Virus record (IMG/VR): IMGVR_UViG_3300048919_000123
Location: 1-64,000 of that record
Reading direction: 5' to 3' (one strand)
DNA from: a virus
Length of the DNA stretch: 64,000 nt
Both the position numbers and the translations under genes were made by a program. The notes beneath the pieces were generated by a model. That model did no database searches. It had not been told where the DNA came from and saw only the letters and a list, made by a program, of their open reading frames with translations. Position 1 is the first letter of the stretch; each line of letters opens with the position of its first letter. This document shows positions 1-64,000 of the stretch, piece by piece.

Positions 1-39
1 CATCTCTGCACTTCACCATTTCGTGAAAGGACTGCTTCA

Positions 40-1116
40 ATGAAAAACATCACCATCTTCACCGACCCGCACCTGGGTACGTCCCGGGCAGCGCACACCA
101 CCCGGGAGTCCTCGCAGAAGCTGCAGGACGAGCTGTACTTGCAGTCGATGACCATCGTCAACACCGGCGAGCACCCCAAAGTCTGCGTCGGTGACCTGTT
201 CGACAAGGCGTTCAACGCCGAGCGCGTAATTGCTCAGGGTTACAACGTGGCAACGGGCTGCGCCTGGACGCTGGCTGGCAACCACGACGAGACCAACCGC
301 GAGGGCACGCTGCCTTCGCTGCGCCTGCTGAAAGAGATGGGCGTGCCGATCATCGCGTCACCCAACCTGAGCGATCCGTTCTTCGACTGCCATGAGTCGC
401 TGTACTTTGTGCCGCACCACGCCAGCCAGGAACTTTTCGAGCAGGCGATGCGCGATGCGGCTGACCACGCAGCGACTCACCGCGACGGCCTGGCCAGCTA
501 CCTGTTCCTGCACTGCAATTACGACTTCGACCTGGCCACCGAGGACAGCACGCTGAACCTGCGCCGGGACTTTGCCAAAGAGTTGATCGCAGCGTTCGAC
601 TACATCTTCATCGGCCACGAGCACAACGGTTCGACCGACCTCGGGGGCCAAGTCGTGGTGCTGGGCAACATCCACCCGACCAGCTTCCACGACGTCGGCG
701 ACAAGTTCATCTACCACCTGGAGCTGGACACCGCCACGCTGACCAAAGAGCTGGTCTGGTCGGAGAAAGAGCGGTATCGCGAGATCAAGCTGAACAGCGA
801 GATCCCGGACATGGCCGGCGTCCAGTTCGTCGACGTCACCGGCGCCGACAGTGTGTCCAACGCGGTCGAGGTCAGCGAGTTTGTCCGCGAGATCTGGAAG
901 GCTGCGGAGTACCAAGCTGAAGACGAGCCAGGGAAGATCTGCAGCGAACTGTTCGCCGTGCGCAACAAGGTCGAGATCCTCGACTCGCTGAAGGACGTGG
1001 ACACCGACATCGAGGGCGTGGTGGCCGAAGATCTGCAGACCCGCATTGCCCGGGATCTGGAAGGCAGCGACCTCGCCCCTCTCTTCGCTGAACTGGTACA
1101 GAAGGTGAATGCATGA
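40..1116 (+). CDS. SbcD/gp47-like metallophosphoesterase (recombination nuclease subunit)
   Basis: This 358-aa protein carries the ordered metal-binding motifs of calcineurin-like phosphoesterases: DPHLG (residues 9-13), GDLFDK, GNHDE, LHCNYD and IGHEHNG. In the SbcD/Mre11/T4 gp47 family these hold two Mn ions and cut DNA ends. The likely partner is the SbcC-like ATPase at 3234. Such pairs process ends for recombination-dependent replication in phages. An AAGGA ribosome site lies 11 bases before the ATG. The stop overlaps the next start (ATGA). Family assignment is firm; the biological role is inferred from the family. Confidence 0.88.
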   Translation: MKNITIFTDPHLGTSRAAHTTRESSQKLQDELYLQSMTIVNTGEHPKVCVGDLFDKAFNAERVIAQGYNVATGCAWTLAGNHDETNREGTLPSLRLLKEMGVPIIASPNLSDPFFDCHESLYFVPHHASQELFEQAMRDAADHAATHRDGLASYLFLHCNYDFDLATEDSTLNLRRDFAKELIAAFDYIFIGHEHNGSTDLGGQVVVLGNIHPTSFHDVGDKFIYHLELDTATLTKELVWSEKERYREIKLNSEIPDMAGVQFVDVTGADSVSNAVEVSEFVREIWKAAEYQAEDEPGKICSELFAVRNKVEILDSLKDVDTDIEGVVAEDLQTRIARDLEGSDLAPLFAELVQKVNA

Positions 1117-1853
1117 GCGCCAAGCCATTCCTTGCACCCTACAAAAAGCTGAAGGACGTCGGCGTCGGCTACTACGAAGACGTGATAGGCCGGGAGCCTA
1201 ACTACATTCAGGGCAAAACGGCTATCTACCTTGACCCTCGCGGCGACACGTCGTTTGTGTCGGCCCTCCCGGCCCATTACGCCAAGTTCTTCGGCAATTA
1301 CATCCCGCTGTTCAGGCAGCAGGAAATTGAGCGAGACCAAAAAACAGGCGCCTATTTCGTGCGGACTAAGTCGAGCCTGGACACCATGGAAAAGCTGCTG
1401 CGAGAAATCGGCCGGGAGTTCTACCAGAGGGTGTTACACGCTTCACGGGTAAAGGTTATCGCCTATACCGTGGCCTACGTTGCTCGCGATTCCAACGGTC
1501 GCCCGGTATCCAAAGGTCAGCCAACCTTCCAGGAGATACCTGTCCTCGGCTTCCACTACGGTGTCCGCTACCTGGTGGATAACAAGCTGTACGAGCTGGA
1601 GATCGTCGAGGATGACCAGGATCGGGAGAAGGAAACCCTGTCTGGCACCCACTTCAGCAACGACAGGTTCCATGCAGGCCAGACCATTGAGTGGAGCGCC
1701 GAAGCGGAGGCTGCCTGTGCAGCGTTCAAGGCGTCCATCGAAGGTATCGGCCAGCGCATGCACGACTTCTTCAGCCAGCCGTCTGAAGCGCTGAAACTGG
1801 CGCTGGAAAGCCGAATTAACCCACTGCTTGCAGCCCCGGAGAAACAAGCATGA
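1113..1853 (+). CDS. hypothetical protein between SbcD- and SbcC-like genes
   Basis: This 246-aa protein is not recognised. It is soluble, without signal peptide or membrane segment, and has a mixed alpha/beta composition rich in aromatic residues (motifs YLDPRGD near residue 41 and FHYGVRY near 151). It starts inside the stop of the SbcD-like gene and ends inside the start of the next gene, so it is translationally coupled in the recombination block. A role as a partner of the nuclease or as a replication accessory is only a guess from position. Confidence 0.7.
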   Translation: MSAKPFLAPYKKLKDVGVGYYEDVIGREPNYIQGKTAIYLDPRGDTSFVSALPAHYAKFFGNYIPLFRQQEIERDQKTGAYFVRTKSSLDTMEKLLREIGREFYQRVLHASRVKVIAYTVAYVARDSNGRPVSKGQPTFQEIPVLGFHYGVRYLVDNKLYELEIVEDDQDREKETLSGTHFSNDRFHAGQTIEWSAEAEAACAAFKASIEGIGQRMHDFFSQPSEALKLALESRINPLLAAPEKQA

Positions 1854-2188
1854 ACGAACCAATGCTGAAGATCGGCGACAAGGTACTGGTCACCACCTAC
1901 GACTGGTTTATGGCGCCGGACGGCTCCACGTACAAAGCGGCGTTCGGCACCGTTAAAGCGGTGCTGGATTCGCAGCAGACTCTGGGCGTGAAGACCAACG
2001 CCCGCTCCACCAACTGGTACGCGGTGATCGGCAACATCACCATCGCCGGCTGCCAGATCAACTACGCGGTGAAGACCGAGCGCTGCAACCTTGGGCCGGC
2101 GAAAAGTTTCGCCACCAAGGACGGGGTAGTCAACGAGTACAACGTGCCCTCCACGATCTACAACGCCGACCAGGAGTATTTCGGATGA
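1850..2188 (+). CDS. hypothetical protein
   Basis: This 112-aa protein opens with KIGDKVLVTTYDWF and alternates beta-prone stretches, which suggests a small barrel such as an SH3-like fold. No family is recognised. ATGA overlaps at both ends put it in one coupled operon with its neighbours. There are no membrane segments or metal-binding clusters. Confidence 0.65.
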   Translation: MNEPMLKIGDKVLVTTYDWFMAPDGSTYKAAFGTVKAVLDSQQTLGVKTNARSTNWYAVIGNITIAGCQINYAVKTERCNLGPAKSFATKDGVVNEYNVPSTIYNADQEYFG

Positions 2189-2781
2189 ACAATTTCCGGT
2201 TCAACGGTTACTGCAACATCGCTCAGGGCATCCCGGGCGCCACTGACAAGGTCGACCAGATCCTCGACGAGCTGGTGGACGAGGTCGACACGCTGTCCCG
2301 TAAGGGCATCCTGCCGGAAGGTGACATCGAGCGCCTGGAGCGTGCCGCCGGCCGTGCTGAGCTGTTCCTGCGACCACAGAGCGAGGAGCCGGCACCGTGG
2401 ATTGGCCAGCTGGCCGATGCCAACTTCAACGGGCTGAGCCCGGCGCAGACTGAGCGCCTGGCCATCCTGATGGAAGAGTGCGGCGAGGTGGTGCAGATCA
2501 TCGGCAAGATCCTGCGCCACGGGTACGAAAGCGGCAGCCCGTTCGGCCATAACCCTGAGACAAACCGCCAGGCTCTGATTCGTGAGCTGTTCGATGTGAA
2601 GGCAGCCGCCATGCTGATCGACATCGACCTGCCTGAGCTGGCACAGGGCGTCGAAGTGGAAGCGGAAGTCGCGCAGGCTGCTGACCTCGCCATCCAAAAG
2701 GCCTTCGTCAAGAAGTTGTCCTACTCCCACCACCAGGGCGAGGACTTCGGCGAATACATGGCTGCAATGGAGGGCTTGTGA
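2185..2781 (+). CDS. MazG-like nucleotide pyrophosphohydrolase domain protein
   Basis: This 198-aa protein has, after an unrecognised N-terminal half, the all-alpha NTP pyrophosphatase signature: a helix with MEECGE at residues 96-101 (the EExxE metal site) and a second helix with RELFDVKAAA about 35 residues later. In MazG and related enzymes these acidic residues bind Mg and split (d)NTPs or similar alarmones into the monophosphate and pyrophosphate. Phage MazG proteins may adjust nucleotide pools or ppGpp during infection. The gene is coupled at both ends by 4-base overlaps. Fold assignment is good; the substrate is unknown. Confidence 0.7.
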   Translation: MNNFRFNGYCNIAQGIPGATDKVDQILDELVDEVDTLSRKGILPEGDIERLERAAGRAELFLRPQSEEPAPWIGQLADANFNGLSPAQTERLAILMEECGEVVQIIGKILRHGYESGSPFGHNPETNRQALIRELFDVKAAAMLIDIDLPELAQGVEVEAEVAQAADLAIQKAFVKKLSYSHHQGEDFGEYMAAMEGL

Positions 2782-3194
2782 ACGGCGAGAAAATGGGGAT
2801 CAGCTTGCGCTGGTCTCCGCCGCAGCCGAGCGAAGCAGAGTTGGCGGCTATAGCCCGCGCCAGCTCACGGCCTGTAGAGGTGCTGTACTTCAGCAACCCT
2901 AGCAAGTCGGATCGGATTCGCGCTTCGTTCGCGCAGTGTGGGCGCACCGAGACGAATATGGCCTGGCTGCGTGAGCAGCTGCGGGATAAAAACCTGTTCT
3001 ACCCCGATCTGGATCTGGCGAGGGCAAAGGCCGAGTCATACCGCCGGTATTACACGATCAACACGGCATTAAGCCAGGAGCAGGTGGATCAGTACATCGA
3101 CTACCTGTTCTACCAGTTCAGCGCACCGCGCGAACGTAACCTCAACGCCAGCCGACTCTCGCTGGCGGTTTCACTCGCCGTCAAATCAATGTAA
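2778..3194 (+). CDS. hypothetical protein
   Basis: This 138-aa, largely helical protein is not recognised. It contains a run of charged residues and a YRRYYTINTALSQEQVDQYI stretch near residue 90. It begins with GTG at 2778, inside the stop of the MazG-like gene (GTGA overlap). It ends 39 bases before the SbcC-like gene, and that gap holds one of the dispersed palindromes. Confidence 0.6.
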   Translation: MNGEKMGISLRWSPPQPSEAELAAIARASSRPVEVLYFSNPSKSDRIRASFAQCGRTETNMAWLREQLRDKNLFYPDLDLARAKAESYRRYYTINTALSQEQVDQYIDYLFYQFSAPRERNLNASRLSLAVSLAVKSM

Positions 3195-3196
3195 CC

Positions 3197-3210
3197 TCGC
3201 TACTTAGCGA
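3197..3210 (+). repeat. dispersed palindrome, copy 1
   Basis: TCGCT-ACTT-AGCGA, a 5-bp stem with a 4-base loop, followed by AGAATCCCTA. It lies 23 bases upstream of the SbcC-like start and before its AGGAGG ribosome site. It belongs to a family whose other copies are at 33479, 38260, 44614 and 57904. Confidence 0.55.
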
Positions 3211-3233
3211 AGAATCCCTATCTAGGAGGCGCC

Positions 3234-5498
3234 ATGCGTCTGTTATCACTCGTCACCACCAACTTCAAGAAGTTGGGCAACTTCACCGCGGATTTCACAG
3301 CTGGCCTGAACGTCATCGCCGGCGACAATGCCAAGGGTAAGTCGACCACCCTGCAGGCCATCGAAGCCGCGCTGTTCGGCGTCACCGTCGTGCCTGGCAA
3401 GAAGGAAAACATCCCGACTTGGGGCCAGACCAAGTTCACCCTCGAGCTGAAGTACGAGCTGCATGACGGCGTGTACACCCTGACCCGCAACAACACCACC
3501 GCCAAGCTGAACCGCAAGAATCACGACGGCACCGTGGAGCTGGTTGCCAACGGCAACACCCCGGTCACTGCGGCCGTGGAAGAGATGCTGGGCCTGGCCG
3601 CCAAAGACTGGAACCTGTTCGTACAGTCCCGTCAGGGCTCCTCGGCAGGCATCCTGGACTTCGGCGCCACCGCGCTGAACAAGAAGGTCGAAGAGTTCGC
3701 CGGCGTTGACCTGATCGACAAGGTGCAGGTTGAAGCGCAGCGTCAGGCCACCCAGAACCTGAGTTTGGCTGAAGCCAACACCGTTTCGGAAGAAGACATC
3801 AAGGCTGCCGCGGACGAACGCCAAGCAGCCAGTGAAGCCAAGCAGTTGGCCGGCGTGAACGTCGAAGCAGCAGTGCAGGAGCTGGAAGCCCACGGCTCCT
3901 TCCAGCAAGCTCAGCCACCCGCCACTGAACCGATGCGTCAAGCGATCCGCGACGTCGAAACCCTGTGCAATAAAATCGGTGTGGCAGAGGTGCAGGTCAA
4001 AAACATGCAGGAGCGCGTCGACGAGGCCAAGAAACGCCTTGAAGGTCGCGAACTGCAGGACGCTGCCGCGCTGCAGGCTGAATTGCAGAAGGCCAAGACC
4101 GCCGGCGGCGAGCTGGCAGTTGCTGAAAAGAACCTGCAGGAAGAAGCCTCGCACCGCAAAGCTGTGCAGCAGGACACCGATGAGGCGGATCTGATTCTGA
4201 ACACTCGCCAGGTCGAGTTCACCGCCAACTGGGCAGAGTTCGAGGAAGACGAGCTCACCGCCGAGATCACCTTGCTGGATAAGGCGATCCCCGCCGCCGA
4301 AGCCGATCTGGCAGCGCGCCAAGAAGAGGTCGGCAAGGCCAAGGGTGCTTACGACAACCTGATTATGCTGGCCGACGGCGCCGTGTGCCCAACCTGCAAC
4401 CGCGCCAAGGAAGAGCACGACCCGGTCAAGCTGGCTGCCGAGGCCGAAGAAGCGCGCGTCTACTGGGAAGGTCGCAAGGAGTCCGTGGCCACACTGCAGA
4501 AGGGCATCACGGCCAGCAAGACCCGCCGCACTGCTCTGCAGAACACCCTGGCCGACTACAACAAGGCCGCGGCCGGCGTGGACAGCGCTGCTGAGGGGTT
4601 CAAGCGGAACACCGAAGACCTGGCCAAGCTGCGTAAAGCTGAAGACATCCAGAAGGATCTCGATGCAGCCACCTTAGCGCTTACCGCCAGCCGTGAGGCC
4701 TATGCTGAGCTGAACGCCAAGCTGAAGGGTGTCACCGCAGCCAACGAGGCGTTCACCAACGACACCCAGGCGCTGGCCAAGGCCGAGAAGGCGCTGAGCG
4801 ATAACGAGGTAGCGCTGAAGCTGCTAAACGACCAGTTGGAGGCCATGCCTGAGCCACCAACAGACGAGGAACTGGCCGCCGCTGTGCGCGCTGAGACGAG
4901 CTACCAGCAGGCTCTGAATGACTTCAACGCAGCCAAACAGGCCCTGACTTTTGCCGTGTCGGAAGCGAAGTCGGCGTTCCGTTTCGAAGAGCAGAAGCAC
5001 GCCAATGCCGAGGACAAATGCGAGCAGCATAAAGCCACGGCTGAAAAAGCGCTGGAACACACCACCCTGGCCAAAAAGTACAGCCGGCTGGTGCAGTTCC
5101 TGCGTGAGCGCCGCCAGCAGTACCTGAAGGAAGTCTGGGACACCGTGATGGGCGTATCCAGCCGGCTGGTGCGCACCGCCTCGAAGGATCTGATCACCAA
5201 GATCACCAACGAGGAAGGCGAGTTCCTGTTCGAAGAAGACGGCATCATGGCACCGACTGCCAGCGCTTCCGGCGCCCAGAAGGCCATGATCGGCGTCTCG
5301 CTGCGGGTCGGCTTGGCCCGGGCGCTGTACGGCAAGGACAGCCTGCTGATCTTCGACGAGCCGACCGAGTCGTGCCGTGAACACAACGCAGCCTCCCTGG
5401 CCGCGATGATTGCCCGCAGCGCTCAACAGGTGCTGCTGATCACTCACCGCGAAACCGACCAGGCGCTGGCCGAAAACATCGTCAACGTAGGAGAGTGA
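3234..5498 (+). CDS. SbcC/gp46/Rad50-like ATPase
   Basis: This 754-aa protein has the Rad50/SbcC layout. Walker A (GDNAKGKST) is at residues 30-38, followed by a long coiled coil. A zinc-hook CPTC sits near residues 385-388, with a second coiled coil after it. The ABC signature ASGAQKAM is near 676 and Walker B (LLIFDEPTE) near 704. ATP-driven movement of such dimers lets the SbcD/gp47 subunit reach DNA ends. The length is typical of phage gp46-type proteins and shorter than bacterial SbcC. An AGGAGG site 6 bases before the ATG sets the start. It is not overlapped by its upstream gene and may have its own control through the palindrome at 3197. Confidence 0.9.
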   Translation: MRLLSLVTTNFKKLGNFTADFTAGLNVIAGDNAKGKSTTLQAIEAALFGVTVVPGKKENIPTWGQTKFTLELKYELHDGVYTLTRNNTTAKLNRKNHDGTVELVANGNTPVTAAVEEMLGLAAKDWNLFVQSRQGSSAGILDFGATALNKKVEEFAGVDLIDKVQVEAQRQATQNLSLAEANTVSEEDIKAAADERQAASEAKQLAGVNVEAAVQELEAHGSFQQAQPPATEPMRQAIRDVETLCNKIGVAEVQVKNMQERVDEAKKRLEGRELQDAAALQAELQKAKTAGGELAVAEKNLQEEASHRKAVQQDTDEADLILNTRQVEFTANWAEFEEDELTAEITLLDKAIPAAEADLAARQEEVGKAKGAYDNLIMLADGAVCPTCNRAKEEHDPVKLAAEAEEARVYWEGRKESVATLQKGITASKTRRTALQNTLADYNKAAAGVDSAAEGFKRNTEDLAKLRKAEDIQKDLDAATLALTASREAYAELNAKLKGVTAANEAFTNDTQALAKAEKALSDNEVALKLLNDQLEAMPEPPTDEELAAAVRAETSYQQALNDFNAAKQALTFAVSEAKSAFRFEEQKHANAEDKCEQHKATAEKALEHTTLAKKYSRLVQFLRERRQQYLKEVWDTVMGVSSRLVRTASKDLITKITNEEGEFLFEEDGIMAPTASASGAQKAMIGVSLRVGLARALYGKDSLLIFDEPTESCREHNAASLAAMIARSAQQVLLITHRETDQALAENIVNVGE

Positions 5499-5500
5499 GC

Positions 5501-5713
5501 ATGTGGAAAATCAGCTTGGAGAAGCTGGGTAAAGACGGTCACGGCGCCACCGTGACCTTCATCACCCCGGGTGGCCATAGCAAAAAGGTCGAAGGCAATA
5601 TCACCGACGGCGGGTACGTCTTCACCATGGAGGGTGGGCCTGGCGAGTTGCAGGTGGAGCACGCTGAAGGGGTAGAGGTGGAATTCGAAGTGCTGAAAAT
5701 TACCGAGGACTGA
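5501..5713 (+). CDS. small hypothetical protein
   Basis: This 70-aa protein (MWKISLEKLGKDG...) has beta-strand-rich composition and an acidic C-terminus. It starts 2 bases after the SbcC-like stop. An AGGAG site sits 7 bases before this ATG, which makes it preferable to the GTG at 5495. Function unknown. Confidence 0.6.
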   Translation: MWKISLEKLGKDGHGATVTFITPGGHSKKVEGNITDGGYVFTMEGGPGELQVEHAEGVEVEFEVLKITED

Positions 5714-5716
5714 TCC

Positions 5717-6121
5717 ATGAACGTAACAATGACTGAAATACCGAAGCCGCTGGAGTGGTTCCAACACCACAAAGGAATGTGCTATCAGGTGCTCTGCCTG
5801 GCCAAGGGCGATGACATGGACACCTTGAACGTGATCCACCGGGGCCCTGACGGCGCTATCTGGACTCGAGAGATCGGCAACTTCATGGGTCTGCGCGACG
5901 GGGTTCCTCGCTTCAGGAAGATCCCCGAGGGGGAAGCCCCAATTGAACAGCGTGAGCAGGGGATCACCTACAGTGGCTTCAGCGGGGATAACTCAAGGTC
6001 AATGCACATCGAGCCATCCATCCTGTGTGGAACCCTGCTCAGCGTACTGAAGCGGCAGAACATCGACTGCGCTACGGTAAGCGTTGAAGACGGCAAACTG
6101 CGGATCGGGCCTCCGCTATGA
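5717..6121 (+). CDS. hypothetical protein
   Basis: This 134-aa soluble protein is not recognised. It follows the previous gene by 3 bases and overlaps the next start (ATGA). It reads as alternating strands and loops (YQVLCLAKGDDMDTLNVIHRG near residues 18-38) with a polar middle. Confidence 0.6.
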   Translation: MNVTMTEIPKPLEWFQHHKGMCYQVLCLAKGDDMDTLNVIHRGPDGAIWTREIGNFMGLRDGVPRFRKIPEGEAPIEQREQGITYSGFSGDNSRSMHIEPSILCGTLLSVLKRQNIDCATVSVEDGKLRIGPPL

Positions 6122-6411
6122 GCATCAGCAAAGTCCAGGGCGCGGTCTGCGCTTATTGCGGCCACGCCGAAGAGATCACCCACTGGAACGACCCTGGCAA
6201 GCTGGCGCGGGTGGGCAGCTGGATGTACATCAAGCTGCCCGCCGGCACCAAGGTTCATGAGGAAGGCATACCGCTTTCCAAACTGACCAAGGCTGACCGG
6301 GTAGCGATCGCCTTCCGCACTCGGCACCTGTCCGAGCGCGAGGGCAATATGGAGTACCGGCTGCTCGATGGCAGCACGGTCTTCGGCAAGTTCTGGTGGA
6401 CTCACCCCTAG
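6118..6411 (+). CDS. hypothetical protein, last gene of the left operon
   Basis: This 97-aa protein has one CAYCGH cluster near residue 12 that could be half of a metal site, followed by basic, beta-prone sequence. It is coupled to the previous gene by ATGA and is followed 7 bases later by the convergent terminator. Function unknown. Confidence 0.6.
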   Translation: MSISKVQGAVCAYCGHAEEITHWNDPGKLARVGSWMYIKLPAGTKVHEEGIPLSKLTKADRVAIAFRTRHLSEREGNMEYRLLDGSTVFGKFWWTHP

Positions 6412-6418
6412 CAACAAA

Positions 6419-6440
6419 GAGGGCAGCGATCGCTGCCCTC
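6419..6440. terminator. bidirectional terminator between convergent operons
   Basis: GAGGGCAGCGA is followed directly by its exact reverse complement, giving a perfect 22-bp palindrome. It lies between the plus-strand early operon, which ends at 6411, and the minus-strand lysis genes, which end at 6445. That position is what makes a two-way terminator likely. The flanking T-runs are short, so Rho or other factors may assist. Confidence 0.7.
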
Positions 6441-6444
6441 CCCA

Positions 6445-6978
6445 TCACCCAGCGGTTACGGCCGCCCCCTTCCGCAACAAATCCAATCCCTTTCTTACTG
6501 TGTCGTAAGCGGCTTCACAAGACTGCCCTCGGCTTCGGGCGCTGTCAGCTTCTTTTGCCAGCCCCTCTGCCAGGCGCTGAGATTCTCCAAGCAGCTGGGA
6601 ATACAGATAGGCGGCCGAGGTTGCTGCCGCGCCTCTGCGGGCAACTCCGGGATCACAGGCGGTGGCACTGAAACGCTGATCGGCTGCCGCGAGCAGGCTG
6701 CCAGTAGTGGAAGCAGCCACAGCAGCGTCAGACTCAATTTTCTGGTGTTCATCTCGACCCTTCTGGCCCAGCCGGTTGATTTCTTCCTGCAGGCCGCGCT
6801 CGACGCCCAGCGACTGCTCCTTGGCCGCAGCCGTGGCGGTGTCGAACGTGTTGCGCAGTTCAAGCAGATCCTTGTCCGCTTCCGCCGCCCGGTACTGCCA
6901 GGCAGCGTAGCCGCCGGCGCCGATCCCGATAGCGAGAGCAGCGCCAACGGCAATGATCACCGCCTTTATCTCGATCAC
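6445..6978 (-). CDS. i-spanin (Rz-like, DUF2514-type)
   Basis: This 177-aa protein has an N-terminal membrane helix (about residues 6-28), then a long charged coiled-coil periplasmic domain. This is the layout of Rz inner-membrane spanins, which join an outer-membrane lipoprotein to fuse the two membranes at lysis. It starts with GTG inside the endolysin stop (GTGA overlap) and holds Rz1 in another frame. It is the last gene of the late operon. Confidence 0.8.
   Translation of the reverse strand: MIEIKAVIIAVGAALAIGIGAGGYAAWQYRAAEADKDLLELRNTFDTATAAAKEQSLGVERGLQEEINRLGQKGRDEHQKIESDAAVAASTTGSLLAAADQRFSATACDPGVARRGAAATSAAYLYSQLLGESQRLAEGLAKEADSARSRGQSCEAAYDTVRKGLDLLRKGAAVTAG
6495..6752 (-). CDS. 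o-spanin lipoprotein (Rz1-like), embedded in Rz
   Basis: This 85-aa reading frame lies wholly inside the Rz gene in a different frame. It begins MNTRKLSLTLLWLLPLLAAC, a lipoprotein signal with an LAAC lipobox and Cys20 as the lipidated residue. The mature part is proline-rich (VPPPVIPELP), as in lambda Rz1. The embedded arrangement is well known for Rz/Rz1 pairs. Other starts upstream would destroy the signal peptide. Confidence 0.82.
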   Translation of the reverse strand: MNTRKLSLTLLWLLPLLAACSRQPISVSVPPPVIPELPAEARQQPRPPICIPSCLENLSAWQRGWQKKLTAPEAEGSLVKPLTTQ

Positions 6979-7523
6979 GCGGCGATCTTCGACTTGGCCA
7001 GCTTGTAGCGCTCGATCCGGTCGGACAGCCCGTTGATGCCGCCATTGATCTTGCGCGTGATGGTGGTGAACTGCTCCTGGTCAGCTAGCGCATTCAGCCC
7101 GTTCTTCTTCCAGTACCAGGCGGCTGACTTCGCCGCCCACTCTGGCTGCTCGAGCTGCTGAGGATTTTCCAGCAGACGGTCATCACCGAACAGCGCGCGG
7201 CTGCACGCTCGATAGTTGGCCCGGCCGGTAACCTGAATCAAACCGCGGCCGGCGTACTTCTGGCCATCACCGTCGGCTTCCGGGGTGTTGCCCAGCGCTG
7301 CAGCCAGCTTGCCGGTGTCGTACTTGCTCAGGTACTTGTCGTTGCCCAGCTCCTTGACGTAGACCAGGCCCTGAGTTTCGTGGCCGACCTGTGCAAGGAA
7401 CGCTGCCTGGCGCAGCGGGTTGTTGATCTCGGCGTACTCGAACGCCATGTTCATCGCTGCTTCCCACTTCTGCGCGCGCGCGAGTGGGATGCCCATTGCG
7501 CTGGCCAATCCTTTAGCGTCCAT
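6975..7523 (-). CDS. endolysin, GH19 chitinase-like lysozyme
   Basis: This 182-aa protein cuts peptidoglycan at the end of infection. It has the GH19-type AFLAQVGHET motif (probable catalytic Glu49) and the YAGRGLIQVTGRANY signature, followed by a helical C-terminal half with AAWYWKKNGLN. There is no signal peptide, so it needs the holin to reach the wall. I chose the ATG at 7523, which starts 11 bases inside the holin end. Longer starts would run back through the holin gene. Confidence 0.88.
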   Translation of the reverse strand: MDAKGLASAMGIPLARAQKWEAAMNMAFEYAEINNPLRQAAFLAQVGHETQGLVYVKELGNDKYLSKYDTGKLAAALGNTPEADGDGQKYAGRGLIQVTGRANYRACSRALFGDDRLLENPQQLEQPEWAAKSAAWYWKKNGLNALADQEQFTTITRKINGGINGLSDRIERYKLAKSKIAA

Positions 7524-7830
7524 ATGGCAGTCTCTTTCGGGTGTTGTGGAGGACTTTGGCGACGTTGCCGCCGTTGGCGACAACAAGAACCGTGACCACT
7601 GCTACGAAGAGCACCAGCCAGATTTCGGAGTTGGGAGCGATCCTTGAGAAACCAGAGTAGCCCTGTGTGGCCAGGGCCAGCGAGGTGCCGGCCAAAAGGA
7701 AGGCCAGCACACTGGAGAACCACCTGGTGCGGTGTTCGCTGGTGTAGGCGATCACCGAGATGAAGGTGATCATGTGAAGAACTATGCGAATGCTCAGAAG
7801 CACTTCCCCGTAAGTAGGATCATTGCTCAT
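7513..7830 (-). CDS. putative holin (three membrane segments)
   Basis: This 105-aa protein has three hydrophobic stretches (about residues 10-28, 38-56 and 68-86) and a basic C-terminal tail. A conserved-looking GGNVAKVL follows the third segment, as in the 3TM phage holin families. It stands directly before and overlaps the endolysin, the classic holin position. Exact family not certain. Confidence 0.72.
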   Translation of the reverse strand: MSNDPTYGEVLLSIRIVLHMITFISVIAYTSEHRTRWFSSVLAFLLAGTSLALATQGYSGFSRIAPNSEIWLVLFVAVVTVLVVANGGNVAKVLHNTRKRLPYGR

Positions 7831-8215
7831 CGCCGCCTCGCTTTAACCGTAGGATTGCGTTAATCAGTGAAGACATCCACTGCGGAAGGTCACCATCGTT
7901 CTTGACCATCAGGTTGATGGCGCCGAGAACCCCGGAGGCGACCGCAGCACCAATTACTGCTGCCAGCATCGAACTGTTGCTGGAAAAAGCTATCCCCACA
8001 GCGTAGCCGAACCCCCAAGACACCACTGTGAGTCCAATTTTTCTGATAAGTTTTATAATCCACGACTCTACAACAGGGTCGGGGAGGAGAATGAAGAAAA
8101 CACAGCCGAAGGATGCTCCCATCGCAGACCCTGGATGCAACTGCTCCAGGACGGCGTATAAGGACATCGCGAACATCGTCAGCCATCCTGTGCTCGAAGC
8201 TGGATCAGTAGTCAT
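7820..8215 (-). CDS. second holin-like membrane protein
   Basis: This 131-aa protein has several hydrophobic segments (about residues 32-46, 60-78 and 84-104) and a charged C-terminal end. It overlaps the next holin gene by 11 bases. Two adjacent small membrane proteins before an endolysin often form holin/antiholin or holin/pinholin pairs; which is which cannot be told here. It begins the lysis cassette, 96 bases after the last fibre gene. Confidence 0.65.
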   Translation of the reverse strand: MTTDPASSTGWLTMFAMSLYAVLEQLHPGSAMGASFGCVFFILLPDPVVESWIIKLIRKIGLTVVSWGFGYAVGIAFSSNSSMLAAVIGAAVASGVLGAINLMVKNDGDLPQWMSSLINAILRLKRGGDEQ

Positions 8216-8311
8216 CAGCGGCTATTTCCTTATAACGTGTGCGCGCAGGATAGCCGTTTGCCACTGTGCCCACAAGGAAGGCACCGTGGCATCCGTCGGA
8301 GGTTGGATCCA

Positions 8312-8773
8312 TCAGTACCATCGCCCGATGGCTATAAAACGGATATAAAAGGTCTGAGCCGTTGCGCCATTGCGAATCACCACGTTGGCCGTGTTTGCAG
8401 ACAGCCCGTTAGCGTTGGTTACCCCGTAATGGTCGTTTGTCGAGTTAGGCCCAGCCGAGGCCGCGATTGTAAAGTTGGCGTCTACAAATGACACAGGGAA
8501 CGTCAGCGTAACCGCCGTGCCTACGTTGTTCGCGGAGATAGATCCTGTGAGGTAAGGCGCGCTGGCAGTCCACAAAATCATTGTGCCGTCGGCGTACTTG
8601 ACCCACTCCCTACCCCCATTAGCTCCGCGCTCCACAATAGCCCCAGTGGGGATCCCGGAAGCTTGGCTGACTGGGCCAACTGCGGCTTCTCCGATAACGG
8701 CCTTCCCCGTCCCCCCTAAAGACTGAGGGATAGGGAATCGCAGTTTCGACAGTACCCATGCAATGGAATTCAT
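8312..8773 (-). CDS. short tail fibre / receptor-binding C-terminal domain protein
   Basis: This 153-aa protein has a short N-terminal linker, then a compact domain with the motif VKYADGTMILW (about residues 58-68) and a beta-rich end FYIRFIAIGRWY. This resembles the receptor-binding tip domain (gp53-like C-terminal) of many prophage tail fibres. It is separated from the long fibre gene by 37 bases with a hairpin. It may be a second tip or an accessory fibre subunit. Confidence 0.65.
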   Translation of the reverse strand: MNSIAWVLSKLRFPIPQSLGGTGKAVIGEAAVGPVSQASGIPTGAIVERGANGGREWVKYADGTMILWTASAPYLTGSISANNVGTAVTLTFPVSFVDANFTIAASAGPNSTNDHYGVTNANGLSANTANVVIRNGATAQTFYIRFIAIGRWY

Positions 8774-8786
8774 CCTGATCTCCGTA

Positions 8787-8803
8787 CTGCCCCTAAGGGG
8801 CAG
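8787..8803 (-). other. hairpin between the two fibre genes
   Basis: CTGCCCC-TAA-GGGGCAG, a perfect 7-bp stem with a 3-base loop, lies in the 37-base gap between the long fibre and the short fibre. It lacks a T-run, so it is more likely an RNA-stability or processing element than a terminator. Confidence 0.5.
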
Positions 8804-8810
8804 CTATCGC

Positions 8811-11333
8811 TTATCGTTCGAAAGTGTATGCGTTGATGTAGTTTTGTACGCTGGAGGCGCTAACCCAGATGTAAAATCCACCTACGTTTGCGCCACTGCG
8901 TGCTGGAGAGATATCCAGGCTGCCTATCCCAAGGCCAGTAGTACCAAAAGTGTTACCCCAGTTACTTCCTGCTGGCGCCGCGGTCTGGTCTGCTGGCGAC
9001 ACAAAAACAGTGCCCGAACCCTGCATACTGGCTACACCATGCAGCATTGTGGTAGTGGGGTTAGGCGCAATAGCGCTTGCACCAGAGTTAGCTACTACCG
9101 AAGTCACCAACGAAGGTGATGTTCCAGAGAAAGGCGTAGACCCCCAGAGGGAAAAAGGTTGAACGCCGGGGGAACCTTCAGTGTATGTAATACGGCCGGC
9201 CACTGGATCATGCTTGAATGCCCACAAGTTGTTTGTAGAGCTAGACAGGATGCTCCCCAAATATCTGCGGCTGGTGTCTCCTGTTTTAGCGTAAGAGGTT
9301 CCGTGATACCTGACAGGAGCCGTGGTTGACAGCTCAATATCCCCCACGCCCGCGTTTTCAAATAAGTAAATATGCGAGAACGCCGAGGCTGGCAATGAGG
9401 TAAGCCCAGACATCAACTTGTCAGCAGATAGGGTTACCACCCTGCCCAGCGAGCTGATGTAAGCACTGCCGGCAGTGACTGTGATCGATTGCCGGCCATT
9501 GTAAATAATGCGGAACCCGTCGATGAATCCGCGCGCGGAGGTAAACGGCAAGAACGTGCCATTGGCGAGTAGTTTGCTGTAATACAGCGCCTCGGATTCC
9601 GCCTTGGTGTAGTGATCAGCAACCGTGAAGGAGCCGAACACTGTGATGTTTAACTGGCAAGCCTGCTCCACGGATGTAATCAGGTTGATGCTGGTGCCAT
9701 TGGTGGCCGTGTAGTCATCGGCTGCCCGCAGGTTAAACCCATCCTTGTCCACCAGCATGACTGAACCAGGTACATAGGATAGGGTCTTGCCGGCGGAATC
9801 TGCACCCCCAATAACCGCAGCACCCGCGGCAAGATTATAGGTGTAGCGAATAACCGTGGCATTGTTGGCCAGCAGCAGATCGTACAGGGCTTTACCCTGC
9901 GCTGCGGACAGGGCTTTATCTGTCGCGGTAGTCACCAGGTCATTCACGATTTCAGTGATGGGTGTCCAGGCTGTCCAAGTACCGTTGTTCTGGGTGCGAG
10001 AATAGGATTTATTGGTGGAAAAACTCCATGCCAGCTGTTTCGCCCAGTTTGCTACGGCGTGCCCTATGTGCTTGAGGTACACGGTGGATTCTGGGATGTT
10101 GATGCCGCCACCATTGAACACATAAGTGCCAGGCACGGTGATCGTGTTCGCGTTGAAAGAGCTATTTTTTACGATAGCTCCACCGCCGTTTTCACCGAAA
10201 TCACCAACTTTCAAAATGCTGTCGGAAGTGGTGTCCTCTCTGCTAGCGGTCTTTACAATCCCCAGCTGCTCTTTACTGATTGCACCGGTAAAGCCGGCTA
10301 CTGAGCTGACACTTTCGGTGTTGTCGATTTTATAAAAAGCGTCCTGAGGTTTGGTGTAAACCAGGGTATCGCCCATCCCATACTGTTCACCACTTACGGT
10401 GCCGCCTACCGTTACTTTCCAGAACGCTGAGAAGGCAGGCTTCGCAGGATATGCGCCGCCTGACAGGTCGATGTACCCCTTATCGATCAGCGAGCCAGTA
10501 ACCGTGGCAGCAGCGTTTACTGCCTCATCGCGGGCAGCAGTTGCTACGTCTCTGGCAGCCAACGTGACATCACGGGCAGTAGTAACCACTCCTTTGTCGG
10601 CGGCCACTTGCGCCCTGTCTGCAGCAGCATTCGTCGCCGAAGTGCCTGCTGCAGTTTGAGAGGCAGCCGCCGCGTTCTTGCTCGCCAGTGCGTTGGTTTC
10701 GGAAATTCCAGCATTCGTCGCCGAAGTGCCTGCCGAGGTAGCCGAGATGGCCGCCGCGTTCTTGCTCGCCAGTGCGTTGCTTTCTGAGGCTGCTGCGTTG
10801 GTGGCGGAAGTAGCCGCCGCGTTCTTGCTCGCCAGTGCGTTGGTTTCGGAAGTCCCAGCAGCGTTCTTGCTGGCCAGCGCTGCCGCGGCAGAAGCTGCTG
10901 CGTTGGTTTCGGAAGTCCCAGCAGCGTTCTTGCTGGCCAGCGCTGCCGCGGCAGAAGCTGCTGCCGCCGATTGAGAAGCGGCAGCGGCGTTCTTGCTGCT
11001 CAAGGCTAGCGCAGCGTTCTGTGCAGACGACTCCACATCCGCTTGAATATCGTCGATACCCAGAGTGATCTTGTGCAGCCGGTCGGCCGCCAGCTTCGTG
11101 TACCCGTTAATCGGGATCACGAAATAATCTGGGGTGTTGGAGATCGAAGGGCCTTTGTAGGCCGGCTTGATCGCCAGGGTGGTCTCATTGGTGTAGTTGA
11201 CGACCTCGTAGATCACGCCATCGGGGCCGACAAACATGTCCGCCGCCCGGGTGTTGGAAACGAAGTCGGTGCCCACGCCGGTGACTGTGACCGAGCCCTG
11301 CACCAGGGAGACTGTGCCTACGTTGTACCACAT
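8811..11333 (-). CDS. long tail fibre protein
   Basis: This 840-aa protein starts with a beta-rich virion-attachment-like domain (residues 1-85). Then comes an alanine-rich shaft (about 100-270) built of repeats such as ALASKNAAGTSETNA, expected to form a trimeric coiled coil. A long beta-rich distal part follows. Its layout matches side tail fibres of lambda-like prophages that bind host surface polysaccharide or protein. It ends with the putative tip sequence WVSASSVQNYINAYTFER. It stands downstream of J in the late operon. Confidence 0.85.
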   Translation of the reverse strand: MWYNVGTVSLVQGSVTVTGVGTDFVSNTRAADMFVGPDGVIYEVVNYTNETTLAIKPAYKGPSISNTPDYFVIPINGYTKLAADRLHKITLGIDDIQADVESSAQNAALALSSKNAAAASQSAAAASAAAALASKNAAGTSETNAAASAAAALASKNAAGTSETNALASKNAAATSATNAAASESNALASKNAAAISATSAGTSATNAGISETNALASKNAAAASQTAAGTSATNAAADRAQVAADKGVVTTARDVTLAARDVATAARDEAVNAAATVTGSLIDKGYIDLSGGAYPAKPAFSAFWKVTVGGTVSGEQYGMGDTLVYTKPQDAFYKIDNTESVSSVAGFTGAISKEQLGIVKTASREDTTSDSILKVGDFGENGGGAIVKNSSFNANTITVPGTYVFNGGGINIPESTVYLKHIGHAVANWAKQLAWSFSTNKSYSRTQNNGTWTAWTPITEIVNDLVTTATDKALSAAQGKALYDLLLANNATVIRYTYNLAAGAAVIGGADSAGKTLSYVPGSVMLVDKDGFNLRAADDYTATNGTSINLITSVEQACQLNITVFGSFTVADHYTKAESEALYYSKLLANGTFLPFTSARGFIDGFRIIYNGRQSITVTAGSAYISSLGRVVTLSADKLMSGLTSLPASAFSHIYLFENAGVGDIELSTTAPVRYHGTSYAKTGDTSRRYLGSILSSSTNNLWAFKHDPVAGRITYTEGSPGVQPFSLWGSTPFSGTSPSLVTSVVANSGASAIAPNPTTTMLHGVASMQGSGTVFVSPADQTAAPAGSNWGNTFGTTGLGIGSLDISPARSGANVGGFYIWVSASSVQNYINAYTFER
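10840..10965 (-). repeat. 63-bp tandem duplication in the fibre shaft
   Basis: A 63-base unit encoding 21 residues of the alanine-rich shaft occurs twice head to tail (10840-10902 and 10903-10965), nearly identical at the DNA level. Shorter degenerate copies of the same pattern cover about 10630-11010. The unit is a multiple of three, so gain or loss of copies would keep the frame. Confidence 0.8.
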
Positions 11334-11336
11334 GGC

Positions 11337-11600
11337 TTATTCCTTTGAGTCAGTGGTGATAGGCCCCCAGATAGGGCCGTTGCTGCAGTGGTACAGGCGA
11401 TAGGGCTGGTAGCGCAGATCCATGCCAGGCACGTTCATGGGCACCGGGCCGGCGTATGAGGTAGTCGAGAAGGGGTTGGCCACTGCTTTGCGAGTGGTCT
11501 TCTCGGTGGGCTGGCAGTTATTGGCGTCTGAGTAGCTGTCCCAGCCTGATGCGCATCCTGCGAGCGCCAGTAACGACAGTCCAACGAGAAGTCCTTTCAT
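11337..11600 (-). CDS. small lipoprotein in the fibre cassette (Cor-like candidate)
   Basis: This 87-aa protein has a typical lipoprotein signal, MKGLLVGLSLLALAGC, with Cys16 as the lipidated residue, and a short mature domain with two further cysteines. I chose the ATG at 11600, which overlaps the stop of the upstream gene, over the GTG one codon earlier. Lambdoid phages such as N15 and phi80 carry the exclusion lipoprotein Cor just after J, so position and size suggest a receptor-blocking lipoprotein. No sequence similarity to Cor is claimed. Confidence 0.6.
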   Translation of the reverse strand: MKGLLVGLSLLALAGCASGWDSYSDANNCQPTEKTTRKAVANPFSTTSYAGPVPMNVPGMDLRYQPYRLYHCSNGPIWGPITTDSKE

Positions 11601-11782
11601 CACTCTTCCTCGGCCGGCTTCGGGAACTTGTCCTTCACCGACTTGATGCTTGAGTAGAACGGCTCGATCTTTTCGGTCTCGCCGTTGTTCATTCCATGCC
11701 AGAGCATGTCCAGCTGCTCGGTGACGGAAGGATACTCCTTTTCCCGTCGCTCATCGTAGTTGCATTTGTGTTTAAGTTTCAT
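11600..11782 (-). CDS. small tail-cassette protein
   Basis: This 60-aa protein contains EYPSVTEQLDMLWHGMNNG (residues 16-34). I know this type of motif from small phage proteins near tail fibre genes, often labelled tail assembly chaperone-like. It overlaps genes on both sides. The role is not established. Confidence 0.55.
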   Translation of the reverse strand: MKLKHKCNYDERREKEYPSVTEQLDMLWHGMNNGETEKIEPFYSSIKSVKDKFPKPAEEE

Positions 11783-12131
11783 GGTGGTACACCCGCACTT
11801 CCTGATAAGGGAACAGGTTTATGACGATGGTGAATAGGCCGGTGTGCCCGAACTCCAGTTCGATGTCGGTGCCGTCAGCTTCGTAGTTGCGATCTTCGAT
11901 CTCAATTTTCGCACCGGCCGGAACGCCCTTGATCACGCCGTCTTCAAGGACAGCCTGCATCTCCGGGCGGTCGACGATCCGACCATCCACCACATAGTGG
12001 AATTGAGCATTCACCAGAGCTGTGTTGCCCAAGTACAGCCAGCCGGGATAATGCTCCTCGTAGTCGGCAAGAGGGTAAGTGACGACGGCGCCGATCTGGC
12101 CGGTTTCTTTGTTGTACTGGACGCAGATCAT
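11772..12131 (-). CDS. hypothetical protein downstream of J
   Basis: This 119-aa beta-rich protein (YNKETGQIGAVVTYPLADYE...) starts inside the J stop codon (ATGA overlap). Its first 40 residues resemble small domains found at the start of some tail fibre or fibre-assembly proteins. It may be a tail tip or fibre accessory protein. Function unknown. Confidence 0.55.
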   Translation of the reverse strand: MICVQYNKETGQIGAVVTYPLADYEEHYPGWLYLGNTALVNAQFHYVVDGRIVDRPEMQAVLEDGVIKGVPAGAKIEIEDRNYEADGTDIELEFGHTGLFTIVINLFPYQEVRVYHHET

Positions 12132-15100
12132 CGTTTGGTCTCCATGATGGTCATTGAGCGGTTGGACACGGACATGCCGTAGTTGGTGGCGTCAGCCACG
12201 ATAGGCGGCCGCATCTGGAACTGGACAGTTACCGGGCCGCCCAAGGCCACAACAAACGAGGTCGAGAAGCTATTCCGGTACTGGTCTTCTTGGGTGTTCT
12301 GTCCCACCGTGCCCGCAATGTAAACGTTGCCGTTGATCAGAACTCGCCAGCCAATCTCGCCTCGTTTCGCGGCGTACTGGGCTGTGATGGTGACCGTAAC
12401 TTCGAAGCCCGTCGCCGTCCACGACACAATCGACATATCGTAATAGGTGCCAGACGCACTGCCACCCACCGAGATCGTCCCGGGGTCGTAATACCCCAAC
12501 GGCAGGGTTACCGCGCGACCGGCGATCTTCAAGGTCTCCACCGACAGGTCGCGGATCTTCGCTGTGGTCACAGCCAGGTTCTGGATCTTTGCTTCGTCGA
12601 CCGCCAGGTTCTGGATCTTGGCGTTTGTGATCGCCGCGTCGGTGATCTTGGCGGTGCCGATGGTAGCGTCCTTGATCATCGCCGAGGTGATGAAGGTGTT
12701 GTTGCCCTCGACGAAGAACGGCAGAGTGACGATGCCGCTGGCGGTGCTGAGCAGCGCAAACCGATCAGCCTGGAAGATGATCTGGCTCTGGGTGATACCA
12801 CCGTTGGTGGTGATGTTGATGCCCATGCCTGCTGCGTAGGTGCGGCCGTCGACGGTGGTCTGCAGCTTGATTGCGTACAGCGCTTCCAGACCGGTCTTCA
12901 AGCTGGCCTGTGCGTTCTGCACCACCTGAATCGACGCGGTGTTCGAACCCACGCCGGCCTGCAGCGTGCTGATGCTGCTGGCGAACCCGGCATCGGCGGT
13001 GGCCAAGCCGTTCAGCGTGGTCTGGACGATGGCCTTGTTGTCGTTGTACTCGGCGGTCAGGGTCTGGCGCGCGAGGGCCTCTGCAGCATCCGCGTTGGCC
13101 CGCGCCGTCTCTTCCAACTGAATGGCCGCGCCGATGTCCTCGGTCAGATCCGCGCCGAGCTGAGTGATGCGCTGCGACAGCGCCTCGTCCGCGGTGGCCA
13201 TGGTCTGCTCAAGGATGGTCAGCGAGGCGTTGACGTCGCCGATGCTTGCCCCCATGTCGGTGATACGCTGCGACAGGGCGAGGTCTTCCTCGGCCAGCAC
13301 TTTGATGCGCTGGTTGAAGAACGCCTTGCTCTCGTAGGCACCCATTGCCGAGTCGAGGTCGCCTTCCGCATCGTCATCACGCCAGGCAGCCTGCAAGCTG
13401 GTCAGCTGGGACGCGGTGTAGGTCAGCTTGTCGTCGACCTTGATGATGTCGCTGGTGTTCTGCTGCACCTGGACGATCAGGCCGTTGGCGTCCTCGAGTA
13501 TCTCCCCGACAGATTTCCAGTACAGAGGGTTCGGCGGCGCGTTGGAACCGTCGGCCGCAGCCGGCACTTCAGCAATGGCTTGGTACAGCACGCTGCCTTC
13601 GCGCACCACGGCGTTCTTGATGTAGTTTTTGTTTTTGTCGTAGGCCAGGGCGTCCTGCAGGTTGTCGATCTGCTCCTGCAGGTCAGCCACCGCCTCGTTC
13701 ACCACTGTCGTCGCGGTGTCGGTAGCGATCGGCACGATCATGTCGTTGATCTCTTGGTAGAGATCACCGTTCAGGATGTCGTCCTTGACCGCTTCGAGGA
13801 TGTCGTCGAAGTCCATCAGGGTGGTGCCCTGAGTGGCGTACCAGGCTGACTTGCCGTACTGGTTGGTGCCGCGCACGTAGTAGAAATAGGTGCGGCCGGC
13901 GCGCAGCGGCGTGTCCACCAGGTACTGTCCGATTGGCAGCTTGATGGCGCTGGTTTCGATCATGTCCTGCGACAGCGGGACATCGCTGCGCCAGAACTCC
14001 CACAGGGCATCCGGGTAGGCACTGGACGGGGTCAGGGTGATCGAGAACGTGCCCTCGGTGACCAGAATCGAATCCGGTGGCACCGGCATCAGCAGCATCG
14101 CGATCTGCACCGTGCGCGACACCCAAGGGCCTGGGATGCCAGAGGCGGAAGACCGGACACGGATCGTCCATTCGCCACCCATGGCGTCTTTCAGGTCGAA
14201 GGAAGTGCCTGCCCCGACGTACACGGTACGGAATCCGCCGTCGCTAGGCGCCATGACGTCGAGGATGTACTCGTTGACCCGGACGTCCTTCGGCGGTGTC
14301 CAGCTGATGACCAGACCTTGGTGGCGGGTAGCCCCAGCGAAGTAGGTGTAGGCCTGGAACGATAGATCCAGCGGAGGTGCGATCGGCCCGGTTGGCAGCG
14401 CGCTGGTCGGACGATCCGGGAGCACCAGATCCTTCTCGACGATGTCGTACTTGCGCGGGTCGTACTCGGTGGCGGTGATGCTGTAGGTCGAGCCGTTGTC
14501 GTCCTCGCTGACGTTGACCACGCGGAACTGAGGCAGCAGCAGAGGTGTGGCGCTGAGCGCCCACATCGCCCCGGCAATCGGGATATCTGGCAGCGTCAGC
14601 ACCAGAGTCACCTGGTTGCCGTTGAACGAGCTGACCTTCATGCGCGGGATGGTGCCGTCCGGCATCACCACGCTGATGTACCAGTCCTGCGTGATGGCCA
14701 GAATCTCTGGGCCCGGCGTGGCGTCCAGCTGCAGGATCTTGTTGCCTGGCAGCACCACCCGGCCGACCATGCGCGCGCCTTGATGGTACGGGTCGCCCAG
14801 CTCGATGATGTCGCCCGGGCGGACGTCGGCCTGATCCAGCGTGGCCTTGTAGGTCACGGTCTGGGTTTCAGCTCGCTCGGAATACAGAATCCACTTGGCC
14901 AACCTGCGCGCCTGGCCGCGCGAGTTACAGGCGACCGCGGTGACGCGGGTCTCCCTCCAACCGTACAGCTCGATGCTCGCCGGATCCTCATAGATCTCCG
15001 GCACCGCGCGGCCTTCATCGTCCGGGTCGTTCCACATGACCACGGCCACCGAGTGGCGCTCACGCAGGCTGGTGCCGGAATATTCGAAGTCGCCGTCGAC

Positions 15101-16321
15101 GACGTTGGCCGGGCCGACGATCTTCACCGGGGTGGTCGGCATGTCTGCCACGGCCACCATGGTGTTGGTGCCCCAGTAGGCCATGCCACGGAAACAGCTG
15201 GCGAACGTGTTCAGCGCGACAATCGCGTCTTCCTGCTCGGCGAAGATCGTGTTGCAGGTGAACCGTGGCTCCCAGCCGCCGTAACCATCTTCCACGATGC
15301 CGTCGCAATACTGACCGATCCGGTACAGCATCCACTTGTCGACGTCGGTGAGGCCCGCGCCGATCACCGGGTGCGTGGCTAGGTCGTAGTAGCACCACGC
15401 CGGGTTGTCCGACCAAGCCTGCTTGAAGGTGCCGTCCCAGATACCTGAATACACACGGGTTACAGGGTCGTAGTTGCTCGGCACGCTGATGATGGACAGC
15501 TTGACGTCGTAGCTGCGCTCCGGGATCGATGAACCGAACAGCTTCGAGTCGATCTCGATCCCCACCATCGCCATGTTCGGGTAGTTCAGGCGCTTATCGA
15601 TTACCTCGGTGAGCAGCGTCCAGGTGATCTTGTCCTGCTTGTTGTTGACCGTGCTCTCCGGCGCGTAGCGGCGCACACGGATGTCGAACGGGCCGTCGCC
15701 GTAGAGCGGGACGCGGTAGGTTACCGGGAACGGTGAAGTGGTCTTGCCTGTGATCTCTTCGGCAGCCATGGTGTTCCAGGCGCCGCCATTGGTGCGCACG
15801 TCAACCGCAACACCGACACGATAGCCGACGGTGTCTCCGTTGGTTAGTTGCTCCCACAGCGCCGCTACCTGCACCGTGACCAGCGCTGCATCGGCGTCGT
15901 TGTTGCTGACCGAGCGAATTACCGGTGCAGCGAATGTCACCTCGGAGTTGATCTCGAAGGTGGTCTCGACGGCCGGGAACCCCTCGAAAGGTGCTTGCCA
16001 CGGATAGCCTTCGCGCGTTGTCAGCTTGCAGCCATTGAAGTTGTAGCTGCCGTCGGCGTTCATCACCGGCGTCTTGTCCAGGTACACGGACTTCAGCCCA
16101 TCCACCAGGCCGTAGATCGGGCCGTAAGCAATCAGGTCAAGGATCCGGCCCTTGATCACGCTCTGCAGCGTGTTCGGGGCCTCCACCGGGGTGTGCGCCT
16201 CGCCGCCTTTGCTGCCGCCCCCGCCTGCCCCTTGAATGACCTCAGGGAACGGATAGGACAGTTCCTCCGACGGCCACTTGTTGTGAGGCGCCTGCCAGCT
16301 GACCTTCTGTTGAGCAGTCAA
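12128..16321 (-). CDS. J: tail tip / host specificity protein J
   Basis: This 1397-aa protein has the layout of lambda gpJ. The N-terminal half is beta-rich and builds the tail tip ring. About residues 670-850 contain fibronectin-III-like sequence (PPLDLSFQAYTYF, VISWTPPKDVRVNEYIL). The C-terminal third has long coiled coil, then repeats of the form IKDATIGTAKITDAAITNAKI and a beta-rich end that would contact the receptor. It is coupled to gene I by a 4-base overlap. The last 300 residues most likely set host range. Confidence 0.92.
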   Translation of the reverse strand: MTAQQKVSWQAPHNKWPSEELSYPFPEVIQGAGGGGSKGGEAHTPVEAPNTLQSVIKGRILDLIAYGPIYGLVDGLKSVYLDKTPVMNADGSYNFNGCKLTTREGYPWQAPFEGFPAVETTFEINSEVTFAAPVIRSVSNNDADAALVTVQVAALWEQLTNGDTVGYRVGVAVDVRTNGGAWNTMAAEEITGKTTSPFPVTYRVPLYGDGPFDIRVRRYAPESTVNNKQDKITWTLLTEVIDKRLNYPNMAMVGIEIDSKLFGSSIPERSYDVKLSIISVPSNYDPVTRVYSGIWDGTFKQAWSDNPAWCYYDLATHPVIGAGLTDVDKWMLYRIGQYCDGIVEDGYGGWEPRFTCNTIFAEQEDAIVALNTFASCFRGMAYWGTNTMVAVADMPTTPVKIVGPANVVDGDFEYSGTSLRERHSVAVVMWNDPDDEGRAVPEIYEDPASIELYGWRETRVTAVACNSRGQARRLAKWILYSERAETQTVTYKATLDQADVRPGDIIELGDPYHQGARMVGRVVLPGNKILQLDATPGPEILAITQDWYISVVMPDGTIPRMKVSSFNGNQVTLVLTLPDIPIAGAMWALSATPLLLPQFRVVNVSEDDNGSTYSITATEYDPRKYDIVEKDLVLPDRPTSALPTGPIAPPLDLSFQAYTYFAGATRHQGLVISWTPPKDVRVNEYILDVMAPSDGGFRTVYVGAGTSFDLKDAMGGEWTIRVRSSASGIPGPWVSRTVQIAMLLMPVPPDSILVTEGTFSITLTPSSAYPDALWEFWRSDVPLSQDMIETSAIKLPIGQYLVDTPLRAGRTYFYYVRGTNQYGKSAWYATQGTTLMDFDDILEAVKDDILNGDLYQEINDMIVPIATDTATTVVNEAVADLQEQIDNLQDALAYDKNKNYIKNAVVREGSVLYQAIAEVPAAADGSNAPPNPLYWKSVGEILEDANGLIVQVQQNTSDIIKVDDKLTYTASQLTSLQAAWRDDDAEGDLDSAMGAYESKAFFNQRIKVLAEEDLALSQRITDMGASIGDVNASLTILEQTMATADEALSQRITQLGADLTEDIGAAIQLEETARANADAAEALARQTLTAEYNDNKAIVQTTLNGLATADAGFASSISTLQAGVGSNTASIQVVQNAQASLKTGLEALYAIKLQTTVDGRTYAAGMGINITTNGGITQSQIIFQADRFALLSTASGIVTLPFFVEGNNTFITSAMIKDATIGTAKITDAAITNAKIQNLAVDEAKIQNLAVTTAKIRDLSVETLKIAGRAVTLPLGYYDPGTISVGGSASGTYYDMSIVSWTATGFEVTVTITAQYAAKRGEIGWRVLINGNVYIAGTVGQNTQEDQYRNSFSTSFVVALGGPVTVQFQMRPPIVADATNYGMSVSNRSMTIMETKR

Positions 16322-16887
16322 AGGATGCGCTCCGCGTAAAGGCCTGCACTGACCACGATGCTGCCTGTGCGGGTTCGGCCGTAGCCCCGCGGTATGGCAA
16401 CGCCTTGGGAAGATTGATTTCGCGGGCCTGCGAACAGGAAGGAAGCCTTGCTGTCCGCGCTTCCGCTGGACGTATCACTGACCCCCGGGATCTTCATGGT
16501 CATTTGGATCAGGCCACCGATGATCAGACCGGCACCGGCCGCGTACATGGCCAGCGAGGCACCGCCGGTGAACGGGGCAGCGATGATCGCCACGATCCCC
16601 AGAATGATCGAGAACATCCCGCCGTTACCACCGCCAGCGCCGCGGACAGCCGGCATCAGGTGCATCTCCTGCACTTCGCCCAAGGCGATGTCGAGGCTTT
16701 CCTCGTTGTCGTCTTCCTCACGCTCAAGCGGGCCACGGAAAATGAACCACTCGCCCTCGCGCACCATCTTGGCGAACTCGGGCAGCTGAACAGCCAGCGC
16801 GTGCAATGCTTCGCGTGGGGTCTTGATATCCAGCTCGAACTTCTCACCGAACTGGGCCACCGATCCATGGAGGTAAATGGTTTTCAT
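16318..16887 (-). CDS. I: tail assembly protein I
   Basis: This 189-aa protein begins MKTIYLHG with a beta-grasp-like N-terminal domain (residues 1-80). A glycine-rich, hydrophobic central stretch follows (GMFSIILGIVAIIAAPFTGGASLAMYAAGAG), then a polar tail. This is the profile of lambda gpI, needed for tail tip assembly. I chose the ATG at 16887, which overlaps the stop of K (ATGA), rather than the upstream in-frame start. Confidence 0.85.
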   Translation of the reverse strand: MKTIYLHGSVAQFGEKFELDIKTPREALHALAVQLPEFAKMVREGEWFIFRGPLEREEDDNEESLDIALGEVQEMHLMPAVRGAGGGNGGMFSIILGIVAIIAAPFTGGASLAMYAAGAGLIIGGLIQMTMKIPGVSDTSSGSADSKASFLFAGPRNQSSQGVAIPRGYGRTRTGSIVVSAGLYAERIL

Positions 16888-17621
16888 GCGCGATCCTTGT
16901 GCCTCACCCACATTGAAATCATGCTGACGTAACGGTAGATCGGCTCAATGACAGCCTTGCGATTGCTGACCGGTGAACCGGTGCCAGGGTGGTGATGGGT
17001 CAGCCCATCCTCCAGCAGGATGCCGCAGTGGGTGATGGCGCCGGTGCGAACGCCGATGCTCGCCAGCCAGATGTCGCCAGGCTTTGGCTCATCACGCACG
17101 AGAGAGAACCCGGTCTGCTCCAGACCGTCCGGCATGAAGGTCTCGTTGGTGTCCCACCACTTCCACTCCCGAGGCATCTCCGGCAGTTGGATATTGAATT
17201 TCTGGTCGTAGTAGTCGCGCACCAGCGCGTAGCAATCGGTGACCCCGTGGCAGAACGTGCGGTTCAGCAGGTCTTCGGTGTTGCCTTCACCACGGCCGCC
17301 CCACCAGGTGATGCCCGTCGAGTTGACCCCGTCACAGGCCAGAATGCCCCACGGCACGGCCGTGTTGATCTGGTACTGCATGTCCATTTCGCTGGGGTAT
17401 TCGTTGCCGTTGGTGTGGCTGTGAACCACGGCCAGAAGCCCTTCTTTACGGGCTCTGCGGATATCGCTCTGGGAAATATCGAAAAAGTTTTCCGGATCTT
17501 CAGCGTTGTTCGGGACGCGGCGGCACCCCTCCTTGGTGATGAGCCAAGCCCCCTCTTCGGGGTAGGCTTCCAATGCCTCAGCGCGGATCTGTTCGAGATG
17601 TTCTGGATAGAACTGAAGCAT
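16884..17621 (-). CDS. K: tail assembly protein K (JAMM plus NlpC/P60 domains)
   Basis: This 245-aa protein has two enzyme domains in the order of lambda gpK. An N-terminal JAMM/MPN metalloprotease-like domain carries H67-S-H69 and S77..D80. A C-terminal NlpC/P60 peptidase domain has Cys130 in GVTDCYALVRDYY and His198 in AITHCG. All expected catalytic residues are visible. The protein works in tail tip maturation and may open peptidoglycan at entry. Confidence 0.9.
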   Translation of the reverse strand: MLQFYPEHLEQIRAEALEAYPEEGAWLITKEGCRRVPNNAEDPENFFDISQSDIRRARKEGLLAVVHSHTNGNEYPSEMDMQYQINTAVPWGILACDGVNSTGITWWGGRGEGNTEDLLNRTFCHGVTDCYALVRDYYDQKFNIQLPEMPREWKWWDTNETFMPDGLEQTGFSLVRDEPKPGDIWLASIGVRTGAITHCGILLEDGLTHHHPGTGSPVSNRKAVIEPIYRYVSMISMWVRHKDRA

Positions 17622-17641
17622 GCTGAATCTCCCTGATTGCC

Positions 17642-18349
17642 CTAGCTTATCCGGCCGACACCGGGAAAGGCAAATATTGGTAGCACTGCGCCAACACCGA
17701 AATGTTTTTCACAGTCGCTCAATCGTTTACCGCACTTTGCTTTAGTGGGGTCTGAAGTTGGTTCGCCATTCGGGAGGTACATCGCAGCGCCGGTGTAGGG
17801 GCATGTCACGCCGTCATAATTCCAGTGGCCGTTGGCCCAGTAACGGAACCGATTCAGGCACGTATCCCTGATCACCTGCCTGGCCGGAATTTTCTTTCCT
17901 TGCTGATCTATCGGCGTCGAGAGCTCGAAGGTCAGCTGCTTCCTCAGCTGCTTGGATTTCTTCTCGATCACGAAGTGGTCAATCGGGAAAGTCGCGGAGG
18001 GGTTCGGGCTGTCGCCGTCGTCCAGATACTTGCGGTACGTGCGGATGCGGCGAACCGGGCAGCCAATCAGGTCATCCCCGTTGACGATCAGGCTGAGGAA
18101 CACCAGATCCTGCGCAGCCAAACTGAGCGAAGGGCGAGGCGCCGTACCGGTGCCGTTCCAGGTGAAGCCAGAGGCTGTGATGGGCAGCCGCCGGTAGATG
18201 TTGCCACCGAACTGTACGTCCCAGTTCTGCCCATCAACGATGGGGGTGAAACGTAAGATCGTATCGCCATAGGCGCGAGCGTCGATCTCGAACAGCACGA
18301 CCTTCGGTTCGCGCACCAGGCGCTGAACATCCGTTGCAATGAGTTCCAT
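17642..18349 (-). CDS. L: minor tail protein L
   Basis: This 235-aa protein corresponds by position, length and sequence style to lambda gpL. The C-terminal part has spaced cysteines (DTCLNRF, VTCPYTGAAM, AKCGKRLSDC) that in gpL hold an iron-sulfur cluster. An N-terminal beta-rich domain with FEIDARAYGDTILRFTP builds the tail tip. The clear cysteine set supports that the cluster is kept. Confidence 0.88.
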   Translation of the reverse strand: MELIATDVQRLVREPKVVLFEIDARAYGDTILRFTPIVDGQNWDVQFGGNIYRRLPITASGFTWNGTGTAPRPSLSLAAQDLVFLSLIVNGDDLIGCPVRRIRTYRKYLDDGDSPNPSATFPIDHFVIEKKSKQLRKQLTFELSTPIDQQGKKIPARQVIRDTCLNRFRYWANGHWNYDGVTCPYTGAAMYLPNGEPTSDPTKAKCGKRLSDCEKHFGVGAVLPIFAFPGVGRIS

Positions 18350-18358
18350 GGTCAGTCC

Positions 18359-18724
18359 TTAACCCGGGTTGAAGTCTTGGCGGAAAGTGATCTCCAGCAC
18401 TTCGTTGTTGAAGGTGTCCCACGTCAGAGTCAGGGACTCCGGAATGACCTTGTACACCACACCAGTTACCGGGTGTACCCAGGTCACGCTTTCCTTCTTC
18501 AGCTTCGGTTTCAAGTAGTCGTAGGCTTGCCGTCCAACCCCGGTATCCAGTGTGGAATACTTGACCGGGAAGGTCTCCTTGATAGAGTTCAGCCCTACCG
18601 ATTCCCGTGACTCGTAGCCGTCGCCGAGTGTCTGCACATCGACGTTCGCCTCTGGGGTTTGTGAGAACCCCCAGTCCGCTGGCGGGAAGTTCGGCATCGT
18701 CGGAGGTGGAAATGTCCCTGCCAT
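18359..18724 (-). CDS. M: minor tail protein M
   Basis: This 121-aa protein matches lambda gpM in size and in position between the tape measure and L. It is beta-rich with a proline-rich start (FPPPTMPNFPPADWGFS). Its end (TLTWDTFNNEVLEITFRQDF) resembles the family's tail-tube-like fold. It sits at the tail tip between tube and hub. Confidence 0.85.
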   Translation of the reverse strand: MAGTFPPPTMPNFPPADWGFSQTPEANVDVQTLGDGYESRESVGLNSIKETFPVKYSTLDTGVGRQAYDYLKPKLKKESVTWVHPVTGVVYKVIPESLTLTWDTFNNEVLEITFRQDFNPG

Positions 18725-18736
18725 ACAAAATTCCTT

Positions 18737-21700
18737 TTAGGTTCTAGATCTCAGCCAGTTATCCAGCAGACCCTGTGGTCTGATCTGCTCTTGCAGGGTC
18801 GTCAGTACCATGGATTTTGTCACCTGCGCGATTTGCTGGCTGGCTTCTTTTCCATCGCCCGCCGATCCATCGGCGCTGATCTGAATCACCGGGGCCAAAG
18901 TGATCTGGTACACGTTCCCACCGCTGCCGCCTTGGTTCAGTTTAGACGCGCTGTTGCCGCGGCCGGTGACGTGAGCAGGGCCTGTGACCAGCTCGGGGCC
19001 GTATTCGCCCACGATACCGGTTCGGTTATAAGGGATGAAGCCGCCGGTGTCGTACATCGTGGTGCCGCTGCCGCTACTGCTCGACTTGCCGCCGCTGGCA
19101 ACTTCGCCGATGGCCAGTGCAGCCACCAAGCCGGCGTTGGCGTAACCGGTGGCGCGGATGAACGTGGCCAGCGGGATACCCACCACCATCGGGTTACCGG
19201 ACAGGGCCATGGCCTGTGCAGCAGCCAGCTCGGTGTACATGATGATCTGTGCAATGGCGATCGCTTTCTGCGCGATGAACGCGGCCTTCTGGCCGGCCGT
19301 GGCGTCTTCGGCGGCGCTGGCGAACGTGCCGAGGATGTTGGACAGCGACCCCATGGCCGACATCATCGCCATGGTCGCCATCTGCTCGGTGTACTTCGCC
19401 TGGCTTGCGGCGACCGCAGCCTGCTGCTCGCCGGCCGTGCGCTCGATGGCAGATTTCTGATCCTGGTAGGTCTGCTCGATCCGCAACATCTCAGCAGCGT
19501 GCGCTTCGGCGGCCAGCTTCTTGGCGTTCAGCTGCTCCATCTGCACGTCGCGCTCGCGCTGGTTGGCCGCCTGCTGGATCTCGAGGCTGGTCTCCAGTTC
19601 CTTCTGACGCTTGTCGAACTCGCCCAGGCCCTTGGCGCGCTCCACTTCCGTGGACACCCAGTCGGTGAATGGGGAACTGGACGCATCACCAACTTGCAGG
19701 TTGGCTTCAGGCAGACCGGAAGTGGCCTGATCCAGTTGCTTGGTGCGGATCTGGCTGTAGATCCGGTTGAACTCCTGCAGGCTTACCGTGCCTTCGTTCA
19801 GGCCCTTCTGCAGGACAGCCAGATCATTGGCAGCCACGCCGAACGGCGACTGGGCGTAGGAGTCGCGCAGTTTATCCAGTGCAGCTGCCTCCTTGTCCAG
19901 CGCTAGTATGGCCTTGTAGTGGGTCAGGTTCAGCTCGCCGAGGGCTTTGTTTTCCTGATCCATGGTGATGGTGCCGGCCGCGCGCAGGCGCTGCATCGCG
20001 GCGGTGCCTTTCTGCAGTTCCAGCTGGGCAGCGCTCGCCTCGTCGAACTTCTTGGCCAGCGCCGTGTAGGTGCGCAGATCCTCTGCAGCCTGTCGATCAT
20101 CCGTGCGGGTGGCTTTCGCGCCGGCCTTGTCAGACTTGGTCTCCAAGCCCTTGATCTGACCCAGTACCTTCGCCTGTTCCTTGTACAGCTCGGTCACGGT
20201 TTTGACGTCCATGGCCTTGCCGTCGCCCGGGTTCTCGGCGGCTTTGATCTTCGCAGCGATGTCCGCAGCCTGCTTCTGGTATGCGGCCATGTTCTCGGTG
20301 TCGCTGCGGGTTACCGCGGCGGCTGCCTGGCGTGCTTCGACGAGTTTGTTCTCCTCGTCGGTGACCTTCTCCTGAATCTTGGCGCGCTCGGCCTCCAGCT
20401 TGGCGATCCGGTTCACCGAGACTTCTGCCAGCTGCAGGCCCGGGCGCATGTCGGTGTTGCCCGCCGCGATTGCTGCCTCATCCTGCTTGATGAGTTTGGC
20501 CTGCGCAGCTTTGGCTTCGGTGATCTGGTTCTCGATGTCCAGCAATTGCTGGGCGTTCGAGGTCACGTCCTTGTAGACCTTGGCGTCCGCCTCTTTCTTG
20601 GCGTCAGCTTCCAGGCTACTGATCGTCTCGGAGAACGGACGGACATTGCTCTGGGTGCGCAGGAGCTGGCCAGTGCCGAGTTCGACCTGCCGCTGGGCAA
20701 GCGCCTTCTCCTGCTCCAGGCGGCCGACGTCCTGCGCCAGCTTCAGGTTGCTGAAGCCGATGCCGCTGCGGCTCTGGCTCTGTTCCAGTTTGGCCTGGGC
20801 CAGGGTCAGGTCGTTGGTCAACCCGATCAGCTTCTGGATTCGGCGAGCCTGGTAATCGGCCTCGGTCGAGTAATCGTTGGTGGTGGTGCCGAGCTTGGCC
20901 AGCGACTCCTCGGAATCCTTGACCTTCTGGTCATAGGTGCCGACCAGCGAGCGCAAGCTCTCCAGCCGCTTGGTCAGCGGCGCGAGGTTCTCTTCCGATA
21001 CCCCGGCGCCGCGCGCGTTGTTGATCAGCGTGACCTGGCTGGCGATCTGCGAGGACAGATCGGTCGAGCCCTGCTTATCGGCCTTGATCTGCTCTTTCAG
21101 GGCAGCCCGCTGACGCGCCAGCCCGGTCTCCTCGATGGACTGCTTGAGCTGGTCGTAACTGCTCTTGACGTCGTCCACCGAGTCCCGGTGCTTGATCACT
21201 TCCTCATCGGTGTTGGTGCTGAAGACCTCCCAGATCGCCGAGCCGATGCCGTAGATCAGACCCACCCAGCCGAGCGCGCGCATCACCAGCCCGGCAGCGG
21301 CGGCGAACCGCGCCAGCCCTGCGGCGGCGGTGGCCGAGGCAGCGGTCATCGAACCCATGACGCCCACCGACCGGCCGAGGGTGGCGTTGAACATTTCGGT
21401 GTTGGTGCGCGCCACACTGGTGGCCATGCCCATGATCTGGTAGTTCGCCGAGGCACCCTTCAACCGGTCAGCGACCAGGGTCAGCCTCTCGGCCGCGCCC
21501 TTCGCATCGGCGGAGAACGCCGCGAACACCGTGCCGCTGGCGAACTTGTAGGCGACGATACCGGCGACCACACGGGCAAAGGCTTCTGCCGTGGTCTGCG
21601 CCTGCACCAGCAACCGATCAAGGCCGGTGATGTCGGTGCCTTCCTTGTACGGCTCCATCATGTCGAGGACGTATTTGGACATGCGCGCGGTGGCTTCACG

Positions 21701-23890
21701 CAGCTTGCCGTCTAGCGAGCTGAACGCCTGCAGCTGGACTTCCTCAAGGCTCGACAGGAATTCCTTCCAGTCGAACTTCAGGTTGTCGGAGATGATCTTC
21801 TCCATCCGGTCACCGGCACCGGCGACATTCTGGTTCTGCTCAGCGAACTGGTTGTACTGGCTGGCGTTGTCGACCAGACCGGTTACCGCAGACGAAGCGT
21901 AGACGCCCACCAGGTTGGTGATTGCCGCCAGACGCTCAGGGCCTGGCAGGTCTTTGAAGGCGTTGCTCATCTGGTTGATGATGTTGGTCAGCGAGCGGGT
22001 ATTGCCTTCCGCGTCGAGGATATCCAGGCCGTACTTGCTGATGACCTCCGAACCCTTTTTGGTTGGGTTCAGCAGGCTGGTGAACATCCGGCGCAGCGCC
22101 GAGCCCGAGCGGGAGCCCTTGATGCCGGAGTTGGCCATGGTCTCAATGGCCGCGGTGGTGTCCTGAATCGAGAAGCCGGCGGTCTTCGCCGCCGGGCCGG
22201 CGTAACTCAGCGAGTTGGCCAGCTGCTCAATGTCGGCGTTGGAGTTGTTGACCGCAGTCGCCATCAGGTCGACGACACTCTGCAGCTCCTTGGCCTGCAT
22301 GCCGAACGTCATGAGCACGTTGGTCGAGATGTCCGCCGAGCGCGCCATCGACACGTTCGCGAGGTTGGCCAGCTGCAGGGACGGCTTCAGCGCCACCAGC
22401 GCCTGGTTGGCAGACAGGCCAGCCATACCCAGTTGCTGCAGGCCTTCGCCAACTTCCGACGCGGTGAACACCGTGGTCTGACCCAGCGCCCTGACCTGCA
22501 TCTCCAGCGCGCGCGACTGCATCTCGGCGTTGGTCAGCCAGTTGGCGCTGCTGTCGCCGGTGGACATCACGGCGCGGGTGCGGGCCATGGTCGCGTAGAA
22601 CTCGGCGCCGGTCACCACGGAGTCGCGCATCGCAGCCGCGATCCCGTAGGTTGCCGTGGCAGCCAGTACCGTGGCACTGGTGTACATGCCGACGCTGGCG
22701 TGCAGCCCGGTCAGGCCAGCGCGCAACATGGCGGCCGATTGACTGCCCAGCTCCTGCGAGATGTTGACCTTGGACTGCGCGGCGCCGAAGCCCAGCAGGC
22801 TGGTGGTGGACATCGCCAGCAGCTTGTTGTGGCGCTCCTGCTCCGCGATCTGCGTCTTCAGCGCGGTGACGCGCTGGCCGTGAGCAGTTGACGACAGTTG
22901 AGCCTGCGCCTGCAGCCTGACGAGCTGAGCTTCTTCACGCTTGAGCGCAGCGGTCATCTCGTCGACGACTTTTTTCTCGACGGTGGCTTCGGTGATCGCC
23001 CGCTTGCGCGCGGAGATCTGCGCCTGAACCTTGGCGATTTCTTCCTGGCGTCCGCCGCTCAGGCTGGTCAGGGTCTGCCGCAGCTTCTGCAGCTGTAGAT
23101 CCTCCCGGCTGGCCTCAGTAATCTCGGCCTTGCGCGCGGCGATCAGTTGCTGAACCTTGGTGATCTCTTCCTGCTGTCCGCCGGTGAGACCAGCCAGCGT
23201 CTTCTGCAGGGTGCGCAGCTGCGTGTCGAGCCGGAACTCTTCGGTGATCTGGCTGCGACGGTGGGCGATGTACGCCTCCGTCATCACGTTGGCCTTGCCC
23301 TGCTCGTTGGACATGCTGGCCAGGGTCAGCACCAGCTTGTCACCGGTGATGCGCAAGCGCTGGTCTACCGTGGCCAGGTTCTGTTTGTGAGCGAGGTTGG
23401 CTTTGAGGTTGGCGTTGGTCTTGCCGACCTCAGTGTCGGTGGCAGCGATCGCAGCGCGCAGGTAGCCGTTCTCGGCCGTCAGCTTATTGGTCAGCTGCAG
23501 GGTCTTCTGCTGCCAGGCGTTGTAGGTGTTCTTGCTGGCGGTGTCGTTCAGCAGACGCCCCAGCTCGGCCAGCTCACCGTTGTACGCTTTGGCTTGCACG
23601 GTGGCTTTGAGGTTATTGGCTGCAAGCCCGGACATCATCAGGTTGACGTTGTCCCGCACGGTCTGCATGGTTTTGCCGAGCTTCTCGGCATCGGCACCCG
23701 CATCGACCAGAATTTTTTCCAGCTTGTCGTACTCGGCATTCATCGAGGACAACAACTTGGTGGAAGCCGAAGTGGATTTTCCGGACTTGGCTTCAAGGGC
23801 GTCGAGCGACTTACCCATGTTCGCCAGGCGGATCTGGAACTGCGCCAGCTGGCTCAGTGATTCGGAGAAATCCACTTCAAACTGAGCCAT
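18737..23890 (-). CDS. H: tail tape measure protein H
   Basis: This 1717-aa protein sets tail length and is ejected with the DNA. It is coiled coil from the start to about residue 370, with repeats of the type REDLQLQKLRQTLTSLSGGRQEEI. A core with TAPE-measure sequence follows (AEVGEGLQQLGMAGL..., about 450-720), then hydrophobic segments near 860, more coiled coil, and a hydrophobic region near 1600. At lambda-like proportions the length predicts a tail of roughly 250 nm, an inference only. Confidence 0.93.
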   Translation of the reverse strand: MAQFEVDFSESLSQLAQFQIRLANMGKSLDALEAKSGKSTSASTKLLSSMNAEYDKLEKILVDAGADAEKLGKTMQTVRDNVNLMMSGLAANNLKATVQAKAYNGELAELGRLLNDTASKNTYNAWQQKTLQLTNKLTAENGYLRAAIAATDTEVGKTNANLKANLAHKQNLATVDQRLRITGDKLVLTLASMSNEQGKANVMTEAYIAHRRSQITEEFRLDTQLRTLQKTLAGLTGGQQEEITKVQQLIAARKAEITEASREDLQLQKLRQTLTSLSGGRQEEIAKVQAQISARKRAITEATVEKKVVDEMTAALKREEAQLVRLQAQAQLSSTAHGQRVTALKTQIAEQERHNKLLAMSTTSLLGFGAAQSKVNISQELGSQSAAMLRAGLTGLHASVGMYTSATVLAATATYGIAAAMRDSVVTGAEFYATMARTRAVMSTGDSSANWLTNAEMQSRALEMQVRALGQTTVFTASEVGEGLQQLGMAGLSANQALVALKPSLQLANLANVSMARSADISTNVLMTFGMQAKELQSVVDLMATAVNNSNADIEQLANSLSYAGPAAKTAGFSIQDTTAAIETMANSGIKGSRSGSALRRMFTSLLNPTKKGSEVISKYGLDILDAEGNTRSLTNIINQMSNAFKDLPGPERLAAITNLVGVYASSAVTGLVDNASQYNQFAEQNQNVAGAGDRMEKIISDNLKFDWKEFLSSLEEVQLQAFSSLDGKLREATARMSKYVLDMMEPYKEGTDITGLDRLLVQAQTTAEAFARVVAGIVAYKFASGTVFAAFSADAKGAAERLTLVADRLKGASANYQIMGMATSVARTNTEMFNATLGRSVGVMGSMTAASATAAAGLARFAAAAGLVMRALGWVGLIYGIGSAIWEVFSTNTDEEVIKHRDSVDDVKSSYDQLKQSIEETGLARQRAALKEQIKADKQGSTDLSSQIASQVTLINNARGAGVSEENLAPLTKRLESLRSLVGTYDQKVKDSEESLAKLGTTTNDYSTEADYQARRIQKLIGLTNDLTLAQAKLEQSQSRSGIGFSNLKLAQDVGRLEQEKALAQRQVELGTGQLLRTQSNVRPFSETISSLEADAKKEADAKVYKDVTSNAQQLLDIENQITEAKAAQAKLIKQDEAAIAAGNTDMRPGLQLAEVSVNRIAKLEAERAKIQEKVTDEENKLVEARQAAAAVTRSDTENMAAYQKQAADIAAKIKAAENPGDGKAMDVKTVTELYKEQAKVLGQIKGLETKSDKAGAKATRTDDRQAAEDLRTYTALAKKFDEASAAQLELQKGTAAMQRLRAAGTITMDQENKALGELNLTHYKAILALDKEAAALDKLRDSYAQSPFGVAANDLAVLQKGLNEGTVSLQEFNRIYSQIRTKQLDQATSGLPEANLQVGDASSSPFTDWVSTEVERAKGLGEFDKRQKELETSLEIQQAANQRERDVQMEQLNAKKLAAEAHAAEMLRIEQTYQDQKSAIERTAGEQQAAVAASQAKYTEQMATMAMMSAMGSLSNILGTFASAAEDATAGQKAAFIAQKAIAIAQIIMYTELAAAQAMALSGNPMVVGIPLATFIRATGYANAGLVAALAIGEVASGGKSSSSGSGTTMYDTGGFIPYNRTGIVGEYGPELVTGPAHVTGRGNSASKLNQGGSGGNVYQITLAPVIQISADGSAGDGKEASQQIAQVTKSMVLTTLQEQIRPQGLLDNWLRSRT

Positions 23891-24271
23891 TTATTTCTTC
23901 CTTGGGCGGGGCTTCCGTTTCGTATCTTCCAGGGCTTTACGATCAGCCTCGGACTTCGTGAACTGATCATACAGGATGGCGTTGTCTGTTTCCTCCATTG
24001 TCAAGTAAAACAAGTCCAGCTGGGAGGGATGAAGGCGCAGCACCCTTTCGGCGAAGTCGGCCATTTCCTGATAATTCAGCGGCTGCATTCCATGCTCGCC
24101 GAACTGCCGCCTGCGGTGCAGACGGAAGAAGGACTCTGGCAGCCACCGGTGTATGGGGAGAGGTTCTTTGTACTCGGCAAGCTTGGGGTGAGCCTTGCCG
24201 AATCGCTTCTCCAGCGCCTTGAAGGCGCGGATACCCTTCTCCCCGTACTGAATCAGGAAACGGCAGAATCC
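23891..24271 (-). CDS. T extension of the G-T tail assembly chaperone (-1 frameshift product)
   Basis: This frame is open from 24295 to the stop at 23891 and has no good start of its own. A -1 shift near the end of G would give a fusion of about 267 aa. The T part reads GFCRFLIQYGEKGIRAFKAL, then LHPSQLDLFYLTMEETDNAI, and ends in a basic tail KRKPRPRKK, as expected for the domain that recruits the tube protein to the tape measure. A shorter reading from an ATG at 24088 (65 aa) is possible but lacks a clear ribosome site. Confidence 0.7.
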   Translation of the reverse strand, partial: GFCRFLIQYGEKGIRAFKALEKRFGKAHPKLAEYKEPLPIHRWLPESFFRLHRRRQFGEHGMQPLNYQEMADFAERVLRLHPSQLDLFYLTMEETDNAILYDQFTKSEADRKALEDTKRKPRPRKK

Positions 24272-24693
24272 TTTACCGTCGTGGCCACTTCGTGGTCAGC
24301 CGAAGCCAGGTAGTAATAGTGGTTGTTGCTGTAGTTTTCCAGCCAGGCAGCAAGTTCGGCATACAGCGGATTGAGCAGCAGCTTGGTGCCGATCTCAGGG
24401 GTGTAGGCGATCTCCCCTTGGCCTTTCTCACCGACGTTGCGCCAGTTCAGCAGAATGTGCTCGCAGAACGCGATGGTGTGGATTTCCTGCATCTTGGCCA
24501 CGCCTTCCACGGTGATCAGACCGTGGTCGTCCTTGGCATCGATTACTTCTTTGTTCTGGGTGTAGAGCTCGCCCAGGCGGGCTTGGAACGCAGGGCCTTT
24601 ACGGGCCAGCAGAAATTCGCCGCCCATGTAGTTCGCCCAGACGCCGCCTTGAGCAAGTTTTGGGTCGACTGCGATAGAAGAGAGAATGAGCAT
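24253..24693 (-). CDS. G: tail assembly chaperone G
   Basis: This 146-aa mostly helical protein lies between the tail tube gene and the tape measure, the fixed place of lambda gpG. It ends in TTVKDSAVS just after the candidate slip site. It coats the tape measure during tail assembly and is absent from the finished tail. Its sequence is not similar enough to name by motif; the call rests on order and on the downstream -1 frame. Confidence 0.75.
   Translation of the reverse strand: MLILSSIAVDPKLAQGGVWANYMGGEFLLARKGPAFQARLGELYTQNKEVIDAKDDHGLITVEGVAKMQEIHTIAFCEHILLNWRNVGEKGQGEIAYTPEIGTKLLLNPLYAELAAWLENYSNNHYYYLASADHEVATTVKDSAVS
24271..24277 (-). other. candidate -1 slippery site GGTAAAG
   Basis: In the G frame the codons GTA-AAG are preceded by G, giving GGTAAAG on the minus strand. 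Lambda uses GGGAAAG at the same place. The A-site AAG can re-pair as AAA after a -1 slip; the P-site re-pairing is weaker than in lambda. The site lies 6 codons before the G stop and inside the open T frame. Confidence 0.5.
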
Positions 24694-24727
24694 TTGGGTC
24701 GTCCTTGGGTGGAATGTTCGGTAACTA

Positions 24728-24757
24728 GCGGCGTTACTCTAGCAAGAGCAACGCCGC
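24728..24757 (-). other. hairpin between tail tube and chaperone genes
   Basis: GCGGCGTT pairs with AACGCCGC around an inner CTCT-AGCA-AGAG stem. It lies in the 82-base gap after the tail tube gene. A partial terminator or RNA end that keeps tube protein in excess over chaperones would fit; there is no T-run. Confidence 0.55.
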
Positions 24758-24775
24758 AAGTCACGACCCAAGGTC

Positions 24776-25825
24776 TTACGGGGTTGGGAGGTAGGTGATC
24801 GCCAGAACGCAAGGAACGTCGACGTTGGTGCCGATAGTGACCTTGCCAGCTTCCGCCACCAGAGTCATGGCCGACTTGTAGTCAGCGTTCTCGCCTTCGG
24901 CGTTGTTGGTCGGGGCCTGCGCCATCAGGTTCGGCATCTGGATGGTGAAGGTGCCTTCAACCGTCGAGATGGTGGCCTTCAGGCTCACACGCTTGTTGGT
25001 CATGTGAGTGTCGAGCACGGTCTGGTCGTAGTAGTAGATCTCGCCAGAGAACTGCACAGCGACCTTGCCCACGCCGATACCGGCCGCGAACTCGTGACCC
25101 AGACCGGACTGCTCACGGACGTTGTTCTGGATCTGCAGCGAGGCATCGCTCCAGGTAACTTCCAGCAGGTCGTCGTCAGCGTTGCGGATCTCGATGTTGG
25201 CCAGGTTGTTCGAGCTGTCAGCGATCTCGTAGTTGGCCGGAACCGCTTTCGAGATGGCCACCGAGCCACCCAGGCCATCAACACCGGCAATCGCGTTGCC
25301 GTAGTCGGCGTTGGCCGACATGGTGTTCGATTCCATGGTGATCAGCTCGCCGTCACCGAACTGGATGGTGGCGTCGTTGATCAGGGTGCCGAAGTACCAC
25401 TCATGGTCGAGGCGATCGGTAGACGCGGTGCCCTGGCGGACAGTCTTCTCGATCACCATGTACTGCTTCAGCTCACCGTCGGTGATGAACTTGCCGAGCA
25501 GTGGATCGGTGTTGTCGACGTCCTTCCAGGTGTTCATCATCGCGACCTGCAGCAGGTCGAGGATCCAGTTGGTCGCGCCGAACTCGACAGTGATCGCACC
25601 GTTGGCGCTGCCCTTGGTGTTCTTCGAGCCGGAAGTGCGACGGTCACCGCGAATCGCAGTCGAGCTTTTCGGCTCTTTCTGCATCGCGAAACCTTCGGTT
25701 GTGAACGGGAGCAACTTCATCGGCACCCGGGAGGCGCCAACGAAATCAGATTTGCTGTCCAGGTTGCTGAGGGCATATGCCACCGACACCGAGGAACTAT
25801 CGTTAAAACTCCGAACTTGTGGCAT
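24776..25825 (-). CDS. V: major tail tube protein V
   Basis: This 349-aa beta-rich protein builds the tail tube. The N-terminal part (SFVGASRVPMKLLPFTTEGF-like pattern, then STAIRGDRR) matches a common phage tube family with two related halves. I chose the ATG at 25825, 8 bases after a GGAG site, rather than the TTG three codons earlier. It follows the tail terminator gene, as in lambda. Confidence 0.85.
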   Translation of the reverse strand: MPQVRSFNDSSSVSVAYALSNLDSKSDFVGASRVPMKLLPFTTEGFAMQKEPKSSTAIRGDRRTSGSKNTKGSANGAITVEFGATNWILDLLQVAMMNTWKDVDNTDPLLGKFITDGELKQYMVIEKTVRQGTASTDRLDHEWYFGTLINDATIQFGDGELITMESNTMSANADYGNAIAGVDGLGGSVAISKAVPANYEIADSSNNLANIEIRNADDDLLEVTWSDASLQIQNNVREQSGLGHEFAAGIGVGKVAVQFSGEIYYYDQTVLDTHMTNKRVSLKATISTVEGTFTIQMPNLMAQAPTNNAEGENADYKSAMTLVAEAGKVTIGTNVDVPCVLAITYLPTP

Positions 25826-25830
25826 AGCCG

Positions 25831-26283
25831 TCAACTCCTTTGGACGTAAATTTCGAACTCAATGTTGATCACCCCACCATAGGCGGTGAATCCATGCAAC
25901 GGCACCGGATCGGTAGGGGTGAACGTTCGGAATCGGATTCCGTTGACCGTCGCGTCCTGAAACCAATCGGCTACAGCCTCCACCTTGCGCCCGTACTTTA
26001 CCTTGTCCCGCGGGGATTTGGTAAACAGCGAGATGTCCAGACTGCCTGTGACCCTACGCGGCGCCACCTGTGTCGGGCCGGCGCGGCGCGTGCGGTCAAT
26101 GTCCAGCTCGAACAGCCAGAAGTCTTCGTTCTGTTCCAGCAGCACACCTGCGTCGTTAACGCTGACGTCCAGCCCTTCGACAAAGTCGTAACCGAACAGC
26201 ATGTCCGGAGTGACCTTGGTCAGCAGGTAGTCCCTCACCCGGACATCAAGATCGGTCAGCGATGACAGCATAAAGTCGCTCAT
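25831..26283 (-). CDS. tail terminator protein (U-like)
   Basis: This 150-aa protein has the size, the alpha/beta composition and the position just before the tube gene expected of lambda gpU, which caps the growing tail. It carries SLTDLDVRVRDYLL at the start and a beta-rich end (GVINIEFEIYVQR). Assignment is mostly by order. It is coupled to the previous gene by ATGA. Confidence 0.7.
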   Translation of the reverse strand: MSDFMLSSLTDLDVRVRDYLLTKVTPDMLFGYDFVEGLDVSVNDAGVLLEQNEDFWLFELDIDRTRRAGPTQVAPRRVTGSLDISLFTKSPRDKVKYGRKVEAVADWFQDATVNGIRFRTFTPTDPVPLHGFTAYGGVINIEFEIYVQRS

Positions 26284-26786
26284 CGGTAGCTCTTCCTTAC
26301 CTGGCCTGCGGTAATCCTGTTTTGAAAGATTCGCCGAACCTCTTCCACCGCGGCTTTACCTGCCTCCTCGATGTTGGCGTTCTCGCCGTACTCGCTACCC
26401 GGGTCGATGGCGTTGAAGAAGTAGAAGACCGTCTCTGGAGTTCGGCCAGCCACCAACTTTTCCACCACCTCTCGCAATTCCTTGTCCCGCACAAACCGCT
26501 CGGTCAGCCTGGCATTCTTGCCCGCGTCACGGCGCCGACCTACCGGCGGCACACCCGGCCGGGTCGAGGTTTCCCTCAGATCCCGCAGTGTGCCGTAGCG
26601 CCGTGACGCCGGCCGGCTTCTGCCCTTTGCCGCCACCTGCCAGTGCACCGCGGCGTTGGAGGAGTCATGCTTGGTCACCTGCAGCGCCATCACCAGACCC
26701 GCCATAACCGCCTGGCGTATGGCCCGGCTGAACAGCGCACCCAGATCAACACTGAGTTCGTCCGCCTGCTTGGCGAACTTGCCCAT
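26280..26786 (-). CDS. tail completion protein (Z / HK97 gp10-like)
   Basis: This 168-aa basic protein (AKQADELSVDLGALFSRAIRQAV at the start) resembles the HK97 gp10/lambda Z class, which finishes the tail so that it can join the head. It has an arginine-rich central loop (GVPPVGRRRDAGK). I chose the ATG at 26786, within the preceding stop (TGATG), over a GTG one codon upstream. Confidence 0.7.
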   Translation of the reverse strand: MGKFAKQADELSVDLGALFSRAIRQAVMAGLVMALQVTKHDSSNAAVHWQVAAKGRSRPASRRYGTLRDLRETSTRPGVPPVGRRRDAGKNARLTERFVRDKELREVVEKLVAGRTPETVFYFFNAIDPGSEYGENANIEEAGKAAVEEVRRIFQNRITAGQVRKSYR

Positions 26787-27697
26787 CACGCCACCCTCAG
26801 GGTGTACTGCCGTGTGCCTGATTGCGTGGCCACCGATTTCACCTGACGCTTCAACCCGTTCAGCTCCAGCCAGACGTCCTTACCGGTGATGTCAATGCCG
26901 AAGGGCAGGTGCTCTGCCTCGAAATACACAGTCCGGTACGACTGAGTGTCCGTGGCCCAGAGGGCAGCGTCGGTCGACTTCTCCATGACCCCTGTGACGT
27001 TGTAGCTGACCTCACCGCCTTCCCATTGGTGCGTGGTGTTGTTCATCGTCCGCTTGCTGCCGACGTGCAACACGAAGTCGCTGCGATAGTCGCCCTCGTG
27101 GTCAATACGCAGGGCAAAGAATCCGGAGTCGGCGAACGTATCCAGCACGCGGTACTTCACGTTGTGCAGGGTGATGAAGTCCCATTCTTGCGGCTGCACA
27201 TTCAACGGCAGGTAGGCGTTGTAGCGCTCGATCCGCAGATCCGTGGTCTCGACTTCGTCGGTGCTGCTGAGGAACTCAGTGTCGATGTAGCTTTTGGCAA
27301 AGACCGTGTCGACCAGCCAGCCAGGATTCTCCGGCGGGCCCTGCACGACCTTGCGAGTAATTGTGGCCAGCCCAGAGCTTCCACCGGGCAGATCCGTTAC
27401 CAGTTGCAGGATGGTCAGGCCAAGGTATTCCTTGCCGTGCCTAGCGTCCTTTCGGGTGGTGCCGAGGATGTAGACGTCGTGCGTGCCCGGGTGCCGAAAC
27501 GTCAGGCTCTCCGGGAACACCACGTTGCTGTCGGTGAACAACATCCGACGGCGAGTTGGTTTGTTGAAGTTGCTGAGGAAGCGATCGGTCAAATCGATAC
27601 GGCCAACGAACGAATCCGGCACCCAGGTCTCCGTCAGCGGATCCCAGGCTTCCATTTTCTCGTCGGCGTATTTCAGCGCGATCTTCTTCAGCTTCAT
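26786..27697 (-). CDS. structural protein of the head-tail region, unknown
   Basis: This 303-aa protein is not recognised. It is beta-rich and soluble, without membrane segments, and stands between the connector-like and the tail completion genes, coupled by ATGA at both ends. The position suggests a head-closure or neck protein. It is larger than usual head-tail stoppers, so it may be a fusion of two domains (boundary near residue 130). Confidence 0.6.
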   Translation of the reverse strand: MKLKKIALKYADEKMEAWDPLTETWVPDSFVGRIDLTDRFLSNFNKPTRRRMLFTDSNVVFPESLTFRHPGTHDVYILGTTRKDARHGKEYLGLTILQLVTDLPGGSSGLATITRKVVQGPPENPGWLVDTVFAKSYIDTEFLSSTDEVETTDLRIERYNAYLPLNVQPQEWDFITLHNVKYRVLDTFADSGFFALRIDHEGDYRSDFVLHVGSKRTMNNTTHQWEGGEVSYNVTGVMEKSTDAALWATDTQSYRTVYFEAEHLPFGIDITGKDVWLELNGLKRQVKSVATQSGTRQYTLRVA

Positions 27698-28182
27698 TGC
27701 GTGGCCGCCGCTCTTGGTGTGGTGATCGGATCACGGTCAGGGATCACACGCGCGATAACGGTGAACGGCATGACGGTTTCCGGCACCAGCTTCAGGTCTT
27801 CCAGCAGGTCTGAGAGGTGGCCGTCTGCCGTTTCCAGCAGACGGTCTGACATCCACAGCCAGCCATCCTTGTCGCTGCGCTGCCCCTCGTTGGAGCCGTC
27901 GGTGTCCTTCTTGAGGATGAACACCTGAGCCATCCTGGCCACGACCCCAGCACAGAAATACTTCGCCATAAGCTTGAGCTTGCGCTTACGGGCCGCCGTG
28001 AAATCCGTCCCTGTTTCATCGGCGATACCTGCCCACACATCCGGCAGAGCCTTGTCCAGCGCAGCGCCGAGGTCGTCATCCAACCCCTGCGCTTCGAGCT
28101 TTTCAGCGTCGATGTCCGTGTCATCCACGGTCAGCACCGCAAGGATCTGCGCGGTGGTGGTCAGGCCGAAGTAGTCAGGCAT
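27694..28182 (-). CDS. head-tail adaptor (gp6-like) candidate
   Basis: This 162-aa, mainly helical protein begins MPDYFGLTTTAQILAVLTV and has the helical, acidic first half of gp6/gp15-type head-tail connector proteins. A basic middle (ARKRKLKLMAKYF) could face DNA or the portal. It lies downstream of the capsid gene in the usual place. Assigned by position and composition. Confidence 0.55.
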   Translation of the reverse strand: MPDYFGLTTTAQILAVLTVDDTDIDAEKLEAQGLDDDLGAALDKALPDVWAGIADETGTDFTAARKRKLKLMAKYFCAGVVARMAQVFILKKDTDGSNEGQRSDKDGWLWMSDRLLETADGHLSDLLEDLKLVPETVMPFTVIARVIPDRDPITTPRAAATQ

Positions 28183-28183
28183 G

Positions 28184-28684
28184 TCAGTCTTCCTTCACTT
28201 CACGCAGCAAACGGGCCTTGATCTGATTCTGCAGCCAGCCGTCGTCCTGCAGGTGCTCGGTCTGGCCGGCGTAGATCCACTTACCCGACGAGGCTTGACG
28301 CATGTCGGAGTGGGTAAGGTTTTCCACCAGAACCAGTTCCAGACGGCGAGGTTTCTTGCCTTCGGCAGTAGCCACAGCATTTTCCTGCGCCACACGCTCA
28401 AGATCGGAAGCAGCACGCTTGTCGGCCTCTTCCTTCTCGGCAGCCAGGCGCAACGCTTCCTTCTCGTCGCGCTCTTTCTGGGCCTGGTCGGCTTCCGCTT
28501 TGGCATCCGCCTCGGCTTTTGCTACACGTTCGGACTCAGCTTTGGCAGCTTCTTCCTCGCGGGCTTTCTGATCGCGAGCTTCCTGCTCTTTACGATCTTC
28601 TTCAGCCTTGGCATCGGCAACGCGCTGAGCTTCCAGCTCTTCAGCGGTAGGTTCTTTTTCGGTATCGGCTTTTTTCAGTGCCAT
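28184..28684 (-). CDS. coiled-coil protein after the capsid gene (FI-like position)
   Basis: This 166-aa protein is about two thirds charged coiled coil (repeated A/E/K, residues 10-105), then a short C-terminal domain (RRLELVLVENLTHSDMRQAS). Lambda has FI, also with a coiled-coil N-terminus, in the same place; FI helps the terminase find the capsid. No sequence match to FI is claimed. Confidence 0.6.
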   Translation of the reverse strand: MALKKADTEKEPTAEELEAQRVADAKAEEDRKEQEARDQKAREEEAAKAESERVAKAEADAKAEADQAQKERDEKEALRLAAEKEEADKRAASDLERVAQENAVATAEGKKPRRLELVLVENLTHSDMRQASSGKWIYAGQTEHLQDDGWLQNQIKARLLREVKED

Positions 28685-28749
28685 GATCCATGATCTCCAG
28701 CTATGTCCAAATGGATGAAAGGCCGCCGAAGCGGCCTTTCAGTTGATGC

Positions 28750-29925
28750 TTAGGCCTCGAGGCTCAGCACCGACCAGGCTTCGTCGTACAGACGGGTAGC
28801 CATTTCGCCATAGTCCACGCGGAAACCGGTGGCTTTGCGCATCACGAACTCTTCGATGGCGTCATACGCCGCCGAGATGTTCACGAAACGCTGGATGGCG
28901 TAGCGCGGGTCGAAGCCAACCAGCAGACCGGCGCCGAACATGTCTGGTTCGAACGGGGTGATGCGTGGTTGGGTCAGGCCCAGGTTCATGCCAGCCCACG
29001 GAGTGGCGATCTTCGAGTTGTCGGTGCCGGTGTTCTTCGGCGCCAGACCTTCGTCGACGTCCAGCGCGGTGTCGATGTCGGTCAACACCTGGCTGATGTT
29101 GGCGGTTTTGCGCATGCTGAACAGCCACTTGATGTAGGCACGCTTGGTGATCACGCCATCAGCAACGATGGACGAGTCAAACTGGCTGGCCTTCAGGATC
29201 GGCAGCGGATCCATGTCCAGGTCAGTATCGCCCAGAACCATGGATTTCAGTTGCTCACCTACGCGACGGATCTTGTCACCGCGCGACTGTGCTTCCATGA
29301 CGATACGCACCAGGTCGATGGTGGTAGCAGCCATGGCTTCGTTCGCGATCATCAGACCAATCGAATTGGTTGGGATCTTGAACGATTTTTGGCCGGTGCT
29401 GATGGAAACCATGGTTTCCGGCAGCGCCATCTGCACGATACGACCGCTGCGGCTGCCTTCAGGCGCCGAAGTGTCGATGATTGGCTGCTCAGCCTTCATG
29501 CCGTTGATGTTGCGACTGGTGGCAATGAAGGATTCCCAGATCGACAGGATGTCAGAACCGTCATCACGCAAGGTGTTGGCGTTCATGGTTTCCAGGATCA
29601 GCTGCGGGTACAGCAGGCGCGCGCCGAGGGAGCTGTCGTTGCCGTCCGGGCGACGGAAGCCGTCAGCCTGGGTCAGGCCGGCGATCTGTGCCATGGTCAG
29701 CGCTGGGCCAACACGCGAGTCCGCATCCATCATGCCGGCGTTGGTCATCATCTGGTCGATCGGGTCGCCCATGGTGACATCAAAGTCGGAAGCCAGGGTA
29801 CGGATGTACTGGCGAAGATCCATGCCAGCGGCAGCGGCCTGGGCGTAAAGCTCGACGTTCGCGTCGAGGCTCTTTTCAACCTGTTTGCCATTGTCGTTGG
29901 CGACGTATTTCAGGGTGCATTGCAT
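28750..29925 (-). CDS. major capsid protein
   Basis: This 391-aa protein is the main head subunit. It resembles the lambda E/GpE class more than HK97. Features are an alpha-helical start, the central RSGRIVQMALPETMVS stretch and the ending FVMRKATGFRVDYGEMATRLYDEAW. I chose the ATG at 29925 because AAGGAA lies 8 bases before it; the longer in-frame start would run into the decoration gene. It lies between the decoration and the FI-like genes, as in lambda. Confidence 0.88.
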   Translation of the reverse strand: MQCTLKYVANDNGKQVEKSLDANVELYAQAAAAGMDLRQYIRTLASDFDVTMGDPIDQMMTNAGMMDADSRVGPALTMAQIAGLTQADGFRRPDGNDSSLGARLLYPQLILETMNANTLRDDGSDILSIWESFIATSRNINGMKAEQPIIDTSAPEGSRSGRIVQMALPETMVSISTGQKSFKIPTNSIGLMIANEAMAATTIDLVRIVMEAQSRGDKIRRVGEQLKSMVLGDTDLDMDPLPILKASQFDSSIVADGVITKRAYIKWLFSMRKTANISQVLTDIDTALDVDEGLAPKNTGTDNSKIATPWAGMNLGLTQPRITPFEPDMFGAGLLVGFDPRYAIQRFVNISAAYDAIEEFVMRKATGFRVDYGEMATRLYDEAWSVLSLEA

Positions 29926-29962
29926 GATTTCGATTCCTTGAAAAATTGGTCGGATTCGGCGA

Positions 29963-30421
29963 TTAACCGACACGTTCCAGGAGGACAGTGGTGCCCGCGG
30001 CGCCGGTGGTGTACACGCGGATCACCTTGTATTTCCAGATTGCCGGGGTGCCTTTCTTCACCTGCGGCAGGCCCTTGGTGCCCAGAGCCAGCTGAGCGCC
30101 AGCAACCACCAGGTCGCCGAACACCAGCGGGGTAGCTACGCCAGCGGCAACCTGCGCTTCAACGCGGAAGCCGGTATCCGGACGCTGCACACCGCCGACA
30201 ACAAAACCATTGGCGGTAGGGCCCTGGTCGATGTTGTCGAGGAACCCTTCCAGCTCGTCACCGTCGGAGGCCAGCACGTAGTTGGACAGTGCGCCCATCT
30301 TCATTGCCTTGCCCACGTCCTTGTCGGTGTAGTTCTGGCCAGCGGCCGAACCCAACTTGGCGGTGACGACGTTCAGGCGCTCAGGAAGAACCACGAGCAC
30401 GTTGAATTTAAAGTCAGCCAT
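29963..30421 (-). CDS. head decoration protein (D-like)
   Basis: This 152-aa protein is beta-rich with a GFVVGGVQRPDTGFRVEAQV core. It stands between the protease/scaffold and the capsid, exactly where lambda D lies. Decoration proteins sit on the outside of the shell and hold it against DNA pressure. Longer than lambda D (110 aa). Confidence 0.78.
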   Translation of the reverse strand: MADFKFNVLVVLPERLNVVTAKLGSAAGQNYTDKDVGKAMKMGALSNYVLASDGDELEGFLDNIDQGPTANGFVVGGVQRPDTGFRVEAQVAAGVATPLVFGDLVVAGAQLALGTKGLPQVKKGTPAIWKYKVIRVYTTGAAGTTVLLERVG

Positions 30422-30433
30422 GACTGATTCTCC

Positions 30434-31030
30434 TTACTTTTTCGCAGCGTTGAGTTGAGTAACTTTTTGGCGCAGGCCGGATGCGAGGGGCTGGGAGGCT
30501 TCCTCGATCGGGGTGTCTTTCGACTTCTGCTCGGTTGGGAACAGCTTGGCCATCTTGTTCTGCAGGTCGTTGAACTGCGTGATGATTTCAGAGGCCGAGT
30601 TTTTCTCAACCTGCGGGCTACCGGTGGCAACCTGCAGTTTTTTGACCGCTTGCTGAGCGACCACAATCAGGGTGTCAGTCTGACCTTTGGCCTCGGTGAG
30701 CGCGCTTTCGGCTTTGGCCAGTCGTTCGGTCAGATCTTCGACCTTGGCTTCCAGCTTGCCGTTTTCCTTGAGTGCGTTGGTCAAGGTTTTGGCGTCGAAA
30801 CCGGTGCCGGTGACTTCAGGGTCATCGCCGTTTTCTTTGTCCGCGGCTTCCTTGGCCAGGCGCTCAGCTTCAGCGTCGTCCTTTTCTTTCTGAGCAGCAG
30901 CTTCCTTATCGGCAGCTTCCTGCAGGGCAGCAACGTCTTTCTCGTACTGCGCCAGCTCAGCTTTGGTGAGCACGTCTTTTGGAGCCGCGCCCGCTTCGAT
31001 CTGAGCGAGTTTTGCTTCGGAGATCTTCAT
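30434..31030 (-). CDS. capsid scaffold protein, nested in-frame start (Nu3-like)
   Basis: An in-frame ATG at 31030 (residue 292 of the long protein) is preceded by AAAAGGAAATTCGAG, a good ribosome site 7 bases upstream. It would give a 198-aa scaffold alone (MKISEAKLAQIEAG...), acidic and coiled coil. Lambda makes Nu3 this way from C. This is inferred from sequence only. Confidence 0.62.
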   Translation of the reverse strand: MKISEAKLAQIEAGAAPKDVLTKAELAQYEKDVAALQEAADKEAAAQKEKDDAEAERLAKEAADKENGDDPEVTGTGFDAKTLTNALKENGKLEAKVEDLTERLAKAESALTEAKGQTDTLIVVAQQAVKKLQVATGSPQVEKNSASEIITQFNDLQNKMAKLFPTEQKSKDTPIEEASQPLASGLRQKVTQLNAAKK

Positions 31031-31903
31031 CTCGAATTTCCTTTTATCGCCAGTAGTGTTTGCGGACGCGCCGCTGTTAATGAGGTCATCCAGAGATGCA
31101 ATCCGGTCGACCAGCCCATTTTTCACGGCCTTCGCTGCGAAAAAGGTTTTACCGTCAGCCCAATCTTTGTAGTCGTCGAGACTCACCTTGCGCTGCGCGG
31201 AAATGTGGTTGAGGAAGAAGGCGTTGGTCTCCTTCAGATTTTCCTGAAGGTACTTCTTGTCCGACTCGCTCAGTTCCTCGTAGGGGTTGCCCACCGCCTT
31301 GAACTCACCTTCCTTGAGGACGGTGAATTTCATGCCGAAATTTTCTTCGGTGTTGGCCAGGGTGCGCACCACGGCGATCACGCCAATGGAGCCGACTTCG
31401 GCCATCTTGCTGGCTGTCACCCGGTCAGCGCTGGACATGATCCAGTAGCTGGCAGAGAACGACGCGCTGTCAGTGTGGGCGCGGATCTGCATGCCATTCT
31501 GTTGCATGCGGGCCATCTGCTCAGTCACGGTGTTCAGGCCGCTGACCGCGCCACCGCCACTGTTGTGGTCGAAGATCACGTCGGTGTGGCCCGACTCAGC
31601 CAGGATCGCCAGCGCGTCGTTGATCGCCTCGTAGCTGGTGATCTCACCGGGGAACCACTGGTGGTAGCGGCGGTACGACGGGGTCAGAGATCCGTGGATC
31701 TTCAGCACCGCAGTTTCACCTACTTTTTCCAGCAGATACAGGCCCTTACGGCGAGTATTTACACCGAAATCTGGGTCGAGTTCTTCGCGGTCTTCGTCAT
31801 ACGGGTAGTTGGAGTACGCCTCTTTGTCGAAGGTGTACTTCATCTCGTAGCTGCACCACGCCTCGTAGGCCTTCTCGTTGCCCAGCCAAATTTCTACTGC
31901 CAT
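30434..31903 (-). CDS. head maturation protease (S49/ClpP type) fused to scaffold
   Basis: This 489-aa protein has an N-terminal S49 (SppA-like) serine protease domain (residues 1-275) with HTDSASFSASYWIMSSADRV (probable nucleophile Ser150) and AEVGSIGVIAVV. An alanine- and glutamate-rich coiled-coil scaffold domain follows (292-489). This is the arrangement of lambda C and the nested Nu3. It removes the scaffold before packaging. I chose the ATG at 31903 with GGAG 7 bases upstream. Confidence 0.88.
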   Translation of the reverse strand: MAVEIWLGNEKAYEAWCSYEMKYTFDKEAYSNYPYDEDREELDPDFGVNTRRKGLYLLEKVGETAVLKIHGSLTPSYRRYHQWFPGEITSYEAINDALAILAESGHTDVIFDHNSGGGAVSGLNTVTEQMARMQQNGMQIRAHTDSASFSASYWIMSSADRVTASKMAEVGSIGVIAVVRTLANTEENFGMKFTVLKEGEFKAVGNPYEELSESDKKYLQENLKETNAFFLNHISAQRKVSLDDYKDWADGKTFFAAKAVKNGLVDRIASLDDLINSGASANTTGDKRKFEMKISEAKLAQIEAGAAPKDVLTKAELAQYEKDVAALQEAADKEAAAQKEKDDAEAERLAKEAADKENGDDPEVTGTGFDAKTLTNALKENGKLEAKVEDLTERLAKAESALTEAKGQTDTLIVVAQQAVKKLQVATGSPQVEKNSASEIITQFNDLQNKMAKLFPTEQKSKDTPIEEASQPLASGLRQKVTQLNAAKK

Positions 31904-31913
31904 GCCAGGCTCC

Positions 31914-33377
31914 TTATTGGTCTGCACCACCGGTCTGTGCCGGGGTGTCTGGCGCCAGTGCCGCGCCGGTCGATGATGTGCGATCGGTTGCCGTCGCGTC
32001 GGAGGCAGCCTTGGCGTAGAAGTGGGTTCCCGCCAGCAAAGCCTGCAATCCTTGAGGCCGGATGCCGAGTTCCCAGCAAGCGTGCGCGTCGTTGATCACA
32101 CCAAAGCTGAGCAGCTCCAGCACGCGCTTCTGGCGAGTGCCGAGGTAGGCTTCCAGCTCGATCTCCGGACGCAGGTTGATCGGTAAAAATTCGAAGGCGA
32201 CATAGCCGTCTACGCCATACAGCCGGCAGGCCAGGGTCAGCGCGCGGGACATCACCTCTTCCACCGGCGGGCGAGTGCCTTGCACCACCTGCAGGTAGAT
32301 CAGCGTCTCGGCATTGGACAGACCCTGGCCGCCCGATGCGCGCAGCCCGGACACAGAGGCCGGGGTCTTCAGCGAAGCACCGAGCATGTTGCCCAGCGTG
32401 GTCAGCATCGAGCTGTAGTCGGCCTTGTTGCCGCCGGTGTCCTTGACGTCGTAGACCACGCTGTCGTAGGTCACCACCGCATCTTCCGGCTCCAGGCCCG
32501 CCAGTGCTTCCTGCACTTCCTGCAGCACCTGGTTGAACAGCTCGCCCATTTTCTTCGGGTCGTTGCGGGTCTTCTCGTCGGCAGCCTTGCTGATCTTCTC
32601 GCTGACAATGGTCGCGATCAGACGGCTATGCCCGGTGCGGTTCAGCGCCCGGTGCATGTCTTCGATGAACCCGTTGAAGTTCATGACCTGTGACAGACCC
32701 GGGCGCAGCAAGCTGACCGAGTAGGCTTCGTCTGGGTTGCGGTTATGTTCGGAGATGAACACCGTGGGGATGTTCAGAACAATGTCACCGCCGTCCTGAG
32801 TGGGGTAGCGCCCTCCTTGGCCATCAGCTTCCCATTCCACTGTCGAGTAACCGATCGGCACCAGCCGCTCGGGCCCGAACTCTGCATCCAGCACAAGCTC
32901 AAGACCACAACCCCCTGTCGTGATCACATCCGTTTGAGTGCTCGACAACAGCGACTGCATCCCTGGCTTATCGTTGTATCCCTTGCTGTAATCATGCAGC
33001 GTCGAGAATCGATCCATGATGCTGTAAGCCAGTGCCATGACCTCGGTGCTCATCATGCCCGTGGAGTCATAGCCGGCGAGTCTGAAGCCTGCACCTACCG
33101 AGATGGCCGCCATCGAGTTCGCCGCCGAGCTGAACATCCCGTCTTCACGGGTCAGCAGGCGGATGATTTCGTTGACGTCGGTGCGGGAGCTGATGTTGTT
33201 GATCGCGTTCTGGTTGAACGTTTTCAACGTGTTGGTGATTGCAGACCCTTTTTTCTGGTCTGAGCCTGGGCGCTTGGCACGCGCTTTACCTGCGAGATTT
33301 CGGGTCGGCAAGATCACGTCGGCACCCGTCGCGGCGTACCTCGATCCTTTCGTGCCCGGTGTCTGCTTGGTAGCCAT
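31914..33377 (-). CDS. portal protein
   Basis: This 487-aa protein forms the twelve-fold DNA gate at one head corner. It has the family's basic N-terminus, the central ASLKTPASVSGLRASGGQGLS region and a helical stem-like C-terminal part, ending in a flexible Thr/Ala-rich tail. It ends 11 bases before the protease start. Some 100 bases upstream carry palindrome copy 2 and the end of the terminase gene. Confidence 0.85.
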   Translation of the reverse strand: MATKQTPGTKGSRYAATGADVILPTRNLAGKARAKRPGSDQKKGSAITNTLKTFNQNAINNISSRTDVNEIIRLLTREDGMFSSAANSMAAISVGAGFRLAGYDSTGMMSTEVMALAYSIMDRFSTLHDYSKGYNDKPGMQSLLSSTQTDVITTGGCGLELVLDAEFGPERLVPIGYSTVEWEADGQGGRYPTQDGGDIVLNIPTVFISEHNRNPDEAYSVSLLRPGLSQVMNFNGFIEDMHRALNRTGHSRLIATIVSEKISKAADEKTRNDPKKMGELFNQVLQEVQEALAGLEPEDAVVTYDSVVYDVKDTGGNKADYSSMLTTLGNMLGASLKTPASVSGLRASGGQGLSNAETLIYLQVVQGTRPPVEEVMSRALTLACRLYGVDGYVAFEFLPINLRPEIELEAYLGTRQKRVLELLSFGVINDAHACWELGIRPQGLQALLAGTHFYAKAASDATATDRTSSTGAALAPDTPAQTGGADQ

Positions 33378-33478
33378 GCCGTATCGTCTTCCCTAGAGAT
33401 GGCGCGAGTTTAGTTGGCCAACGGCCTGAAATACAAGGGTTCTTTTCTCGCTACTTAACGCGATACTTGAAGTACATA

Positions 33479-33508
33479 GGGATAACTCGCTGCTTAGCGA
33501 GTTATCCC
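33479..33508 (-). repeat. dispersed palindrome, copy 2 (13-bp perfect stem)
   Basis: GGGATAACTCGCT-GCTT-AGCGAGTTATCCC: both arms are exact complements of 13 bases. It includes the terminase stop codon and lies 102 bases upstream of the portal start on the minus strand. A second, imperfect copy (CTCGCT-ACTTA-ACGCGA) follows at about 33448-33463. The longest member of the family. Confidence 0.7.
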
Positions 33509-35287
33509 CTTGCGTTTAGCAAACCCGAACATTCCCTGCAGGACGTGCTGGATCTCACCCTCTTCCGGCTTTTCCACCACAGCGCTGCCGAGTTTCACCT
33601 TCGACGTGCCTGGCATCACGCCGACCACGCTGTGGTCTTCGAACTGGTCGCAGGCGATGGCCGCGATGTTGGCGTAGTTCAGCGCGTGCACCCAGTGATC
33701 CTGCTTGTTGGTCTTGATGAACTTCTCGGTGATCTGCCCATCGTTGCCGCGCTCGCGCACCTTCTTGGTGGTCTCCAGATGCTTGAACAGCTCGATGCGC
33801 AAATCATCCCTGTGCGGGTAGTGGCACTCGCCCGCGTTGTGCTGGTTCAGCAGCAGGGTCAGGGTCTTCGTCCGGTCAGCGTTGATCACCTCGCCCTCGG
33901 TCTTCTCCACGATCGGCAGGAAGCCTGGCAGGTTGCTGACGTAGACCACCGCCTGGATGCCGTGGCGCGCGTTCACCAGCATGTTCACCAGTGTGATGTC
34001 GGGGCCGGCGTCGATGCACAGCTTGCGCATGTTGAAGAAGTCGTAGCGCTCCAGCACCTTCTCGTAGGCGGGGTCGCTTTTGGTGTTGGCGATCTTCTCC
34101 ATCCACACGACGTGCCAGCCACCCGGCACCTTCACCTTCACCACGAAGTGCAGGATCTTGCCGATGTCCATGCCGCCGACGGTGCCGCACGGGATGATGC
34201 ACTGGTTGAAGATCCACAGGTCGACGTCACAGGTCTTGGTGCGGTGCTCGGCGGTGACGATGAAGCTGTTTTCCGAGTCGGAGAAGGGCAGCCCGAGCAC
34301 GAAGTTGAAGAAGTCGGACTTCAGCGGGTAGGCCTCGAACTGGGCGAAGATGTTCGGCGGCGTGTTGTACTTCGGCACGTCCCACGGGTTCACCTGGTAG
34401 CTGTGGTTCCAGTTGTCCGGCTTCTTCGCCACCCACTGGCGCCGCGCCGGGTTGACCAGCGATGGCCACAGATCCTTGTGGCAGGACGGGCAGCGCATCC
34501 ACGCTGTCTGCACGTCGATGCGTTCGTCATCGAGGTTGTCCCGGCCGAACTCCAGCAGCGACTTGTCCCAGCCTGGCAGGATCATATCTTCGAGGAAACT
34601 CGGGTTCACCCAGGTCTCGCAGCGCTCGCACTTGCACATGTAGTAACGCTGGTCGCCGGCCTGAAAGCCGACGTCGATGCCGAAGCCATCCACCGTCGGC
34701 GTGGAGAATCGATAGCGGTAGCCACGGTTGCCTTGGGCATCGACGGTCTTGGCGTGTCGGATACGGGAGTTCAGCTTGCCGAGCACGACCTCGTTGGAGA
34801 AGTCGGTTTCGTCGGAGATGATCATCTCGGCCGGTACGGAAATCGCCGCGTTGGCGCCGTAGGTGCCGATGATGTACAGGAAGTTGCGGCCGATCTTCTT
34901 CATGCCCGCCGCGTCGGAGCCGGCCTTGACCAGCGCCGAGTAGAACTCGCTCTGCTCCACGGCGCCGTCGATCCGGTCTTTGGAAAACTTGGTGGCCATC
35001 TCCTTGGTCGGCTGGCTGAACATCACCCGGATGTTCTTCATCACCGCAAGGATCGCCAGGGTCTTCTGCACCATCATCTCGGTCAGGCCGACCTGCGAGC
35101 ACTTGCGCACGTCGATCCGCTGCGAGGTGTCCTTCACGATATCGATCTGAAATTCGTGGTCGTCGAAGGAGAACTTCTCCCCCTCGACCATCCCGTATTT
35201 CAAGATGGTCTGATCCAGTTCCTTCATGCCCTCTTCGCGGCTGAGGGCCATTCTGAACCGTTCTGCTACCGATCCCTGGTCGCTCAA
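33494..35287 (-). CDS. terminase large subunit (GpA-like)
   Basis: This 597-aa protein packages DNA. An N-terminal ATPase has the deviant Walker A KCSQVGLTE (near residue 83) and Walker B MIISDETD. Zinc-type cysteine pairs CKCERC and CPSC lie mid-protein. A C-terminal nuclease domain has GGMDIGKILHF with the first catalytic Asp. The class is that of lambda A, which cuts cos ends. Its stop lies inside palindrome copy 2. Confidence 0.92.
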   Translation of the reverse strand: MSDQGSVAERFRMALSREEGMKELDQTILKYGMVEGEKFSFDDHEFQIDIVKDTSQRIDVRKCSQVGLTEMMVQKTLAILAVMKNIRVMFSQPTKEMATKFSKDRIDGAVEQSEFYSALVKAGSDAAGMKKIGRNFLYIIGTYGANAAISVPAEMIISDETDFSNEVVLGKLNSRIRHAKTVDAQGNRGYRYRFSTPTVDGFGIDVGFQAGDQRYYMCKCERCETWVNPSFLEDMILPGWDKSLLEFGRDNLDDERIDVQTAWMRCPSCHKDLWPSLVNPARRQWVAKKPDNWNHSYQVNPWDVPKYNTPPNIFAQFEAYPLKSDFFNFVLGLPFSDSENSFIVTAEHRTKTCDVDLWIFNQCIIPCGTVGGMDIGKILHFVVKVKVPGGWHVVWMEKIANTKSDPAYEKVLERYDFFNMRKLCIDAGPDITLVNMLVNARHGIQAVVYVSNLPGFLPIVEKTEGEVINADRTKTLTLLLNQHNAGECHYPHRDDLRIELFKHLETTKKVRERGNDGQITEKFIKTNKQDHWVHALNYANIAAIACDQFEDHSVVGVMPGTSKVKLGSAVVEKPEEGEIQHVLQGMFGFAKRKGITR

Positions 35288-35292
35288 AGTCG

Positions 35293-35721
35293 TTATTCCT
35301 TTGGAGGTCTTGGCTGAGGCTCTCGGTGGAGAATGCCGGTGGGTTCACCCATCAGGGCGAAGGGTGCTTTACTCAAGAATCCGCCGCAGGCGTACCCTTC
35401 CTTTAGCTTTTGCGAGATGAAGTCGATGTCGAGCTGCGACACACTTGACCGGTGTCTGCTCAGGATCTCGGTCACTTCGGCGACGTCGTCCTGCATCTTG
35501 CGCTGTTTGATCTCGTTCAGCTCGTAGGACGCCACCTTGGCTTTGAGCATCGCCATCTGCTCGGACATCGCCTGAAGGATCTCCGGGGTGATCTCCTGGT
35601 ACTGGGTGCCCGCGTCGATGGTGTCGCTGTAGCGCCGCCCCGGGTAGATAATTGGCCCGACCTCGACGAACAGCTTGCGACCGAACAGCCCGCCGGTCTT
35701 GAATCGCCCTGTCCATTTCAT
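35293..35721 (-). CDS. hypothetical protein between candidate TerS and TerL
   Basis: This 142-aa protein starts MKWTGRFKTGGLFG at 35721, in the stop of the upstream gene (ATGA). It has a helical middle (EITPEILQAMSEQMAMLKAKVA) and a basic-polar second half. Not recognised; location between packaging genes suggests a packaging or head-completion role. Confidence 0.6.
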   Translation of the reverse strand: MKWTGRFKTGGLFGRKLFVEVGPIIYPGRRYSDTIDAGTQYQEITPEILQAMSEQMAMLKAKVASYELNEIKQRKMQDDVAEVTEILSRHRSSVSQLDIDFISQKLKEGYACGGFLSKAPFALMGEPTGILHREPQPRPPKE

Positions 35722-36356
35722 TTGAGTTCCCTCGCGGCTTTGCGCTCTTCTTCCTCGAGGAGCAGCAGCACCTCGTCCTGTTTGTCCCGGGGCAGCGACT
35801 CCACCACCTTCATCAGGCTCATCTCCAGGCGCTGCACGCGAGCCAGGGTGATGACCTTCGGCAGATCCTTGACCAGCATGCCGATCACTTTCATGGACAT
35901 ATTCAGCGCGTCCTTCACGCCGATGTCCAGACCGTGGTTGTGTTTGGCAGTGCCGTCCGGGTTCACCACTCGTTGGCACACCGCGTCGATCAGCGCCAGC
36001 TGCTGCTTGAACGTGACCAGCACCGACGCATCCAGCCCGGCCATCTGCGCCACCAGCGCGCGCTTGCTGCTGGCCGGCATGGCTTCGATCAGGTGCAGCA
36101 GCACCGGCTCGGGCAGCATGTCGTTCTTCATCTGCATGCAGATCAGTTCGATGGCGTCGAACGCTTCCCGGTCGCCCCATTTGAGCGTGGCCATGTTCGT
36201 GACTTCCACCGGCCGCGCCATCGGCTTATACGTCTTCGGGTGCACGCTGTCTGGCGCCAAGGCTTCAGGGGTCGGATCCCAGCCAGGGTCTCCCTCACCG
36301 AGGGTGATGCCTGGCGTGGCTGGATCAGATGTCGTGGCAATGCGTCGGCTGGCCAT
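35718..36356 (-). CDS. candidate terminase small subunit
   Basis: This 212-aa protein has a flexible N-terminus followed by mostly helical sequence and an acidic end (KQDEVLLLLEEEERKAARELK). No helix-turn-helix is evident by eye. Being the second gene of the late operon, just after the HU-like gene and one gene before TerL, it is the best candidate for the cos-recognition subunit. It could also be an unrelated packaging factor. Confidence 0.45.
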   Translation of the reverse strand: MASRRIATTSDPATPGITLGEGDPGWDPTPEALAPDSVHPKTYKPMARPVEVTNMATLKWGDREAFDAIELICMQMKNDMLPEPVLLHLIEAMPASSKRALVAQMAGLDASVLVTFKQQLALIDAVCQRVVNPDGTAKHNHGLDIGVKDALNMSMKVIGMLVKDLPKVITLARVQRLEMSLMKVVESLPRDKQDEVLLLLEEEERKAARELK

Positions 36357-36646
36357 CAGTAATCAACCTCCACCACCAGCAGTTTGGAGGGGGTGAAGTG
36401 CAGCAGCTCTCGGCTCGGGATCACCACTGGGCTGCCCTGGATTGGCTTGGTGTTGACCCGGGCCTTGTGGTGGCGCATCTCGAACTTGCCGAACTCGCGC
36501 AGGGTGAGTTTGTCGCGGTCGGTGGCCAGCTGAACGATTCCCTGCAGGACGGTTTCGACGTAGACCTTCGCTTCCTTCTTGGTGATCTGGCAGTTTTCGG
36601 CCACCAGCGCGATCAGGTCTTGGATGTTGGCAGTTGGGCTTGGCAT
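36356..36646 (-). CDS. HU/IHF-family DNA-bending protein
   Basis: This 96-aa protein has the HU/IHF signature: two helices (NIQDLIALVAENCQITKKEA), then LREFGKFEMRHHKARVNTKP, the beta-arm that enters the minor groove, and VIPSRELLHFTPSKLL at the end. The expected RNP tip is replaced by RVNTKP. Lambda uses host IHF at cos; a phage copy at the head of the packaging operon could supply this function. Confidence 0.85.
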   Translation of the reverse strand: MPSPTANIQDLIALVAENCQITKKEAKVYVETVLQGIVQLATDRDKLTLREFGKFEMRHHKARVNTKPIQGSPVVIPSRELLHFTPSKLLVVEVDY

Positions 36647-37039
36647 GGTCTGGAATCCGTTCGTTGAAAGAGGCGTCGGCGAGGGCTTCTTGCCCCGTTA
36701 CAGCACACGTTGGCCGTTATCCGTGGGTCTATCGAGGATGAGGTAACTCTGGGTCACGGGCCGACTTAACTCGGAGATTAGCGGGGTTTTGAGGCAAAAG
36801 AAAGCCCCGCTTTACGGGCGGGGCTTTCAGTGTGTCAGTGACCAGGTGCCTCGCAGCGCTGTCGGGTGTGGTCGGGTAGCTACTCCTCCCATACTGTGCC
36901 GAAGCTTACTGTGCCCGCGGCTTACTGCGCGCTTTCCTGATCTACCGCACTTCAGTCCAGGTCGCCGGTGCCATTTCATCTCCGGCTTTGGGGCATACAC
37001 CCTGCGCAATGGCTGACGCTTTCAACCTGGAACTCTGGA
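36647..37039 (-). other. non-coding stretch before the packaging operon
   Basis: About 390 bases without a convincing gene. It holds the minus-strand terminator at 36800-36828 and a half-palindrome GGAGATTAGCG at 36774, repeated at 37184. A late promoter and, by analogy to lambda, the cos site may lie in 36647-36799, but I see no clear -10/-35 pair or cos-like repeat. Confidence 0.5.
36800..36828 (-). terminator. Rho-independent terminator
   Basis: GAAAGCCCCGC pairs with GCGGGGCTTTC around TTTACGG (11-bp stem). On the minus strand the stem is followed by TTTCTTTTGCC, a usable U-tract, so it would stop the tRNA/Acb2-like transcript before the HU gene. Confidence 0.78.
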
Positions 37040-37114
37040 AGAGGGTCAAGGATTCGAACCTTGGATAGCCGGTGTCAAAGACCGGTGCCTTAAGCCAGAC
37101 TTGGCGAACCCTCT
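37040..37114 (-). tRNA. tRNA-Gln (TTG)
   Basis: All four arms fold on the minus strand. The acceptor is AGAGGGT/ACCCTCT. The D-arm carries GCCAAG..AAGGC. The anticodon stem CCGGT/ACCGG holds the loop CTTTGAC with anticodon TTG, and the T-arm carries CAAGG-TTCGAAT-CCTTG. It resembles bacterial tRNA-Gln closely in the D and anticodon arms. 75 bases; CCA is not encoded. It would read CAA codons, which are rarer than CAG in this GC-rich genome. Confidence 0.93.
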
Positions 37115-37123
37115 GAAATTTGT

Positions 37124-37141
37124 TGAGACATCCTTGTCTCA
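37124..37141 (-). other. hairpin upstream of the tRNA
   Basis: TGAGACA-TCCT-TGTCTCA, 7-bp perfect stem, lies 10 bases before the tRNA 5' end on the minus strand, after the 37198 gene. It may guide RNA processing to free the tRNA 5' end. Confidence 0.45.
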
Positions 37142-37197
37142 CGAAACCGTCCTGCCCACTCGCAACTCGCCTTGGAGTAGCCCGGAGATTAGCGAGA

Positions 37198-37860
37198 TTA
37201 CTTGCAGTCGTCAATATCTCGTTCGGCTTGCGAGCGCTCATCAATGACTGCCCCGGCCAGCACTTGTGCCTGGCTGCGCGAGTCGATCTCACCGTCAGTG
37301 ATCTTCGCTTGGCTGATCGTGCAGTTCTGCCGGCCGTACTCGCTCAGCGAGCCGTCGGCATTGAAGGCCTTTCCTATTTCGAACTCGAAGGGCTTCACGA
37401 TCACCTGGTGCGCCAGCGAGGATTCTTCCACCGGACGCTCGGACACCGACCCACTGAACGCCGATCGCAGGATATGCAGCCCTCCAATGATCGAGTTCCG
37501 CGCCAGCCAGGCAGCGGACTGATCCACACCGTCGTACTTGTCGAGCATCTCGATATCGGTGTACAGCGTCCGGAACTTTTCCTCGAGCTCGTCCACCCGC
37601 TGGCGGCGTACTTCGTGGAAGCGCGCACGGTCGCTCAGATCCGCTTCGCCGATCAGATGGTCTGGCAGCCGGCCCGACTCACGGAGTTCTTCACCCAGTG
37701 GCGTGTCGCGGATCGCCGTGGCGATCTCGTTCAGCCCGGTCTTCACATCTTCCAGGCTGATACCCACCTCAAACCCCGAGGCGTAGGTTTGCCCGCTTTC
37801 GCTGGTGCCGAGCACGATTCGGCCCACGATCTGGTCAGGTCGGTCATTGGATTGGCTCAT
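37198..37860 (-). CDS. hypothetical protein, third gene of the Acb2 operon
   Basis: This 220-aa soluble protein (MSQSNDRPDQIVGRIVLG...) is not recognised. It has a charged helical middle (HEVRRQRVDELEEKFRTLY) and a beta-prone end. I chose the ATG at 37860, with AGGAGA 7 bases upstream, over a longer start that would run through the membrane-protein gene. It overlaps that gene by 17 bases. Confidence 0.62.
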   Translation of the reverse strand: MSQSNDRPDQIVGRIVLGTSESGQTYASGFEVGISLEDVKTGLNEIATAIRDTPLGEELRESGRLPDHLIGEADLSDRARFHEVRRQRVDELEEKFRTLYTDIEMLDKYDGVDQSAAWLARNSIIGGLHILRSAFSGSVSERPVEESSLAHQVIVKPFEFEIGKAFNADGSLSEYGRQNCTISQAKITDGEIDSRSQAQVLAGAVIDERSQAERDIDDCK

Positions 37861-38014
37861 TGGTCTTCTCCTTTTTGCTCCCGCCACGCAGCCAGTAACC
37901 GGCAAAGAAGCACACGGTGAAGGCAATGAAGTGGGTGTAGTTGAGGGTCGGCAGCCAGGCCGCGATGGCGTAGACCACGGCGATCAGGGTGTCTTGAACG
38001 GGTACGTCTTCCAT
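37844..38014 (-). CDS. small membrane protein in the Acb2 operon
   Basis: This 56-aa protein has two hydrophobic segments (about residues 9-24 and 28-42) and a basic C-terminal tail (RGGSKKEKTN). It starts one base after the Acb2-like stop. Whether it helps the sponge, blocks superinfection or does something else is unknown. Confidence 0.6.
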   Translation of the reverse strand: MEDVPVQDTLIAVVYAIAAWLPTLNYTHFIAFTVCFFAGYWLRGGSKKEKTNEPIQ

Positions 38015-38015
38015 G

Positions 38016-38249
38016 TCACTTCTCGAAGGGGTCAGCTGGGCGAGCAACCCCGCGGACGAACCACATGAACCCTTGTTGCAGCTGACTTCTGGCGATAGCC
38101 AGCGCACGTTGGTCTACGTTGGGGATTTCACTGATCTGCTTGAACAGCGCACCGGTGTCGGCTTCCAGAGCCTTGATCGAATTCATGCCGTCGATCTCAC
38201 TCTGGGTCAGATCTCGGTAACCTGTGATCTTTTTATGCTGGTTGTCCAT
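38016..38249 (-). CDS. acb2: Acb2/Tad1-type hairpin protein, cyclic-nucleotide sponge (anti-CBASS candidate)
   Basis: This 77-aa protein begins MDNQHKKITGYRDLTQSEID and ends DQRALAIARSQLQQGFMWFV, the pattern of the Acb2/Tad1 hairpin family. Acb2 hexamers soak up cyclic di- and trinucleotides made by CBASS and so block that immunity. Tyr11 and Lys26, which I recall as ligand-contact residues of the PaMx33 protein, are at the same positions here. It heads a minus-strand operon of three genes. Its ribosome site GAGG overlaps the 3' arm of palindrome copy 3. Confidence 0.85.
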   Translation of the reverse strand: MDNQHKKITGYRDLTQSEIDGMNSIKALEADTGALFKQISEIPNVDQRALAIARSQLQQGFMWFVRGVARPADPFEK

Positions 38250-38259
38250 GTTGAGATTC

Positions 38260-38275
38260 CTCGCTGATTGGCGAG
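38260..38275 (-). repeat. dispersed palindrome, copy 3
   Basis: CTCGC-six bases-GCGAG, 10 bases upstream of the Acb2-like start. On the minus strand it reads CTCGCCAATCAGCGAGGAATC, so the 3' arm carries the GAGG ribosome site. Folding could hide the site and control translation. Confidence 0.55.
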
Positions 38276-38289
38276 CGGAGGATAGTCCG

Positions 38290-38329
38290 AAAAGAAAAAG
38301 ACCTCAAGGAGGACTAGGCCTTGAGGTCT
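38290..38329 (-). terminator. Rho-independent terminator
   Basis: On the minus strand AGACCTCAAGG pairs with CCTTGAGGTCT (11-bp stem, 9-base loop) and is followed by TTTTTCTTTTC. It ends the transcript of the 38387-38881 gene just before the Acb2 operon, which therefore needs its own promoter. Confidence 0.85.
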
Positions 38330-38386
38330 GGGGTCGAGCTTTTCTGTCTGTGGCATTGCCTGCGTGCGTTGCTCACGTCCCGAAGA

Positions 38387-38881
38387 TTAGAGGTCAGCCT
38401 CGGTGATGTCAACGTAGTAGGCCTTTCCCTGCTCCAGGTGGGCGGCGATGTCGCTGCGCACGTTGTAGCTCAGGGAGCCATACGGGGTGTACTTGCCGAA
38501 CACGCCGTCTTCCTCGGTCGGGTTGGGGCTGTACACGGCGCCGAAGGTGCACCGGGTCAACGGATCGTCCGCGCTGCCCACGTTCGGGGTGAGACTGTGC
38601 AGGGTCATCTTCAGGCGGGTTGTGCGGCGTGGGGTGGCAGGTTCGATGTGAAGGCCCATGCCGCAGAGCGACTCGCCGACCTTGAAGGGCACGCTGTTCT
38701 CGTCGAAGCGTTTGGCGCAGTCACTGACGCTCCCGGTGTCGATGGTCGAGCGCTTCACGGCGTCATGCTCTGCAAGTTGGCGAGCCAGGTTCTCAACGGC
38801 TGGCGGGGTGGTGATTGAGGCGACACTGGCGTCCAGAGCCTTGTGGGCTTCCTCGAGGTAGTTCTGGGTCTTGATGGTCAT
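38387..38881 (-). CDS. hypothetical protein, single-gene transcript
   Basis: This 164-aa soluble protein (MTIKTQNYLEEAHKALDAS...) is not recognised. It has a helical N-terminal third and a beta-rich rest (LKMTLHSLTPNVG). I chose the ATG at 38881; upstream the frame is proline/serine-rich low-complexity sequence that looks non-coding. It is transcribed divergently from the early leader and closed by its own terminator. Confidence 0.6.
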   Translation of the reverse strand: MTIKTQNYLEEAHKALDASVASITTPPAVENLARQLAEHDAVKRSTIDTGSVSDCAKRFDENSVPFKVGESLCGMGLHIEPATPRRTTRLKMTLHSLTPNVGSADDPLTRCTFGAVYSPNPTEEDGVFGKYTPYGSLSYNVRSDIAAHLEQGKAYYVDITEADL

Positions 38882-39098
38882 GGTGGGTGATCCTGTCGTG
38901 GAGGGTGTGGGTGTGGGTGTGGTGGAACGGCAGGATGGGGCTTGCGGATCTGGCGCCTGCGAGGGTGAAGCATAGGGTGGAAATTGAAAAAAGTAAAAAA
39001 TCCTGACGCTGACCAAGGCAATGAAGCACGCCTCTGCCGTGCTAGAAAATAGGGGGCGGGGTGGGTCAAATTATTTTCACTTTTTCTACATTCTTCGC

Positions 39099-39127
39099 TT
39101 GCGCTTATAGTCTTATACCTCTAGTAT
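39099..39127 (+). promoter_or_regulatory. candidate sigma-70-like promoter for the early leader
   Basis: TTGCGC, 17 bases, TAGTAT. The -35 is weak (3 of 6) and the -10 fair (4 of 6), but spacing is ideal. The region is AT-rich and stands at the start of the leader. A second -10-like TATAGT lies at 39108. Confidence 0.35.
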
Positions 39128-39211
39128 TTGAACTGTAGACAGCAACACCGCCTCACCGCTTCACCCGGCTGGCCCTTGGCCCGCCACTGGCTAGGCCTTT
39201 GCCTTGCCGCC

Positions 39212-39223
39212 CGCTCTTTAACA
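39212..39223 (+). promoter_or_regulatory. boxA-like antitermination element 1
   Basis: CGCTCTTTAACA, followed by ATTTGG. Bacterial rRNA operons carry TGCTCTTTAACA as boxA, which binds NusB-NusE and makes polymerase resistant to Rho. This differs at the first base only. Confidence 0.65.
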
Positions 39224-39583
39224 ATTTGGTTCACCGCTATGCGGACTAAGCGACAACACCTGTCAGGCTCACTCGGGCCGGGCACGGGGAAGTCTTGCCA
39301 ACGAGAATGATTATCAGTGTTATCTGCACTTCACCTGATAACCAGTACAAGCAAGACGTTCCATTAACTCTATGCTGCTACCTGCACCACGAACGGGGTA
39401 ACAGTAAAAAGACTAGACGATAGGACTACCCGTTTCCACTGGGGTACGTCATGCCACCCTGACACGTACAGGGATATCTGAGGACATAGAGTTATTTACC
39501 GGTATCAACTAGTCAGGCCGACTCACTCGCCCACTGGGCAGTTAGATGTTAGCCAAACGCCACGCACCGAACCGAACTGTTAT

Positions 39584-39595
39584 CACTCTTTAACA
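39584..39595 (+). promoter_or_regulatory. boxA-like antitermination element 2
   Basis: CACTCTTTAACA, 10 of 12 bases as rRNA boxA, with the CTCTTTAACA core fully kept. It lies 372 bases after the first copy in the same leader and orientation. Confidence 0.6.
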
Positions 39596-39715
39596 TTACT
39601 AACCGAACTATGCTAACCGAGACGCACGGGATACTAGCGCATTACCCAAGCATTACCCCAAACATGATTCACCTATGCAGTATCACCGACATACACACAA
39701 CGGTTAGACACACCT

Positions 39716-39752
39716 GAATAACAAGGGTTGTTATTCCCAAGATAACAACCCT
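39716..39752 (+). promoter_or_regulatory. two mutually exclusive hairpins (attenuator/riboswitch-like)
   Basis: Segment 1 GAATAACAA can pair with segment 2 TTGTTATTC (9 bp, loop GGG). Segment 2, read as AGGGTTGTTAT, can instead pair with segment 3 ATAACAACCCT (11 bp, 7-base loop). Both cannot form together. Such a design is typical of attenuators and riboswitch expression platforms, but neither form has a U-tract, so control of processing or of ribosome entry is as likely. Confidence 0.55.
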
Positions 39753-39806
39753 CGCGATGAACTAAGCATTTAGAATTTGAACTCCCCTAACCCCAGTGGT
39801 TTAGAT

Positions 39807-39829
39807 CAAGTAGCTGTATCGGCTACTTG
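39807..39829 (+). other. leader hairpin upstream of the first early gene
   Basis: CAAGTAGC pairs with GCTACTTG around a 7-base loop, ending 32 bases before the ATG at 39862. Confidence 0.5.
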
Positions 39830-39861
39830 CCATAACTCACTAGCAATAAGGAATTAGAACC

Positions 39862-40647
39862 ATGGCCAAGAAACCACAACTGACCCTCACTGTGCAGGGC
39901 AAACAAGTTAACAACACCATCATTGCTGCCTACGCCAAGCGCGTTGGTTCGCTGGATGAAGTCCTGTCTGTCTGGGCTAACGCTGCAACCCTGCAAGTTG
40001 CCATCCACGGCAACCGTAACTGGATGGATGCCTTGTTTGATGTTCCAGTGATGCGCCTTGCTTCTGGCGCCCTGAGCAAAACCGGCAAGGAAGTGTTTAA
40101 CTACATTTCCGCCCACTGCCCACGGGTAGTATGGAACAAGGAAAACAACACGGTCGGCATGACTAAGTTGCAGAAGGACAGCATTCTGGCAACTCACTTT
40201 ATCGCGGTCGGTGCGACCGAAGAAAGCGAAGTGGTCAGCCTGCACCGTAACAAGTTCTACATGGCTCACGGTGACTTCGCCCTGACGCTGACCGCTTTCA
40301 AGAATCTGGTTAAACCAGAAGTCGAGAAAGAAGAGCAAGAGGAGAAAATGACCGCCGCCGCGTTCATCAAACAGGCGGACAAGGCGCTCAATTGCTTCAA
40401 TGCGCAACGGTTTGTCGGCACCGAAGACGAACTGCTGACCGCCATGACCAAAGCAAAAGCGCTGTTTCTGGCGCTGGACGCCCAACTGGTCGAAGCCGAA
40501 AAAGCGAAACTGGCGAAACTGGCAGAAAGCGGTATTGCCGCGACCGCCGCCGACGTGGTCGACGTCGCCAAGGCCGACGAACTGCACAAGTCGGGTCAAG
40601 CCGGCAAGGCCCTGCGCGCTGGCGGCAAAGTCGCAAAAGCCGCCTAA
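39862..40647 (+). CDS. first early protein, unknown
   Basis: This 261-aa protein is not recognised. Residues 1-150 look globular (VPVMRLASGALSKTGKEVFNYI). Then comes an acidic hinge (EVEKEEQEEK), a helical domain and an Ala/Lys-rich C-terminal tail (GKALRAGGKVAKAA) that could touch nucleic acid. The start has TAAGGA 9 bases upstream, and the same 11 bases TAAGGAATTAG precede the gene at 41568. As the first gene behind the boxA leader it should be strongly and early expressed. Confidence 0.72.
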   Translation: MAKKPQLTLTVQGKQVNNTIIAAYAKRVGSLDEVLSVWANAATLQVAIHGNRNWMDALFDVPVMRLASGALSKTGKEVFNYISAHCPRVVWNKENNTVGMTKLQKDSILATHFIAVGATEESEVVSLHRNKFYMAHGDFALTLTAFKNLVKPEVEKEEQEEKMTAAAFIKQADKALNCFNAQRFVGTEDELLTAMTKAKALFLALDAQLVEAEKAKLAKLAESGIAATAADVVDVAKADELHKSGQAGKALRAGGKVAKAA

Positions 40648-40664
40648 CCTTACCTTTCGATCCA

Positions 40665-40686
40665 CGGCGGGCCAGAAGGCCCGCCG
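40665..40686 (+). other. strong hairpin after the first early gene
   Basis: CGGCGGGCC-AGAA-GGCCCGCCG, a perfect 9-bp GC stem with a 4-base loop, in the gap between the 39862 and 40711 genes. No T-run follows. Likely an mRNA-stabilising 3' end or a partial terminator. Confidence 0.55.
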
Positions 40687-40710
40687 ACGCTCACACACGG
40701 AGTAACGACC

Positions 40711-41124
40711 ATGCTTGCAGCCGCCCTGATTACCCTTGCCTGTTCCCTTGCCCCGGCCCAACCGGGAATCGCCCCACACGACCAGTGCGACCGTCTGGTG
40801 ATGCAGCGGTGGGAAGGCCCGACCACTGAAGAGCTGGACGATTGTGTGAACATGGCCGAGTCCCTGACCCTGATGGGCCAGCGTTCCACCTGCGAATTGC
40901 AGCGCGCCGAGGAGGAACCCGCCGTCGCCCTGTACCCCGCGCCGCCGGTCAAAGGCCCAAGCCGCGCGCTGAATGGCAAAACCCTGGCCAGCCGCAACAG
41001 CGCCCCGGCCGAATTGTCGAACCGCGACCTGTACAACCAGCGCGGCACCGGGGTTGAGCCGCCGAAAGCGCGGTTCATCATGCCCAACCCGATCGTGCCG
41101 ATGCCGGTCAAGTTCATGTACTGA
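40711..41124 (+). CDS. secreted hypothetical protein
   Basis: This 137-aa protein has a short hydrophobic N-terminus (MLAAALITLACSLAPAQPG) like a signal peptide, with two cysteines in the following part that could form a disulfide. The rest is polar and proline-rich, ending IMPNPIVPMPVKFMY. GGAG lies 8 bases before the ATG. It may act in the periplasm. A strong terminator follows. Confidence 0.6.
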   Translation: MLAAALITLACSLAPAQPGIAPHDQCDRLVMQRWEGPTTEELDDCVNMAESLTLMGQRSTCELQRAEEEPAVALYPAPPVKGPSRALNGKTLASRNSAPAELSNRDLYNQRGTGVEPPKARFIMPNPIVPMPVKFMY

Positions 41125-41156
41125 TTCACCCGAACTCCGCAGACTGGAGTCCCTTC

Positions 41157-41190
41157 GGCCAGGCGCGCTAACCCGTGCCTGGCCTTTTTA
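41157..41190 (+). terminator. Rho-independent terminator
   Basis: GGCCAGGC pairs with GCCTGGCC around a 12-base loop and is followed by TTTTTA. It lies 32 bases after the 40711 gene. Read-through by a boxA-modified polymerase would be needed to reach genes beyond. Confidence 0.82.
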
Positions 41191-41567
41191 TTCCGCGCGC
41201 GCCCGTGGGCGCGGGCCATGGTGATCGGCTGACAAGGTCAGTTTGACACTGAAAAGCAGTTGAAATTTTCCCAGTAAGTCATTGATTAGCTGGGATTTTT
41301 AGGCAAAAACTTCAGAAGACTGGCGGCCGTCATCCAGACCGTCGAGCCGAGGAGATTTTCAGCCATGATCTAACCGACCAGCCCCGGCAGGTGCCGCCTC
41401 ACGCGGCGCCGAGCCATTTTCTTATCGGTAAAGTTACAAGCAACTCTTTGTTTCTAAAGCAATTTCTATTCGAATTTCTCGGTCGCCAGACCATCGAGAA
41501 TGGCGCCGCTGTGGGTGACTTTCGCCCCGGCGGCGCCACCCTACCCCTGAGCATTAAGGAATTAGCC
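41191..41567 (+). other. non-coding stretch before the 41568 gene
   Basis: About 377 bases without a standard gene. It holds TTGACA at 41253, a weak hairpin CCCAG...CTGGG followed by ATTTTT near 41285-41300, and a two-codon minigene at 41365. A promoter for the 41568 gene is likely here but I cannot place a convincing -10. Confidence 0.5.
41365..41373 (+). other. two-codon minigene ATG-ATC-TAA
   Basis: A strong ribosome site GAGGAG stands 10 bases before ATG ATC TAA. Lambda bar minigenes (ATG ATA TAA) trap peptidyl-tRNA when expressed; here the second codon is the common Ile codon ATC, so the effect would be weaker. Could be chance. Confidence 0.3.
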
Positions 41568-42035
41568 ATGTCGATCATGTCCCAACTCGCCGTCGCCATT
41601 CAGGATCGCGGCATCGACCTCAGCGCCGACCTCGACCTGCCCCAGCACCTGACCAACATCTACGCCTGTTCGGTCTACCGCTTCGACGGCTCCAACCCGC
41701 TGCACGTCAACATCGCCGCCGCCCATACCGCGGTGGCCGTGGCCAAGCTGGGCAACTGGTGCGTGACCAATCACGGCTTCCGGCCGTACCGCGCCAGTGC
41801 CAAGACCCCCGTACGCCGGCTGAAGATGGCCGACCTGATCCAGTGCCCCGGTGTGTACGACGCCGCGCTTCAGCTCGCCAAGGAGAATCAGGAGAGCGAC
41901 GTGGTCACCGCCCTGCGCAAGATTCCGGCGTGGATCAGCCAGCAGACCGGCGTGCCGCTGCCGGTGCTCAACGTCGCCGACACTGACCGGCTGTTTCAGT
42001 CGCTGACCAACGAGATCGCCGCGCTGTCGGCGTAA
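41568..42035 (+). CDS. hypothetical protein
   Basis: This 155-aa soluble protein (MSIMSQLAVAIQDRGIDLS...) is not recognised. I chose the ATG at 41568 because TAAGGA stands 7 bases before it. A much longer frame back to 41391 lacks a ribosome site and its start looks non-coding. The middle carries AAAHTAVAVAKLGNWCVTNH. Confidence 0.65.
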   Translation: MSIMSQLAVAIQDRGIDLSADLDLPQHLTNIYACSVYRFDGSNPLHVNIAAAHTAVAVAKLGNWCVTNHGFRPYRASAKTPVRRLKMADLIQCPGVYDAALQLAKENQESDVVTALRKIPAWISQQTGVPLPVLNVADTDRLFQSLTNEIAALSA

Positions 42036-42097
42036 CCCCCACTGCCGAGGCCACTTGCAAAGGTGGCCGTGAGCCCAGACACAAAGGTGCCCGTACC

Positions 42098-42493
42098 ATG
42101 GAACGCAACCGCTCTTACGTGACCACCCTCGATCACTGCAAAGACGCCGCCCTCAAGGTCTACCAGATGACCGTGCTGCTGCGCCTGAACGAGCAGCAGT
42201 TCGACGATGCCTTCACCACCGACGTCTACAGCAAGATGGTCGGCGGAATGCCGGGCGAACTCAGCCGCCTTGAGACTTACACCAACGGTCTGCAGGAGGC
42301 CTACCGGGCAGCCATCAAGGAATCGCTGTGCGAATTCGTCTTCATCCTGCGCGACGGGGCAAAAGTCCTTCAAGCCGATGCCCGCAAGTACGATCCGGTC
42401 ACCCTGTTCGAGTCGACCTGCTGCTATTCGTGGAAGGACAGCTACTACAACTTCACCGAGCCCGTCGACACCGTGCAGGAGACCCAACCGTGA
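42098..42493 (+). CDS. hypothetical protein
   Basis: This 131-aa protein is mostly helical with a cysteine pair near the end (ESTCCYSW). It overlaps the next gene by GTGA. Not recognised. Confidence 0.62.
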   Translation: MERNRSYVTTLDHCKDAALKVYQMTVLLRLNEQQFDDAFTTDVYSKMVGGMPGELSRLETYTNGLQEAYRAAIKESLCEFVFILRDGAKVLQADARKYDPVTLFESTCCYSWKDSYYNFTEPVDTVQETQP

Positions 42494-42684
42494 ACTTCGC
42501 CGCCTGGCTGGCCACTCTCGGCCTTGAGCGCCACACAGCCGGCCTGATCGCCACCTTGGGCGTGTGCTGCGCTCTCACACTGCTCGGCGTGGCCTGTGTC
42601 GCCTGGTGCGAAGGCTGGCGACCGCCCCGCCAGCGCCCCAGCCCGCCGCGAGGCGCCACCCGTCACAAGCCTGGGCAGCCATGA
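42490..42684 (+). CDS. small membrane protein
   Basis: A 64-aa reading frame from GTG at 42490, inside the stop of the preceding gene. It has one membrane segment (residues 17-40, LIATLGVCCALTLLGVACVA) and a basic, proline-rich cytoplasmic tail. Function unknown; size and layout suit a membrane-targeted host-takeover peptide. Confidence 0.55.
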   Translation: MNFAAWLATLGLERHTAGLIATLGVCCALTLLGVACVAWCEGWRPPRQRPSPPRGATRHKPGQP

Positions 42685-42782
42685 AGGTGTGGCTGTTGAT
42701 CTTGTTTACCGAAGGGAAACAGAAAGATAAGGGCATTTACATGCAAGGCCTGTGCCAAAATCCCCTCTATACCTATACCTAA
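42681..42782 (+). CDS. possible 33-aa peptide
   Basis: An ATG in the stop of the previous gene (ATGA) opens a 33-codon frame (MKVWLLILFTEGKQKDKG...). Coupled translation is possible, but the frame is short and the C-terminal part looks random. Confidence 0.3.
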   Translation: MKVWLLILFTEGKQKDKGIYMQGLCQNPLYTYT

Positions 42783-42795
42783 TAAGTTATTAGTA

Positions 42796-42834
42796 GGGGG
42801 TATATAGGGGGGTATGGGGGGGGGGGAGAGAGGG
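42796..42834 (+). repeat. G-run cluster with G-quadruplex potential
   Basis: Runs of 5, 6, 11 and 3 guanines with spacers of 6, 3 and 5 bases. This meets the usual four-run rule for an intramolecular G-quadruplex in the plus strand. The 11-G run is also a slippage hotspot and a likely place for sequencing error. Confidence 0.6.
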
Positions 42835-42942
42835 AGGTAGGGTAGATAAATATTAAGGTGAGATTCTCGTTTTTGGATTTAAATGCGGAGGCCTATTTGC
42901 AAATCTAATACTCGCTGTTGATTTCTAAGGGGCGCGAATTTG

Positions 42943-42963
42943 AAAAACGTGTTTTGCGTTTTT
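42943..42963 (+). terminator. AT-type terminator-like hairpin
   Basis: AAAAACG-TGTTTTG-CGTTTTT, 7-bp stem with a T-rich end on both strands. It could end transcripts from the 42.7-kb genes. Confidence 0.45.
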
Positions 42964-43218
42964 ATCTAGGGCGATAACGTCACCCTCGCCTACACCCAAA
43001 CCCTCACCTTCCCTTCAACCCTACCTAAACCGGCACTCTCAGCCTCACCTTCCCCTTCCACCTTTCTTTCAGCGTACCGCCTCAACCCCGCATAATCTGC
43101 CGCCGTCACCTTCACTCACGCCTTATACTTTCAAGGTCGGCCTTACCGTTCGTCGACCCTGACCCTGAGGTCAGCTTTGCAAACCGTAATTTAAATAGTG
43201 AAGTAACCAGTTGGTACA

Positions 43219-43285
43219 TTATCGTTTTATACAGGGCAAAACTTGAACCTTTCTAAGAAACTGTCCTGATTTTTTATCGTTTTAT
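43219..43285 (+). repeat. direct repeat TTATCGTTTTAT
   Basis: The 12-base sequence occurs at 43219-43230 and 43274-43285, 55 bases apart, upstream of the gene at 43327. The second copy overlaps the -10-like TATGCTAAT. It may be a binding site of a regulator or initiator. Confidence 0.5.
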
Positions 43286-43326
43286 GCTAATCTATAAGCA
43301 TAACCCTCCTTAGAGCCCTATATACC

Positions 43327-44610
43327 ATGAACTTTCAGCTACTTTCCGCCCGAGCTGTAGAGGAGCGTCTCCAGCCTAAGCCCCGTCGCCCCTCAAAGCC
43401 CCGTCTACCAAGGCTTGCGAGCCTCGGCTGCTACCTGCCCGCCGGTGACATCAAGGCCCATTTCCGCGCCCTCGGTGCCCACCTCGACCCCGACAGCCCT
43501 GAAATGGAGGCTGCCGCCGCGGTGTTCGCCAGCTCCCTGCTCGACGCACTCGGCGAGGCCAGCAAACCCGAACGCAGCCTCATTGGCCCGGCCCGCTACA
43601 GCGACCGCATCCTCGCCAAATACTGCCGCTGGTTGCAGAAGTCGGCGTTCGGGCTGCCTGGCGTGGATCTGGTCAGCCCCGCGCTTGTGCCGTACCTGCT
43701 CGGCGGCATCCCGATCAAGGCTGTCGAGGATCTGGCGCACCGGGCGCTGGAGGTCATGGACTTCTTCCCCGACCCCCTCAGCGACTACACGCTGGGCAAG
43801 TTCGCTGCGGTCGGCTTCGGCGCGCGGCCGCACATTCACCACGACGTGGAGGTCATCAAGCGCTTCTCCAACTTCAGTTTCCGTCAGGAGTTCATCCTCG
43901 ACCTGCCGCGCACCGGTTCCTACAGCCGGCTGCTGATCGACAGCGGCGCTTATGGCGCGTCCGCCCGGCGCAAGATCGCCATGATCCAGCCCCAGATCAT
44001 CGCCGAGGTCGAACAGCTGCTCGACCCTGAAAGCGGTGAGATGGGAGAGGTGGCAGCCCACGGCCGGGAGCCGCTGAAGGTCACGGCGTTGATGTTCAAT
44101 CGCGCTGTGCGGCGGGTGTTCGAAAGACCCTGGGCTGAGCTGGACTTGTCCGGTGACCCGGCCGACTTCCATGCCGATGCCGAGGTGCTGCTCGCCCGCC
44201 GACTGATCGTTCATTTGACGTCAAAGGAACGGCAGCGCGAGAAGGACACGGTCAGCGCTCAGACGTTGGTCGGAATGTCGCTACTTACCGGCATTTCGCT
44301 GGCCAACTGGACGGAATTTGCCGTCTATGATCTACGCAGGCGCGGGGAGACTTTCCTCACTGCCGAGGCCATCGAGGCGGCGATCCGCATCGCCGAGGTG
44401 TCGCCGTATTTCCGCTGCGCCGAGGCGATGACCGAAGCGGCGACGGAAATCAAGTTCGCCTCCATGGAGAAGGCGGCGTGGGCACGGAGATTGCGTTCTG
44501 GACGCCAGCCACTGTGGAGCACCAGCGGTCGTTTCTACCAGAACGGCCTTGACGGTGACGGGTTGCCGACGTTCAAGCACAAGCCGTACCGCCTCTCGGA
44601 TGATGGCTAG
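43327..44610 (+). CDS. unknown 427-aa protein next to the candidate origin
   Basis: This large basic protein is not recognised. The first 30 residues are Arg/Pro/Lys-rich (LQPKPRRPSKPRLPRL). The rest is mixed, with ILAKYCRWLQKSAFGLPGV and RRKIAMIQPQIIAEVEQLL helices. Nothing shows a Walker or nuclease motif. Replication initiator, RNA-polymerase-binding protein or nucleoid protein are possible by location only. It ends 3 bases before palindrome copy 4. Confidence 0.68.
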   Translation: MNFQLLSARAVEERLQPKPRRPSKPRLPRLASLGCYLPAGDIKAHFRALGAHLDPDSPEMEAAAAVFASSLLDALGEASKPERSLIGPARYSDRILAKYCRWLQKSAFGLPGVDLVSPALVPYLLGGIPIKAVEDLAHRALEVMDFFPDPLSDYTLGKFAAVGFGARPHIHHDVEVIKRFSNFSFRQEFILDLPRTGSYSRLLIDSGAYGASARRKIAMIQPQIIAEVEQLLDPESGEMGEVAAHGREPLKVTALMFNRAVRRVFERPWAELDLSGDPADFHADAEVLLARRLIVHLTSKERQREKDTVSAQTLVGMSLLTGISLANWTEFAVYDLRRRGETFLTAEAIEAAIRIAEVSPYFRCAEAMTEAATEIKFASMEKAAWARRLRSGRQPLWSTSGRFYQNGLDGDGLPTFKHKPYRLSDDG

Positions 44611-44613
44611 ATT

Positions 44614-44631
44614 CCTCGCTATTGAGCGAGG
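44614..44631 (+). repeat. dispersed palindrome, copy 4
   Basis: CCTCGCT-ATTG-AGCGAGG, 7-bp perfect stem, just after the 43327 gene and 75 bases before the next start. Confidence 0.6.
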
Positions 44632-44706
44632 TTCCCCGAAGGTGGGGACGGAAACCCCCTCTTAACCCTATCCTGCCGCATGAGGCGGGTTCCCAAGGTC
44701 GTAGTC

Positions 44707-45147
44707 ATGCACACACAGCCAATTATCCAAGCCCACTGGGGGATGGTGGACTGTCTGTTCGATGAGGTGTTCCTCGGAAAGCACGAGGACACCCTGCATT
44801 CGCACGAAATGCTGGAAGAGCTGTTCCGTTACTTCGCCTCGCACGATCCACGCTTTCACCGGGTCGGCCTGCACTGGAACCACCGCGGGTTCATTGAGTA
44901 CGGCGGGTTCAAGGCCGAGGGCGCCATCGCGGCGTTCCTCGGCCTGCCGCTGACCGCGCGCGGGGATGCCAGCTTCCAGGCCCTGTGCAAGATCTACCGG
45001 CCCTTCCGGGACAAGGAGGAGGCGCGGACGTGGATCCGCTGGGAGGCGCAGAAGCAGTACGGGTACACCCGAAAGGATCAGGATCTGTGGAAGGATTATC
45101 CGCGGAATTTCCCTGAGATTCCTAATGCAATCAATGAGTTGAACTGA
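44707..45147 (+). CDS. hypothetical protein, first gene of the small-gene array
   Basis: This 146-aa protein is His/Trp-rich (FHRVGLHWNHRGF) and helical at its end (EEARTWIRWEAQKQYGYTRK). I chose the ATG at 44707, with AAGGT 8 bases upstream, over one at 44680 without a ribosome site. Not recognised. Confidence 0.62.
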   Translation: MHTQPIIQAHWGMVDCLFDEVFLGKHEDTLHSHEMLEELFRYFASHDPRFHRVGLHWNHRGFIEYGGFKAEGAIAAFLGLPLTARGDASFQALCKIYRPFRDKEEARTWIRWEAQKQYGYTRKDQDLWKDYPRNFPEIPNAINELN

Positions 45148-45164
45148 AAATAGGACTAAGAATT

Positions 45165-46571
45165 ATGAGCGAGCATACGTTTTCAGAGGCCAACGTTCTG
45201 GCCTTGTGGCAGAACCGGGCGATCACCTCCCAGCACGCGATGCCGAATCGGGGAGAGCTGGACGCCTTTCTGGAGAAGCGCGAGCACCCGAAGTTTCCAG
45301 CGGTGCCGGAGCATATGGCGATGCTCGACGTGCAAGGCTATGTCTTTGTGCTCGAGCGGCCGGAGGCTGACGCCATGGAAGTAACCCAGTGGGGCTGGGA
45401 TCATGGGGGCCGTGGGCCGAGCGCTTTCCCGACGCTAGAAGCCGCGGTGAAGAACGCCTACTGGGTTCACATCGGCCTGTACGGCCGCATCCGCGAAGTG
45501 CAGAAGGCCGGCATCAAGGTCGAGCCAGCCTCCCTCGGCGAGGGGGTGCATTACTGGCGCTTTGAGCGTGGCAACCGGGTCAGCGCCCTGTTCCCAACCG
45601 AGGAAGCCGCCTGGCTTGACGCGATCCGCGTGCATGAAAACGCCGTGGAGAGGGTGAAGGCTGACCCGGGCATCCACCGGGTGCGGAGCCGCAGCGCCGA
45701 GGAGTCCCGTGAACTCAGCATCCTCAAACGCCTGACCAACCAGGCGGGCTATGAGTACAGCTGTGACGGAGTATCCAATGAGTGGAGGCGAGGCGGCCAG
45801 ACAGTGAAAGGCTTCAAGAGCCGCGCCGACGCCATCCGCGCTGCAATCAGGAACTGGGCCAGCGTCAACCCGGACGATTTCGCCGTGAAGATGAACAGCC
45901 TGGGCTTGGGTGAAACTGTGCTCCAGAGCCCCGAGGATTCCGAAGCCATCTCGCACATGATCCACAAAAGCAGCGGGCTGACCTTCGCGCAATTGCAGAA
46001 GGCGCAAGGGTTTCCGGCCGACTGGATGACCGAGCCAGACGAGGCTCACCTCTTCGGCATGCAAAAGGCGCTGGAGCATGACGGGTACGGGTTCGACTTC
46101 ACCGCCTCGCGCGGCTGGATCTGGTCGTGTGACGGTGAGCAAGGTCAGGGCAGCGGCGCCAAGGCCACGGCAGTCAAAGATGCGTGGAAACACGCCATAG
46201 CCAATGGGACTGTCGAGAAGGATCTGGCTTCCGTGGCCCTCGGGTATGCCCGTGACTACATCAATCCGGATGTCTACGCCGATTCGGAAAGCGAAACTGC
46301 ACCTGACGTGGTCTACGTCAGCCCGCCCTGCCAGCACCACGCAGGCTTCCCTGACATCGCCGAGCCTGAGCGCTGGCCGAAGCCAGGCACCCGCGTCATG
46401 GTCAGACCGCATAACGCGGTGTGGGGATTCCCCAACGTTGACCCGGTGCTGTGCGACATCCGCGGCTACTGGGGCGACTGGGTCTGGTTTCAGCGCGTCG
46501 GCACCTTCTGCAGCAACGACGCTTTCGTCACCACCCGCATCGACAAGTGCGAAATCGAACTGGCGGAGTAG
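45165..46571 (+). CDS. unknown 468-aa early protein
   Basis: A large soluble protein with several internal segments that look alike. FPTLEAAVKNAYWVH, FPTEEAAWLDAIRVH and FKSRADAIRAAIRNW share a pattern of aromatic strand, then helix with Ala-Ala, suggesting three to four tandem small alpha/beta domains. The C-terminal 90 residues are beta-rich (MVRPHNAVWGFPNVDPVLC). This repeat design fits a modular binder of host proteins. No family recognised. Confidence 0.62.
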   Translation: MSEHTFSEANVLALWQNRAITSQHAMPNRGELDAFLEKREHPKFPAVPEHMAMLDVQGYVFVLERPEADAMEVTQWGWDHGGRGPSAFPTLEAAVKNAYWVHIGLYGRIREVQKAGIKVEPASLGEGVHYWRFERGNRVSALFPTEEAAWLDAIRVHENAVERVKADPGIHRVRSRSAEESRELSILKRLTNQAGYEYSCDGVSNEWRRGGQTVKGFKSRADAIRAAIRNWASVNPDDFAVKMNSLGLGETVLQSPEDSEAISHMIHKSSGLTFAQLQKAQGFPADWMTEPDEAHLFGMQKALEHDGYGFDFTASRGWIWSCDGEQGQGSGAKATAVKDAWKHAIANGTVEKDLASVALGYARDYINPDVYADSESETAPDVVYVSPPCQHHAGFPDIAEPERWPKPGTRVMVRPHNAVWGFPNVDPVLCDIRGYWGDWVWFQRVGTFCSNDAFVTTRIDKCEIELAE

Positions 46572-46573
46572 CC

Positions 46574-46777
46574 ATGGAACATTACCGCGTCGAAAAGAAC
46601 CGCAACCGGCAGGAATCCATGGACGGCGCCAAGCCGCTGGATTCCTGCACCACCAACAGCCTGCGCGAGGCCAAGAAGACCATGAAAGAGTACGCAGACA
46701 ACGGCGCCTATTACGGCGCCGTGTTCATCAACCGTGACGGTGAATGCATCGACGAATGCGGGCTGGGTGCGCCATGA
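46574..46777 (+). CDS. small hypothetical protein
   Basis: 67 aa, polar, with two cysteines near the end (ECIDECGLG). It starts 2 bases after the previous stop and overlaps the next start by ATGA. Not recognised. Confidence 0.55.
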   Translation: MEHYRVEKNRNRQESMDGAKPLDSCTTNSLREAKKTMKEYADNGAYYGAVFINRDGECIDECGLGAP

Positions 46778-47133
46778 ACCAGTATCTCGTAAAGTGGGAA
46801 GTCAACGTCGAAGCCGAAACCGCGGTAGATGCCGCGATTAATGTCGCCGCCGACTACTTCCAGACTCGCATCCAGCGAGGCCAGACTGACACGGCCTGTG
46901 TGTTTCAGGTCGAGAAGGATGGCGAGCCCTCCTGGGAATCGGACGACGGTGAGGTGATCGACCTGTCCAAGATCGCCTCAGCGCTCACGCCGACGCAGCT
47001 GCGCAAAATGTTTGTCACCGAGCACCCTGATTACGAGCAGTACCGCTGGCGCTCGGCGATTGACCGCGAAGAGACACTGCTGGGTTACTGGGAGTGGGTC
47101 ATGCACCAGCTGGAAGAGGACGCACGGGTATGA
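46774..47133 (+). CDS. hypothetical protein
   Basis: 119 aa, starting with an edge strand and VEAETAVDAAINVAADYF. The 'strand-EAE-helix' pattern is common in small phage proteins and returns at 51113. The C-terminal half is helical. ATGA overlaps on both sides. Confidence 0.6.
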   Translation: MNQYLVKWEVNVEAETAVDAAINVAADYFQTRIQRGQTDTACVFQVEKDGEPSWESDDGEVIDLSKIASALTPTQLRKMFVTEHPDYEQYRWRSAIDREETLLGYWEWVMHQLEEDARV

Positions 47134-47309
47134 ACATCGCCCACCTCACCCCGGAGCAGTTGGTGGCCATCGTCAACGGCCACCTGAACTGCGATTTCAT
47201 CTACAAGGACTGCCTTGAGATCGTCGAGAACATGAAGGCTCGCGAGGCTCAAGGCATCCTCACCGACAACAACCGCGCGCTGATCGCCAAACTGGAGGCC
47301 CAGCCATGA
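47130..47309 (+). CDS. small helical protein
   Basis: 59 aa, almost all helical (LTPEQLVAIVNGHLN...). ATGA overlaps with both neighbours. Function unknown. Confidence 0.55.
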   Translation: MNIAHLTPEQLVAIVNGHLNCDFIYKDCLEIVENMKAREAQGILTDNNRALIAKLEAQP

Positions 47310-47842
47310 ACACCATCACCCCTGCCCGCTCCCTCCAGTTGGCAGCGGCAGCGTGGCGCCCCGGCACCAAGATGAAGACCATCATCGTCGATGGCTGGGC
47401 GCGCGGCTTTGCCAAGGAGCAAACGTTGCACGAATGTATTCAAGCCGGGTACAGCGCCTGCATCGCTCAGCCAGCCATCGACAAACGCTGGTCGACGATG
47501 GATGCCGAATACGCCAAGCATGCGGAGGAAAGCCGGGCCTGTGGCCTTCGAAACTACCAAGGCTTTTCGCTTCAGGATCTGCCTCAGGACAAACGCAGCC
47601 CGGAAGACAAGGCCGCGGCGATCGAGCGCTACGAAACCTTCTGGAACAAGCGCCCAGACCGTGCCCACCACGAAATCGACTGCCCCAACCCAGCGTGTGA
47701 TTGCCGACTGAAGATCAACCGGCCGGCGCGGGGCAGCGGTGAAATGTGGGACAGCCTGGCGACGTGCCCGTATTGCAACGGCACGTTCTTCTACGAATCG
47801 CGGCCACTTCGCATCGACGTGGCGTTCAAGGGGTTCATCTAG
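47306..47842 (+). CDS. zinc-ribbon-containing hypothetical protein
   Basis: 178 aa. The C-terminal third has CPNPACDC and, 24 residues on, CPYC, a likely zinc ribbon. The first half is helical and basic. Zinc ribbons in small phage proteins often contact nucleic acid or RNA polymerase, but no specific role can be read here. Confidence 0.6.
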   Translation: MNTITPARSLQLAAAAWRPGTKMKTIIVDGWARGFAKEQTLHECIQAGYSACIAQPAIDKRWSTMDAEYAKHAEESRACGLRNYQGFSLQDLPQDKRSPEDKAAAIERYETFWNKRPDRAHHEIDCPNPACDCRLKINRPARGSGEMWDSLATCPYCNGTFFYESRPLRIDVAFKGFI

Positions 47843-47844
47843 CC

Positions 47845-48135
47845 ATGGCCCACTACGCAGTCTACTGGCAGAAGGGCAACGAAGGACGCCCGCTTGCCTC
47901 TCACTGGTACGAGCTGAATGGTGTGATTACCTACGCCAGTCCGGTACTGGAAGACTGGGTGGGCAAATCACACAAGGAGCTGGTCGGCGAGTTGTGGGAA
48001 GGCCGGGCCAGCCCATGGTGGGACGATAACTGCGTCCCGCCGACCATGAAGTACCACCTCCAACTACTGCGGTGCGTGAACGCGCTGCTCATAGGACTTC
48101 CATATGACCCGCCAACCCGACGCCGTCACCCCTGA
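47845..48135 (+). CDS. hypothetical protein
   Basis: 96 aa, rich in Trp (six) and Tyr (HYAVYWQKGNEG at the start). It overlaps the LytTR-like gene by 32 bases. Not recognised. Confidence 0.52.
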   Translation: MAHYAVYWQKGNEGRPLASHWYELNGVITYASPVLEDWVGKSHKELVGELWEGRASPWWDDNCVPPTMKYHLQLLRCVNALLIGLPYDPPTRRRHP

Positions 48136-48505
48136 GTACATCGAGGCTCGCCGCCTGGGCGTGCTGGTGCGCACGCCGATCGAGAACATCGCGTTCTTTC
48201 AGGCCGAGCACAAGGCGGTGGTGGCGCACACCAAAACCAACGGCTCGTTCGTCCTCGATGTACCTCTGTGCGAGATCGCCGAGACCTTGAAGGACAAGGC
48301 GACCACGGTGCACCGCGCGTATCTAGTGCCCAACGATGTTTTGCCCGGCCTGAAGAGCTGGCGAAAAGGCGAGCACTGGGTCTTCGAAATCATCACCAGC
48401 GTGCGCCGCGCGGACGGGATGGTCGGCTTGATTGACCACGTCATCCCGGTCGCGCGGCGCAGCACCAACAAGGTCAGGAAGTTGCTGACCAAGGAGAAGT
48501 CATGA
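48104..48505 (+). CDS. LytTR-like DNA-binding protein
   Basis: This 133-aa protein shows the LytTR pattern. PIENIAFFQAEHKAVVAHTK is the first strands. GSFVLDVPLCEIAETL matches the family's 'G-yvl-sL-elee-L' element, and TTVHRAYLV matches its 'rVHRsyLVn' strand. LytTR domains bind DNA as transcription factors, usually after a receiver domain; here the domain stands alone. AGGA is 8 bases before the ATG. It may control phage or host promoters. Confidence 0.6.
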   Translation: MTRQPDAVTPEYIEARRLGVLVRTPIENIAFFQAEHKAVVAHTKTNGSFVLDVPLCEIAETLKDKATTVHRAYLVPNDVLPGLKSWRKGEHWVFEIITSVRRADGMVGLIDHVIPVARRSTNKVRKLLTKEKS

Positions 48506-48813
48506 TCGAAATGCACCACAAAGACGAGAGCTGGCAGCTCCACTACGGCGCGCCCGGCCGAGGTCAGCAGTACCGCTGCATCATCTGCGGGATCGGTGGT
48601 GCATCGGGCTCTGGCAGCCCGCCACCGCTAACCTACAACTGCCACAACAAGACCTGCAACGGTCAGAACACCATGTGGCCGACCCCGCAGTACAGCCTGT
48701 ATCGCCAGCAGGTGCTGGCGCTGGAGCGCTTCCGCGCCGCCCTGCAGGAGATCGCCGACGGCTGTAATGAGCCGGACACTTACGCAACCTTGATACTGGA
48801 AGGCATCCTGTAG
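48502..48813 (+). CDS. small zinc-ribbon protein
   Basis: 103 aa with CIICG (residues 22-26) and, 20 residues on, CHNKTC, a likely four-Cys zinc site. The C-terminal half is helical. Coupled by ATGA to the LytTR-like gene. Confidence 0.58.
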   Translation: MIEMHHKDESWQLHYGAPGRGQQYRCIICGIGGASGSGSPPPLTYNCHNKTCNGQNTMWPTPQYSLYRQQVLALERFRAALQEIADGCNEPDTYATLILEGIL

Positions 48814-48821
48814 GAGAGAAG

Positions 48822-49076
48822 ATGAAGTACATCGTCACCAAAAACGAGGAAGGCACCGAAGAGATCTTCATCTTCCCCAAGCGCTACCACCATGACGACA
48901 TGGCTGACATGGTCAGCAGCCTGAAGTCGTTCAAGAATCACAACCCTCGCGACTGGGAGCGGCACTACAAAGAGCCGATCGCCGCCGGCTTCACCGACGG
49001 CAAGGCCTGCCACGGTCGCAGTGAAACCCTCAACCTCGAATCACGCGGTCGGCTCGACGAGATGCTGATCGAATAG
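48822..49076 (+). CDS. hypothetical protein
   Basis: 84 aa. It starts with a strand (MKYIVTKNEEGTEEIFIFP) and a helix, then polar sequence. TAGGAGAGAAG stands before the ATG. Not recognised. Confidence 0.55.
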   Translation: MKYIVTKNEEGTEEIFIFPKRYHHDDMADMVSSLKSFKNHNPRDWERHYKEPIAAGFTDGKACHGRSETLNLESRGRLDEMLIE

Positions 49077-49085
49077 GAGCCTGAC

Positions 49086-49628
49086 ATGGCCGAATACACC
49101 CCCTACTTCCTGAAGTCAGGAATGAAACCCGTACCCCACACCCTGCTCGGCATCGAAGGCGTGCTGGTACAGGTCGAAGGCGAGAACGGGCTTTGGAAGG
49201 ATCAGCTCTTTGTCGCCTACCGCGACTTCAAAGGGCAAGGTGGCCGCTTCGAGATTTGCATCTCGTATGACAAAGGCGCGGCGGCGAACACCTCCAACTA
49301 TTTCGCGATCACCCGAGACTTTGACGGTGTGACCGGCCCCCTGGGCGAAGAGCAAGCTCGGGAGTTCTGGCCCGAGATCGCCCACCTGGTGAAGTGGCAC
49401 CTGTGCGAAGACGGGGTGCCTCTCCACTATATCGCCAACACGCTGTACCACGCAGGTGAGGGTAACTTCGCCTTGGCCCGCAGCTCCGCGAATTGGGATG
49501 ACGCCCCAGAGGAACTCCTGAAGGGCGAGGGCTGCTATCTGGAAGTCGCCCTGCGTGAACGCCTGCCAGCCCTCCAAACGCAATTTCGTGAAGAGCTGGC
49601 CGCGACCGGCCTGAAACTCAAACCGTAA
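49086..49628 (+). CDS. hypothetical protein, paralogue of the next gene
   Basis: 180 aa. Its part LVKWHLCEDGVPLHYIANTL (about residues 100-119) is clearly related to LIKWHLMSSDSPMHYVANTV in the 49641 protein, and both continue with YHA and then an ALARSS/FAAARS helix. Paralogues side by side suggest a duplication. No function known. Confidence 0.6.
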   Translation: MAEYTPYFLKSGMKPVPHTLLGIEGVLVQVEGENGLWKDQLFVAYRDFKGQGGRFEICISYDKGAAANTSNYFAITRDFDGVTGPLGEEQAREFWPEIAHLVKWHLCEDGVPLHYIANTLYHAGEGNFALARSSANWDDAPEELLKGEGCYLEVALRERLPALQTQFREELAATGLKLKP

Positions 49629-49640
49629 CTCGGAGCAATC

Positions 49641-50447
49641 ATGGAAACCAAAGCCACTCTCTGCGGCGTGCCTGGCACGCTGACCGTTGTACCGTGGGGC
49701 AGCCAAAGTCGTGACGGCAAGCCCGGCCTGTTTATGCACCAGAAGTGGGTGAGCGAACTCCGCACCAAGACGGTGAAAGGCCAGAAGATCCTGATGCACG
49801 CCGAAGTTCGCTTCGACGACAACTGCAAGAACGGCCACAACAGCTTCGCGGTCACCGGCTACGGCTGGTATGACAGCTGGAAGTCCCGAGACTCGGACTT
49901 CGGCGGGTGCTGCCACGACGAGATCGAGGCGGTGTTCCCGGAGCTGAAGCACCTGATCAAGTGGCACCTGATGTCCAGCGACAGCCCGATGCACTACGTG
50001 GCCAACACGGTGTATCACGCCAGCGACAAAGATTGCTGGGGCTTGGCAAAAGGTGAGAAACGCCAGCTCGTAAATGGCCGGACGAAGGAACCGGTGTGGA
50101 GCCTGCGAGCCGACGCTACCGACTGCAGCCTGAAGACGGCGTTAGGGGACAACGAAGACATCACCAATCTCCCCCTCTACCGCCTGGAGGACATGCTGGA
50201 TTCTGAGCAAGTGCCATCAGCACTGCCACGCCTGTTCTGGGAGCCTTGCTGGAAGGTTGGTGAGGGCAAAGAGCGCGACTTCGCCGCGGCCCGCTCCACC
50301 GGCATCTGGCCGGACGCCACCGACGAGCAGCTGAGTCTGCCGAAGGACGAGCTGACAGCCCTGCTGCTGGCACGCCTGCCTGGCATGGTGGCGGAGTTCA
50401 AGGCCGCCATCGAATCCACCGGATGCTTCGTCTGGGAGGCGCCATGA
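49641..50447 (+). CDS. hypothetical protein, paralogue of the previous gene
   Basis: 268 aa, longer than its paralogue by an insert of about 80 residues between the HYVANTVYHA motif and the FAAARSTGIW helix. The shared core has two His (WH, HY) that could bind a metal. It ends in the start of the next gene (ATGA). Confidence 0.6.
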   Translation: METKATLCGVPGTLTVVPWGSQSRDGKPGLFMHQKWVSELRTKTVKGQKILMHAEVRFDDNCKNGHNSFAVTGYGWYDSWKSRDSDFGGCCHDEIEAVFPELKHLIKWHLMSSDSPMHYVANTVYHASDKDCWGLAKGEKRQLVNGRTKEPVWSLRADATDCSLKTALGDNEDITNLPLYRLEDMLDSEQVPSALPRLFWEPCWKVGEGKERDFAAARSTGIWPDATDEQLSLPKDELTALLLARLPGMVAEFKAAIESTGCFVWEAP

Positions 50448-50854
50448 ACTACTACCTGAACCCCAACACCCAACAGGTCGAAGCGACCGCCTACGAGCAC
50501 AGCGATGTGCTCACCCTGTTCAAGACCCGCGAGGAGGCGGAAGCCTCCGGCATGGCCCCGGCGTATCTGGCCGAACTGCTAAAGGCCTGGGTCGTGCCCA
50601 ACGCGGTGCGCAGCCCGAACCGCAACCAGCTCCTGCGCATCGCCGAGCTGCTCGAGTGTCTGGACGGCATCCACGAAACGGTCAACGTCCCGGAGTGGGA
50701 GGATCACACTCTCGCAGAAGTAGCCGGGTATCTGGACGACCGAGGATTGACGGTGATGCCCTTCATGGTCAAGGAAGGGAACTGCCAAGGTTGCAACGAA
50801 ACCCTGCCGAACCATGACCCGGTATGCGCTCTACGCCCCGGTCAGGAGGACTGA
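50444..50854 (+). CDS. hypothetical protein
   Basis: 136 aa. The first 60 residues are an alpha/beta unit with FKTREEAEASG. The end has CQGCNETLPNHDPVC, a likely small metal knuckle. Coupled by ATGA to the previous gene. Confidence 0.57.
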   Translation: MNYYLNPNTQQVEATAYEHSDVLTLFKTREEAEASGMAPAYLAELLKAWVVPNAVRSPNRNQLLRIAELLECLDGIHETVNVPEWEDHTLAEVAGYLDDRGLTVMPFMVKEGNCQGCNETLPNHDPVCALRPGQED

Positions 50855-50855
50855 C

Positions 50856-51116
50856 ATGCCAGCACCAGAGCAAATCCTGATGCTCGGTCAGCGGTTTGTG
50901 GGAAGCCCGCTGATGACCGAGCCAAAGACTGAAGAGGTGCAGCTGACGTTGAAGCAGCGCCTGTTCAGCTGGCCGTGGCGCCCGCTGCGCAAGACCAAGT
51001 ACGTCACAACCCAGACCCCTTGCCGGAACATCATCTGTTCCAACGGGATCTACTACGCCCACCCCGCCATCATCGAAGAGATCAAGGCGCAGATCGCAAA
51101 AAGGAACGGGACATGA
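50856..51116 (+). CDS. hypothetical protein
   Basis: 86 aa. I chose the ATG at 50856 because AGGAGG stands 6 bases upstream; the start at 50814 would overlap the preceding gene for 41 bases. Basic middle (RLFSWPWRPLRKTKY). Not recognised. Confidence 0.57.
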   Translation: MPAPEQILMLGQRFVGSPLMTEPKTEEVQLTLKQRLFSWPWRPLRKTKYVTTQTPCRNIICSNGIYYAHPAIIEEIKAQIAKRNGT

Positions 51117-51316
51117 AGAAATTCACCGTGACCGTGGTCGCCCGGGCCGACATTTTCACCTACGTGGAGGTCGAGGCCGAGAACAAAGAACAGGCCGAGG
51201 TGTTTGCCCTGGCCAAGGCACCGACCGATCCGCAGGACTGGATGATGGAGTCGGATCATGCCATTGACATGCGGGTCAGCGCGGCGGATGAGGAGGAAGT
51301 CGATGAGCCAGTTTAA
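51113..51316 (+). CDS. small hypothetical protein
   Basis: 67 aa: strand, then VEVEAENKEQAEVFALAKA. This is the same fold pattern as the 46774 protein. Acidic end. ATGA overlap upstream, 14-base overlap downstream. Confidence 0.56.
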   Translation: MKKFTVTVVARADIFTYVEVEAENKEQAEVFALAKAPTDPQDWMMESDHAIDMRVSAADEEEVDEPV

Positions 51317-51668
51317 GCCCGGCGACATCATCCGCTACAACCACGGCTGCACGGCGCTGGCGCAGCTGAGCACGCCGCACGCCGGTGGCTGGCATGCCGA
51401 CCAGTGCATGGGCGGCAAGATCTACATCAGCGACAACGGCCAGCTGCGCCATGCCGATGAAGAAGACCTGCGGATGTGGAACAAGCAGGCGTGGCACCGC
51501 GGCTGCGGTATCCCTCCGATGTGGCGACCGAAGATCCTGAAGCAGGGCGGCTTTTACATCGTTACGTTCAGCAACCACGTTCCACAGCGCTGGCGCCCCG
51601 ACTTCAACGGGTTGCTGGAAAAGGCCCTGAACTACGTCGAGCGGCGTAACGCCGAGGAGGCAGGATGA
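51303..51668 (+). CDS. hypothetical protein
   Basis: 121 aa with FKPGDIIRYN at the start, like small beta-barrel domains, and many aromatic and His residues. Not recognised. It ends in the next start (ATGA). Confidence 0.57.
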   Translation: MSQFKPGDIIRYNHGCTALAQLSTPHAGGWHADQCMGGKIYISDNGQLRHADEEDLRMWNKQAWHRGCGIPPMWRPKILKQGGFYIVTFSNHVPQRWRPDFNGLLEKALNYVERRNAEEAG

Positions 51669-52033
51669 ACCCACCAAAACCTCTCCCCTGCACCCTCTAC
51701 CTGGCCAGCGGCAAAGAGGTGAAGGTGCCGTACACCGCCGACTTGCTGGCTTTCAGGCACCTCGACATGCAGATCCGCAACCCGATGCTGTCCGAGTGCG
51801 GCCGCTTCAACGTTGAACCAAAGTATTACGGGTTCGACGAGTTCCACACCGGCGGCGGCTGCATGGCCCTGCGCAAGATGCTGCCGTGCGGTGAGTATCT
51901 GCTGCTCACCGATGCCGACGGCAGCGACATACCGCAGGCCGAAGAGTGGGAGACCGCGCTTTACGGCCGATATTACCGAGACGGAACGCCGGCGATTATC
52001 ATCGAACTGGGTGACGTTCCAATGGCCGAGTAA
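51665..52033 (+). CDS. hypothetical protein
   Basis: 122 aa, beta/alpha, with MLPCGEYLLLTDADGSDIP near residues 76-94 and a strand at the end (PAIIIELGDV). Coupled upstream by ATGA; followed by a 71-base gap before the TAXI-like gene. Confidence 0.57.
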   Translation: MNPPKPLPCTLYLASGKEVKVPYTADLLAFRHLDMQIRNPMLSECGRFNVEPKYYGFDEFHTGGGCMALRKMLPCGEYLLLTDADGSDIPQAEEWETALYGRYYRDGTPAIIIELGDVPMAE

Positions 52034-52104
52034 GAGGAGTAATCTCGGCAACCAGCGACAAAAGTACAACTCAAAGCACAAACCCAACCAGAAGGAAATG
52101 TCCC

Positions 52105-53016
52105 ATGAAACGAACGTTGCAGCATGCCGTTGTCCAGATGATTCTGTTCAGCACCCTGATCTTTTCAGCCCTCGCCCAAGCGGCGCCACCTGAAACCCTG
52201 AAGTTCTGCTCCGGTGGTGTCGGCGGCTTCTACGAAGGCCTGGCCACCAGCATTGGCGGAAAGATCACCAACGAGATCGGCAACACGCTCAAGGTGATGA
52301 CCACCGGCGGCAGCGTCGACAACGCCAAAAAGCTCAAGGCCGGTGACTGCGACATCGCGATCATCCAGGCCGACGCCGTGATCACCCAACCGATGCCGGC
52401 TTCCTTCAAGGCGATCAACGCCCACGAAGAAGTCGTGTACTGGCTCTACCCAAAGGGCGGCGAGGTGAACGACTTTGGCGACATGGAAAACGACAGCGTG
52501 GCGAAGAAATACGCTTTCGCCACCGTCAAAGGCAGCGGCGCAGCCGTGACCCTGAACAACTGGATCAAAACCGACAAGGACTACGCCGGCGCCGTGCCGG
52601 TCGAGTTCAAGGATTGGTACAGCGCGGCCGAAGCCGTGGCACAGGGGTTCACCATGGACAGCGGCGTTCGTGTCGACATCGCCGGCATGCTGTATATCGG
52701 TCGACTCGGCATGCTGCCGGCTGACATCACGTCCGACTTCGGCAACCAGATCATGGTCGGTGGCGTGGACGACAGCTCGTTCGAGAACGCCAAGGATGCC
52801 AACGGCAATCCGCTGTACACCCACTGCGCCATCGCCAAAGGCAAGACTTCCGGTCTGGAAGGCCCCGGCACGTTCAGCGACGTGAAAACCTACTGCCTCC
52901 GCGCTCAGGTGGTCTTCAACAATGCCTACCTGAACGGGCTGGATGAAGCAGAAACCACCGCGGTTCGCCGCGCCGTGGACAAGGGCATAAACAGCACGGT
53001 CAAGGTCGTGCGCTGA
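52105..53016 (+). CDS. secreted TAXI-type TRAP transporter solute-binding protein
   Basis: This 303-aa protein has a signal peptide (cut near AQA, residues 26-28) and then LKFCSGGVGGFYEGLATSIG. It continues TTGGSVDNAKKLKAGDCDIAIIQADAV. This is the start of TAXI-family periplasmic solute receptors, whose ligand is in known cases glutamate- or other acid-like. No permease follows, so the phage does not encode a full transporter. AAGGAA stands 9 bases before the ATG. Why a phage needs it is unknown; see findings. Confidence 0.78.
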   Translation: MKRTLQHAVVQMILFSTLIFSALAQAAPPETLKFCSGGVGGFYEGLATSIGGKITNEIGNTLKVMTTGGSVDNAKKLKAGDCDIAIIQADAVITQPMPASFKAINAHEEVVYWLYPKGGEVNDFGDMENDSVAKKYAFATVKGSGAAVTLNNWIKTDKDYAGAVPVEFKDWYSAAEAVAQGFTMDSGVRVDIAGMLYIGRLGMLPADITSDFGNQIMVGGVDDSSFENAKDANGNPLYTHCAIAKGKTSGLEGPGTFSDVKTYCLRAQVVFNNAYLNGLDEAETTAVRRAVDKGINSTVKVVR

Positions 53017-53180
53017 TGGACGGCTGGAAGTTTTTCCAGCGTCTGCTGTGCATGCTGGTGGTCTTCTGGCTGCTCACCAAACTGGTGGGCTTGCTGGTCG
53101 GCCTGCTGCTGTTTGTGATCGCGGTGATCCTTGCAGCCGGCGCCACGATCTGGCACTTCCGAAAGAAAATCCGCAGTTGA
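53016..53180 (+). CDS. 54-aa membrane protein coupled to the TAXI gene
   Basis: It starts in the TAXI stop (TGATG) and has one long or two short hydrophobic segments (residues 9-45: LLCMLVVFWLLTKLVGLLVG and on) and a basic end HFRKKIRS. It is far too small for a DctQ/DctM permease. The tight coupling suggests that the two proteins work together. Confidence 0.6.
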   Translation: MDGWKFFQRLLCMLVVFWLLTKLVGLLVGLLLFVIAVILAAGATIWHFRKKIRS

Positions 53181-53190
53181 TTCAAGGCAG

Positions 53191-53208
53191 GGCACTCGCA
53201 AGAGTGCC
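53191..53208 (+). other. hairpin with GCAA tetraloop
   Basis: GGCACTC-GCAA-GAGTGCC, a 7-bp stem closed by a GNRA tetraloop, after the membrane protein gene, then TTGTC. A likely mRNA end or partial terminator for the TAXI pair. Confidence 0.55.
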
Positions 53209-53248
53209 TTGTCACTTGAGCCATCTGAAACAGCACAACGGAGTCATC

Positions 53249-53923
53249 ATGGGAACCCCACATCGCACTATCGAAACACCGGTGTACAAGTTCGACCAGC
53301 TCAGCGAGGAGGCCAAGGCCAGCGCTCTGGACAAGAACCGGGATTGGAACGTCCACCACGGCTGGTGGGAGCACGTCTACGAGGACGCCATCAAGATGGC
53401 GGACTGCCTCGGCATCGTGATCGACACCCGAAAGGGTGGCGGCAGGGATCCGTCGATCTACTTCAGCGGGTTCAGCAGCCAGGGTGACGGCGCATCGTTC
53501 GAAGGGTCGTACAGCTACCAAAAAGGCTGCGCGAACCTGCTGAAAATGGAGGCGCCGGAGTATTACCGGGACAAGGAACTCGGCGCCTGGGTCAAGGTGG
53601 AAAACAACGCCGAGCTGCACCGCATATGCAAGGCGCTGATCGCGGTGCAGAAGAAGCACTTCTACCAACTGGAGGCGCAGGTAGCGACCTACGGTCATTA
53701 CAGCCACAGCGGCTGCACCCGGATCGAGGTGACCCACGCCGAAGACAAGTACCGCGATATCGGTGATGCCGAGGAAGAAGTGGCGCAGTTGCTGCGGGAT
53801 TTCATGGACTGGATCTACTCCAGCCTCGAAAAGTCCTACAACTCGCTGACCAGCGACGAGTTGGTAGGTGAAAGCCTGGAAGCCAACGAGGTCGAGTTCG
53901 ACGCCGAGGGCAACCGGGTATGA
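53249..53923 (+). CDS. conserved-type phage protein, unknown
   Basis: 224 aa. It has YKFDQLSEEAKASALDKNRDW near residue 12 and FSGFSSQGDGASFEG near residue 72. I recognise this combination from unannotated phage proteins but know no function. The last 40 residues are acidic. CGGAG stands 6 bases before the ATG. Confidence 0.68.
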   Translation: MGTPHRTIETPVYKFDQLSEEAKASALDKNRDWNVHHGWWEHVYEDAIKMADCLGIVIDTRKGGGRDPSIYFSGFSSQGDGASFEGSYSYQKGCANLLKMEAPEYYRDKELGAWVKVENNAELHRICKALIAVQKKHFYQLEAQVATYGHYSHSGCTRIEVTHAEDKYRDIGDAEEEVAQLLRDFMDWIYSSLEKSYNSLTSDELVGESLEANEVEFDAEGNRV

Positions 53924-54003
53924 CCCACCCATTCGAAGGCTGGGGCATTGCATCGATCGGCGTGGAAGCGGCTATGGCCATTCCCCTACCACAATTCTCA
54001 GGT

Positions 54004-54020
54004 GGCCGCGTAAAGCGGCC
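54004..54020 (+). terminator. weak terminator-like hairpin
   Basis: GGCCGC-GTAAA-GCGGCC followed by CTTTACA. A 6-bp GC stem with a short T-run, in the 118-base gap after the 53249 gene. The rest of the gap shows nothing else. Confidence 0.5.
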
Positions 54021-54041
54021 CTTTACACTGGAGTCACCAGC

Positions 54042-54248
54042 ATGGGCCTTAAAAAATCAGCAGAACTGGCAAACGCCGAGCGCGTGGCTGACGAAGCCAT
54101 CGCGGCGCTCGACGTCCTCGAAGACATGGTGCGCAACGCCTTGCTCGATCAGGGCATAGGCGAAGACGCCGAGCCCAACCTCTGGCAGCAACTGGAGCGC
54201 AGCAAGGCTGACGCAGCCCGCCTGCGCTCCGAGCTGGAGGGAGGCTGA
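54042..54248 (+). CDS. small helical protein
   Basis: 68 aa, fully helical, possibly a coiled coil (AELANAERVADEAIAALDVL). GGAG stands 9 bases before the ATG. Chosen over the overlapping frame 53920-54159. Confidence 0.57.
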   Translation: MGLKKSAELANAERVADEAIAALDVLEDMVRNALLDQGIGEDAEPNLWQQLERSKADAARLRSELEGG

Positions 54249-54505
54249 TGAAGTACAAGCAGCACCGGGTGGTGACCCGGAATCCCGACGGCACATGGGA
54301 TGAGGCCTACCAAGGCACCAAGGGAGCGTGCCACGTATTCATCGAAGCAATGCGAATGGCCGACCGGAAGCGAAAGTCACCGGTGGTCACGCGCCGGAGT
54401 CTGCAGGAATGGCGAGAATTGAACACACCCCGTGGGAGCCAGGCTGCATCGTCCTCAGCGACGAAGACATCCGCGGAAAGAACCCCTATATCGGAAAGTG
54501 CCTGA
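54248..54505 (+). CDS. small basic protein overlapping the next gene
   Basis: 85 aa. The first 55 residues look like a real small domain (HRVVTRNPDGTWDEAYQGT, helix, RRSLQEWREL). The last 32 are low-complexity Ser/Ala/Thr and overlap the 54409 gene by 97 bases, so the end may be shifted. Not recognised. Confidence 0.45.
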   Translation: MKYKQHRVVTRNPDGTWDEAYQGTKGACHVFIEAMRMADRKRKSPVVTRRSLQEWRELNTPRGSQAASSSATKTSAERTPISESA

Positions 54506-54609
54506 ACCCGATAGCGATCCTCAACATGCTCCCCGCGATCGGCAACGTGTGCTGGCAGCTGGACTCGAGCATCTCCCAGATACAGCAAGACAGCAAACAT
54601 TCGGAGTGA
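54409..54609 (+). CDS. small hypothetical protein
   Basis: 66 aa (MARIEHTPWEPGCIVLSDED...). The sequence looks coding, with GGAG 9 bases before the ATG. It overlaps the preceding gene for 97 bases in another frame. Confidence 0.55.
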   Translation: MARIEHTPWEPGCIVLSDEDIRGKNPYIGKCLNPIAILNMLPAIGNVCWQLDSSISQIQQDSKHSE

Positions 54610-54612
54610 GCC

Positions 54613-54930
54613 ATGCCCAAACCAAAACGCATCCTGCCTGACGGCCAAGCCGTTCGGAGCAACCTGATTGCCCGCGACACCCTCTGCGGCGCTGACCTGA
54701 CCGCCCAAGAGCGCAAGGAGTACGACTACCTCGGCGAAGAGCTGGACGGGTCGGTGTTCTTCCGCTTCAAGGGGCAGGTCTACGGGCTGTGCGAGTTTTC
54801 CGCCACCGCGCACGGTGACAACCTGAGCAAGGCAGGCTGGAACGGCTACGCCGCCCAGTCGTTCTTCCATGCCGTGGTGATCAGCGTGAAAAACGTCAAC
54901 CGCGTCATCGTCGGGGAGCTCTTTTCATGA
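54613..54930 (+). CDS. hypothetical protein
   Basis: 105 aa, basic start (PKPKRILPDG), then an alpha/beta part with YLGEELDGSVFFRFKGQVYG. It starts 3 bases after the previous gene and ends in the next start. Confidence 0.57.
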   Translation: MPKPKRILPDGQAVRSNLIARDTLCGADLTAQERKEYDYLGEELDGSVFFRFKGQVYGLCEFSATAHGDNLSKAGWNGYAAQSFFHAVVISVKNVNRVIVGELFS

Positions 54931-55217
54931 GCATCATCGACACCATTGAGTACAGCGTTTGCGAAGATTGCCTGCTGCTGATCGCCAACGGCGAGGGGGG
55001 TGAGAACTGTGACGAAGACCACGTCGACAAGGCCATCAAGCGCGAGCTGAACGGTCGCAAGGGTCACTTCGCCGCCGGCGTCGAGCCGACCGAGGATGAT
55101 CCTGAGGGCCAAGGCTACGACGAGTTCAGCTCTCACAACTGCGAGCTGTGCAACACCCACCTGGCCGGCAGCCGGTACGGTGTCACCATGCTCTTGGAGG
55201 GCGCCGAGGATGACTGA
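54927..55217 (+). CDS. zinc-ribbon hypothetical protein
   Basis: 96 aa with CEDC (residues 12-15) and NCELCNTHLAG (near 71), a four-Cys zinc site in two halves. The gene is in the coupled array. Similar small zinc proteins are common in phage early regions; function unknown. Confidence 0.6.
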   Translation: MSIIDTIEYSVCEDCLLLIANGEGGENCDEDHVDKAIKRELNGRKGHFAAGVEPTEDDPEGQGYDEFSSHNCELCNTHLAGSRYGVTMLLEGAEDD

Positions 55218-55398
55218 CGATAAAGACTCGTTCCACACCTTCGCCTACAAAGGCGGCTTCGTCCACACCTGCTGGAACCGCACCAAACAGTGCGAAGAAG
55301 TGACGGTGCAGCGCTACGAAGGTGACAAGGCCCGTCGGGTGCCGAGCGTCAAAGGTGCCAAGATGCGCATCAGCAAATATAAACCGAAAGAGGATTAG
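55210..55398 (+). CDS. small basic protein
   Basis: 62 aa, beta-prone then basic (GDKARRVPSVKGAKMRISKY). It overlaps the previous gene by 8 bases; GAGG lies directly before the ATG. Confidence 0.52.
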   Translation: MTDDKDSFHTFAYKGGFVHTCWNRTKQCEEVTVQRYEGDKARRVPSVKGAKMRISKYKPKED

Positions 55399-55402
55399 AA
55401 AC

Positions 55403-55858
55403 ATGAACTTAGCACCGCACTGCAAGCTTCATAACACGACTCAGCCAGGCATCACTGTGCGGCTGAAAGTCGATCACTTCGCCGCCATGACCTACTGCAG
55501 CAACTTGCGGGTGGGCATCTCGGGCGAAGATCCACACACCGAGATCCGCAATCCGGAAAGCGTGCTGGTCGAGCCGGAGATGCTGGGTCATAAGCTGTGG
55601 CTGAACATGACCCACGGCCGCTCCACGCCGAAGGCAGAGATGGAGGATTTCGGCTACAGCGCCGACTCCGTCGAAGGGCATGTCCCGCCGCGCGGTGACG
55701 CGCTTTACTTCTGCGAGGAAGGCGTCAAGGTCATCAACTACCACGCCCACGGCGATGGCTGGGACGAGTTGCTGGTGCCCTACGTCGAGGACATGCTGTT
55801 CTTTGAGGGTCACTACTACGGTGACTGGTCGGCGGATAACGACGGGAAGGTAGCGTGA
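55403..55858 (+). CDS. hypothetical protein
   Basis: 151 aa, beta-rich, with many His and acidic residues in its second half (CEEGVKVINYHAHGDGWDEL). Not recognised. It ends in the GTGA of the next gene. Confidence 0.57.
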   Translation: MNLAPHCKLHNTTQPGITVRLKVDHFAAMTYCSNLRVGISGEDPHTEIRNPESVLVEPEMLGHKLWLNMTHGRSTPKAEMEDFGYSADSVEGHVPPRGDALYFCEEGVKVINYHAHGDGWDELLVPYVEDMLFFEGHYYGDWSADNDGKVA

Positions 55859-56055
55859 GCACCCTTCGCGAAGCCGCCGAAGCTCTGGCCGCGGAGGTGC
55901 AGAACCTGCGCCGCCGCAACGAACCCCTTCAACCCGTAGAACTCGACCACGCCAAAGAGTTGGCAGATGCGGTGGTCGGGGAAATTTACCCGGAGGAACA
56001 ACCTGATGAGCAAGTTGATGGACAACCTGCGGCTGGGCCGATCGCCGCTCAGTAA
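55855..56055 (+). CDS. small helical protein (GTG start)
   Basis: 66 aa from a GTG in the preceding stop (GTGA). Helical (REAAEALAAEVQNLRRRN). The last 17 codons overlap the next gene. Confidence 0.48.
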   Translation: MSTLREAAEALAAEVQNLRRRNEPLQPVELDHAKELADAVVGEIYPEEQPDEQVDGQPAAGPIAAQ

Positions 56056-56272
56056 CCGCGTGATGATCTACCGCATGGGCAAGACCTCTGATGAGGTCGC
56101 GCTGGAGTCGAAAGACTTCACCGCCGATGCGGTAAAGGCGGTGGTCGAGCGCATCGAATCACTGCCCGGTAAGAAGGACGAGTTCATCGCCACCTTCAAG
56201 GGCGTGCGCACCAAATTCACTTTGACGCTGACCATGGAGCCGGTCGAGGAGCAGCCGTGCGTTACTTCGTAA
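56006..56272 (+). CDS. hypothetical protein
   Basis: 88 aa. AGGAAC follows a GGAGG site 8 bases before the ATG, which supports this start. Basic first half, beta-rich end (FKGVRTKFTLTLTMEPVEE). Confidence 0.57.
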   Translation: MSKLMDNLRLGRSPLSNRVMIYRMGKTSDEVALESKDFTADAVKAVVERIESLPGKKDEFIATFKGVRTKFTLTLTMEPVEEQPCVTS

Positions 56273-56598
56273 ACGATTACAGCCGACTGGTGCGCACTAC
56301 TGATGACGTGGCCGGCGTGCCGCCCAAACCTTGGCGGGAGGTCACCAGCTCCGGCTATGACCAGTTCCGCCTCAACACCCGGACATTGTTGACAGCGAAG
56401 GAGTTGAGGGTGATCCAGAGCACAGGCGAAGGCAAGGTCACGACCATGAAAGGCCTGAAGCGTGCCGCGACTAAACGCAAGAAGGCCGCGCAGGCGGCCG
56501 GCGAGAAAATGACCCACACCGAGGCGCTGGAAAAAGAGGCTTGGGCAAGGGGTTATCAGGGCTTTGAACATGCTCAAAAGGAGCTGGAAAGTGACTGA
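56257..56598 (+). CDS. hypothetical protein with a helical repeat motif
   Basis: 113 aa from a GTG inside the previous gene. Its end, KKAAQAAGEKMTHTEALEKEAWARGYQGFEHA, is similar in pattern to the 56591 protein. The motif 'lys-rich helix, G-x-x-x-T-H-x-x-A-L-E, G-y-x-x-f' is common in phage proteins of the small helical type. Confidence 0.57.
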   Translation: MRYFVNDYSRLVRTTDDVAGVPPKPWREVTSSGYDQFRLNTRTLLTAKELRVIQSTGEGKVTTMKGLKRAATKRKKAAQAAGEKMTHTEALEKEAWARGYQGFEHAQKELESD

Positions 56599-56788
56599 AC
56601 AAGCGCGCTCCCTCGCCCGGGTCAACAAGATCGCCCAGAACCTGCGCCGCGAGGCGCGGGACAAGGGCGAGAAGCTGGCCTTCACCGCCTCACTGGAGCA
56701 GGCAGCCAAGCGCTGCGGCTTCGCCTCCTACAACCACGCAGTCATCGCGCTGCCCACCAAAGATCCATCACCCGTTCCTCGGAGCTGA
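56591..56788 (+). CDS. small helical protein related to the previous gene
   Basis: 65 aa from GTG at 56591 (an ATG at 56564 is also in frame). REARDKGEKLAFTASLEQAA and KRCGFASYNHAV repeat the motif at the end of the previous protein, so the pair probably came from duplication. Confidence 0.55.
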   Translation: MTEQARSLARVNKIAQNLRREARDKGEKLAFTASLEQAAKRCGFASYNHAVIALPTKDPSPVPRS

Positions 56789-56789
56789 C

Positions 56790-57146
56790 ATGAACGCCAT
56801 CGCTTCCTGCTACACCAAATCCAAGCAGCCTGAGCCGCTGAGCCAGCTGAACTGCAGCCGCGGCGCCCCAATGGGCCGGCGCAACATCACGGACGCCGAC
56901 CGTGAGCACTTCCACGGCACCATGCACCTGACGCTGGTGCCGATGATCGACGGTGACTACGACCGGGGCGGGGCCTACTGGGGCGCGGCCACGCCGAAGA
57001 CCGGCTGGTTGTACCGAGCTTGGTATTACGGCCAGGACGAAGACGGTGACCTGGTGCACATCGAGATGTTTGTCCGGGGCGTAACGCGCCGAGCGGCAAA
57101 GCTCAAGGTGCTGGAAGAATTCCCGAAAGCGAGGTTCTACAAATGA
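56790..57146 (+). CDS. conserved-type phage protein, unknown
   Basis: 118 aa with GAPMGRRNIT and MIDGDYDRGGAYWG, sequence I recognise from unannotated proteins of many phages and prophages. The rest is beta-rich (WLYRAWYYGQDEDGDLVHIEMFVRG without its ends). It starts one base after the previous stop. Function unknown. Confidence 0.65.
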   Translation: MNAIASCYTKSKQPEPLSQLNCSRGAPMGRRNITDADREHFHGTMHLTLVPMIDGDYDRGGAYWGAATPKTGWLYRAWYYGQDEDGDLVHIEMFVRGVTRRAAKLKVLEEFPKARFYK

Positions 57147-57457
57147 CCAGCACCCAAGAACGCCTGGAGGAGATCCGCGCCGAAGCGGTAGGTCTGCTCC
57201 ACGAATCTCACGTCGCCCAGCTCAAGGCGCTGAATGAGCTGCTTGCTGAAAATGCCTGCGCCGTCCTGCAGGAAGACAGCAAGACCAACGGCCCAATGTC
57301 CACCCCGAAGAACCTTGTGACGGCGCTGCACATCCGTCAAGCATGGCAGTGGGGCCCTCCGGGTGCTCGGATCGAACTGACCCTCTCACGTACAGCCGGA
57401 ACCCTGTCACAGCGTGCCCGCCGAGCAATCGAGTTTTTCCGCCGGAGGCTGACATGA
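57143..57457 (+). CDS. hypothetical protein
   Basis: 104 aa, helical first half (QERLEEIRAEAVGLLHE) and a basic end (QRARRAIEFFRRRLT). ATGA overlap with the previous gene and with the next. Confidence 0.57.
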   Translation: MTSTQERLEEIRAEAVGLLHESHVAQLKALNELLAENACAVLQEDSKTNGPMSTPKNLVTALHIRQAWQWGPPGARIELTLSRTAGTLSQRARRAIEFFRRRLT

Positions 57458-57663
57458 AGATCGAAAAGGCACTGACGTTGAAGGTGGGCGACACCGTCTA
57501 CTGCCCCGCGGATCGCGGCGACCCTCCTTTCAGCGGAAAGGTCACGCACAACTGCAACGGCACCAAGACCATTTCCAAGAACCTCGACGGCGTCGAATAC
57601 ATCTGGGTCGAAGTGCAGGGGCCTGGCAAGAAATCGATGTGGCCGTCCAACCGACTGGGGTGA
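57454..57663 (+). CDS. small beta-rich protein
   Basis: 69 aa with KVGDTVYCPADRGDPPFSGK, a pattern of small barrel domains common in phages. ATGA-coupled. Function unknown. Confidence 0.58.
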   Translation: MKIEKALTLKVGDTVYCPADRGDPPFSGKVTHNCNGTKTISKNLDGVEYIWVEVQGPGKKSMWPSNRLG

Positions 57664-57666
57664 AGC

Positions 57667-57867
57667 ATGACAGTGCATATCGGCATCAACGTCCACACCA
57701 ACGGCAACGCTGCCTTTGAAGACGCCCCGGCGACGGAGATGGGTCGAATCCTCCGCGAGGTCGCCAAGCGCCTGGAGGATGGCGACTTCCCGGACGGTGA
57801 AGTCCCGCTGCGCGACGTCAACGGCAATAAGTGCGGATCGTTCTACTTCCACGACGACGGCGAATAG
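57667..57867 (+). CDS. small hypothetical protein
   Basis: 66 aa: strand (MTVHIGINVHTNGNAAF), helix (EMGRILREVAKRLEDG), strand. A complete small alpha/beta fold. Last gene before palindrome copy 5. Confidence 0.56.
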   Translation: MTVHIGINVHTNGNAAFEDAPATEMGRILREVAKRLEDGDFPDGEVPLRDVNGNKCGSFYFHDDGE

Positions 57868-57878
57868 CCCAAATCTGA

Positions 57879-57909
57879 TTGACAACCCAACCGCTTAGCG
57901 TGGGATACT
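57879..57909 (+). promoter_or_regulatory. candidate promoter overlapping palindrome copy 5
   Basis: TTGACA (perfect -35) at 57879, then 19 bases, then GATACT (4 of 6) at 57904. The spacing is long. The -10 is the left end of the palindrome, so a protein bound there would block the promoter. Confidence 0.4.
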
Positions 57910-57929
57910 TCGCCAATTGGCGAGGTATC
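57904..57929 (+). repeat. dispersed palindrome, copy 5 (26 bp, one mismatch)
   Basis: GATACTTCGCCAA is followed by TTGGCGAGGTATC, the reverse complement with a single mismatch. There is no loop, so it looks more like a dimer-binding operator than an RNA hairpin. It lies 27 bases before the 57957 gene. Confidence 0.6.
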
Positions 57930-57956
57930 TGCGTGCCTTTAACACAGAGGTGCAGC

Positions 57957-58307
57957 ATGATCAACAACCAATTCAAGTCGGACAAGGCGGATCGCGTCGG
58001 CCTGATTGCAGCCATGATGATCAGCAACGAACTGGAAGACCGGATGCCGGAAGGCGAGATCAGCCGGCTCCCTCCGTCCGACCACGGGGAGATCTTCACG
58101 GCGGCCTGCAAAGCCCTGAAGTTTGTCGCCAAGATGCACCGCGAACACCCCACTCAGTGGGATGGTGTGGTCTGGTTCGAGTTGTTCAGCAAACCCGAGA
58201 AGGGTTCGCTCGCTGACCGGTTGGTGGAAATGCTGGTTTCAGACATGCCCACCAACGAGAACGTAAGGCTGGTAGTCATTGATTGGCTCGAGGCTGTTGG
58301 ACTTTAA
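57957..58307 (+). CDS. hypothetical protein upstream of the methyltransferase
   Basis: 116 aa, helical, acidic (RMPEGEISRLPPSDHGEIFTA without its ends). AGAGG stands 10 bases before the ATG. It ends 39 bases before the methyltransferase start. Not recognised. Confidence 0.6.
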   Translation: MINNQFKSDKADRVGLIAAMMISNELEDRMPEGEISRLPPSDHGEIFTAACKALKFVAKMHREHPTQWDGVVWFELFSKPEKGSLADRLVEMLVSDMPTNENVRLVVIDWLEAVGL

Positions 58308-58346
58308 CCACGACAAGGACGCCCAGTGGCGTCTCAAGGATATACG

Positions 58347-60458
58347 ATGCGAGACATCAACAGTTACCCGATCCCCGTCGGGTATCGCTGGATCAATGGC
58401 AAAGTCGTCGACAACTTTGCAGGCGGCGGTGGAGCTTCCACCGGCATCGCCCAGGCCAATGGCCGCTCCCCCGACATCGCCGTGAATCACAACGCCGAAG
58501 CGCTGATGATGCACGAGCAGAACCACCCCGAGACCAAGCACTACAACGAGTCGGTCTGGGACATCGATATCCTCGCAGCGTTGAATGGCCAGCCAGCCCT
58601 GATGGGCTGGTTCTCGCCGGACTGCACCCACTTTTCGGTCGCCAAGGGCGGCAAGCCGGTGAAGAAAGCCATTCGCGGCCTGGCCTGGATCGTGAAGAAG
58701 TGGATCGGCCAGTCGGACATGGCCATGCTCTTCATGGAGAACGTGAAGGAGTTCATGACCTGGGGCCCACTGATCGCCAAGCGCTGCAAGAGCACCGGCC
58801 GCGTGATCAAGCTGGTCGCCGACCCGGTGAAGAAGGACAAGGACGGCAACCCGGTGATGAACGAAGTCGTCAGCGAGCCTGGCGAACAGGTCGCTTACTG
58901 GGATCAGGCGCTGGTGCCGGACAAGAAGCGATCCGGCAGCATCTTCAAGCAGTTCATCAAGCAGCTGCGCGCCGCCGGCTACACCGTGGAGTGGAAGGAG
59001 AAGGGTCTCAACGCCTGCGACTACGGTGACCCGACTACCCGAAACCGCTTCTTCCTGATGGCCCGCAAGGATGGGCTGCCGATCATCTGGCCGGAGCCGA
59101 CCCACGCTGACAAGAAGTACCTGCGTGCCAACCCGGGCAAGCTGCAGCCGTGGAAGACCGCAGGCGAGAACCTCGACTTCAGCCTGCCCTGCCCGTCGAT
59201 CTTCGGCCGCAAGAAACCGCTGGCCGAGAAGACCCTGGCACGCATCTTCAAAGGCATCGAGAAGTTCGTGATCGGCGCCGGCGATGAGGCGTTTCTCGTG
59301 AAGACGAACCACGCCTACGACCAGTTCCGCGGCCAGTCGCTGGACGAACCGCTGCAGACCCTGACCAGCAAGCTGGGCACCGGGCTGACGGCGGTCACGC
59401 TTAGCAAGTTCAACCAGAACAGCATCGGCCAGTCGGTGGACATGCCGATCGACACCGTCATGGCTGGCGCAACCCGCTTTGCCTTGGTGGAAGCCGAGCT
59501 GCAGTCAGCCGCCGCTATCATGAAGTTCCGCGGTGACTCCGGCGGCGCCAGCTGCAACATGCCACTGCCGGTGATCACCGCCGGTGGCGGCGCGGCGCGG
59601 CCGGCAGGCGCACCCCATGCCCTCGGCGTTCTGCAGGCGCAGCTGGAGCCGTTGATGCAGGCAGGCTGCATCACCACCATCGACCACCAGAGCACCGGCG
59701 ATACCTCGAAAGGTTACGACGAGCCACTGTCGGTCGTGACCAGTAAGGCCCGGCACATTCAAGTCGCCGCGCTGCTCAAGCATTACACCGGCGTGGTCGG
59801 CCAGCACCTGGACAAGCCGCTGCCAACGATCACATCCAAGGATCACAACTCGGTCATGGAAGCCACGCTGGCAGCCGTTGACCCGGTGCACGATCTGGAA
59901 GATGCACTCGACGTAGCGCACATCCAGCGCGACTTCGGCAACAGCGTCGGCCACGGCGCCGATGAACCACTGGGCGCAATCACCGCAGGTGGCGGCGGCA
60001 AGTCGGCGCTGGTGGCCAGCAGCCTGGTGAAACTCAAAGGCACCTGCAACCACGGTCAGTCGCTCGACAGGCCACTGGATGCGATCGCTGCACAGGGCAA
60101 CCACTTCGCAGCGGTTCAGGCCTTCCTGATCAAGTTCTACGGCACAGGCGGCGCGGTCAGCTGCGACGAGCCGCTGGACACCATCACCGCCAAGGCGCGC
60201 TTCGGCATCGTCACCATCCACGGGCAGGACTACCAGATTGTCGACATCGGCATGCGAATGCTGGAGCCGCACGAGCTGTATCGCTGCCAGGGTTTCCCGG
60301 CCGATTACGAGCATGAAGTGGTGATGGGCAAGAAACTGCCGAAGCATGCGCAGGTGCGCATGGTTGGCAACTCGGTGCCGCCGGGGCTGGCCCGGGCACT
60401 GGTAGCAGCAAACATCCCGCGCTGGGCGCTGGGCAATCAAATGCAGGAGAGTGCGTGA
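58347..60458 (+). CDS. C5-cytosine DNA methyltransferase (Dcm-like)
   Basis: This 703-aa enzyme puts a methyl group on C5 of cytosine in DNA. Motif I FAGGGGAS is at residues 24-31. The catalytic loop is SPDCTHFS (Cys93), with DC in place of the usual PC. Motif VI is MENVKEF, motif VIII RNRFF, motif X GNSVPPG. A stretch of about 350 residues between VIII and X has eight repeats of the type DEPLxTITSK, where the recognition domain should be. I chose the ATG at 58347 with AAGGA 7 bases upstream, not the GTG at 58326. It may protect phage DNA from host restriction. Confidence 0.9.
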   Translation: MRDINSYPIPVGYRWINGKVVDNFAGGGGASTGIAQANGRSPDIAVNHNAEALMMHEQNHPETKHYNESVWDIDILAALNGQPALMGWFSPDCTHFSVAKGGKPVKKAIRGLAWIVKKWIGQSDMAMLFMENVKEFMTWGPLIAKRCKSTGRVIKLVADPVKKDKDGNPVMNEVVSEPGEQVAYWDQALVPDKKRSGSIFKQFIKQLRAAGYTVEWKEKGLNACDYGDPTTRNRFFLMARKDGLPIIWPEPTHADKKYLRANPGKLQPWKTAGENLDFSLPCPSIFGRKKPLAEKTLARIFKGIEKFVIGAGDEAFLVKTNHAYDQFRGQSLDEPLQTLTSKLGTGLTAVTLSKFNQNSIGQSVDMPIDTVMAGATRFALVEAELQSAAAIMKFRGDSGGASCNMPLPVITAGGGAARPAGAPHALGVLQAQLEPLMQAGCITTIDHQSTGDTSKGYDEPLSVVTSKARHIQVAALLKHYTGVVGQHLDKPLPTITSKDHNSVMEATLAAVDPVHDLEDALDVAHIQRDFGNSVGHGADEPLGAITAGGGGKSALVASSLVKLKGTCNHGQSLDRPLDAIAAQGNHFAAVQAFLIKFYGTGGAVSCDEPLDTITAKARFGIVTIHGQDYQIVDIGMRMLEPHELYRCQGFPADYEHEVVMGKKLPKHAQVRMVGNSVPPGLARALVAANIPRWALGNQMQESA

Positions 60459-60937
60459 TGGCTGATTTTTGCAGGAAGTGCACGGAAGACTTGTTCGGCG
60501 CAGAAGCCGCCGAAAATAACGACATGGCTGGCCTGACCTCGCACGAGAGCTGGGACAAGGGGCTGGCTGCATCGGTGCTGTGTGAAAGCTGTGGGCCGAT
60601 TCAGGTCGACCCCCATGGCAACTGCGCCAGCAATTGCAGCCTGGGGGATCTGCCGGGCCACAACGTGGCCTGGAAGGCGGTGGCGGAGCCGATCTGCCCG
60701 CCGGAAGCGGCGGGCATGCAGCACCTGACCTACAGCCTGACCTTCACCGGCAAGATCAACATCGAAGGCATGAACCCGGAGGCAGCCAAGGCTGCCCTCG
60801 AGGATCACCTGGCTCGCTTCGCCAATCAGCACACGGCGGAAGGCAGCGGCGGGCCGATGGATGCCGAAGGCGCGGTGTTCGTGGGCTTTGAAATGAGCGT
60901 GGTGGTGAAAGGCGGTGACGCATGCGATTCCGTGTAA
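60458..60937 (+). CDS. zinc-ribbon hypothetical protein after the methyltransferase
   Basis: 159 aa. The N-terminal half has CRKC (residues 5-8), CESC (near 42) and further Cys, a likely double zinc site. The C-terminal half is alpha/beta (LTYSLTFTGKINIEGMNPEA). It starts in the methyltransferase stop (TGATG). Confidence 0.62.
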   Translation: MADFCRKCTEDLFGAEAAENNDMAGLTSHESWDKGLAASVLCESCGPIQVDPHGNCASNCSLGDLPGHNVAWKAVAEPICPPEAAGMQHLTYSLTFTGKINIEGMNPEAAKAALEDHLARFANQHTAEGSGGPMDAEGAVFVGFEMSVVVKGGDACDSV

Positions 60938-61359
60938 CCGCCAACAACACCAACGGCAACCTGCCCCGCCATGAAGAGTGGTTCGACACAGAAGAGCGGG
61001 CCAAGCGACACGGGGACTGGTGGCATGGCCAGTCCTCCCTTTGCAACGTCGAAGTCGACGAGCCGCTGGGCGTGCTGCTGACCTTCTCCAACGGCTCCAC
61101 GCAGTTCGAGGTGGCGCCGGACATGCCGACCGCCATTGCCGTGCGTGACAGCTGGCAAGGAGTGGTCAACAACCGAAAGATCAACCGCAGCACGGTGCGC
61201 AAGGTCGAGATCTGCGGCGTGCGGCAGAAGACGGCCGTGGCGACCGCCGAAGACCAGCTGGTCGGCGCCTGGATGGCTGCAGCGCTCGACGACCACATGG
61301 TCTGCCCGAGCATGAAGTACGACATCAATCGCTGGATAGACAGTAAGGAATGGGTATGA
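60922..61359 (+). CDS. hypothetical protein
   Basis: 145 aa, alpha/beta, unrecognised. It overlaps the gene before by 16 bases and the gene after by 4 bases. The first part carries HEEWFDTEERAKRHGDWW. Confidence 0.58.
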   Translation: MRFRVTANNTNGNLPRHEEWFDTEERAKRHGDWWHGQSSLCNVEVDEPLGVLLTFSNGSTQFEVAPDMPTAIAVRDSWQGVVNNRKINRSTVRKVEICGVRQKTAVATAEDQLVGAWMAAALDDHMVCPSMKYDINRWIDSKEWV

Positions 61360-62030
61360 AATCGAAAAGCGTTGTGCAGATCCGTGCCATGGGCGGCGGC
61401 ATGATGGACGTGCCGTGCTACCACCAGTGGTCGCTGGACGTCGGCGGCACCAAGTTCAACTTTGCCCTGCACCCCAAGGCAGGCACCATCAAAGGCCTGC
61501 AGCGACCGCTGGCGATCAGCGAATGTGGCACCGGGTTCGACGTCAAGGCTGTGCTGCTGCACCCCAACAGCCGCAACCCGCTGACCGAGAACTCGGTGAA
61601 GAACATGACCAGCGACCAGGTCAAGCGCCTGGCCCGGGCAGCGCTGCACCGGCTGATCTTCAAACAGGTCGGCCCGATGAACTTCCTGCAGGCGATGATC
61701 ACCGCGCAGATGCGGGTGTCCGGTCTGACGATGGACATCAGCAAGATCGAGAGCCAGCTGGCTGAGCTGGAAGCGGGAGCAGCTGCCACGCCTGATGAGT
61801 ATGTACCGACCCCGGAAGAAGTCTCGCAGGCGCTGGCCGACGCTGACGAGATGAACAAGAACATGCGCACTTACGGGACGATTGACGCCCCGAAGGTCGT
61901 TGAAGGCAGCGCCGAGCCTTGCGCAGCCTGCGGTGGCAGCCGAGTGCTGACGACCACCGACAAGGATCACGAAGGCCAATCCCTCGAAATCGAATGCACG
62001 GAGTGTGAACCATGCTCGACCACGAAATGA
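61356..62030 (+). CDS. hypothetical protein with C-terminal zinc knuckle
   Basis: 224 aa. The first 60 residues are beta-rich (QWSLDVGGTKFNFALHP), the middle helical, and the end has CAACGG and, 19 residues on, CTEC with a further Cys, a zinc ribbon of DnaJ type. I chose the ATG at 61356 with AAGGA 6 bases upstream. Confidence 0.6.
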   Translation: MKSKSVVQIRAMGGGMMDVPCYHQWSLDVGGTKFNFALHPKAGTIKGLQRPLAISECGTGFDVKAVLLHPNSRNPLTENSVKNMTSDQVKRLARAALHRLIFKQVGPMNFLQAMITAQMRVSGLTMDISKIESQLAELEAGAAATPDEYVPTPEEVSQALADADEMNKNMRTYGTIDAPKVVEGSAEPCAACGGSRVLTTTDKDHEGQSLEIECTECEPCSTTK

Positions 62031-62377
62031 TCTTCAAGGGTCAGGTACTCAGCCAGGCACAGATCGACGTGCTGGCCAAGCTGCCGACCGACATCACCAA
62101 CCTGTCCTCGAAGAACTTCCGCAAGGCCATCGACATCGCGCTGACCAAGGCCGGGATGCCGGTGCCGGACATCCAGATCGGCCAGGTCGTGAGCTGGCGT
62201 GTCGGCACCGGCACCGACAAGGGCAAGGTCATCAGCTACGACGAGCGCGCCGACAAGTACCGCGTTTTCTCCAAAAACAAGAAGCGCGAGTTCACCGTCC
62301 GTGGCAATGACATCCGGGTGAGTCTGGGAAAGGAGACTGCTGATGCTGACTCTGCAGAACCACAAGAAAATCCATGA
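62012..62377 (+). CDS. hypothetical protein
   Basis: 121 aa. Helical first half; the second half (IGQVVSWRVGTGTDKGKVIS) is like the small barrel domains found in other genes of the array. It overlaps both neighbours by 19 and 35 bases. Confidence 0.58.
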   Translation: MLDHEMIFKGQVLSQAQIDVLAKLPTDITNLSSKNFRKAIDIALTKAGMPVPDIQIGQVVSWRVGTGTDKGKVISYDERADKYRVFSKNKKREFTVRGNDIRVSLGKETADADSAEPQENP

Positions 62378-62636
62378 CCTGCTCTGCGACTGGGATCAGC
62401 TGGCGAAGCTGTACGAAACCATCCAGACCGGAAACAACCTTACCGTGCAGGTGAACGGCTGCTACCGGGATGAGTTCCGTGCGGGTGCGGTCAAGGAAGC
62501 CAAACGGGTTCTGAAGGAAAAGTCTCAGGTGATGCTTGAGCAGCTGAAGAATCTGGGATTCGACACAAGCACGCTGGAACCTCTGCGAGAGGTAGTCCGG
62601 CCGGAGGATATGGCCAATGAACCAGCCAAGAGTTGA
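62343..62636 (+). CDS. small helical protein
   Basis: 97 aa, mostly helical (NHKKIHDLLCDWDQLAKLYE). The start is inside the previous gene, the end inside the next. Not recognised. Confidence 0.56.
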   Translation: MLTLQNHKKIHDLLCDWDQLAKLYETIQTGNNLTVQVNGCYRDEFRAGAVKEAKRVLKEKSQVMLEQLKNLGFDTSTLEPLREVVRPEDMANEPAKS

Positions 62637-63210
62637 CCGCATGACGCTGCACTTTCGCAGCGGGCCTGACCGGCGCACCCCGAAGGCCGGCGACGAGAAA
62701 TATGTCGCCGGCGTGCTCAAGGTGCGCCAGCAGAGCAAGGCGTTCGGCTACTCCATGGTCAGCAACGGCCGGCCGGTGTGGGAGTGGGTTGACTGGGGCA
62801 GCGAGCGTGACCGCTGCCGCAACCAAGGCCGCTACCGCACGATGCGCCACGGCATACCCGTGCCGCCTCCGCCCGACGGCTGGAAGATCCTCGAAGCAGG
62901 TCAGGTGGTGCCCAAAGAACACATGGTGTTCAAGCAGGAGTTCGGAGCCGCTGGCGAAGTCGGCTGGTTTGGGGCATCAAACTGGGCCGGGCGGGAGGCT
63001 GAGGTCGGTAGCGTCCACCGGGCCTACGCCGTTCGCAAGTCAGACATCGAGCTGACTCGTGATCTGTTTGAAAAACAATGCGCCTGCATCTCCGAAGGAC
63101 ACATGGCCAAGCAGCCAGTGAGTGTTTCGGCAGCGACGGCAGTGAAGAAATATTTGGCACGCTGTAAGTGCCCTACTCGCCACGAGGTGGAATCACATGC
63201 TACAGATTGA
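62617..63210 (+). CDS. hypothetical protein
   Basis: 197 aa, very polar and basic in the first half (CRNQGRYRTMRHGIPVPPPP), followed by a beta-rich part (KQEFGAAGEVGWFGASNW) and a Cys-containing end (CACISEG, ARCKCPT). Not recognised. Confidence 0.57.
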   Translation: MNQPRVDRMTLHFRSGPDRRTPKAGDEKYVAGVLKVRQQSKAFGYSMVSNGRPVWEWVDWGSERDRCRNQGRYRTMRHGIPVPPPPDGWKILEAGQVVPKEHMVFKQEFGAAGEVGWFGASNWAGREAEVGSVHRAYAVRKSDIELTRDLFEKQCACISEGHMAKQPVSVSAATAVKKYLARCKCPTRHEVESHATD

Positions 63211-63676
63211 CCAGATAAAAGCCCTGCTCGCCGAAGGCCTGCGCATCTACCGCGGCACCCCCAAGGGCCGGGATTACCGAACGGTGTGGATGAACGAGGG
63301 CTGCTACTACGTTGATGGCCAGCGGCGCTTGGCTCACGCCCACCCTTCTGACGAAGCAGGCGAGGACTGGCGCCAGGTTGAGATGCCTGACTTCAACCCG
63401 GCGGACTACAAGCTGCACGCCGACAACCACCACTACGGTGGCCACTTCCACAAAATCCTGTGCTGGGACTTCGAGGAGCCTGTGGTCACCAAGGTGGTGA
63501 AGTTCATCAACCCTCGGCCACCCCGCGCTGGCTACCACAGCCTGAACCACTACGTCGTCTTTGAATCGGCCGAGCCGCTGACCGATGAAGATGCCTGCGA
63601 ACGCGCCATCGACCTGGTGCTGGCCCTCGGCGCCGGCTTCGATGAAACGAACGCTCAACCTGCTCTCGTTATCTGA
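63197..63676 (+). CDS. hypothetical protein
   Basis: 159 aa with many His and aromatic residues (HADNHHYGGHFHKILCWDFEE without its ends), perhaps a metal-binding beta-sandwich. The start overlaps the gene before by 14 bases. Not recognised. Confidence 0.58.
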   Translation: MLQIDQIKALLAEGLRIYRGTPKGRDYRTVWMNEGCYYVDGQRRLAHAHPSDEAGEDWRQVEMPDFNPADYKLHADNHHYGGHFHKILCWDFEEPVVTKVVKFINPRPPRAGYHSLNHYVVFESAEPLTDEDACERAIDLVLALGAGFDETNAQPALVI

Positions 63677-63685
63677 GGTGAAACC

Positions 63686-64000
63686 ATGCCAAGCATTGCC
63701 AACTATCTGATGGGCCAGAATCAGGAAGACATCCGCTTCCAGTCTCTGGAGCAATCGTTCAAAGGTTTCCAGGCCCGCAAGGGTTACAGCGAGATCACCT
63801 TCACCACTGACCAGAAGGTCAACCCGGGCGCCTCGCTGGGAATGGGCGGCCACCTGTTCGAACGGCTGCCTCTGGTTCTGTGGCTTGACCGTGCCAAGTG
63901 CAAGGAAGTCGACGCGCTTCTCCAGCCGGCCGACATGAAAGACGACCACTACATGGATCTGCGCCTTGCCCTGCAGGGTCTGGCGCAGGTGCGTGACGGC
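63686..64000 (+). CDS. hypothetical protein, cut by the window edge
   Basis: The first 105 residues are visible from the ATG at 63686 (GAGG 9 bases upstream). It starts MPSIANYLMGQNQEDIRFQS and then has alternating strands and helices (HLFERLPLVLWLDRAKCKE). The frame stays open to the end of the window. Confidence 0.6.
   Translation, partial: MPSIANYLMGQNQEDIRFQSLEQSFKGFQARKGYSEITFTTDQKVNPGASLGMGGHLFERLPLVLWLDRAKCKEVDALLQPADMKDDHYMDLRLALQGLAQVRDG

Follow-up and report, generated by a model that had tools for sequence, protein, structure and literature searches.

Does a gene for a protein of 77 amino acids in the 83.7-kb record of a virus encode a genuine Acb2 sponge, and what does its position at the head of a small operon say about its history? 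Known Acb2 proteins form hexamers that sequester the cyclic oligonucleotides of CBASS, by which the effectors are kept silent (PMC10419184, PMC12043709). We analysed a stretch of 64,000 nucleotides of the record (hereafter, the window) around this gene and compared it with related phages. The features discussed are collected in Table 1.

Table 1. Features of the acb2 locus, ordered by position in the window.
Feature	Position	Strand	Basis
tRNA-Gln(UUG), ancestral right flank of the operon; position shared with relatives	37036..37114	-	
220-aa protein	37198..37860	-	family kept between membrane gene and tRNA-Gln in relatives
Divergent Acb2/Tad1-like helical hairpin domain (probable) in the 220-aa protein, residues 64-139; predicted helices 75-106 and 114-136	37444..37671	-	hhalign, HMM retrieval, AlphaFold2 (hairpin pLDDT 82-88)
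Small membrane protein, 56 aa, two short hydrophobic stretches, basic C-terminus	37844..38014	-	homologues in relatives
acb2, 77-aa Acb2-family cyclic-oligonucleotide sponge, short-hairpin form (predicted)	38016..38249	-	PF24729, PDB p26 match, family-invariant residues
Conserved leader directly before the acb2 start codon: -10-like CTATCCT and stem-loop CTCGCCAATCAGCGAG	38250..38287	-	
Intrinsic terminator of the upstream gene: 11-bp stem, loop CCTAGTCCT, T-rich run	38299..38329	-	sequence and fold
164-aa conserved gene (phrog_6978), upstream of the terminator; marks the ancestral left flank	38387..38881	-	

The Acb2-family pattern that the original prediction had read in the 77-aa protein (MDNQHKKITGYRDLTQSEIDGMNSIKALEADTGALFKQISEIPNVDQRALAIARSQLQQGFMWFVRGVARPADPFEK) was confirmed by profile search. 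The Pfam model PF24729 (Acb2_Tad1_hairpin) matched its residues 10-70 with 65.4 bits (cut-off 27, E 5.4e-18), the only match to this model in the whole virus record, and a sequence search of the PDB retrieved the solved Acb2 'p26' (E 1.2e-12). Relatives are widespread: with a limit of E<=0.01, tblastn gave matches in 239 annotated phage records (top identity 79%), and a scan of viral contigs yielded 310 stretches coding for a relative, spread over about 300 contigs, the best being 81-83% identical. The length of the protein and its alignment appear compatible with a short N-terminal helix followed by two long antiparallel helices in one domain. PADLOC gave no match for any of four genes. With a similarity far above chance, the 77-aa protein is, as judged from its sequence, a true and ordinary Acb2 of a common family. 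As an Acb2 it is of a known kind, to which the window adds one member.

Comparison with named members places it more precisely. It shares with the PaMx33-group Acb2 (PDB 8h2j, 8ixz; p26) the N-terminal MDNQHKKIxGYRDL, Tyr11, Lys26 and apparently also the C-terminal hairpin helix and the single-domain layout, but the connection between its helices is ~16-17 aa shorter, a short form found in most members of the alignment, and Ser55 replaces the usual Thr. T4 Vs.4/Acb2 (PDB 7uq2) belongs to the same family, although it is only about 25-30% identical and has a longer loop and a different N-terminus. The closest proteins (79-83% identical) are those of Pseudomonas temperate phages (5400, vB_PaeS-D14B) and of IMG/VR prophage contigs. 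Genomic settings differ: acb2 directly follows the endolysin gene in phage 5400 and lies a short way ahead of the terminase genes in Zuri-like phages, whereas in the window it precedes the membrane-protein and 220-aa genes, upstream of the tRNA-Gln, HU and terminase genes.

DNA matches group the phage with the Pseudomonas phages Lana (Lanavirus) and PMBT3 (Maxrubnervirus). Since direct searches with the 220-aa protein found too little, we gathered its relatives via the HU-like gene, which gave nine loci, including an IMG/VR copy of Lana and three loci (L088-L090) with identical 220-family proteins. Wherever the locus was covered, the order was 164-aa gene, terminator and leader, membrane gene, 220-family gene, tRNA-Gln and HU-like gene, with no membrane gene found in L094. 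Five distinct relatives devoid of acb2 carry homologues of the membrane protein: in four of them the identity is 45-63% along most of the protein, and the fifth (L093) gives a short match. The Acb2 profile detected no canonical acb2 in any of the seven Lana/PMBT3-group relatives searched (one of them a 44-kb fragment), where it matched nothing but the 220-family gene of G001 (E 2.3e-5) and that of Lana (E 3e-4); acb2 is thus present in one of the eight related genomes searched, that of the window phage. It occupies the site between the conserved leader and the membrane gene; the leader is followed directly by the membrane gene in five of the six relatives compared and by the 220-family gene in the other, L094. 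The simplest reading of this arrangement would be that acb2 was gained once, in a precise event, in front of an operon that was already there. The closest acb2 genes fetched from viral contigs share ~76-80% DNA identity with it, so that the gain was not very recent or the donor is unsampled. The G+C content of acb2 is 54.7%, against 60.0% for the window. In PMBT3, a gene of the head region (L128, 6632-7144) has been deposited as 'CRISPR-associated protein Cas7', which is probably a misannotation.

These comparisons modify the proposal that acb2 heads an operon of its own. It does stand at the head, but the operon is an older two-gene unit, kept in relatives that lack acb2. Because one base pair separates the acb2 stop from the start of the membrane gene, which in turn overlaps the 220-aa gene by 17 bp, the three genes are likely to share one transcript, as the original prediction had proposed; this likelihood derives from their arrangement. 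Its further suggestion that the two neighbours may be counter-defence genes is weakened, since both occur in relatives without acb2 and, on this comparative evidence, are not cargo linked to it. Unexpectedly, the 220-aa protein appears to contain a divergent Acb2/Tad1-like hairpin, though one devoid of the cyclic-dinucleotide residues. We also considered the membrane protein as the main holin, which is unlikely; the relative PMBT3 has a lysozyme gene and a DUF2514 gene elsewhere in its genome.

The boundary upstream of acb2 is well conserved. In the window and L088, L091-L094 and L096, pairing in the terminator stem is 100% and 6 of 10 pairs show compensatory changes, while the loop core TAGTCCT is invariant across these diverged phages; the loop might have a function in its own right. 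The terminator motif CCTAGTCCTCC is present a single time in the window. The leader carries a -10-like element of the conserved form CTATSCT, and a consensus scan found no consensus sigma-70 promoter for the acb2 operon. Its stem-loop CTCGCCAANCAGCGAG occurs at 33486-33501 as well as at 38260-38275 (minus strand), with weaker copies at 44615, 57909 and 3196 (13 matches with up to 3 mismatches versus 4 expected), and is possibly a phage-wide 5' leader element. A long non-coding stretch further upstream (39080-39860), between the divergent operons of the 164-aa gene (minus strand) and a 261-aa gene (plus strand), is possibly an early control region or an origin.

The worn Acb2 look of the 220-aa protein and of its Lana homologue (gp130) was first noted by eye. 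On its own, the window protein had no Pfam match, no useful PHROG match and no viral-contig relative in a direct scan, and among phages it matched Lana only. At the level of the family, hhalign aligned the hairpin with Acb2, with the window sequence left out, at 96% (E 1.9e-9, score 49.9); column shuffles reached at most 16 and the reversed profile 9.4. Generic helical hairpins are, however, prone to chance similarity, and heptad-block shuffles scored up to 38.8, so that the domain could also be a convergent coiled hairpin unrelated to Acb2, such as an element through which a tail-fibre-like protein trimerises. Consistent with such convergence, 220-family and hairpin profiles recovered coiled-coil and similar noise from the PDB and no Acb2 chains, and Foldseek with low-confidence full-length models was uninformative, retrieving nothing beyond Lana's own homologue. 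The variable, N-terminal part of these proteins also bears a weak tail-fibre likeness (E 0.03 for PF09327, 0.16-0.17 for a PHROG tail fibre and 0.12-0.57 for the tail fibre of the phages themselves).

Retrieval in both directions argues against convergence. An HMM of the 220 family built without Acb2 and without the window sequence ranked 77 of 81 acb2 ORFs before any false match among 8,411 ORFs (first false match at E 0.62), although these acb2s are mutually close and the 77 recoveries are not 77 independent tests. In three unrelated phages, acb2 was the sole match (E 4e-7 to 5e-6) of a family profile that included the window member. Conversely, when all ORFs of the relatives were ranked with the Acb2 HMM, the 220-family proteins came out on top, the next match having an E of 1.2, and the best relative for PF24729, the L088 protein, attained 26.1 bits, just below the cut-off of 27. 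AlphaFold2 predicted a two-helix hairpin in two family members (block-mean pLDDT about 81-90) and modelled the remainder poorly. We therefore hold, with good confidence, that the 220-family hairpin is homologous to that of Acb2/Tad1, and regard a convergent origin as unlikely.

If so, the domain has largely lost the dinucleotide residues of Acb2. Across the seven family members, the position of Lys26 is always Asp or Glu, Asn23 is always lost and Tyr11 is lost in six (only L095 keeps the Tyr), whereas five retain the Arg of Acb2 position 48 and six have a basic residue at position 66. Owing to the changes at Lys26, Tyr11 and Asn23, the 220-aa protein probably does not capture cyclic dinucleotides and would not be a redundant sponge; the retained Arg48 led us to consider a sponge or sensor for another ligand. 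Unlike Acb2, these proteins have variable flanks around the hairpin, which carry the weak tail-fibre-like motifs. One motif resembling ISQAxIxxGxI precedes the hairpin in Lana but follows it in L088 and the window phage, which gives the impression of a rearrangement of the parts. The same slot holds larger proteins with a GWRL tail-fibre-like motif in two relatives: an unrelated-looking 309-aa protein in PMBT3 (L003, 7132-8061) and the product of 4519-5271 in L093. No hairpin was found in the former and at best a trace in the latter, so that the slot seems to swap domains. PMBT3 virions bear long whiskers whose gene is unassigned (PMC8421299); as the PMBT3 slot protein shows no hairpin, we do not link them to this slot. 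The 220-family hairpin may be a divergent sponge or may serve to trimerise a virion protein. We tentatively propose that the operon codes for two homologous hairpin proteins, a canonical Acb2 that arrived later and, beside a small membrane protein, an older resident composite with weak tail-fibre-like motifs and a dinucleotide-blind hairpin, which might act as a sponge or sensor for another ligand or whose hairpin might derive from, or have been co-opted as, a virion-type trimerisation module.

The ligand residues of the 77-aa protein itself are intact. Tyr11, Asn23, Lys26, Arg66 and Pro71 are the sole invariant columns across 20 diverse homologues, and it has all five. The placement of Tyr11 and Lys26 in register with the ligand residues of Acb2, on which the original prediction relied, was borne out, with identical numbering and a gapless register relative to the PDB p26. 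Lys26, together with Tyr11, is presumably the cyclic-dinucleotide-binding residue of Acb2. In the alignment with T4 Acb2 they correspond to Lys23 and Tyr8, and a PDB alignment pairs T4 Thr68 with Ser55. The Y8A mutant of T4 Acb2 is deficient in binding, and T68M, a natural variant, weakens it (PMC12657230). Family membership and the register of Tyr11 and Lys26 together make the 77-aa protein a probable cyclic-nucleotide sponge, whose ligand range may differ from that of PaMx33-type proteins owing to the shorter connection.

Acb2 is a homo-hexamer that binds three cyclic dinucleotides and two cyclic trinucleotides. By homology, the 77-aa protein would assemble into such a hexamer of two-helix hairpins and hold CBASS cyclic oligonucleotides uncut, the dinucleotides in pockets lined by Tyr11 and Lys26 and the trinucleotides at the trimer interfaces; with its ligand held, the CBASS effector would not be switched on and would stay off during infection. 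Expression would be driven from the resident leader, and the phage presumably meets CBASS-type defence. The sponge can also be costly: Acb2 can trigger Panoptes, which fires when 2',3'-c-di-AMP is removed, and natural disruption or loss of acb2 has been reported (PMC12657218, PMC12657230). The protein might accordingly be an Acb2 by descent whose specificity has shifted, for instance mainly to cyclic trinucleotides, so as to avoid Panoptes. Ser55 in place of Thr and the presence of acb2 in the window phage alone among the related genomes searched would fit such a shift, but both Tyr11 and Lys26, which we take to bind dinucleotides, are retained, and we consider it improbable. One may speculate that the Panoptes cost explains why acb2 occurs so patchily among these phages. 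Finally, the reading of the protein as a Tad1-type sponge that captures gcADPR, the signal of Thoeris, instead of or besides a CBASS sponge, is hardly credible even though PF24729 is common to both families, since a protein of 77 aa, most of it hairpin, leaves no room for the N-terminal four-strand antiparallel beta sheet of Tad1, which contributes to a gcADPR pocket with loops from outside the hairpin (PMC12043709), and the Acb2 profile retrieved p26 Acb2 and Vs.4 chains from the PDB and none labelled Tad1; of the Acb2/Tad1 type originally assigned, the Acb2 part thus stands and the Tad1 part falls.

We consider it very probable that the 77-aa protein is a true Acb2, a homology-predicted hexamer sequestering CBASS cyclic oligonucleotides, gained at the leader of an older operon beside a diverged hairpin that is probably not a redundant sponge. 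The genomic setting of this Acb2 is new, and its neighbour is more interesting than acb2 itself. As a clean natural insertion, the locus illustrates the placement of a sponge gene after a leader already resident in the phage, and the presence, in most Lana-group genomes examined, of a composite protein with a probably Acb2/Tad1-related, dinucleotide-blind hairpin provides a testable lead on the origin of these sponges or on a sponge for a different ligand.

What the first reader, a model, noticed from the sequence alone, without database searches (positions are those of the whole stretch)
52105..53180. Orphan TAXI-type solute receptor coupled to a 54-aa membrane protein
The phage encodes a secreted TAXI protein with signal peptide but no TRAP permease; the stop overlaps the start of a tiny hydrophobic protein with a basic tail. 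A metabolic role would need a host permease. Alternatives: a periplasmic decoy or sink for a signal, a block of superinfecting DNA at the inner membrane, or a rewired uptake of an organic acid. None has been described to my knowledge for this pair.
Basis: partly seen in the sequence, partly recalled or inferred. Interest (0 to 1): 0.65.

Follow-up and report, generated by a model that had tools for sequence, protein, structure and literature searches.

The report
Phage glutamate-type receptor with membrane partner
This phage makes a secreted protein built like bacterial glutamate-catching proteins together with a tiny membrane protein, and many unrelated phages carry the same two-gene pairing, which suggests an undescribed phage system working at the inner membrane of the infected cell.

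Summary
Window 52105-53016 encodes a secreted TAXI solute-binding protein; its TGA overlaps the ATG of a 54-aa basic-tailed membrane protein (53016-53180). AlphaFold gives a confident TAXI fold (pLDDT 89.6) whose best solved matches are glutamate-bound TAXI proteins. The key glutamate-binding residues known from Vibrio VcGluP (Tyr45, Gln93, Glu125) are invariant in 57 of 57 non-redundant phage relatives. The own record holds no TRAP or GltS permease. A small membrane-protein gene abuts the TAXI stop in 26 of 59 phage loci against 4 of 483 control ORFs. The partner diverges fast while TAXI is the best conserved local gene. In enterobacterial prophages the pair sits beside the lysis genes, in a slot that other prophages fill with TerB plus a DUF3927/TciB membrane protein, behind the same structured RNA leader. 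Phage TAXIs group apart from sampled TRAP-linked ones. Most likely a ligand-gated inner-membrane sensor-effector pair (inferred, 0.4); glutamate uptake through a host permease is the main rival. No paper on the pair was found in my searches. Function is untested.

The parts
52092..52097 (+). Shine-Dalgarno-like AAGGAA of the TAXI gene
   Evidence: read from sequence
52105..53016 (+). TAXI-type solute-binding protein, 303 aa (phrog_6856)
52105..52182 (+). signal peptide, cleavage near Ala26/Ala27 (inferred by eye)
   Evidence: sequence; low pLDDT of residues 1-30; no signal-peptide program was run
52231..52233 (+). Tyr43, equivalent of VcGluP Tyr45 (57 of 57 phage relatives)
52312..52314 (+). 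Ser70, equivalent of VcGluP Ser75 (48 Ser, 9 Thr of 57)
52366..52368 (+). Gln88, equivalent of VcGluP Gln93 (57 of 57)
52429..52431 (+). Glu109, equivalent of VcGluP Glu125 (57 of 57)
52537..52539 (+). Gly145 of the GSG loop, equivalent of VcGluP Gly156 (57 of 57)
53016..53180 (+). small membrane protein, 54 aa, basic C-terminal tail (WHFRKKIRS), its start overlapping the TAXI stop (TGATG)

Best explanation
A two-gene phage module. The first gene makes a secreted TAXI protein of a phage-type lineage that keeps the complete L-glutamate-type pocket (shown by alignment and fold; binding itself inferred). The second gene, probably read by translational coupling, makes a small inner-membrane protein with a positively charged tail. 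I think ligand-bound (closed) TAXI docks on the small membrane protein or on a host membrane protein beside it, and so switches the state of the inner membrane of the infected cell or lysogen: a periplasmic sensor plus membrane effector, most likely protective (exclusion of competitors or stress protection), not a nutrient importer of its own. Shown: fold, pocket, pairing, no permease in the record, slot shared with TerB plus DUF3927 in enterobacterial prophages. Inferred: ligand identity, docking, and the output.
For: TAXI fold with glutamate-bound TAXIs as best matches. Tyr43, Gln88, Glu109 and Gly145 invariant in 57 of 57, although Y45 and Q93 are present in only 78% and 54% of TAXIs in a published alignment (PMC11574862, passages). 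No TRAP_fused or Glt_symporter in the own record. Pairing: 15 of 19 annotated TAXI genes have an adjacent small membrane CDS against 13 of 87 other CDS of 150 aa or more; abutting gene 26 of 59 against 4 of 483. No other neighbour family was seen to recur across the major lineages. Phage TAXIs group together away from sampled TRAP-linked TAXIs. The partner is only 22-53% identical where TAXI is 85-91% identical in the Lana group, as with SieA, whose sequence types are under 30% identical (PMC10883804, passages). In E. coli prophages the same slot before holin-holin-endolysin holds either TAXI plus membrane protein or TerB plus DUF3927, with a shared leader; Erwinia phage Caitlin has TerB, TciB and TAXI in a row.
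Against: No functional data. Noxifer, KLEP7 and some others show no adjacent membrane gene, and chromosomal orphans L177-L179 lack one, so the partner is not strictly needed. Partner proteins of different lineages are not detectably homologous. AlphaFold shows one helix, not a hairpin. PADLOC finds no defence family.
Confidence: 0.4

Rival explanations
1. Rewired uptake: the phage TAXI raises the affinity of a host secondary transporter (GltS or a host TAXI-TRAP membrane component), and the small protein is an adaptor or anchor. It supplies glutamate for nucleotide synthesis or osmotic balance during replication.
For: Complete glutamate pocket. A TAXI that is translationally coupled to the symporter GltS instead of a TRAP permease is described in Bordetella pertussis (PMC12344293, abstract and passages). 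The E. coli control genome rings for the GltS family. The module lies near phage tRNA genes in several lineages, a region of translation helpers.
Against: No permease in the own record; one TAXI lineage serves hosts as different as Rhizobium and Klebsiella; partners share no detectable sequence; E. coli-type hosts are not known to me to have a TAXI-type permease (recalled, not tested).
Confidence: 0.3
2. Lysis-timing sensor: the small protein acts on the holin and TAXI reads extracellular glutamate set free by lysing neighbours.
For: In an enterobacterial prophage the pair lies directly before holin, holin and GH19 endolysin; small basic-tailed membrane proteins can resemble class II holins or antiholins (recalled).
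Against: In Lana the lysozyme gene is about 40 kb away; TerB plus DUF3927 fills the same slot, a slot also used by unrelated late morons (recalled).
Confidence: 0.1
3. Periplasmic sink: TAXI alone ties up a ligand, and the neighbouring small gene is a frequent but independent moron.
For: Lineages without the partner exist.
Against: Overlapping or abutting genes in 27 of 59 loci and strong enrichment over controls.
Confidence: 0.1

Closest known systems
VcGluP and TtGluBP, glutamate-binding TAXI proteins of TRAP transporters
   Same: fold (VIA Z 21-22 over 242-246 residues) and the ligand residues Tyr, Ser, Gln, Glu, Gly
   Different: no QM permease; phage lineage with Asp/Glu72, Tyr160 and Gly181 that the 13 sampled TRAP-type ones mostly lack; only 16-19% identity
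TAXI-GltS of Bordetella pertussis
   Same: TAXI translationally coupled to a non-TRAP membrane protein
   Different: partner there is a full symporter; here a 54-aa protein; no GltS in the record
TciA/TciB of phage P1 and TerB plus DUF3927 of lambdoid prophages
   Same: small basic-tailed membrane protein paired with a second protein; in enterobacterial prophages the same slot and the same leader as the TAXI pair
   Different: partner is TerB, not TAXI; the window's 54-aa protein has no DUF3927 or phrog_1470 match
Superinfection-exclusion membrane proteins (P22 SieA, HK97 gp15, T4 Imm)
   Same: small phage-encoded inner-membrane proteins; SieA likewise varies strongly in sequence with similar predicted topology
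   Different: none has a secreted solute-binding partner that I know of
Phage-encoded orphan PstS of cyanophages (recalled)
   Same: phage-borne binding protein without its permease
   Different: other family, no small membrane partner described to my knowledge

Membership tests
TAXI solute-binding proteins (PF16868, TIGR02122) | two-lobed TAXI fold | tested here: met
TAXI solute-binding proteins (PF16868, TIGR02122) | passes curated family scores | tested here: inconclusive
   Pfam 27.1 against 27, met; NCBIfam 50.3 against 84.35, not met; relatives' profile matches solved TAXIs at up to E 1.3e-22
TAXI solute-binding proteins (PF16868, TIGR02122) | glutamate-pocket residues Y45, S75, Q93, E125 | tested here: met
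   Y, Q, E in 57 of 57; S 48, T 9 of 57
TRAP transporter (tripartite) | QM membrane component with the receptor | tested here: not met
   no TRAP_fused match in the 83.7-kb record at E 0.1; the record may be incomplete
TAXI-GltS transporter | gltS next to or fused with TAXI | tested here: not met
   no Glt_symporter match in the record
TciB / DUF3927 | sequence match of the 54-aa protein | tested here: not met
   no such match at E 1 for the window protein; Caitlin's 59-aa partner matches phrog_1470 at 1.5e-19
Class II holin | two membrane helices, next to endolysin, lethal on expression | tested here: inconclusive
   two segments by hydropathy, one helix by AlphaFold; lysozyme about 40 kb away in Lana; lethality not testable
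Superinfection-exclusion protein | blocks DNA entry of superinfecting phage | not testable with these tools
   needs plating tests
Known defence systems (PADLOC-DB 2.0.0) | profile match | tested here: not met
   0 of 9 proteins at E 0.1

The most novel reading that the evidence does not exclude
A widespread phage signalling system: a secreted glutamate receptor reads free glutamate around the cell, for instance from neighbours that lyse, and gates a small membrane effector that delays lysis or shuts out rivals; in enterobacterial phages its synthesis is further controlled by a pseudoknotted RNA leader that hides the ribosome-binding site and that the TerB/TciB module shares.
Probability: 0.15. 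Interest if true: 0.9.

Novelty: new variant of a known kind. Interest (0 to 1): 0.62.

Why it matters
Phage-borne binding proteins are usually read as metabolic helpers that use a host permease. Here one phage-type receptor lineage, with an unbroken glutamate pocket, is paired again and again with sequence-unrelated tiny membrane proteins in lytic jumbo, T5-like and temperate phages of several proteobacterial orders. That pattern points to an undescribed mode of action at the inner membrane, and the ligand, the contact and the phenotype can each be tested directly. It also gives a function hypothesis for phrog_6856 and for the TciB/DUF3927 proteins of P1 and lambdoid prophages.

Tried and rejected
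Ankyrin-like designed proteins top the single-sequence PDB search; rejected as chance because the profile search finds only TAXIs. A DctQ-like hairpin: Caitlin's TciB gives DctQ at E 0.016, below cut-off; too weak to use. Homology between partners of different lineages: not detectable at the settings used. Adjacency to lysis genes as a general rule: holds in the enterobacterial prophage, not in Lana. Plasmid DNA search with the window region: no match. Rfam on the leader: only tRNAs at gathering score and four chance-level microRNA families. Class-wide search with A2 for chromosomal relatives: 2 of 369 genomes. An IMG/VR scan with the DSS3P8 protein found no relative. Loci dropped before counts: of 64 representatives, L055, L057, L118, L132, L145, L158, L161 were left out of the 57-row alignment and tree (truncated, overlong or fused ORFs); L118, L132, L145, L158, L161 were left out of the 59-locus counts. 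Some of the 46 of 59 neighbours are doubtful (L019, L057, L136, L160), and some of the 13 misses have a homologous short protein just under the hydropathy threshold (L142, L151, L152). Literature on the pair: searches gave no paper on it; for TciB and DUF3927 gave mentions only, of which I opened three.

Full report
What is there. The window lies in a virus record of 83,664 bases related to Pseudomonas phage Lana, whose TAXI protein is 84.5% identical. ORF 52105-53016 (303 aa) and ORF 53016-53180 (54 aa) overlap by one base (TGATG), each with a Shine-Dalgarno-like stretch. The first has a signal-peptide-like N-terminus and matches Pfam NMT1_3 just above its cut-off, NCBIfam TRAP_TAXI below cut-off and phrog_6856, unknown function, at 2.7e-39. 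The second has no family match above noise.

Fold and pocket. A model from 47 phage relatives has pLDDT 89.6 and pTM 0.83. The seven best Foldseek hits in the PDB are TAXI chains, first VcGluP with glutamate; VIA gives Z 19.1-21.9 for six TAXI entries and at most 15.0 for the rest. A profile of 57 relatives matches solved TAXIs at up to 1.3e-22. In VcGluP, L-glutamate is held by Y45, S75, Q93 and E125 and the main chain of G156; Y45A and Q93A cut affinity 213- and 990-fold, and these residues occur in 78% and 54% of the TAXI sequences in that study (PMC11574862, passages). The equivalents here are Y43, S70, Q88, E109 and G145. Y, Q, E and G are present in 57 of 57 phage proteins; S70 is Ser in 48 and Thr in 9. 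In 13 TRAP-type chromosomal TAXIs sampled here Tyr is in 12, Gln in 10 and Glu in 10. So the pocket is kept under strong constraint, and L-glutamate or a close analogue is the likely ligand. Binding was not measured.

No permease. The own record has no TRAP_fused match and no GltS match. The record may be incomplete. That E. coli-type hosts lack a TAXI-type permease is recalled, not tested; the attempts failed.

How widespread. In GenBank phages, tblastn with the window protein finds 303 records, 294 of them Vibrio, mostly near-copies; with the Caitlin protein 47 records; with the Rhizobium phage protein 321. These sets overlap and were not merged. They include Noxifer, Vibrio T5-like and Ackermannviridae phages, Erwinia, Klebsiella and Salmonella jumbo phages, and phages of Pseudaeromonas, Rhizobium, Sinorhizobium, Agrobacterium, Bradyrhizobium, Ruegeria, Rhodobacter and Phaeobacter. 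IMG/VR scans gave further loci, many of them apparently from isolate genomes. Of 172 sequences held at that point 168 have a TAXI ORF, with 64 representatives at 90% identity. In a quick tree the 57 phage rows plus three Oceanospirillaceae chromosomal orphans lie on one side and 13 TRAP-type gammaproteobacterial TAXIs on the other (SH-aLRT 88, moderate; long branches are present; only gammaproteobacterial chromosomes were sampled).

The pairing. In 19 annotated records, 15 TAXI genes have an adjacent CDS of at most 150 aa with a membrane segment, against 13 of 87 other CDS of 150 aa or more (Fisher p 1.2e-7; records are not all independent). By my own grouping these are 11 lineages, 8 with the neighbour. 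In 59 representatives a candidate neighbour exists in 46, and in 27 of these it overlaps or abuts the TAXI stop. With a stricter rule, 26 of 59 against 4 of 483 other ORFs in the same loci. The neighbour is downstream and close in Lana-like phages, enterobacterial prophages, Klebsiella jumbo phages and Rhizobiales phages; upstream in Erwinia jumbo phages (TciB-like), BDU-MI-1 and EBPR siphovirus 2 (37-39 aa); in Vibrio phages it is a longer protein with an N-terminal membrane segment, phrog_301 in two of the three tested. Results against: Noxifer and its relative L170, KLEP7, L039, L064, L137, L155, L162 and L164 have no adjacent candidate, DSS3P8 has a clear one only two genes away, and the chromosomal orphans have none.

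Shape and divergence of the partner. Most partners are 49-68 aa with two hydrophobic segments, a very short turn and a net positive C-terminal tail; a few have one segment. AlphaFold on the window protein gives one helix, residues 3-53, pLDDT 87.8, so one or two passes remains open. In the Lana group TAXI is 85-91% identical between phages, flanking genes 46-84%, and the partner 22-53% across the pairs compared; in the enterobacterial group TAXI 71-89% and the partner 24-43%. The receptor is the best conserved of the four genes compared and the partner the least. Fast change with kept shape fits an effector under diversifying pressure, but it also fits a weakly constrained membrane anchor.

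Context and a shared leader. In E. coli MLI106K4 the order is DUF1133 gene, tRNA-Thr, TAXI, 49-aa protein, holin, holin, GH19 endolysin. In E. coli UMNK88 the same place holds a TerB-like gene and a DUF3927 protein before holin, holin, GH19. The L116 query hits 15 of 5,426 E. coli genomes: 3 with the TAXI gene, 12 only with the leader stretch. Erwinia phage Caitlin has TerB, TciB and TAXI in a row; P1 has tciA, tciB and tciC between tRNAs. A leader of about 100 nt precedes TAXI in the prophages and TerB in UMNK88 and Erwinia phages. In 12 sequences an outer helix pairs the Shine-Dalgarno bases, a long helix GGGGUGAGCC/GGCUCACCCC lies inside it, and a third helix (CCGCAGAG/CUCUGCGG type) crosses them, with three pairs that change on both sides and 100% of its cells paired; overall 93.5% of cells pair, against 42-56% when slid. 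Two of the five covariation measures do not exceed the shuffles, the long helix breaks in some rows as aligned, and I chose the structure after seeing the alignment. Fold z-scores are -4.5, -3.2, -3.2 and -2.1, but only -0.8 for UMNK88. No Rfam family fits. I saw no such leader before the window's TAXI gene. In the Rhizobiales prophage L120 and in phages PBC5 and Atu_ph08 a helix-turn-helix gene lies about 20 nt upstream of TAXI.

Reading. A phage-type glutamate receptor coupled to a variable small membrane protein, interchangeable in enterobacterial phages with TerB plus a similar small protein, fits best a sensor and membrane-effector pair. That TerB and TAXI are two alternative inputs to one kind of membrane output is my inference from the shared slot and leader. 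Transport through a host permease is nearly as likely, since a TAXI-GltS pair is known (PMC12344293, abstract and passages). Literature: searches found no paper on the phage pair; the RP12/RP31 annotation names a TRAP solute receptor-like protein (PMC5468394, passage), and the pSal-SNUABM-04 text mentions TerB but not TAXI (PMC7823757, passages). P1 tciA, tciB and tciC score as nonessential in a CRISPRi screen (PMC10695390, passage).

Noticed in passing
L116:2898-3003, L172:19980-20085, L174:4996-5107, L014:1238-1340: Shared leader with a pseudoknot-like arrangement that pairs the Shine-Dalgarno, upstream of TAXI in enterobacterial prophages and of TerB in other phages; no Rfam family.
   Followed up: partly
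L177:7905-8846 (also L178, L179): Phage-type orphan TAXI on Oceanospirillales MAG contigs, without a neighbouring permease or small membrane partner seen.
   Followed up: partly
plasmid records: 117 plasmid records match the TAXI of L116, 108 of them Klebsiella; only 2 hold most of it, and nearly all other listed hits cover only residues 211-281 at about 94%: a remnant of the module on plasmids.
   Followed up: no
L145, L158, L161: TAXI domain at the end of 531-534-aa ORFs with a Ser/Arg-rich start, beside an upstream ORF that looks by eye like a glutamate-receptor-type channel.
   Followed up: no
L003:1450-6825: In jumbo phage Noxifer the TAXI gene lies about 2.6 kb downstream of the nuclear shell gene and has no small membrane neighbour.
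   Followed up: partly
BFVD hits: Several uncultured Caudovirales proteins are annotated as Bug/TTT-type binding proteins, so other orphan solute-binding proteins occur in phages.
   Followed up: no
window 49086-49628 and 49641-50447: Two neighbouring ORFs look like paralogues by eye (shared KWHL and HYxANTxYHA stretches).
   Followed up: no
L215:44367-44807 (Lana): Lana also encodes a TerB-like protein (gp48), not next to its TAXI pair.
   Followed up: no
window 37036-37114, minus strand: tRNA-Gln (ttg), the only tRNA found in the window.
   Followed up: no
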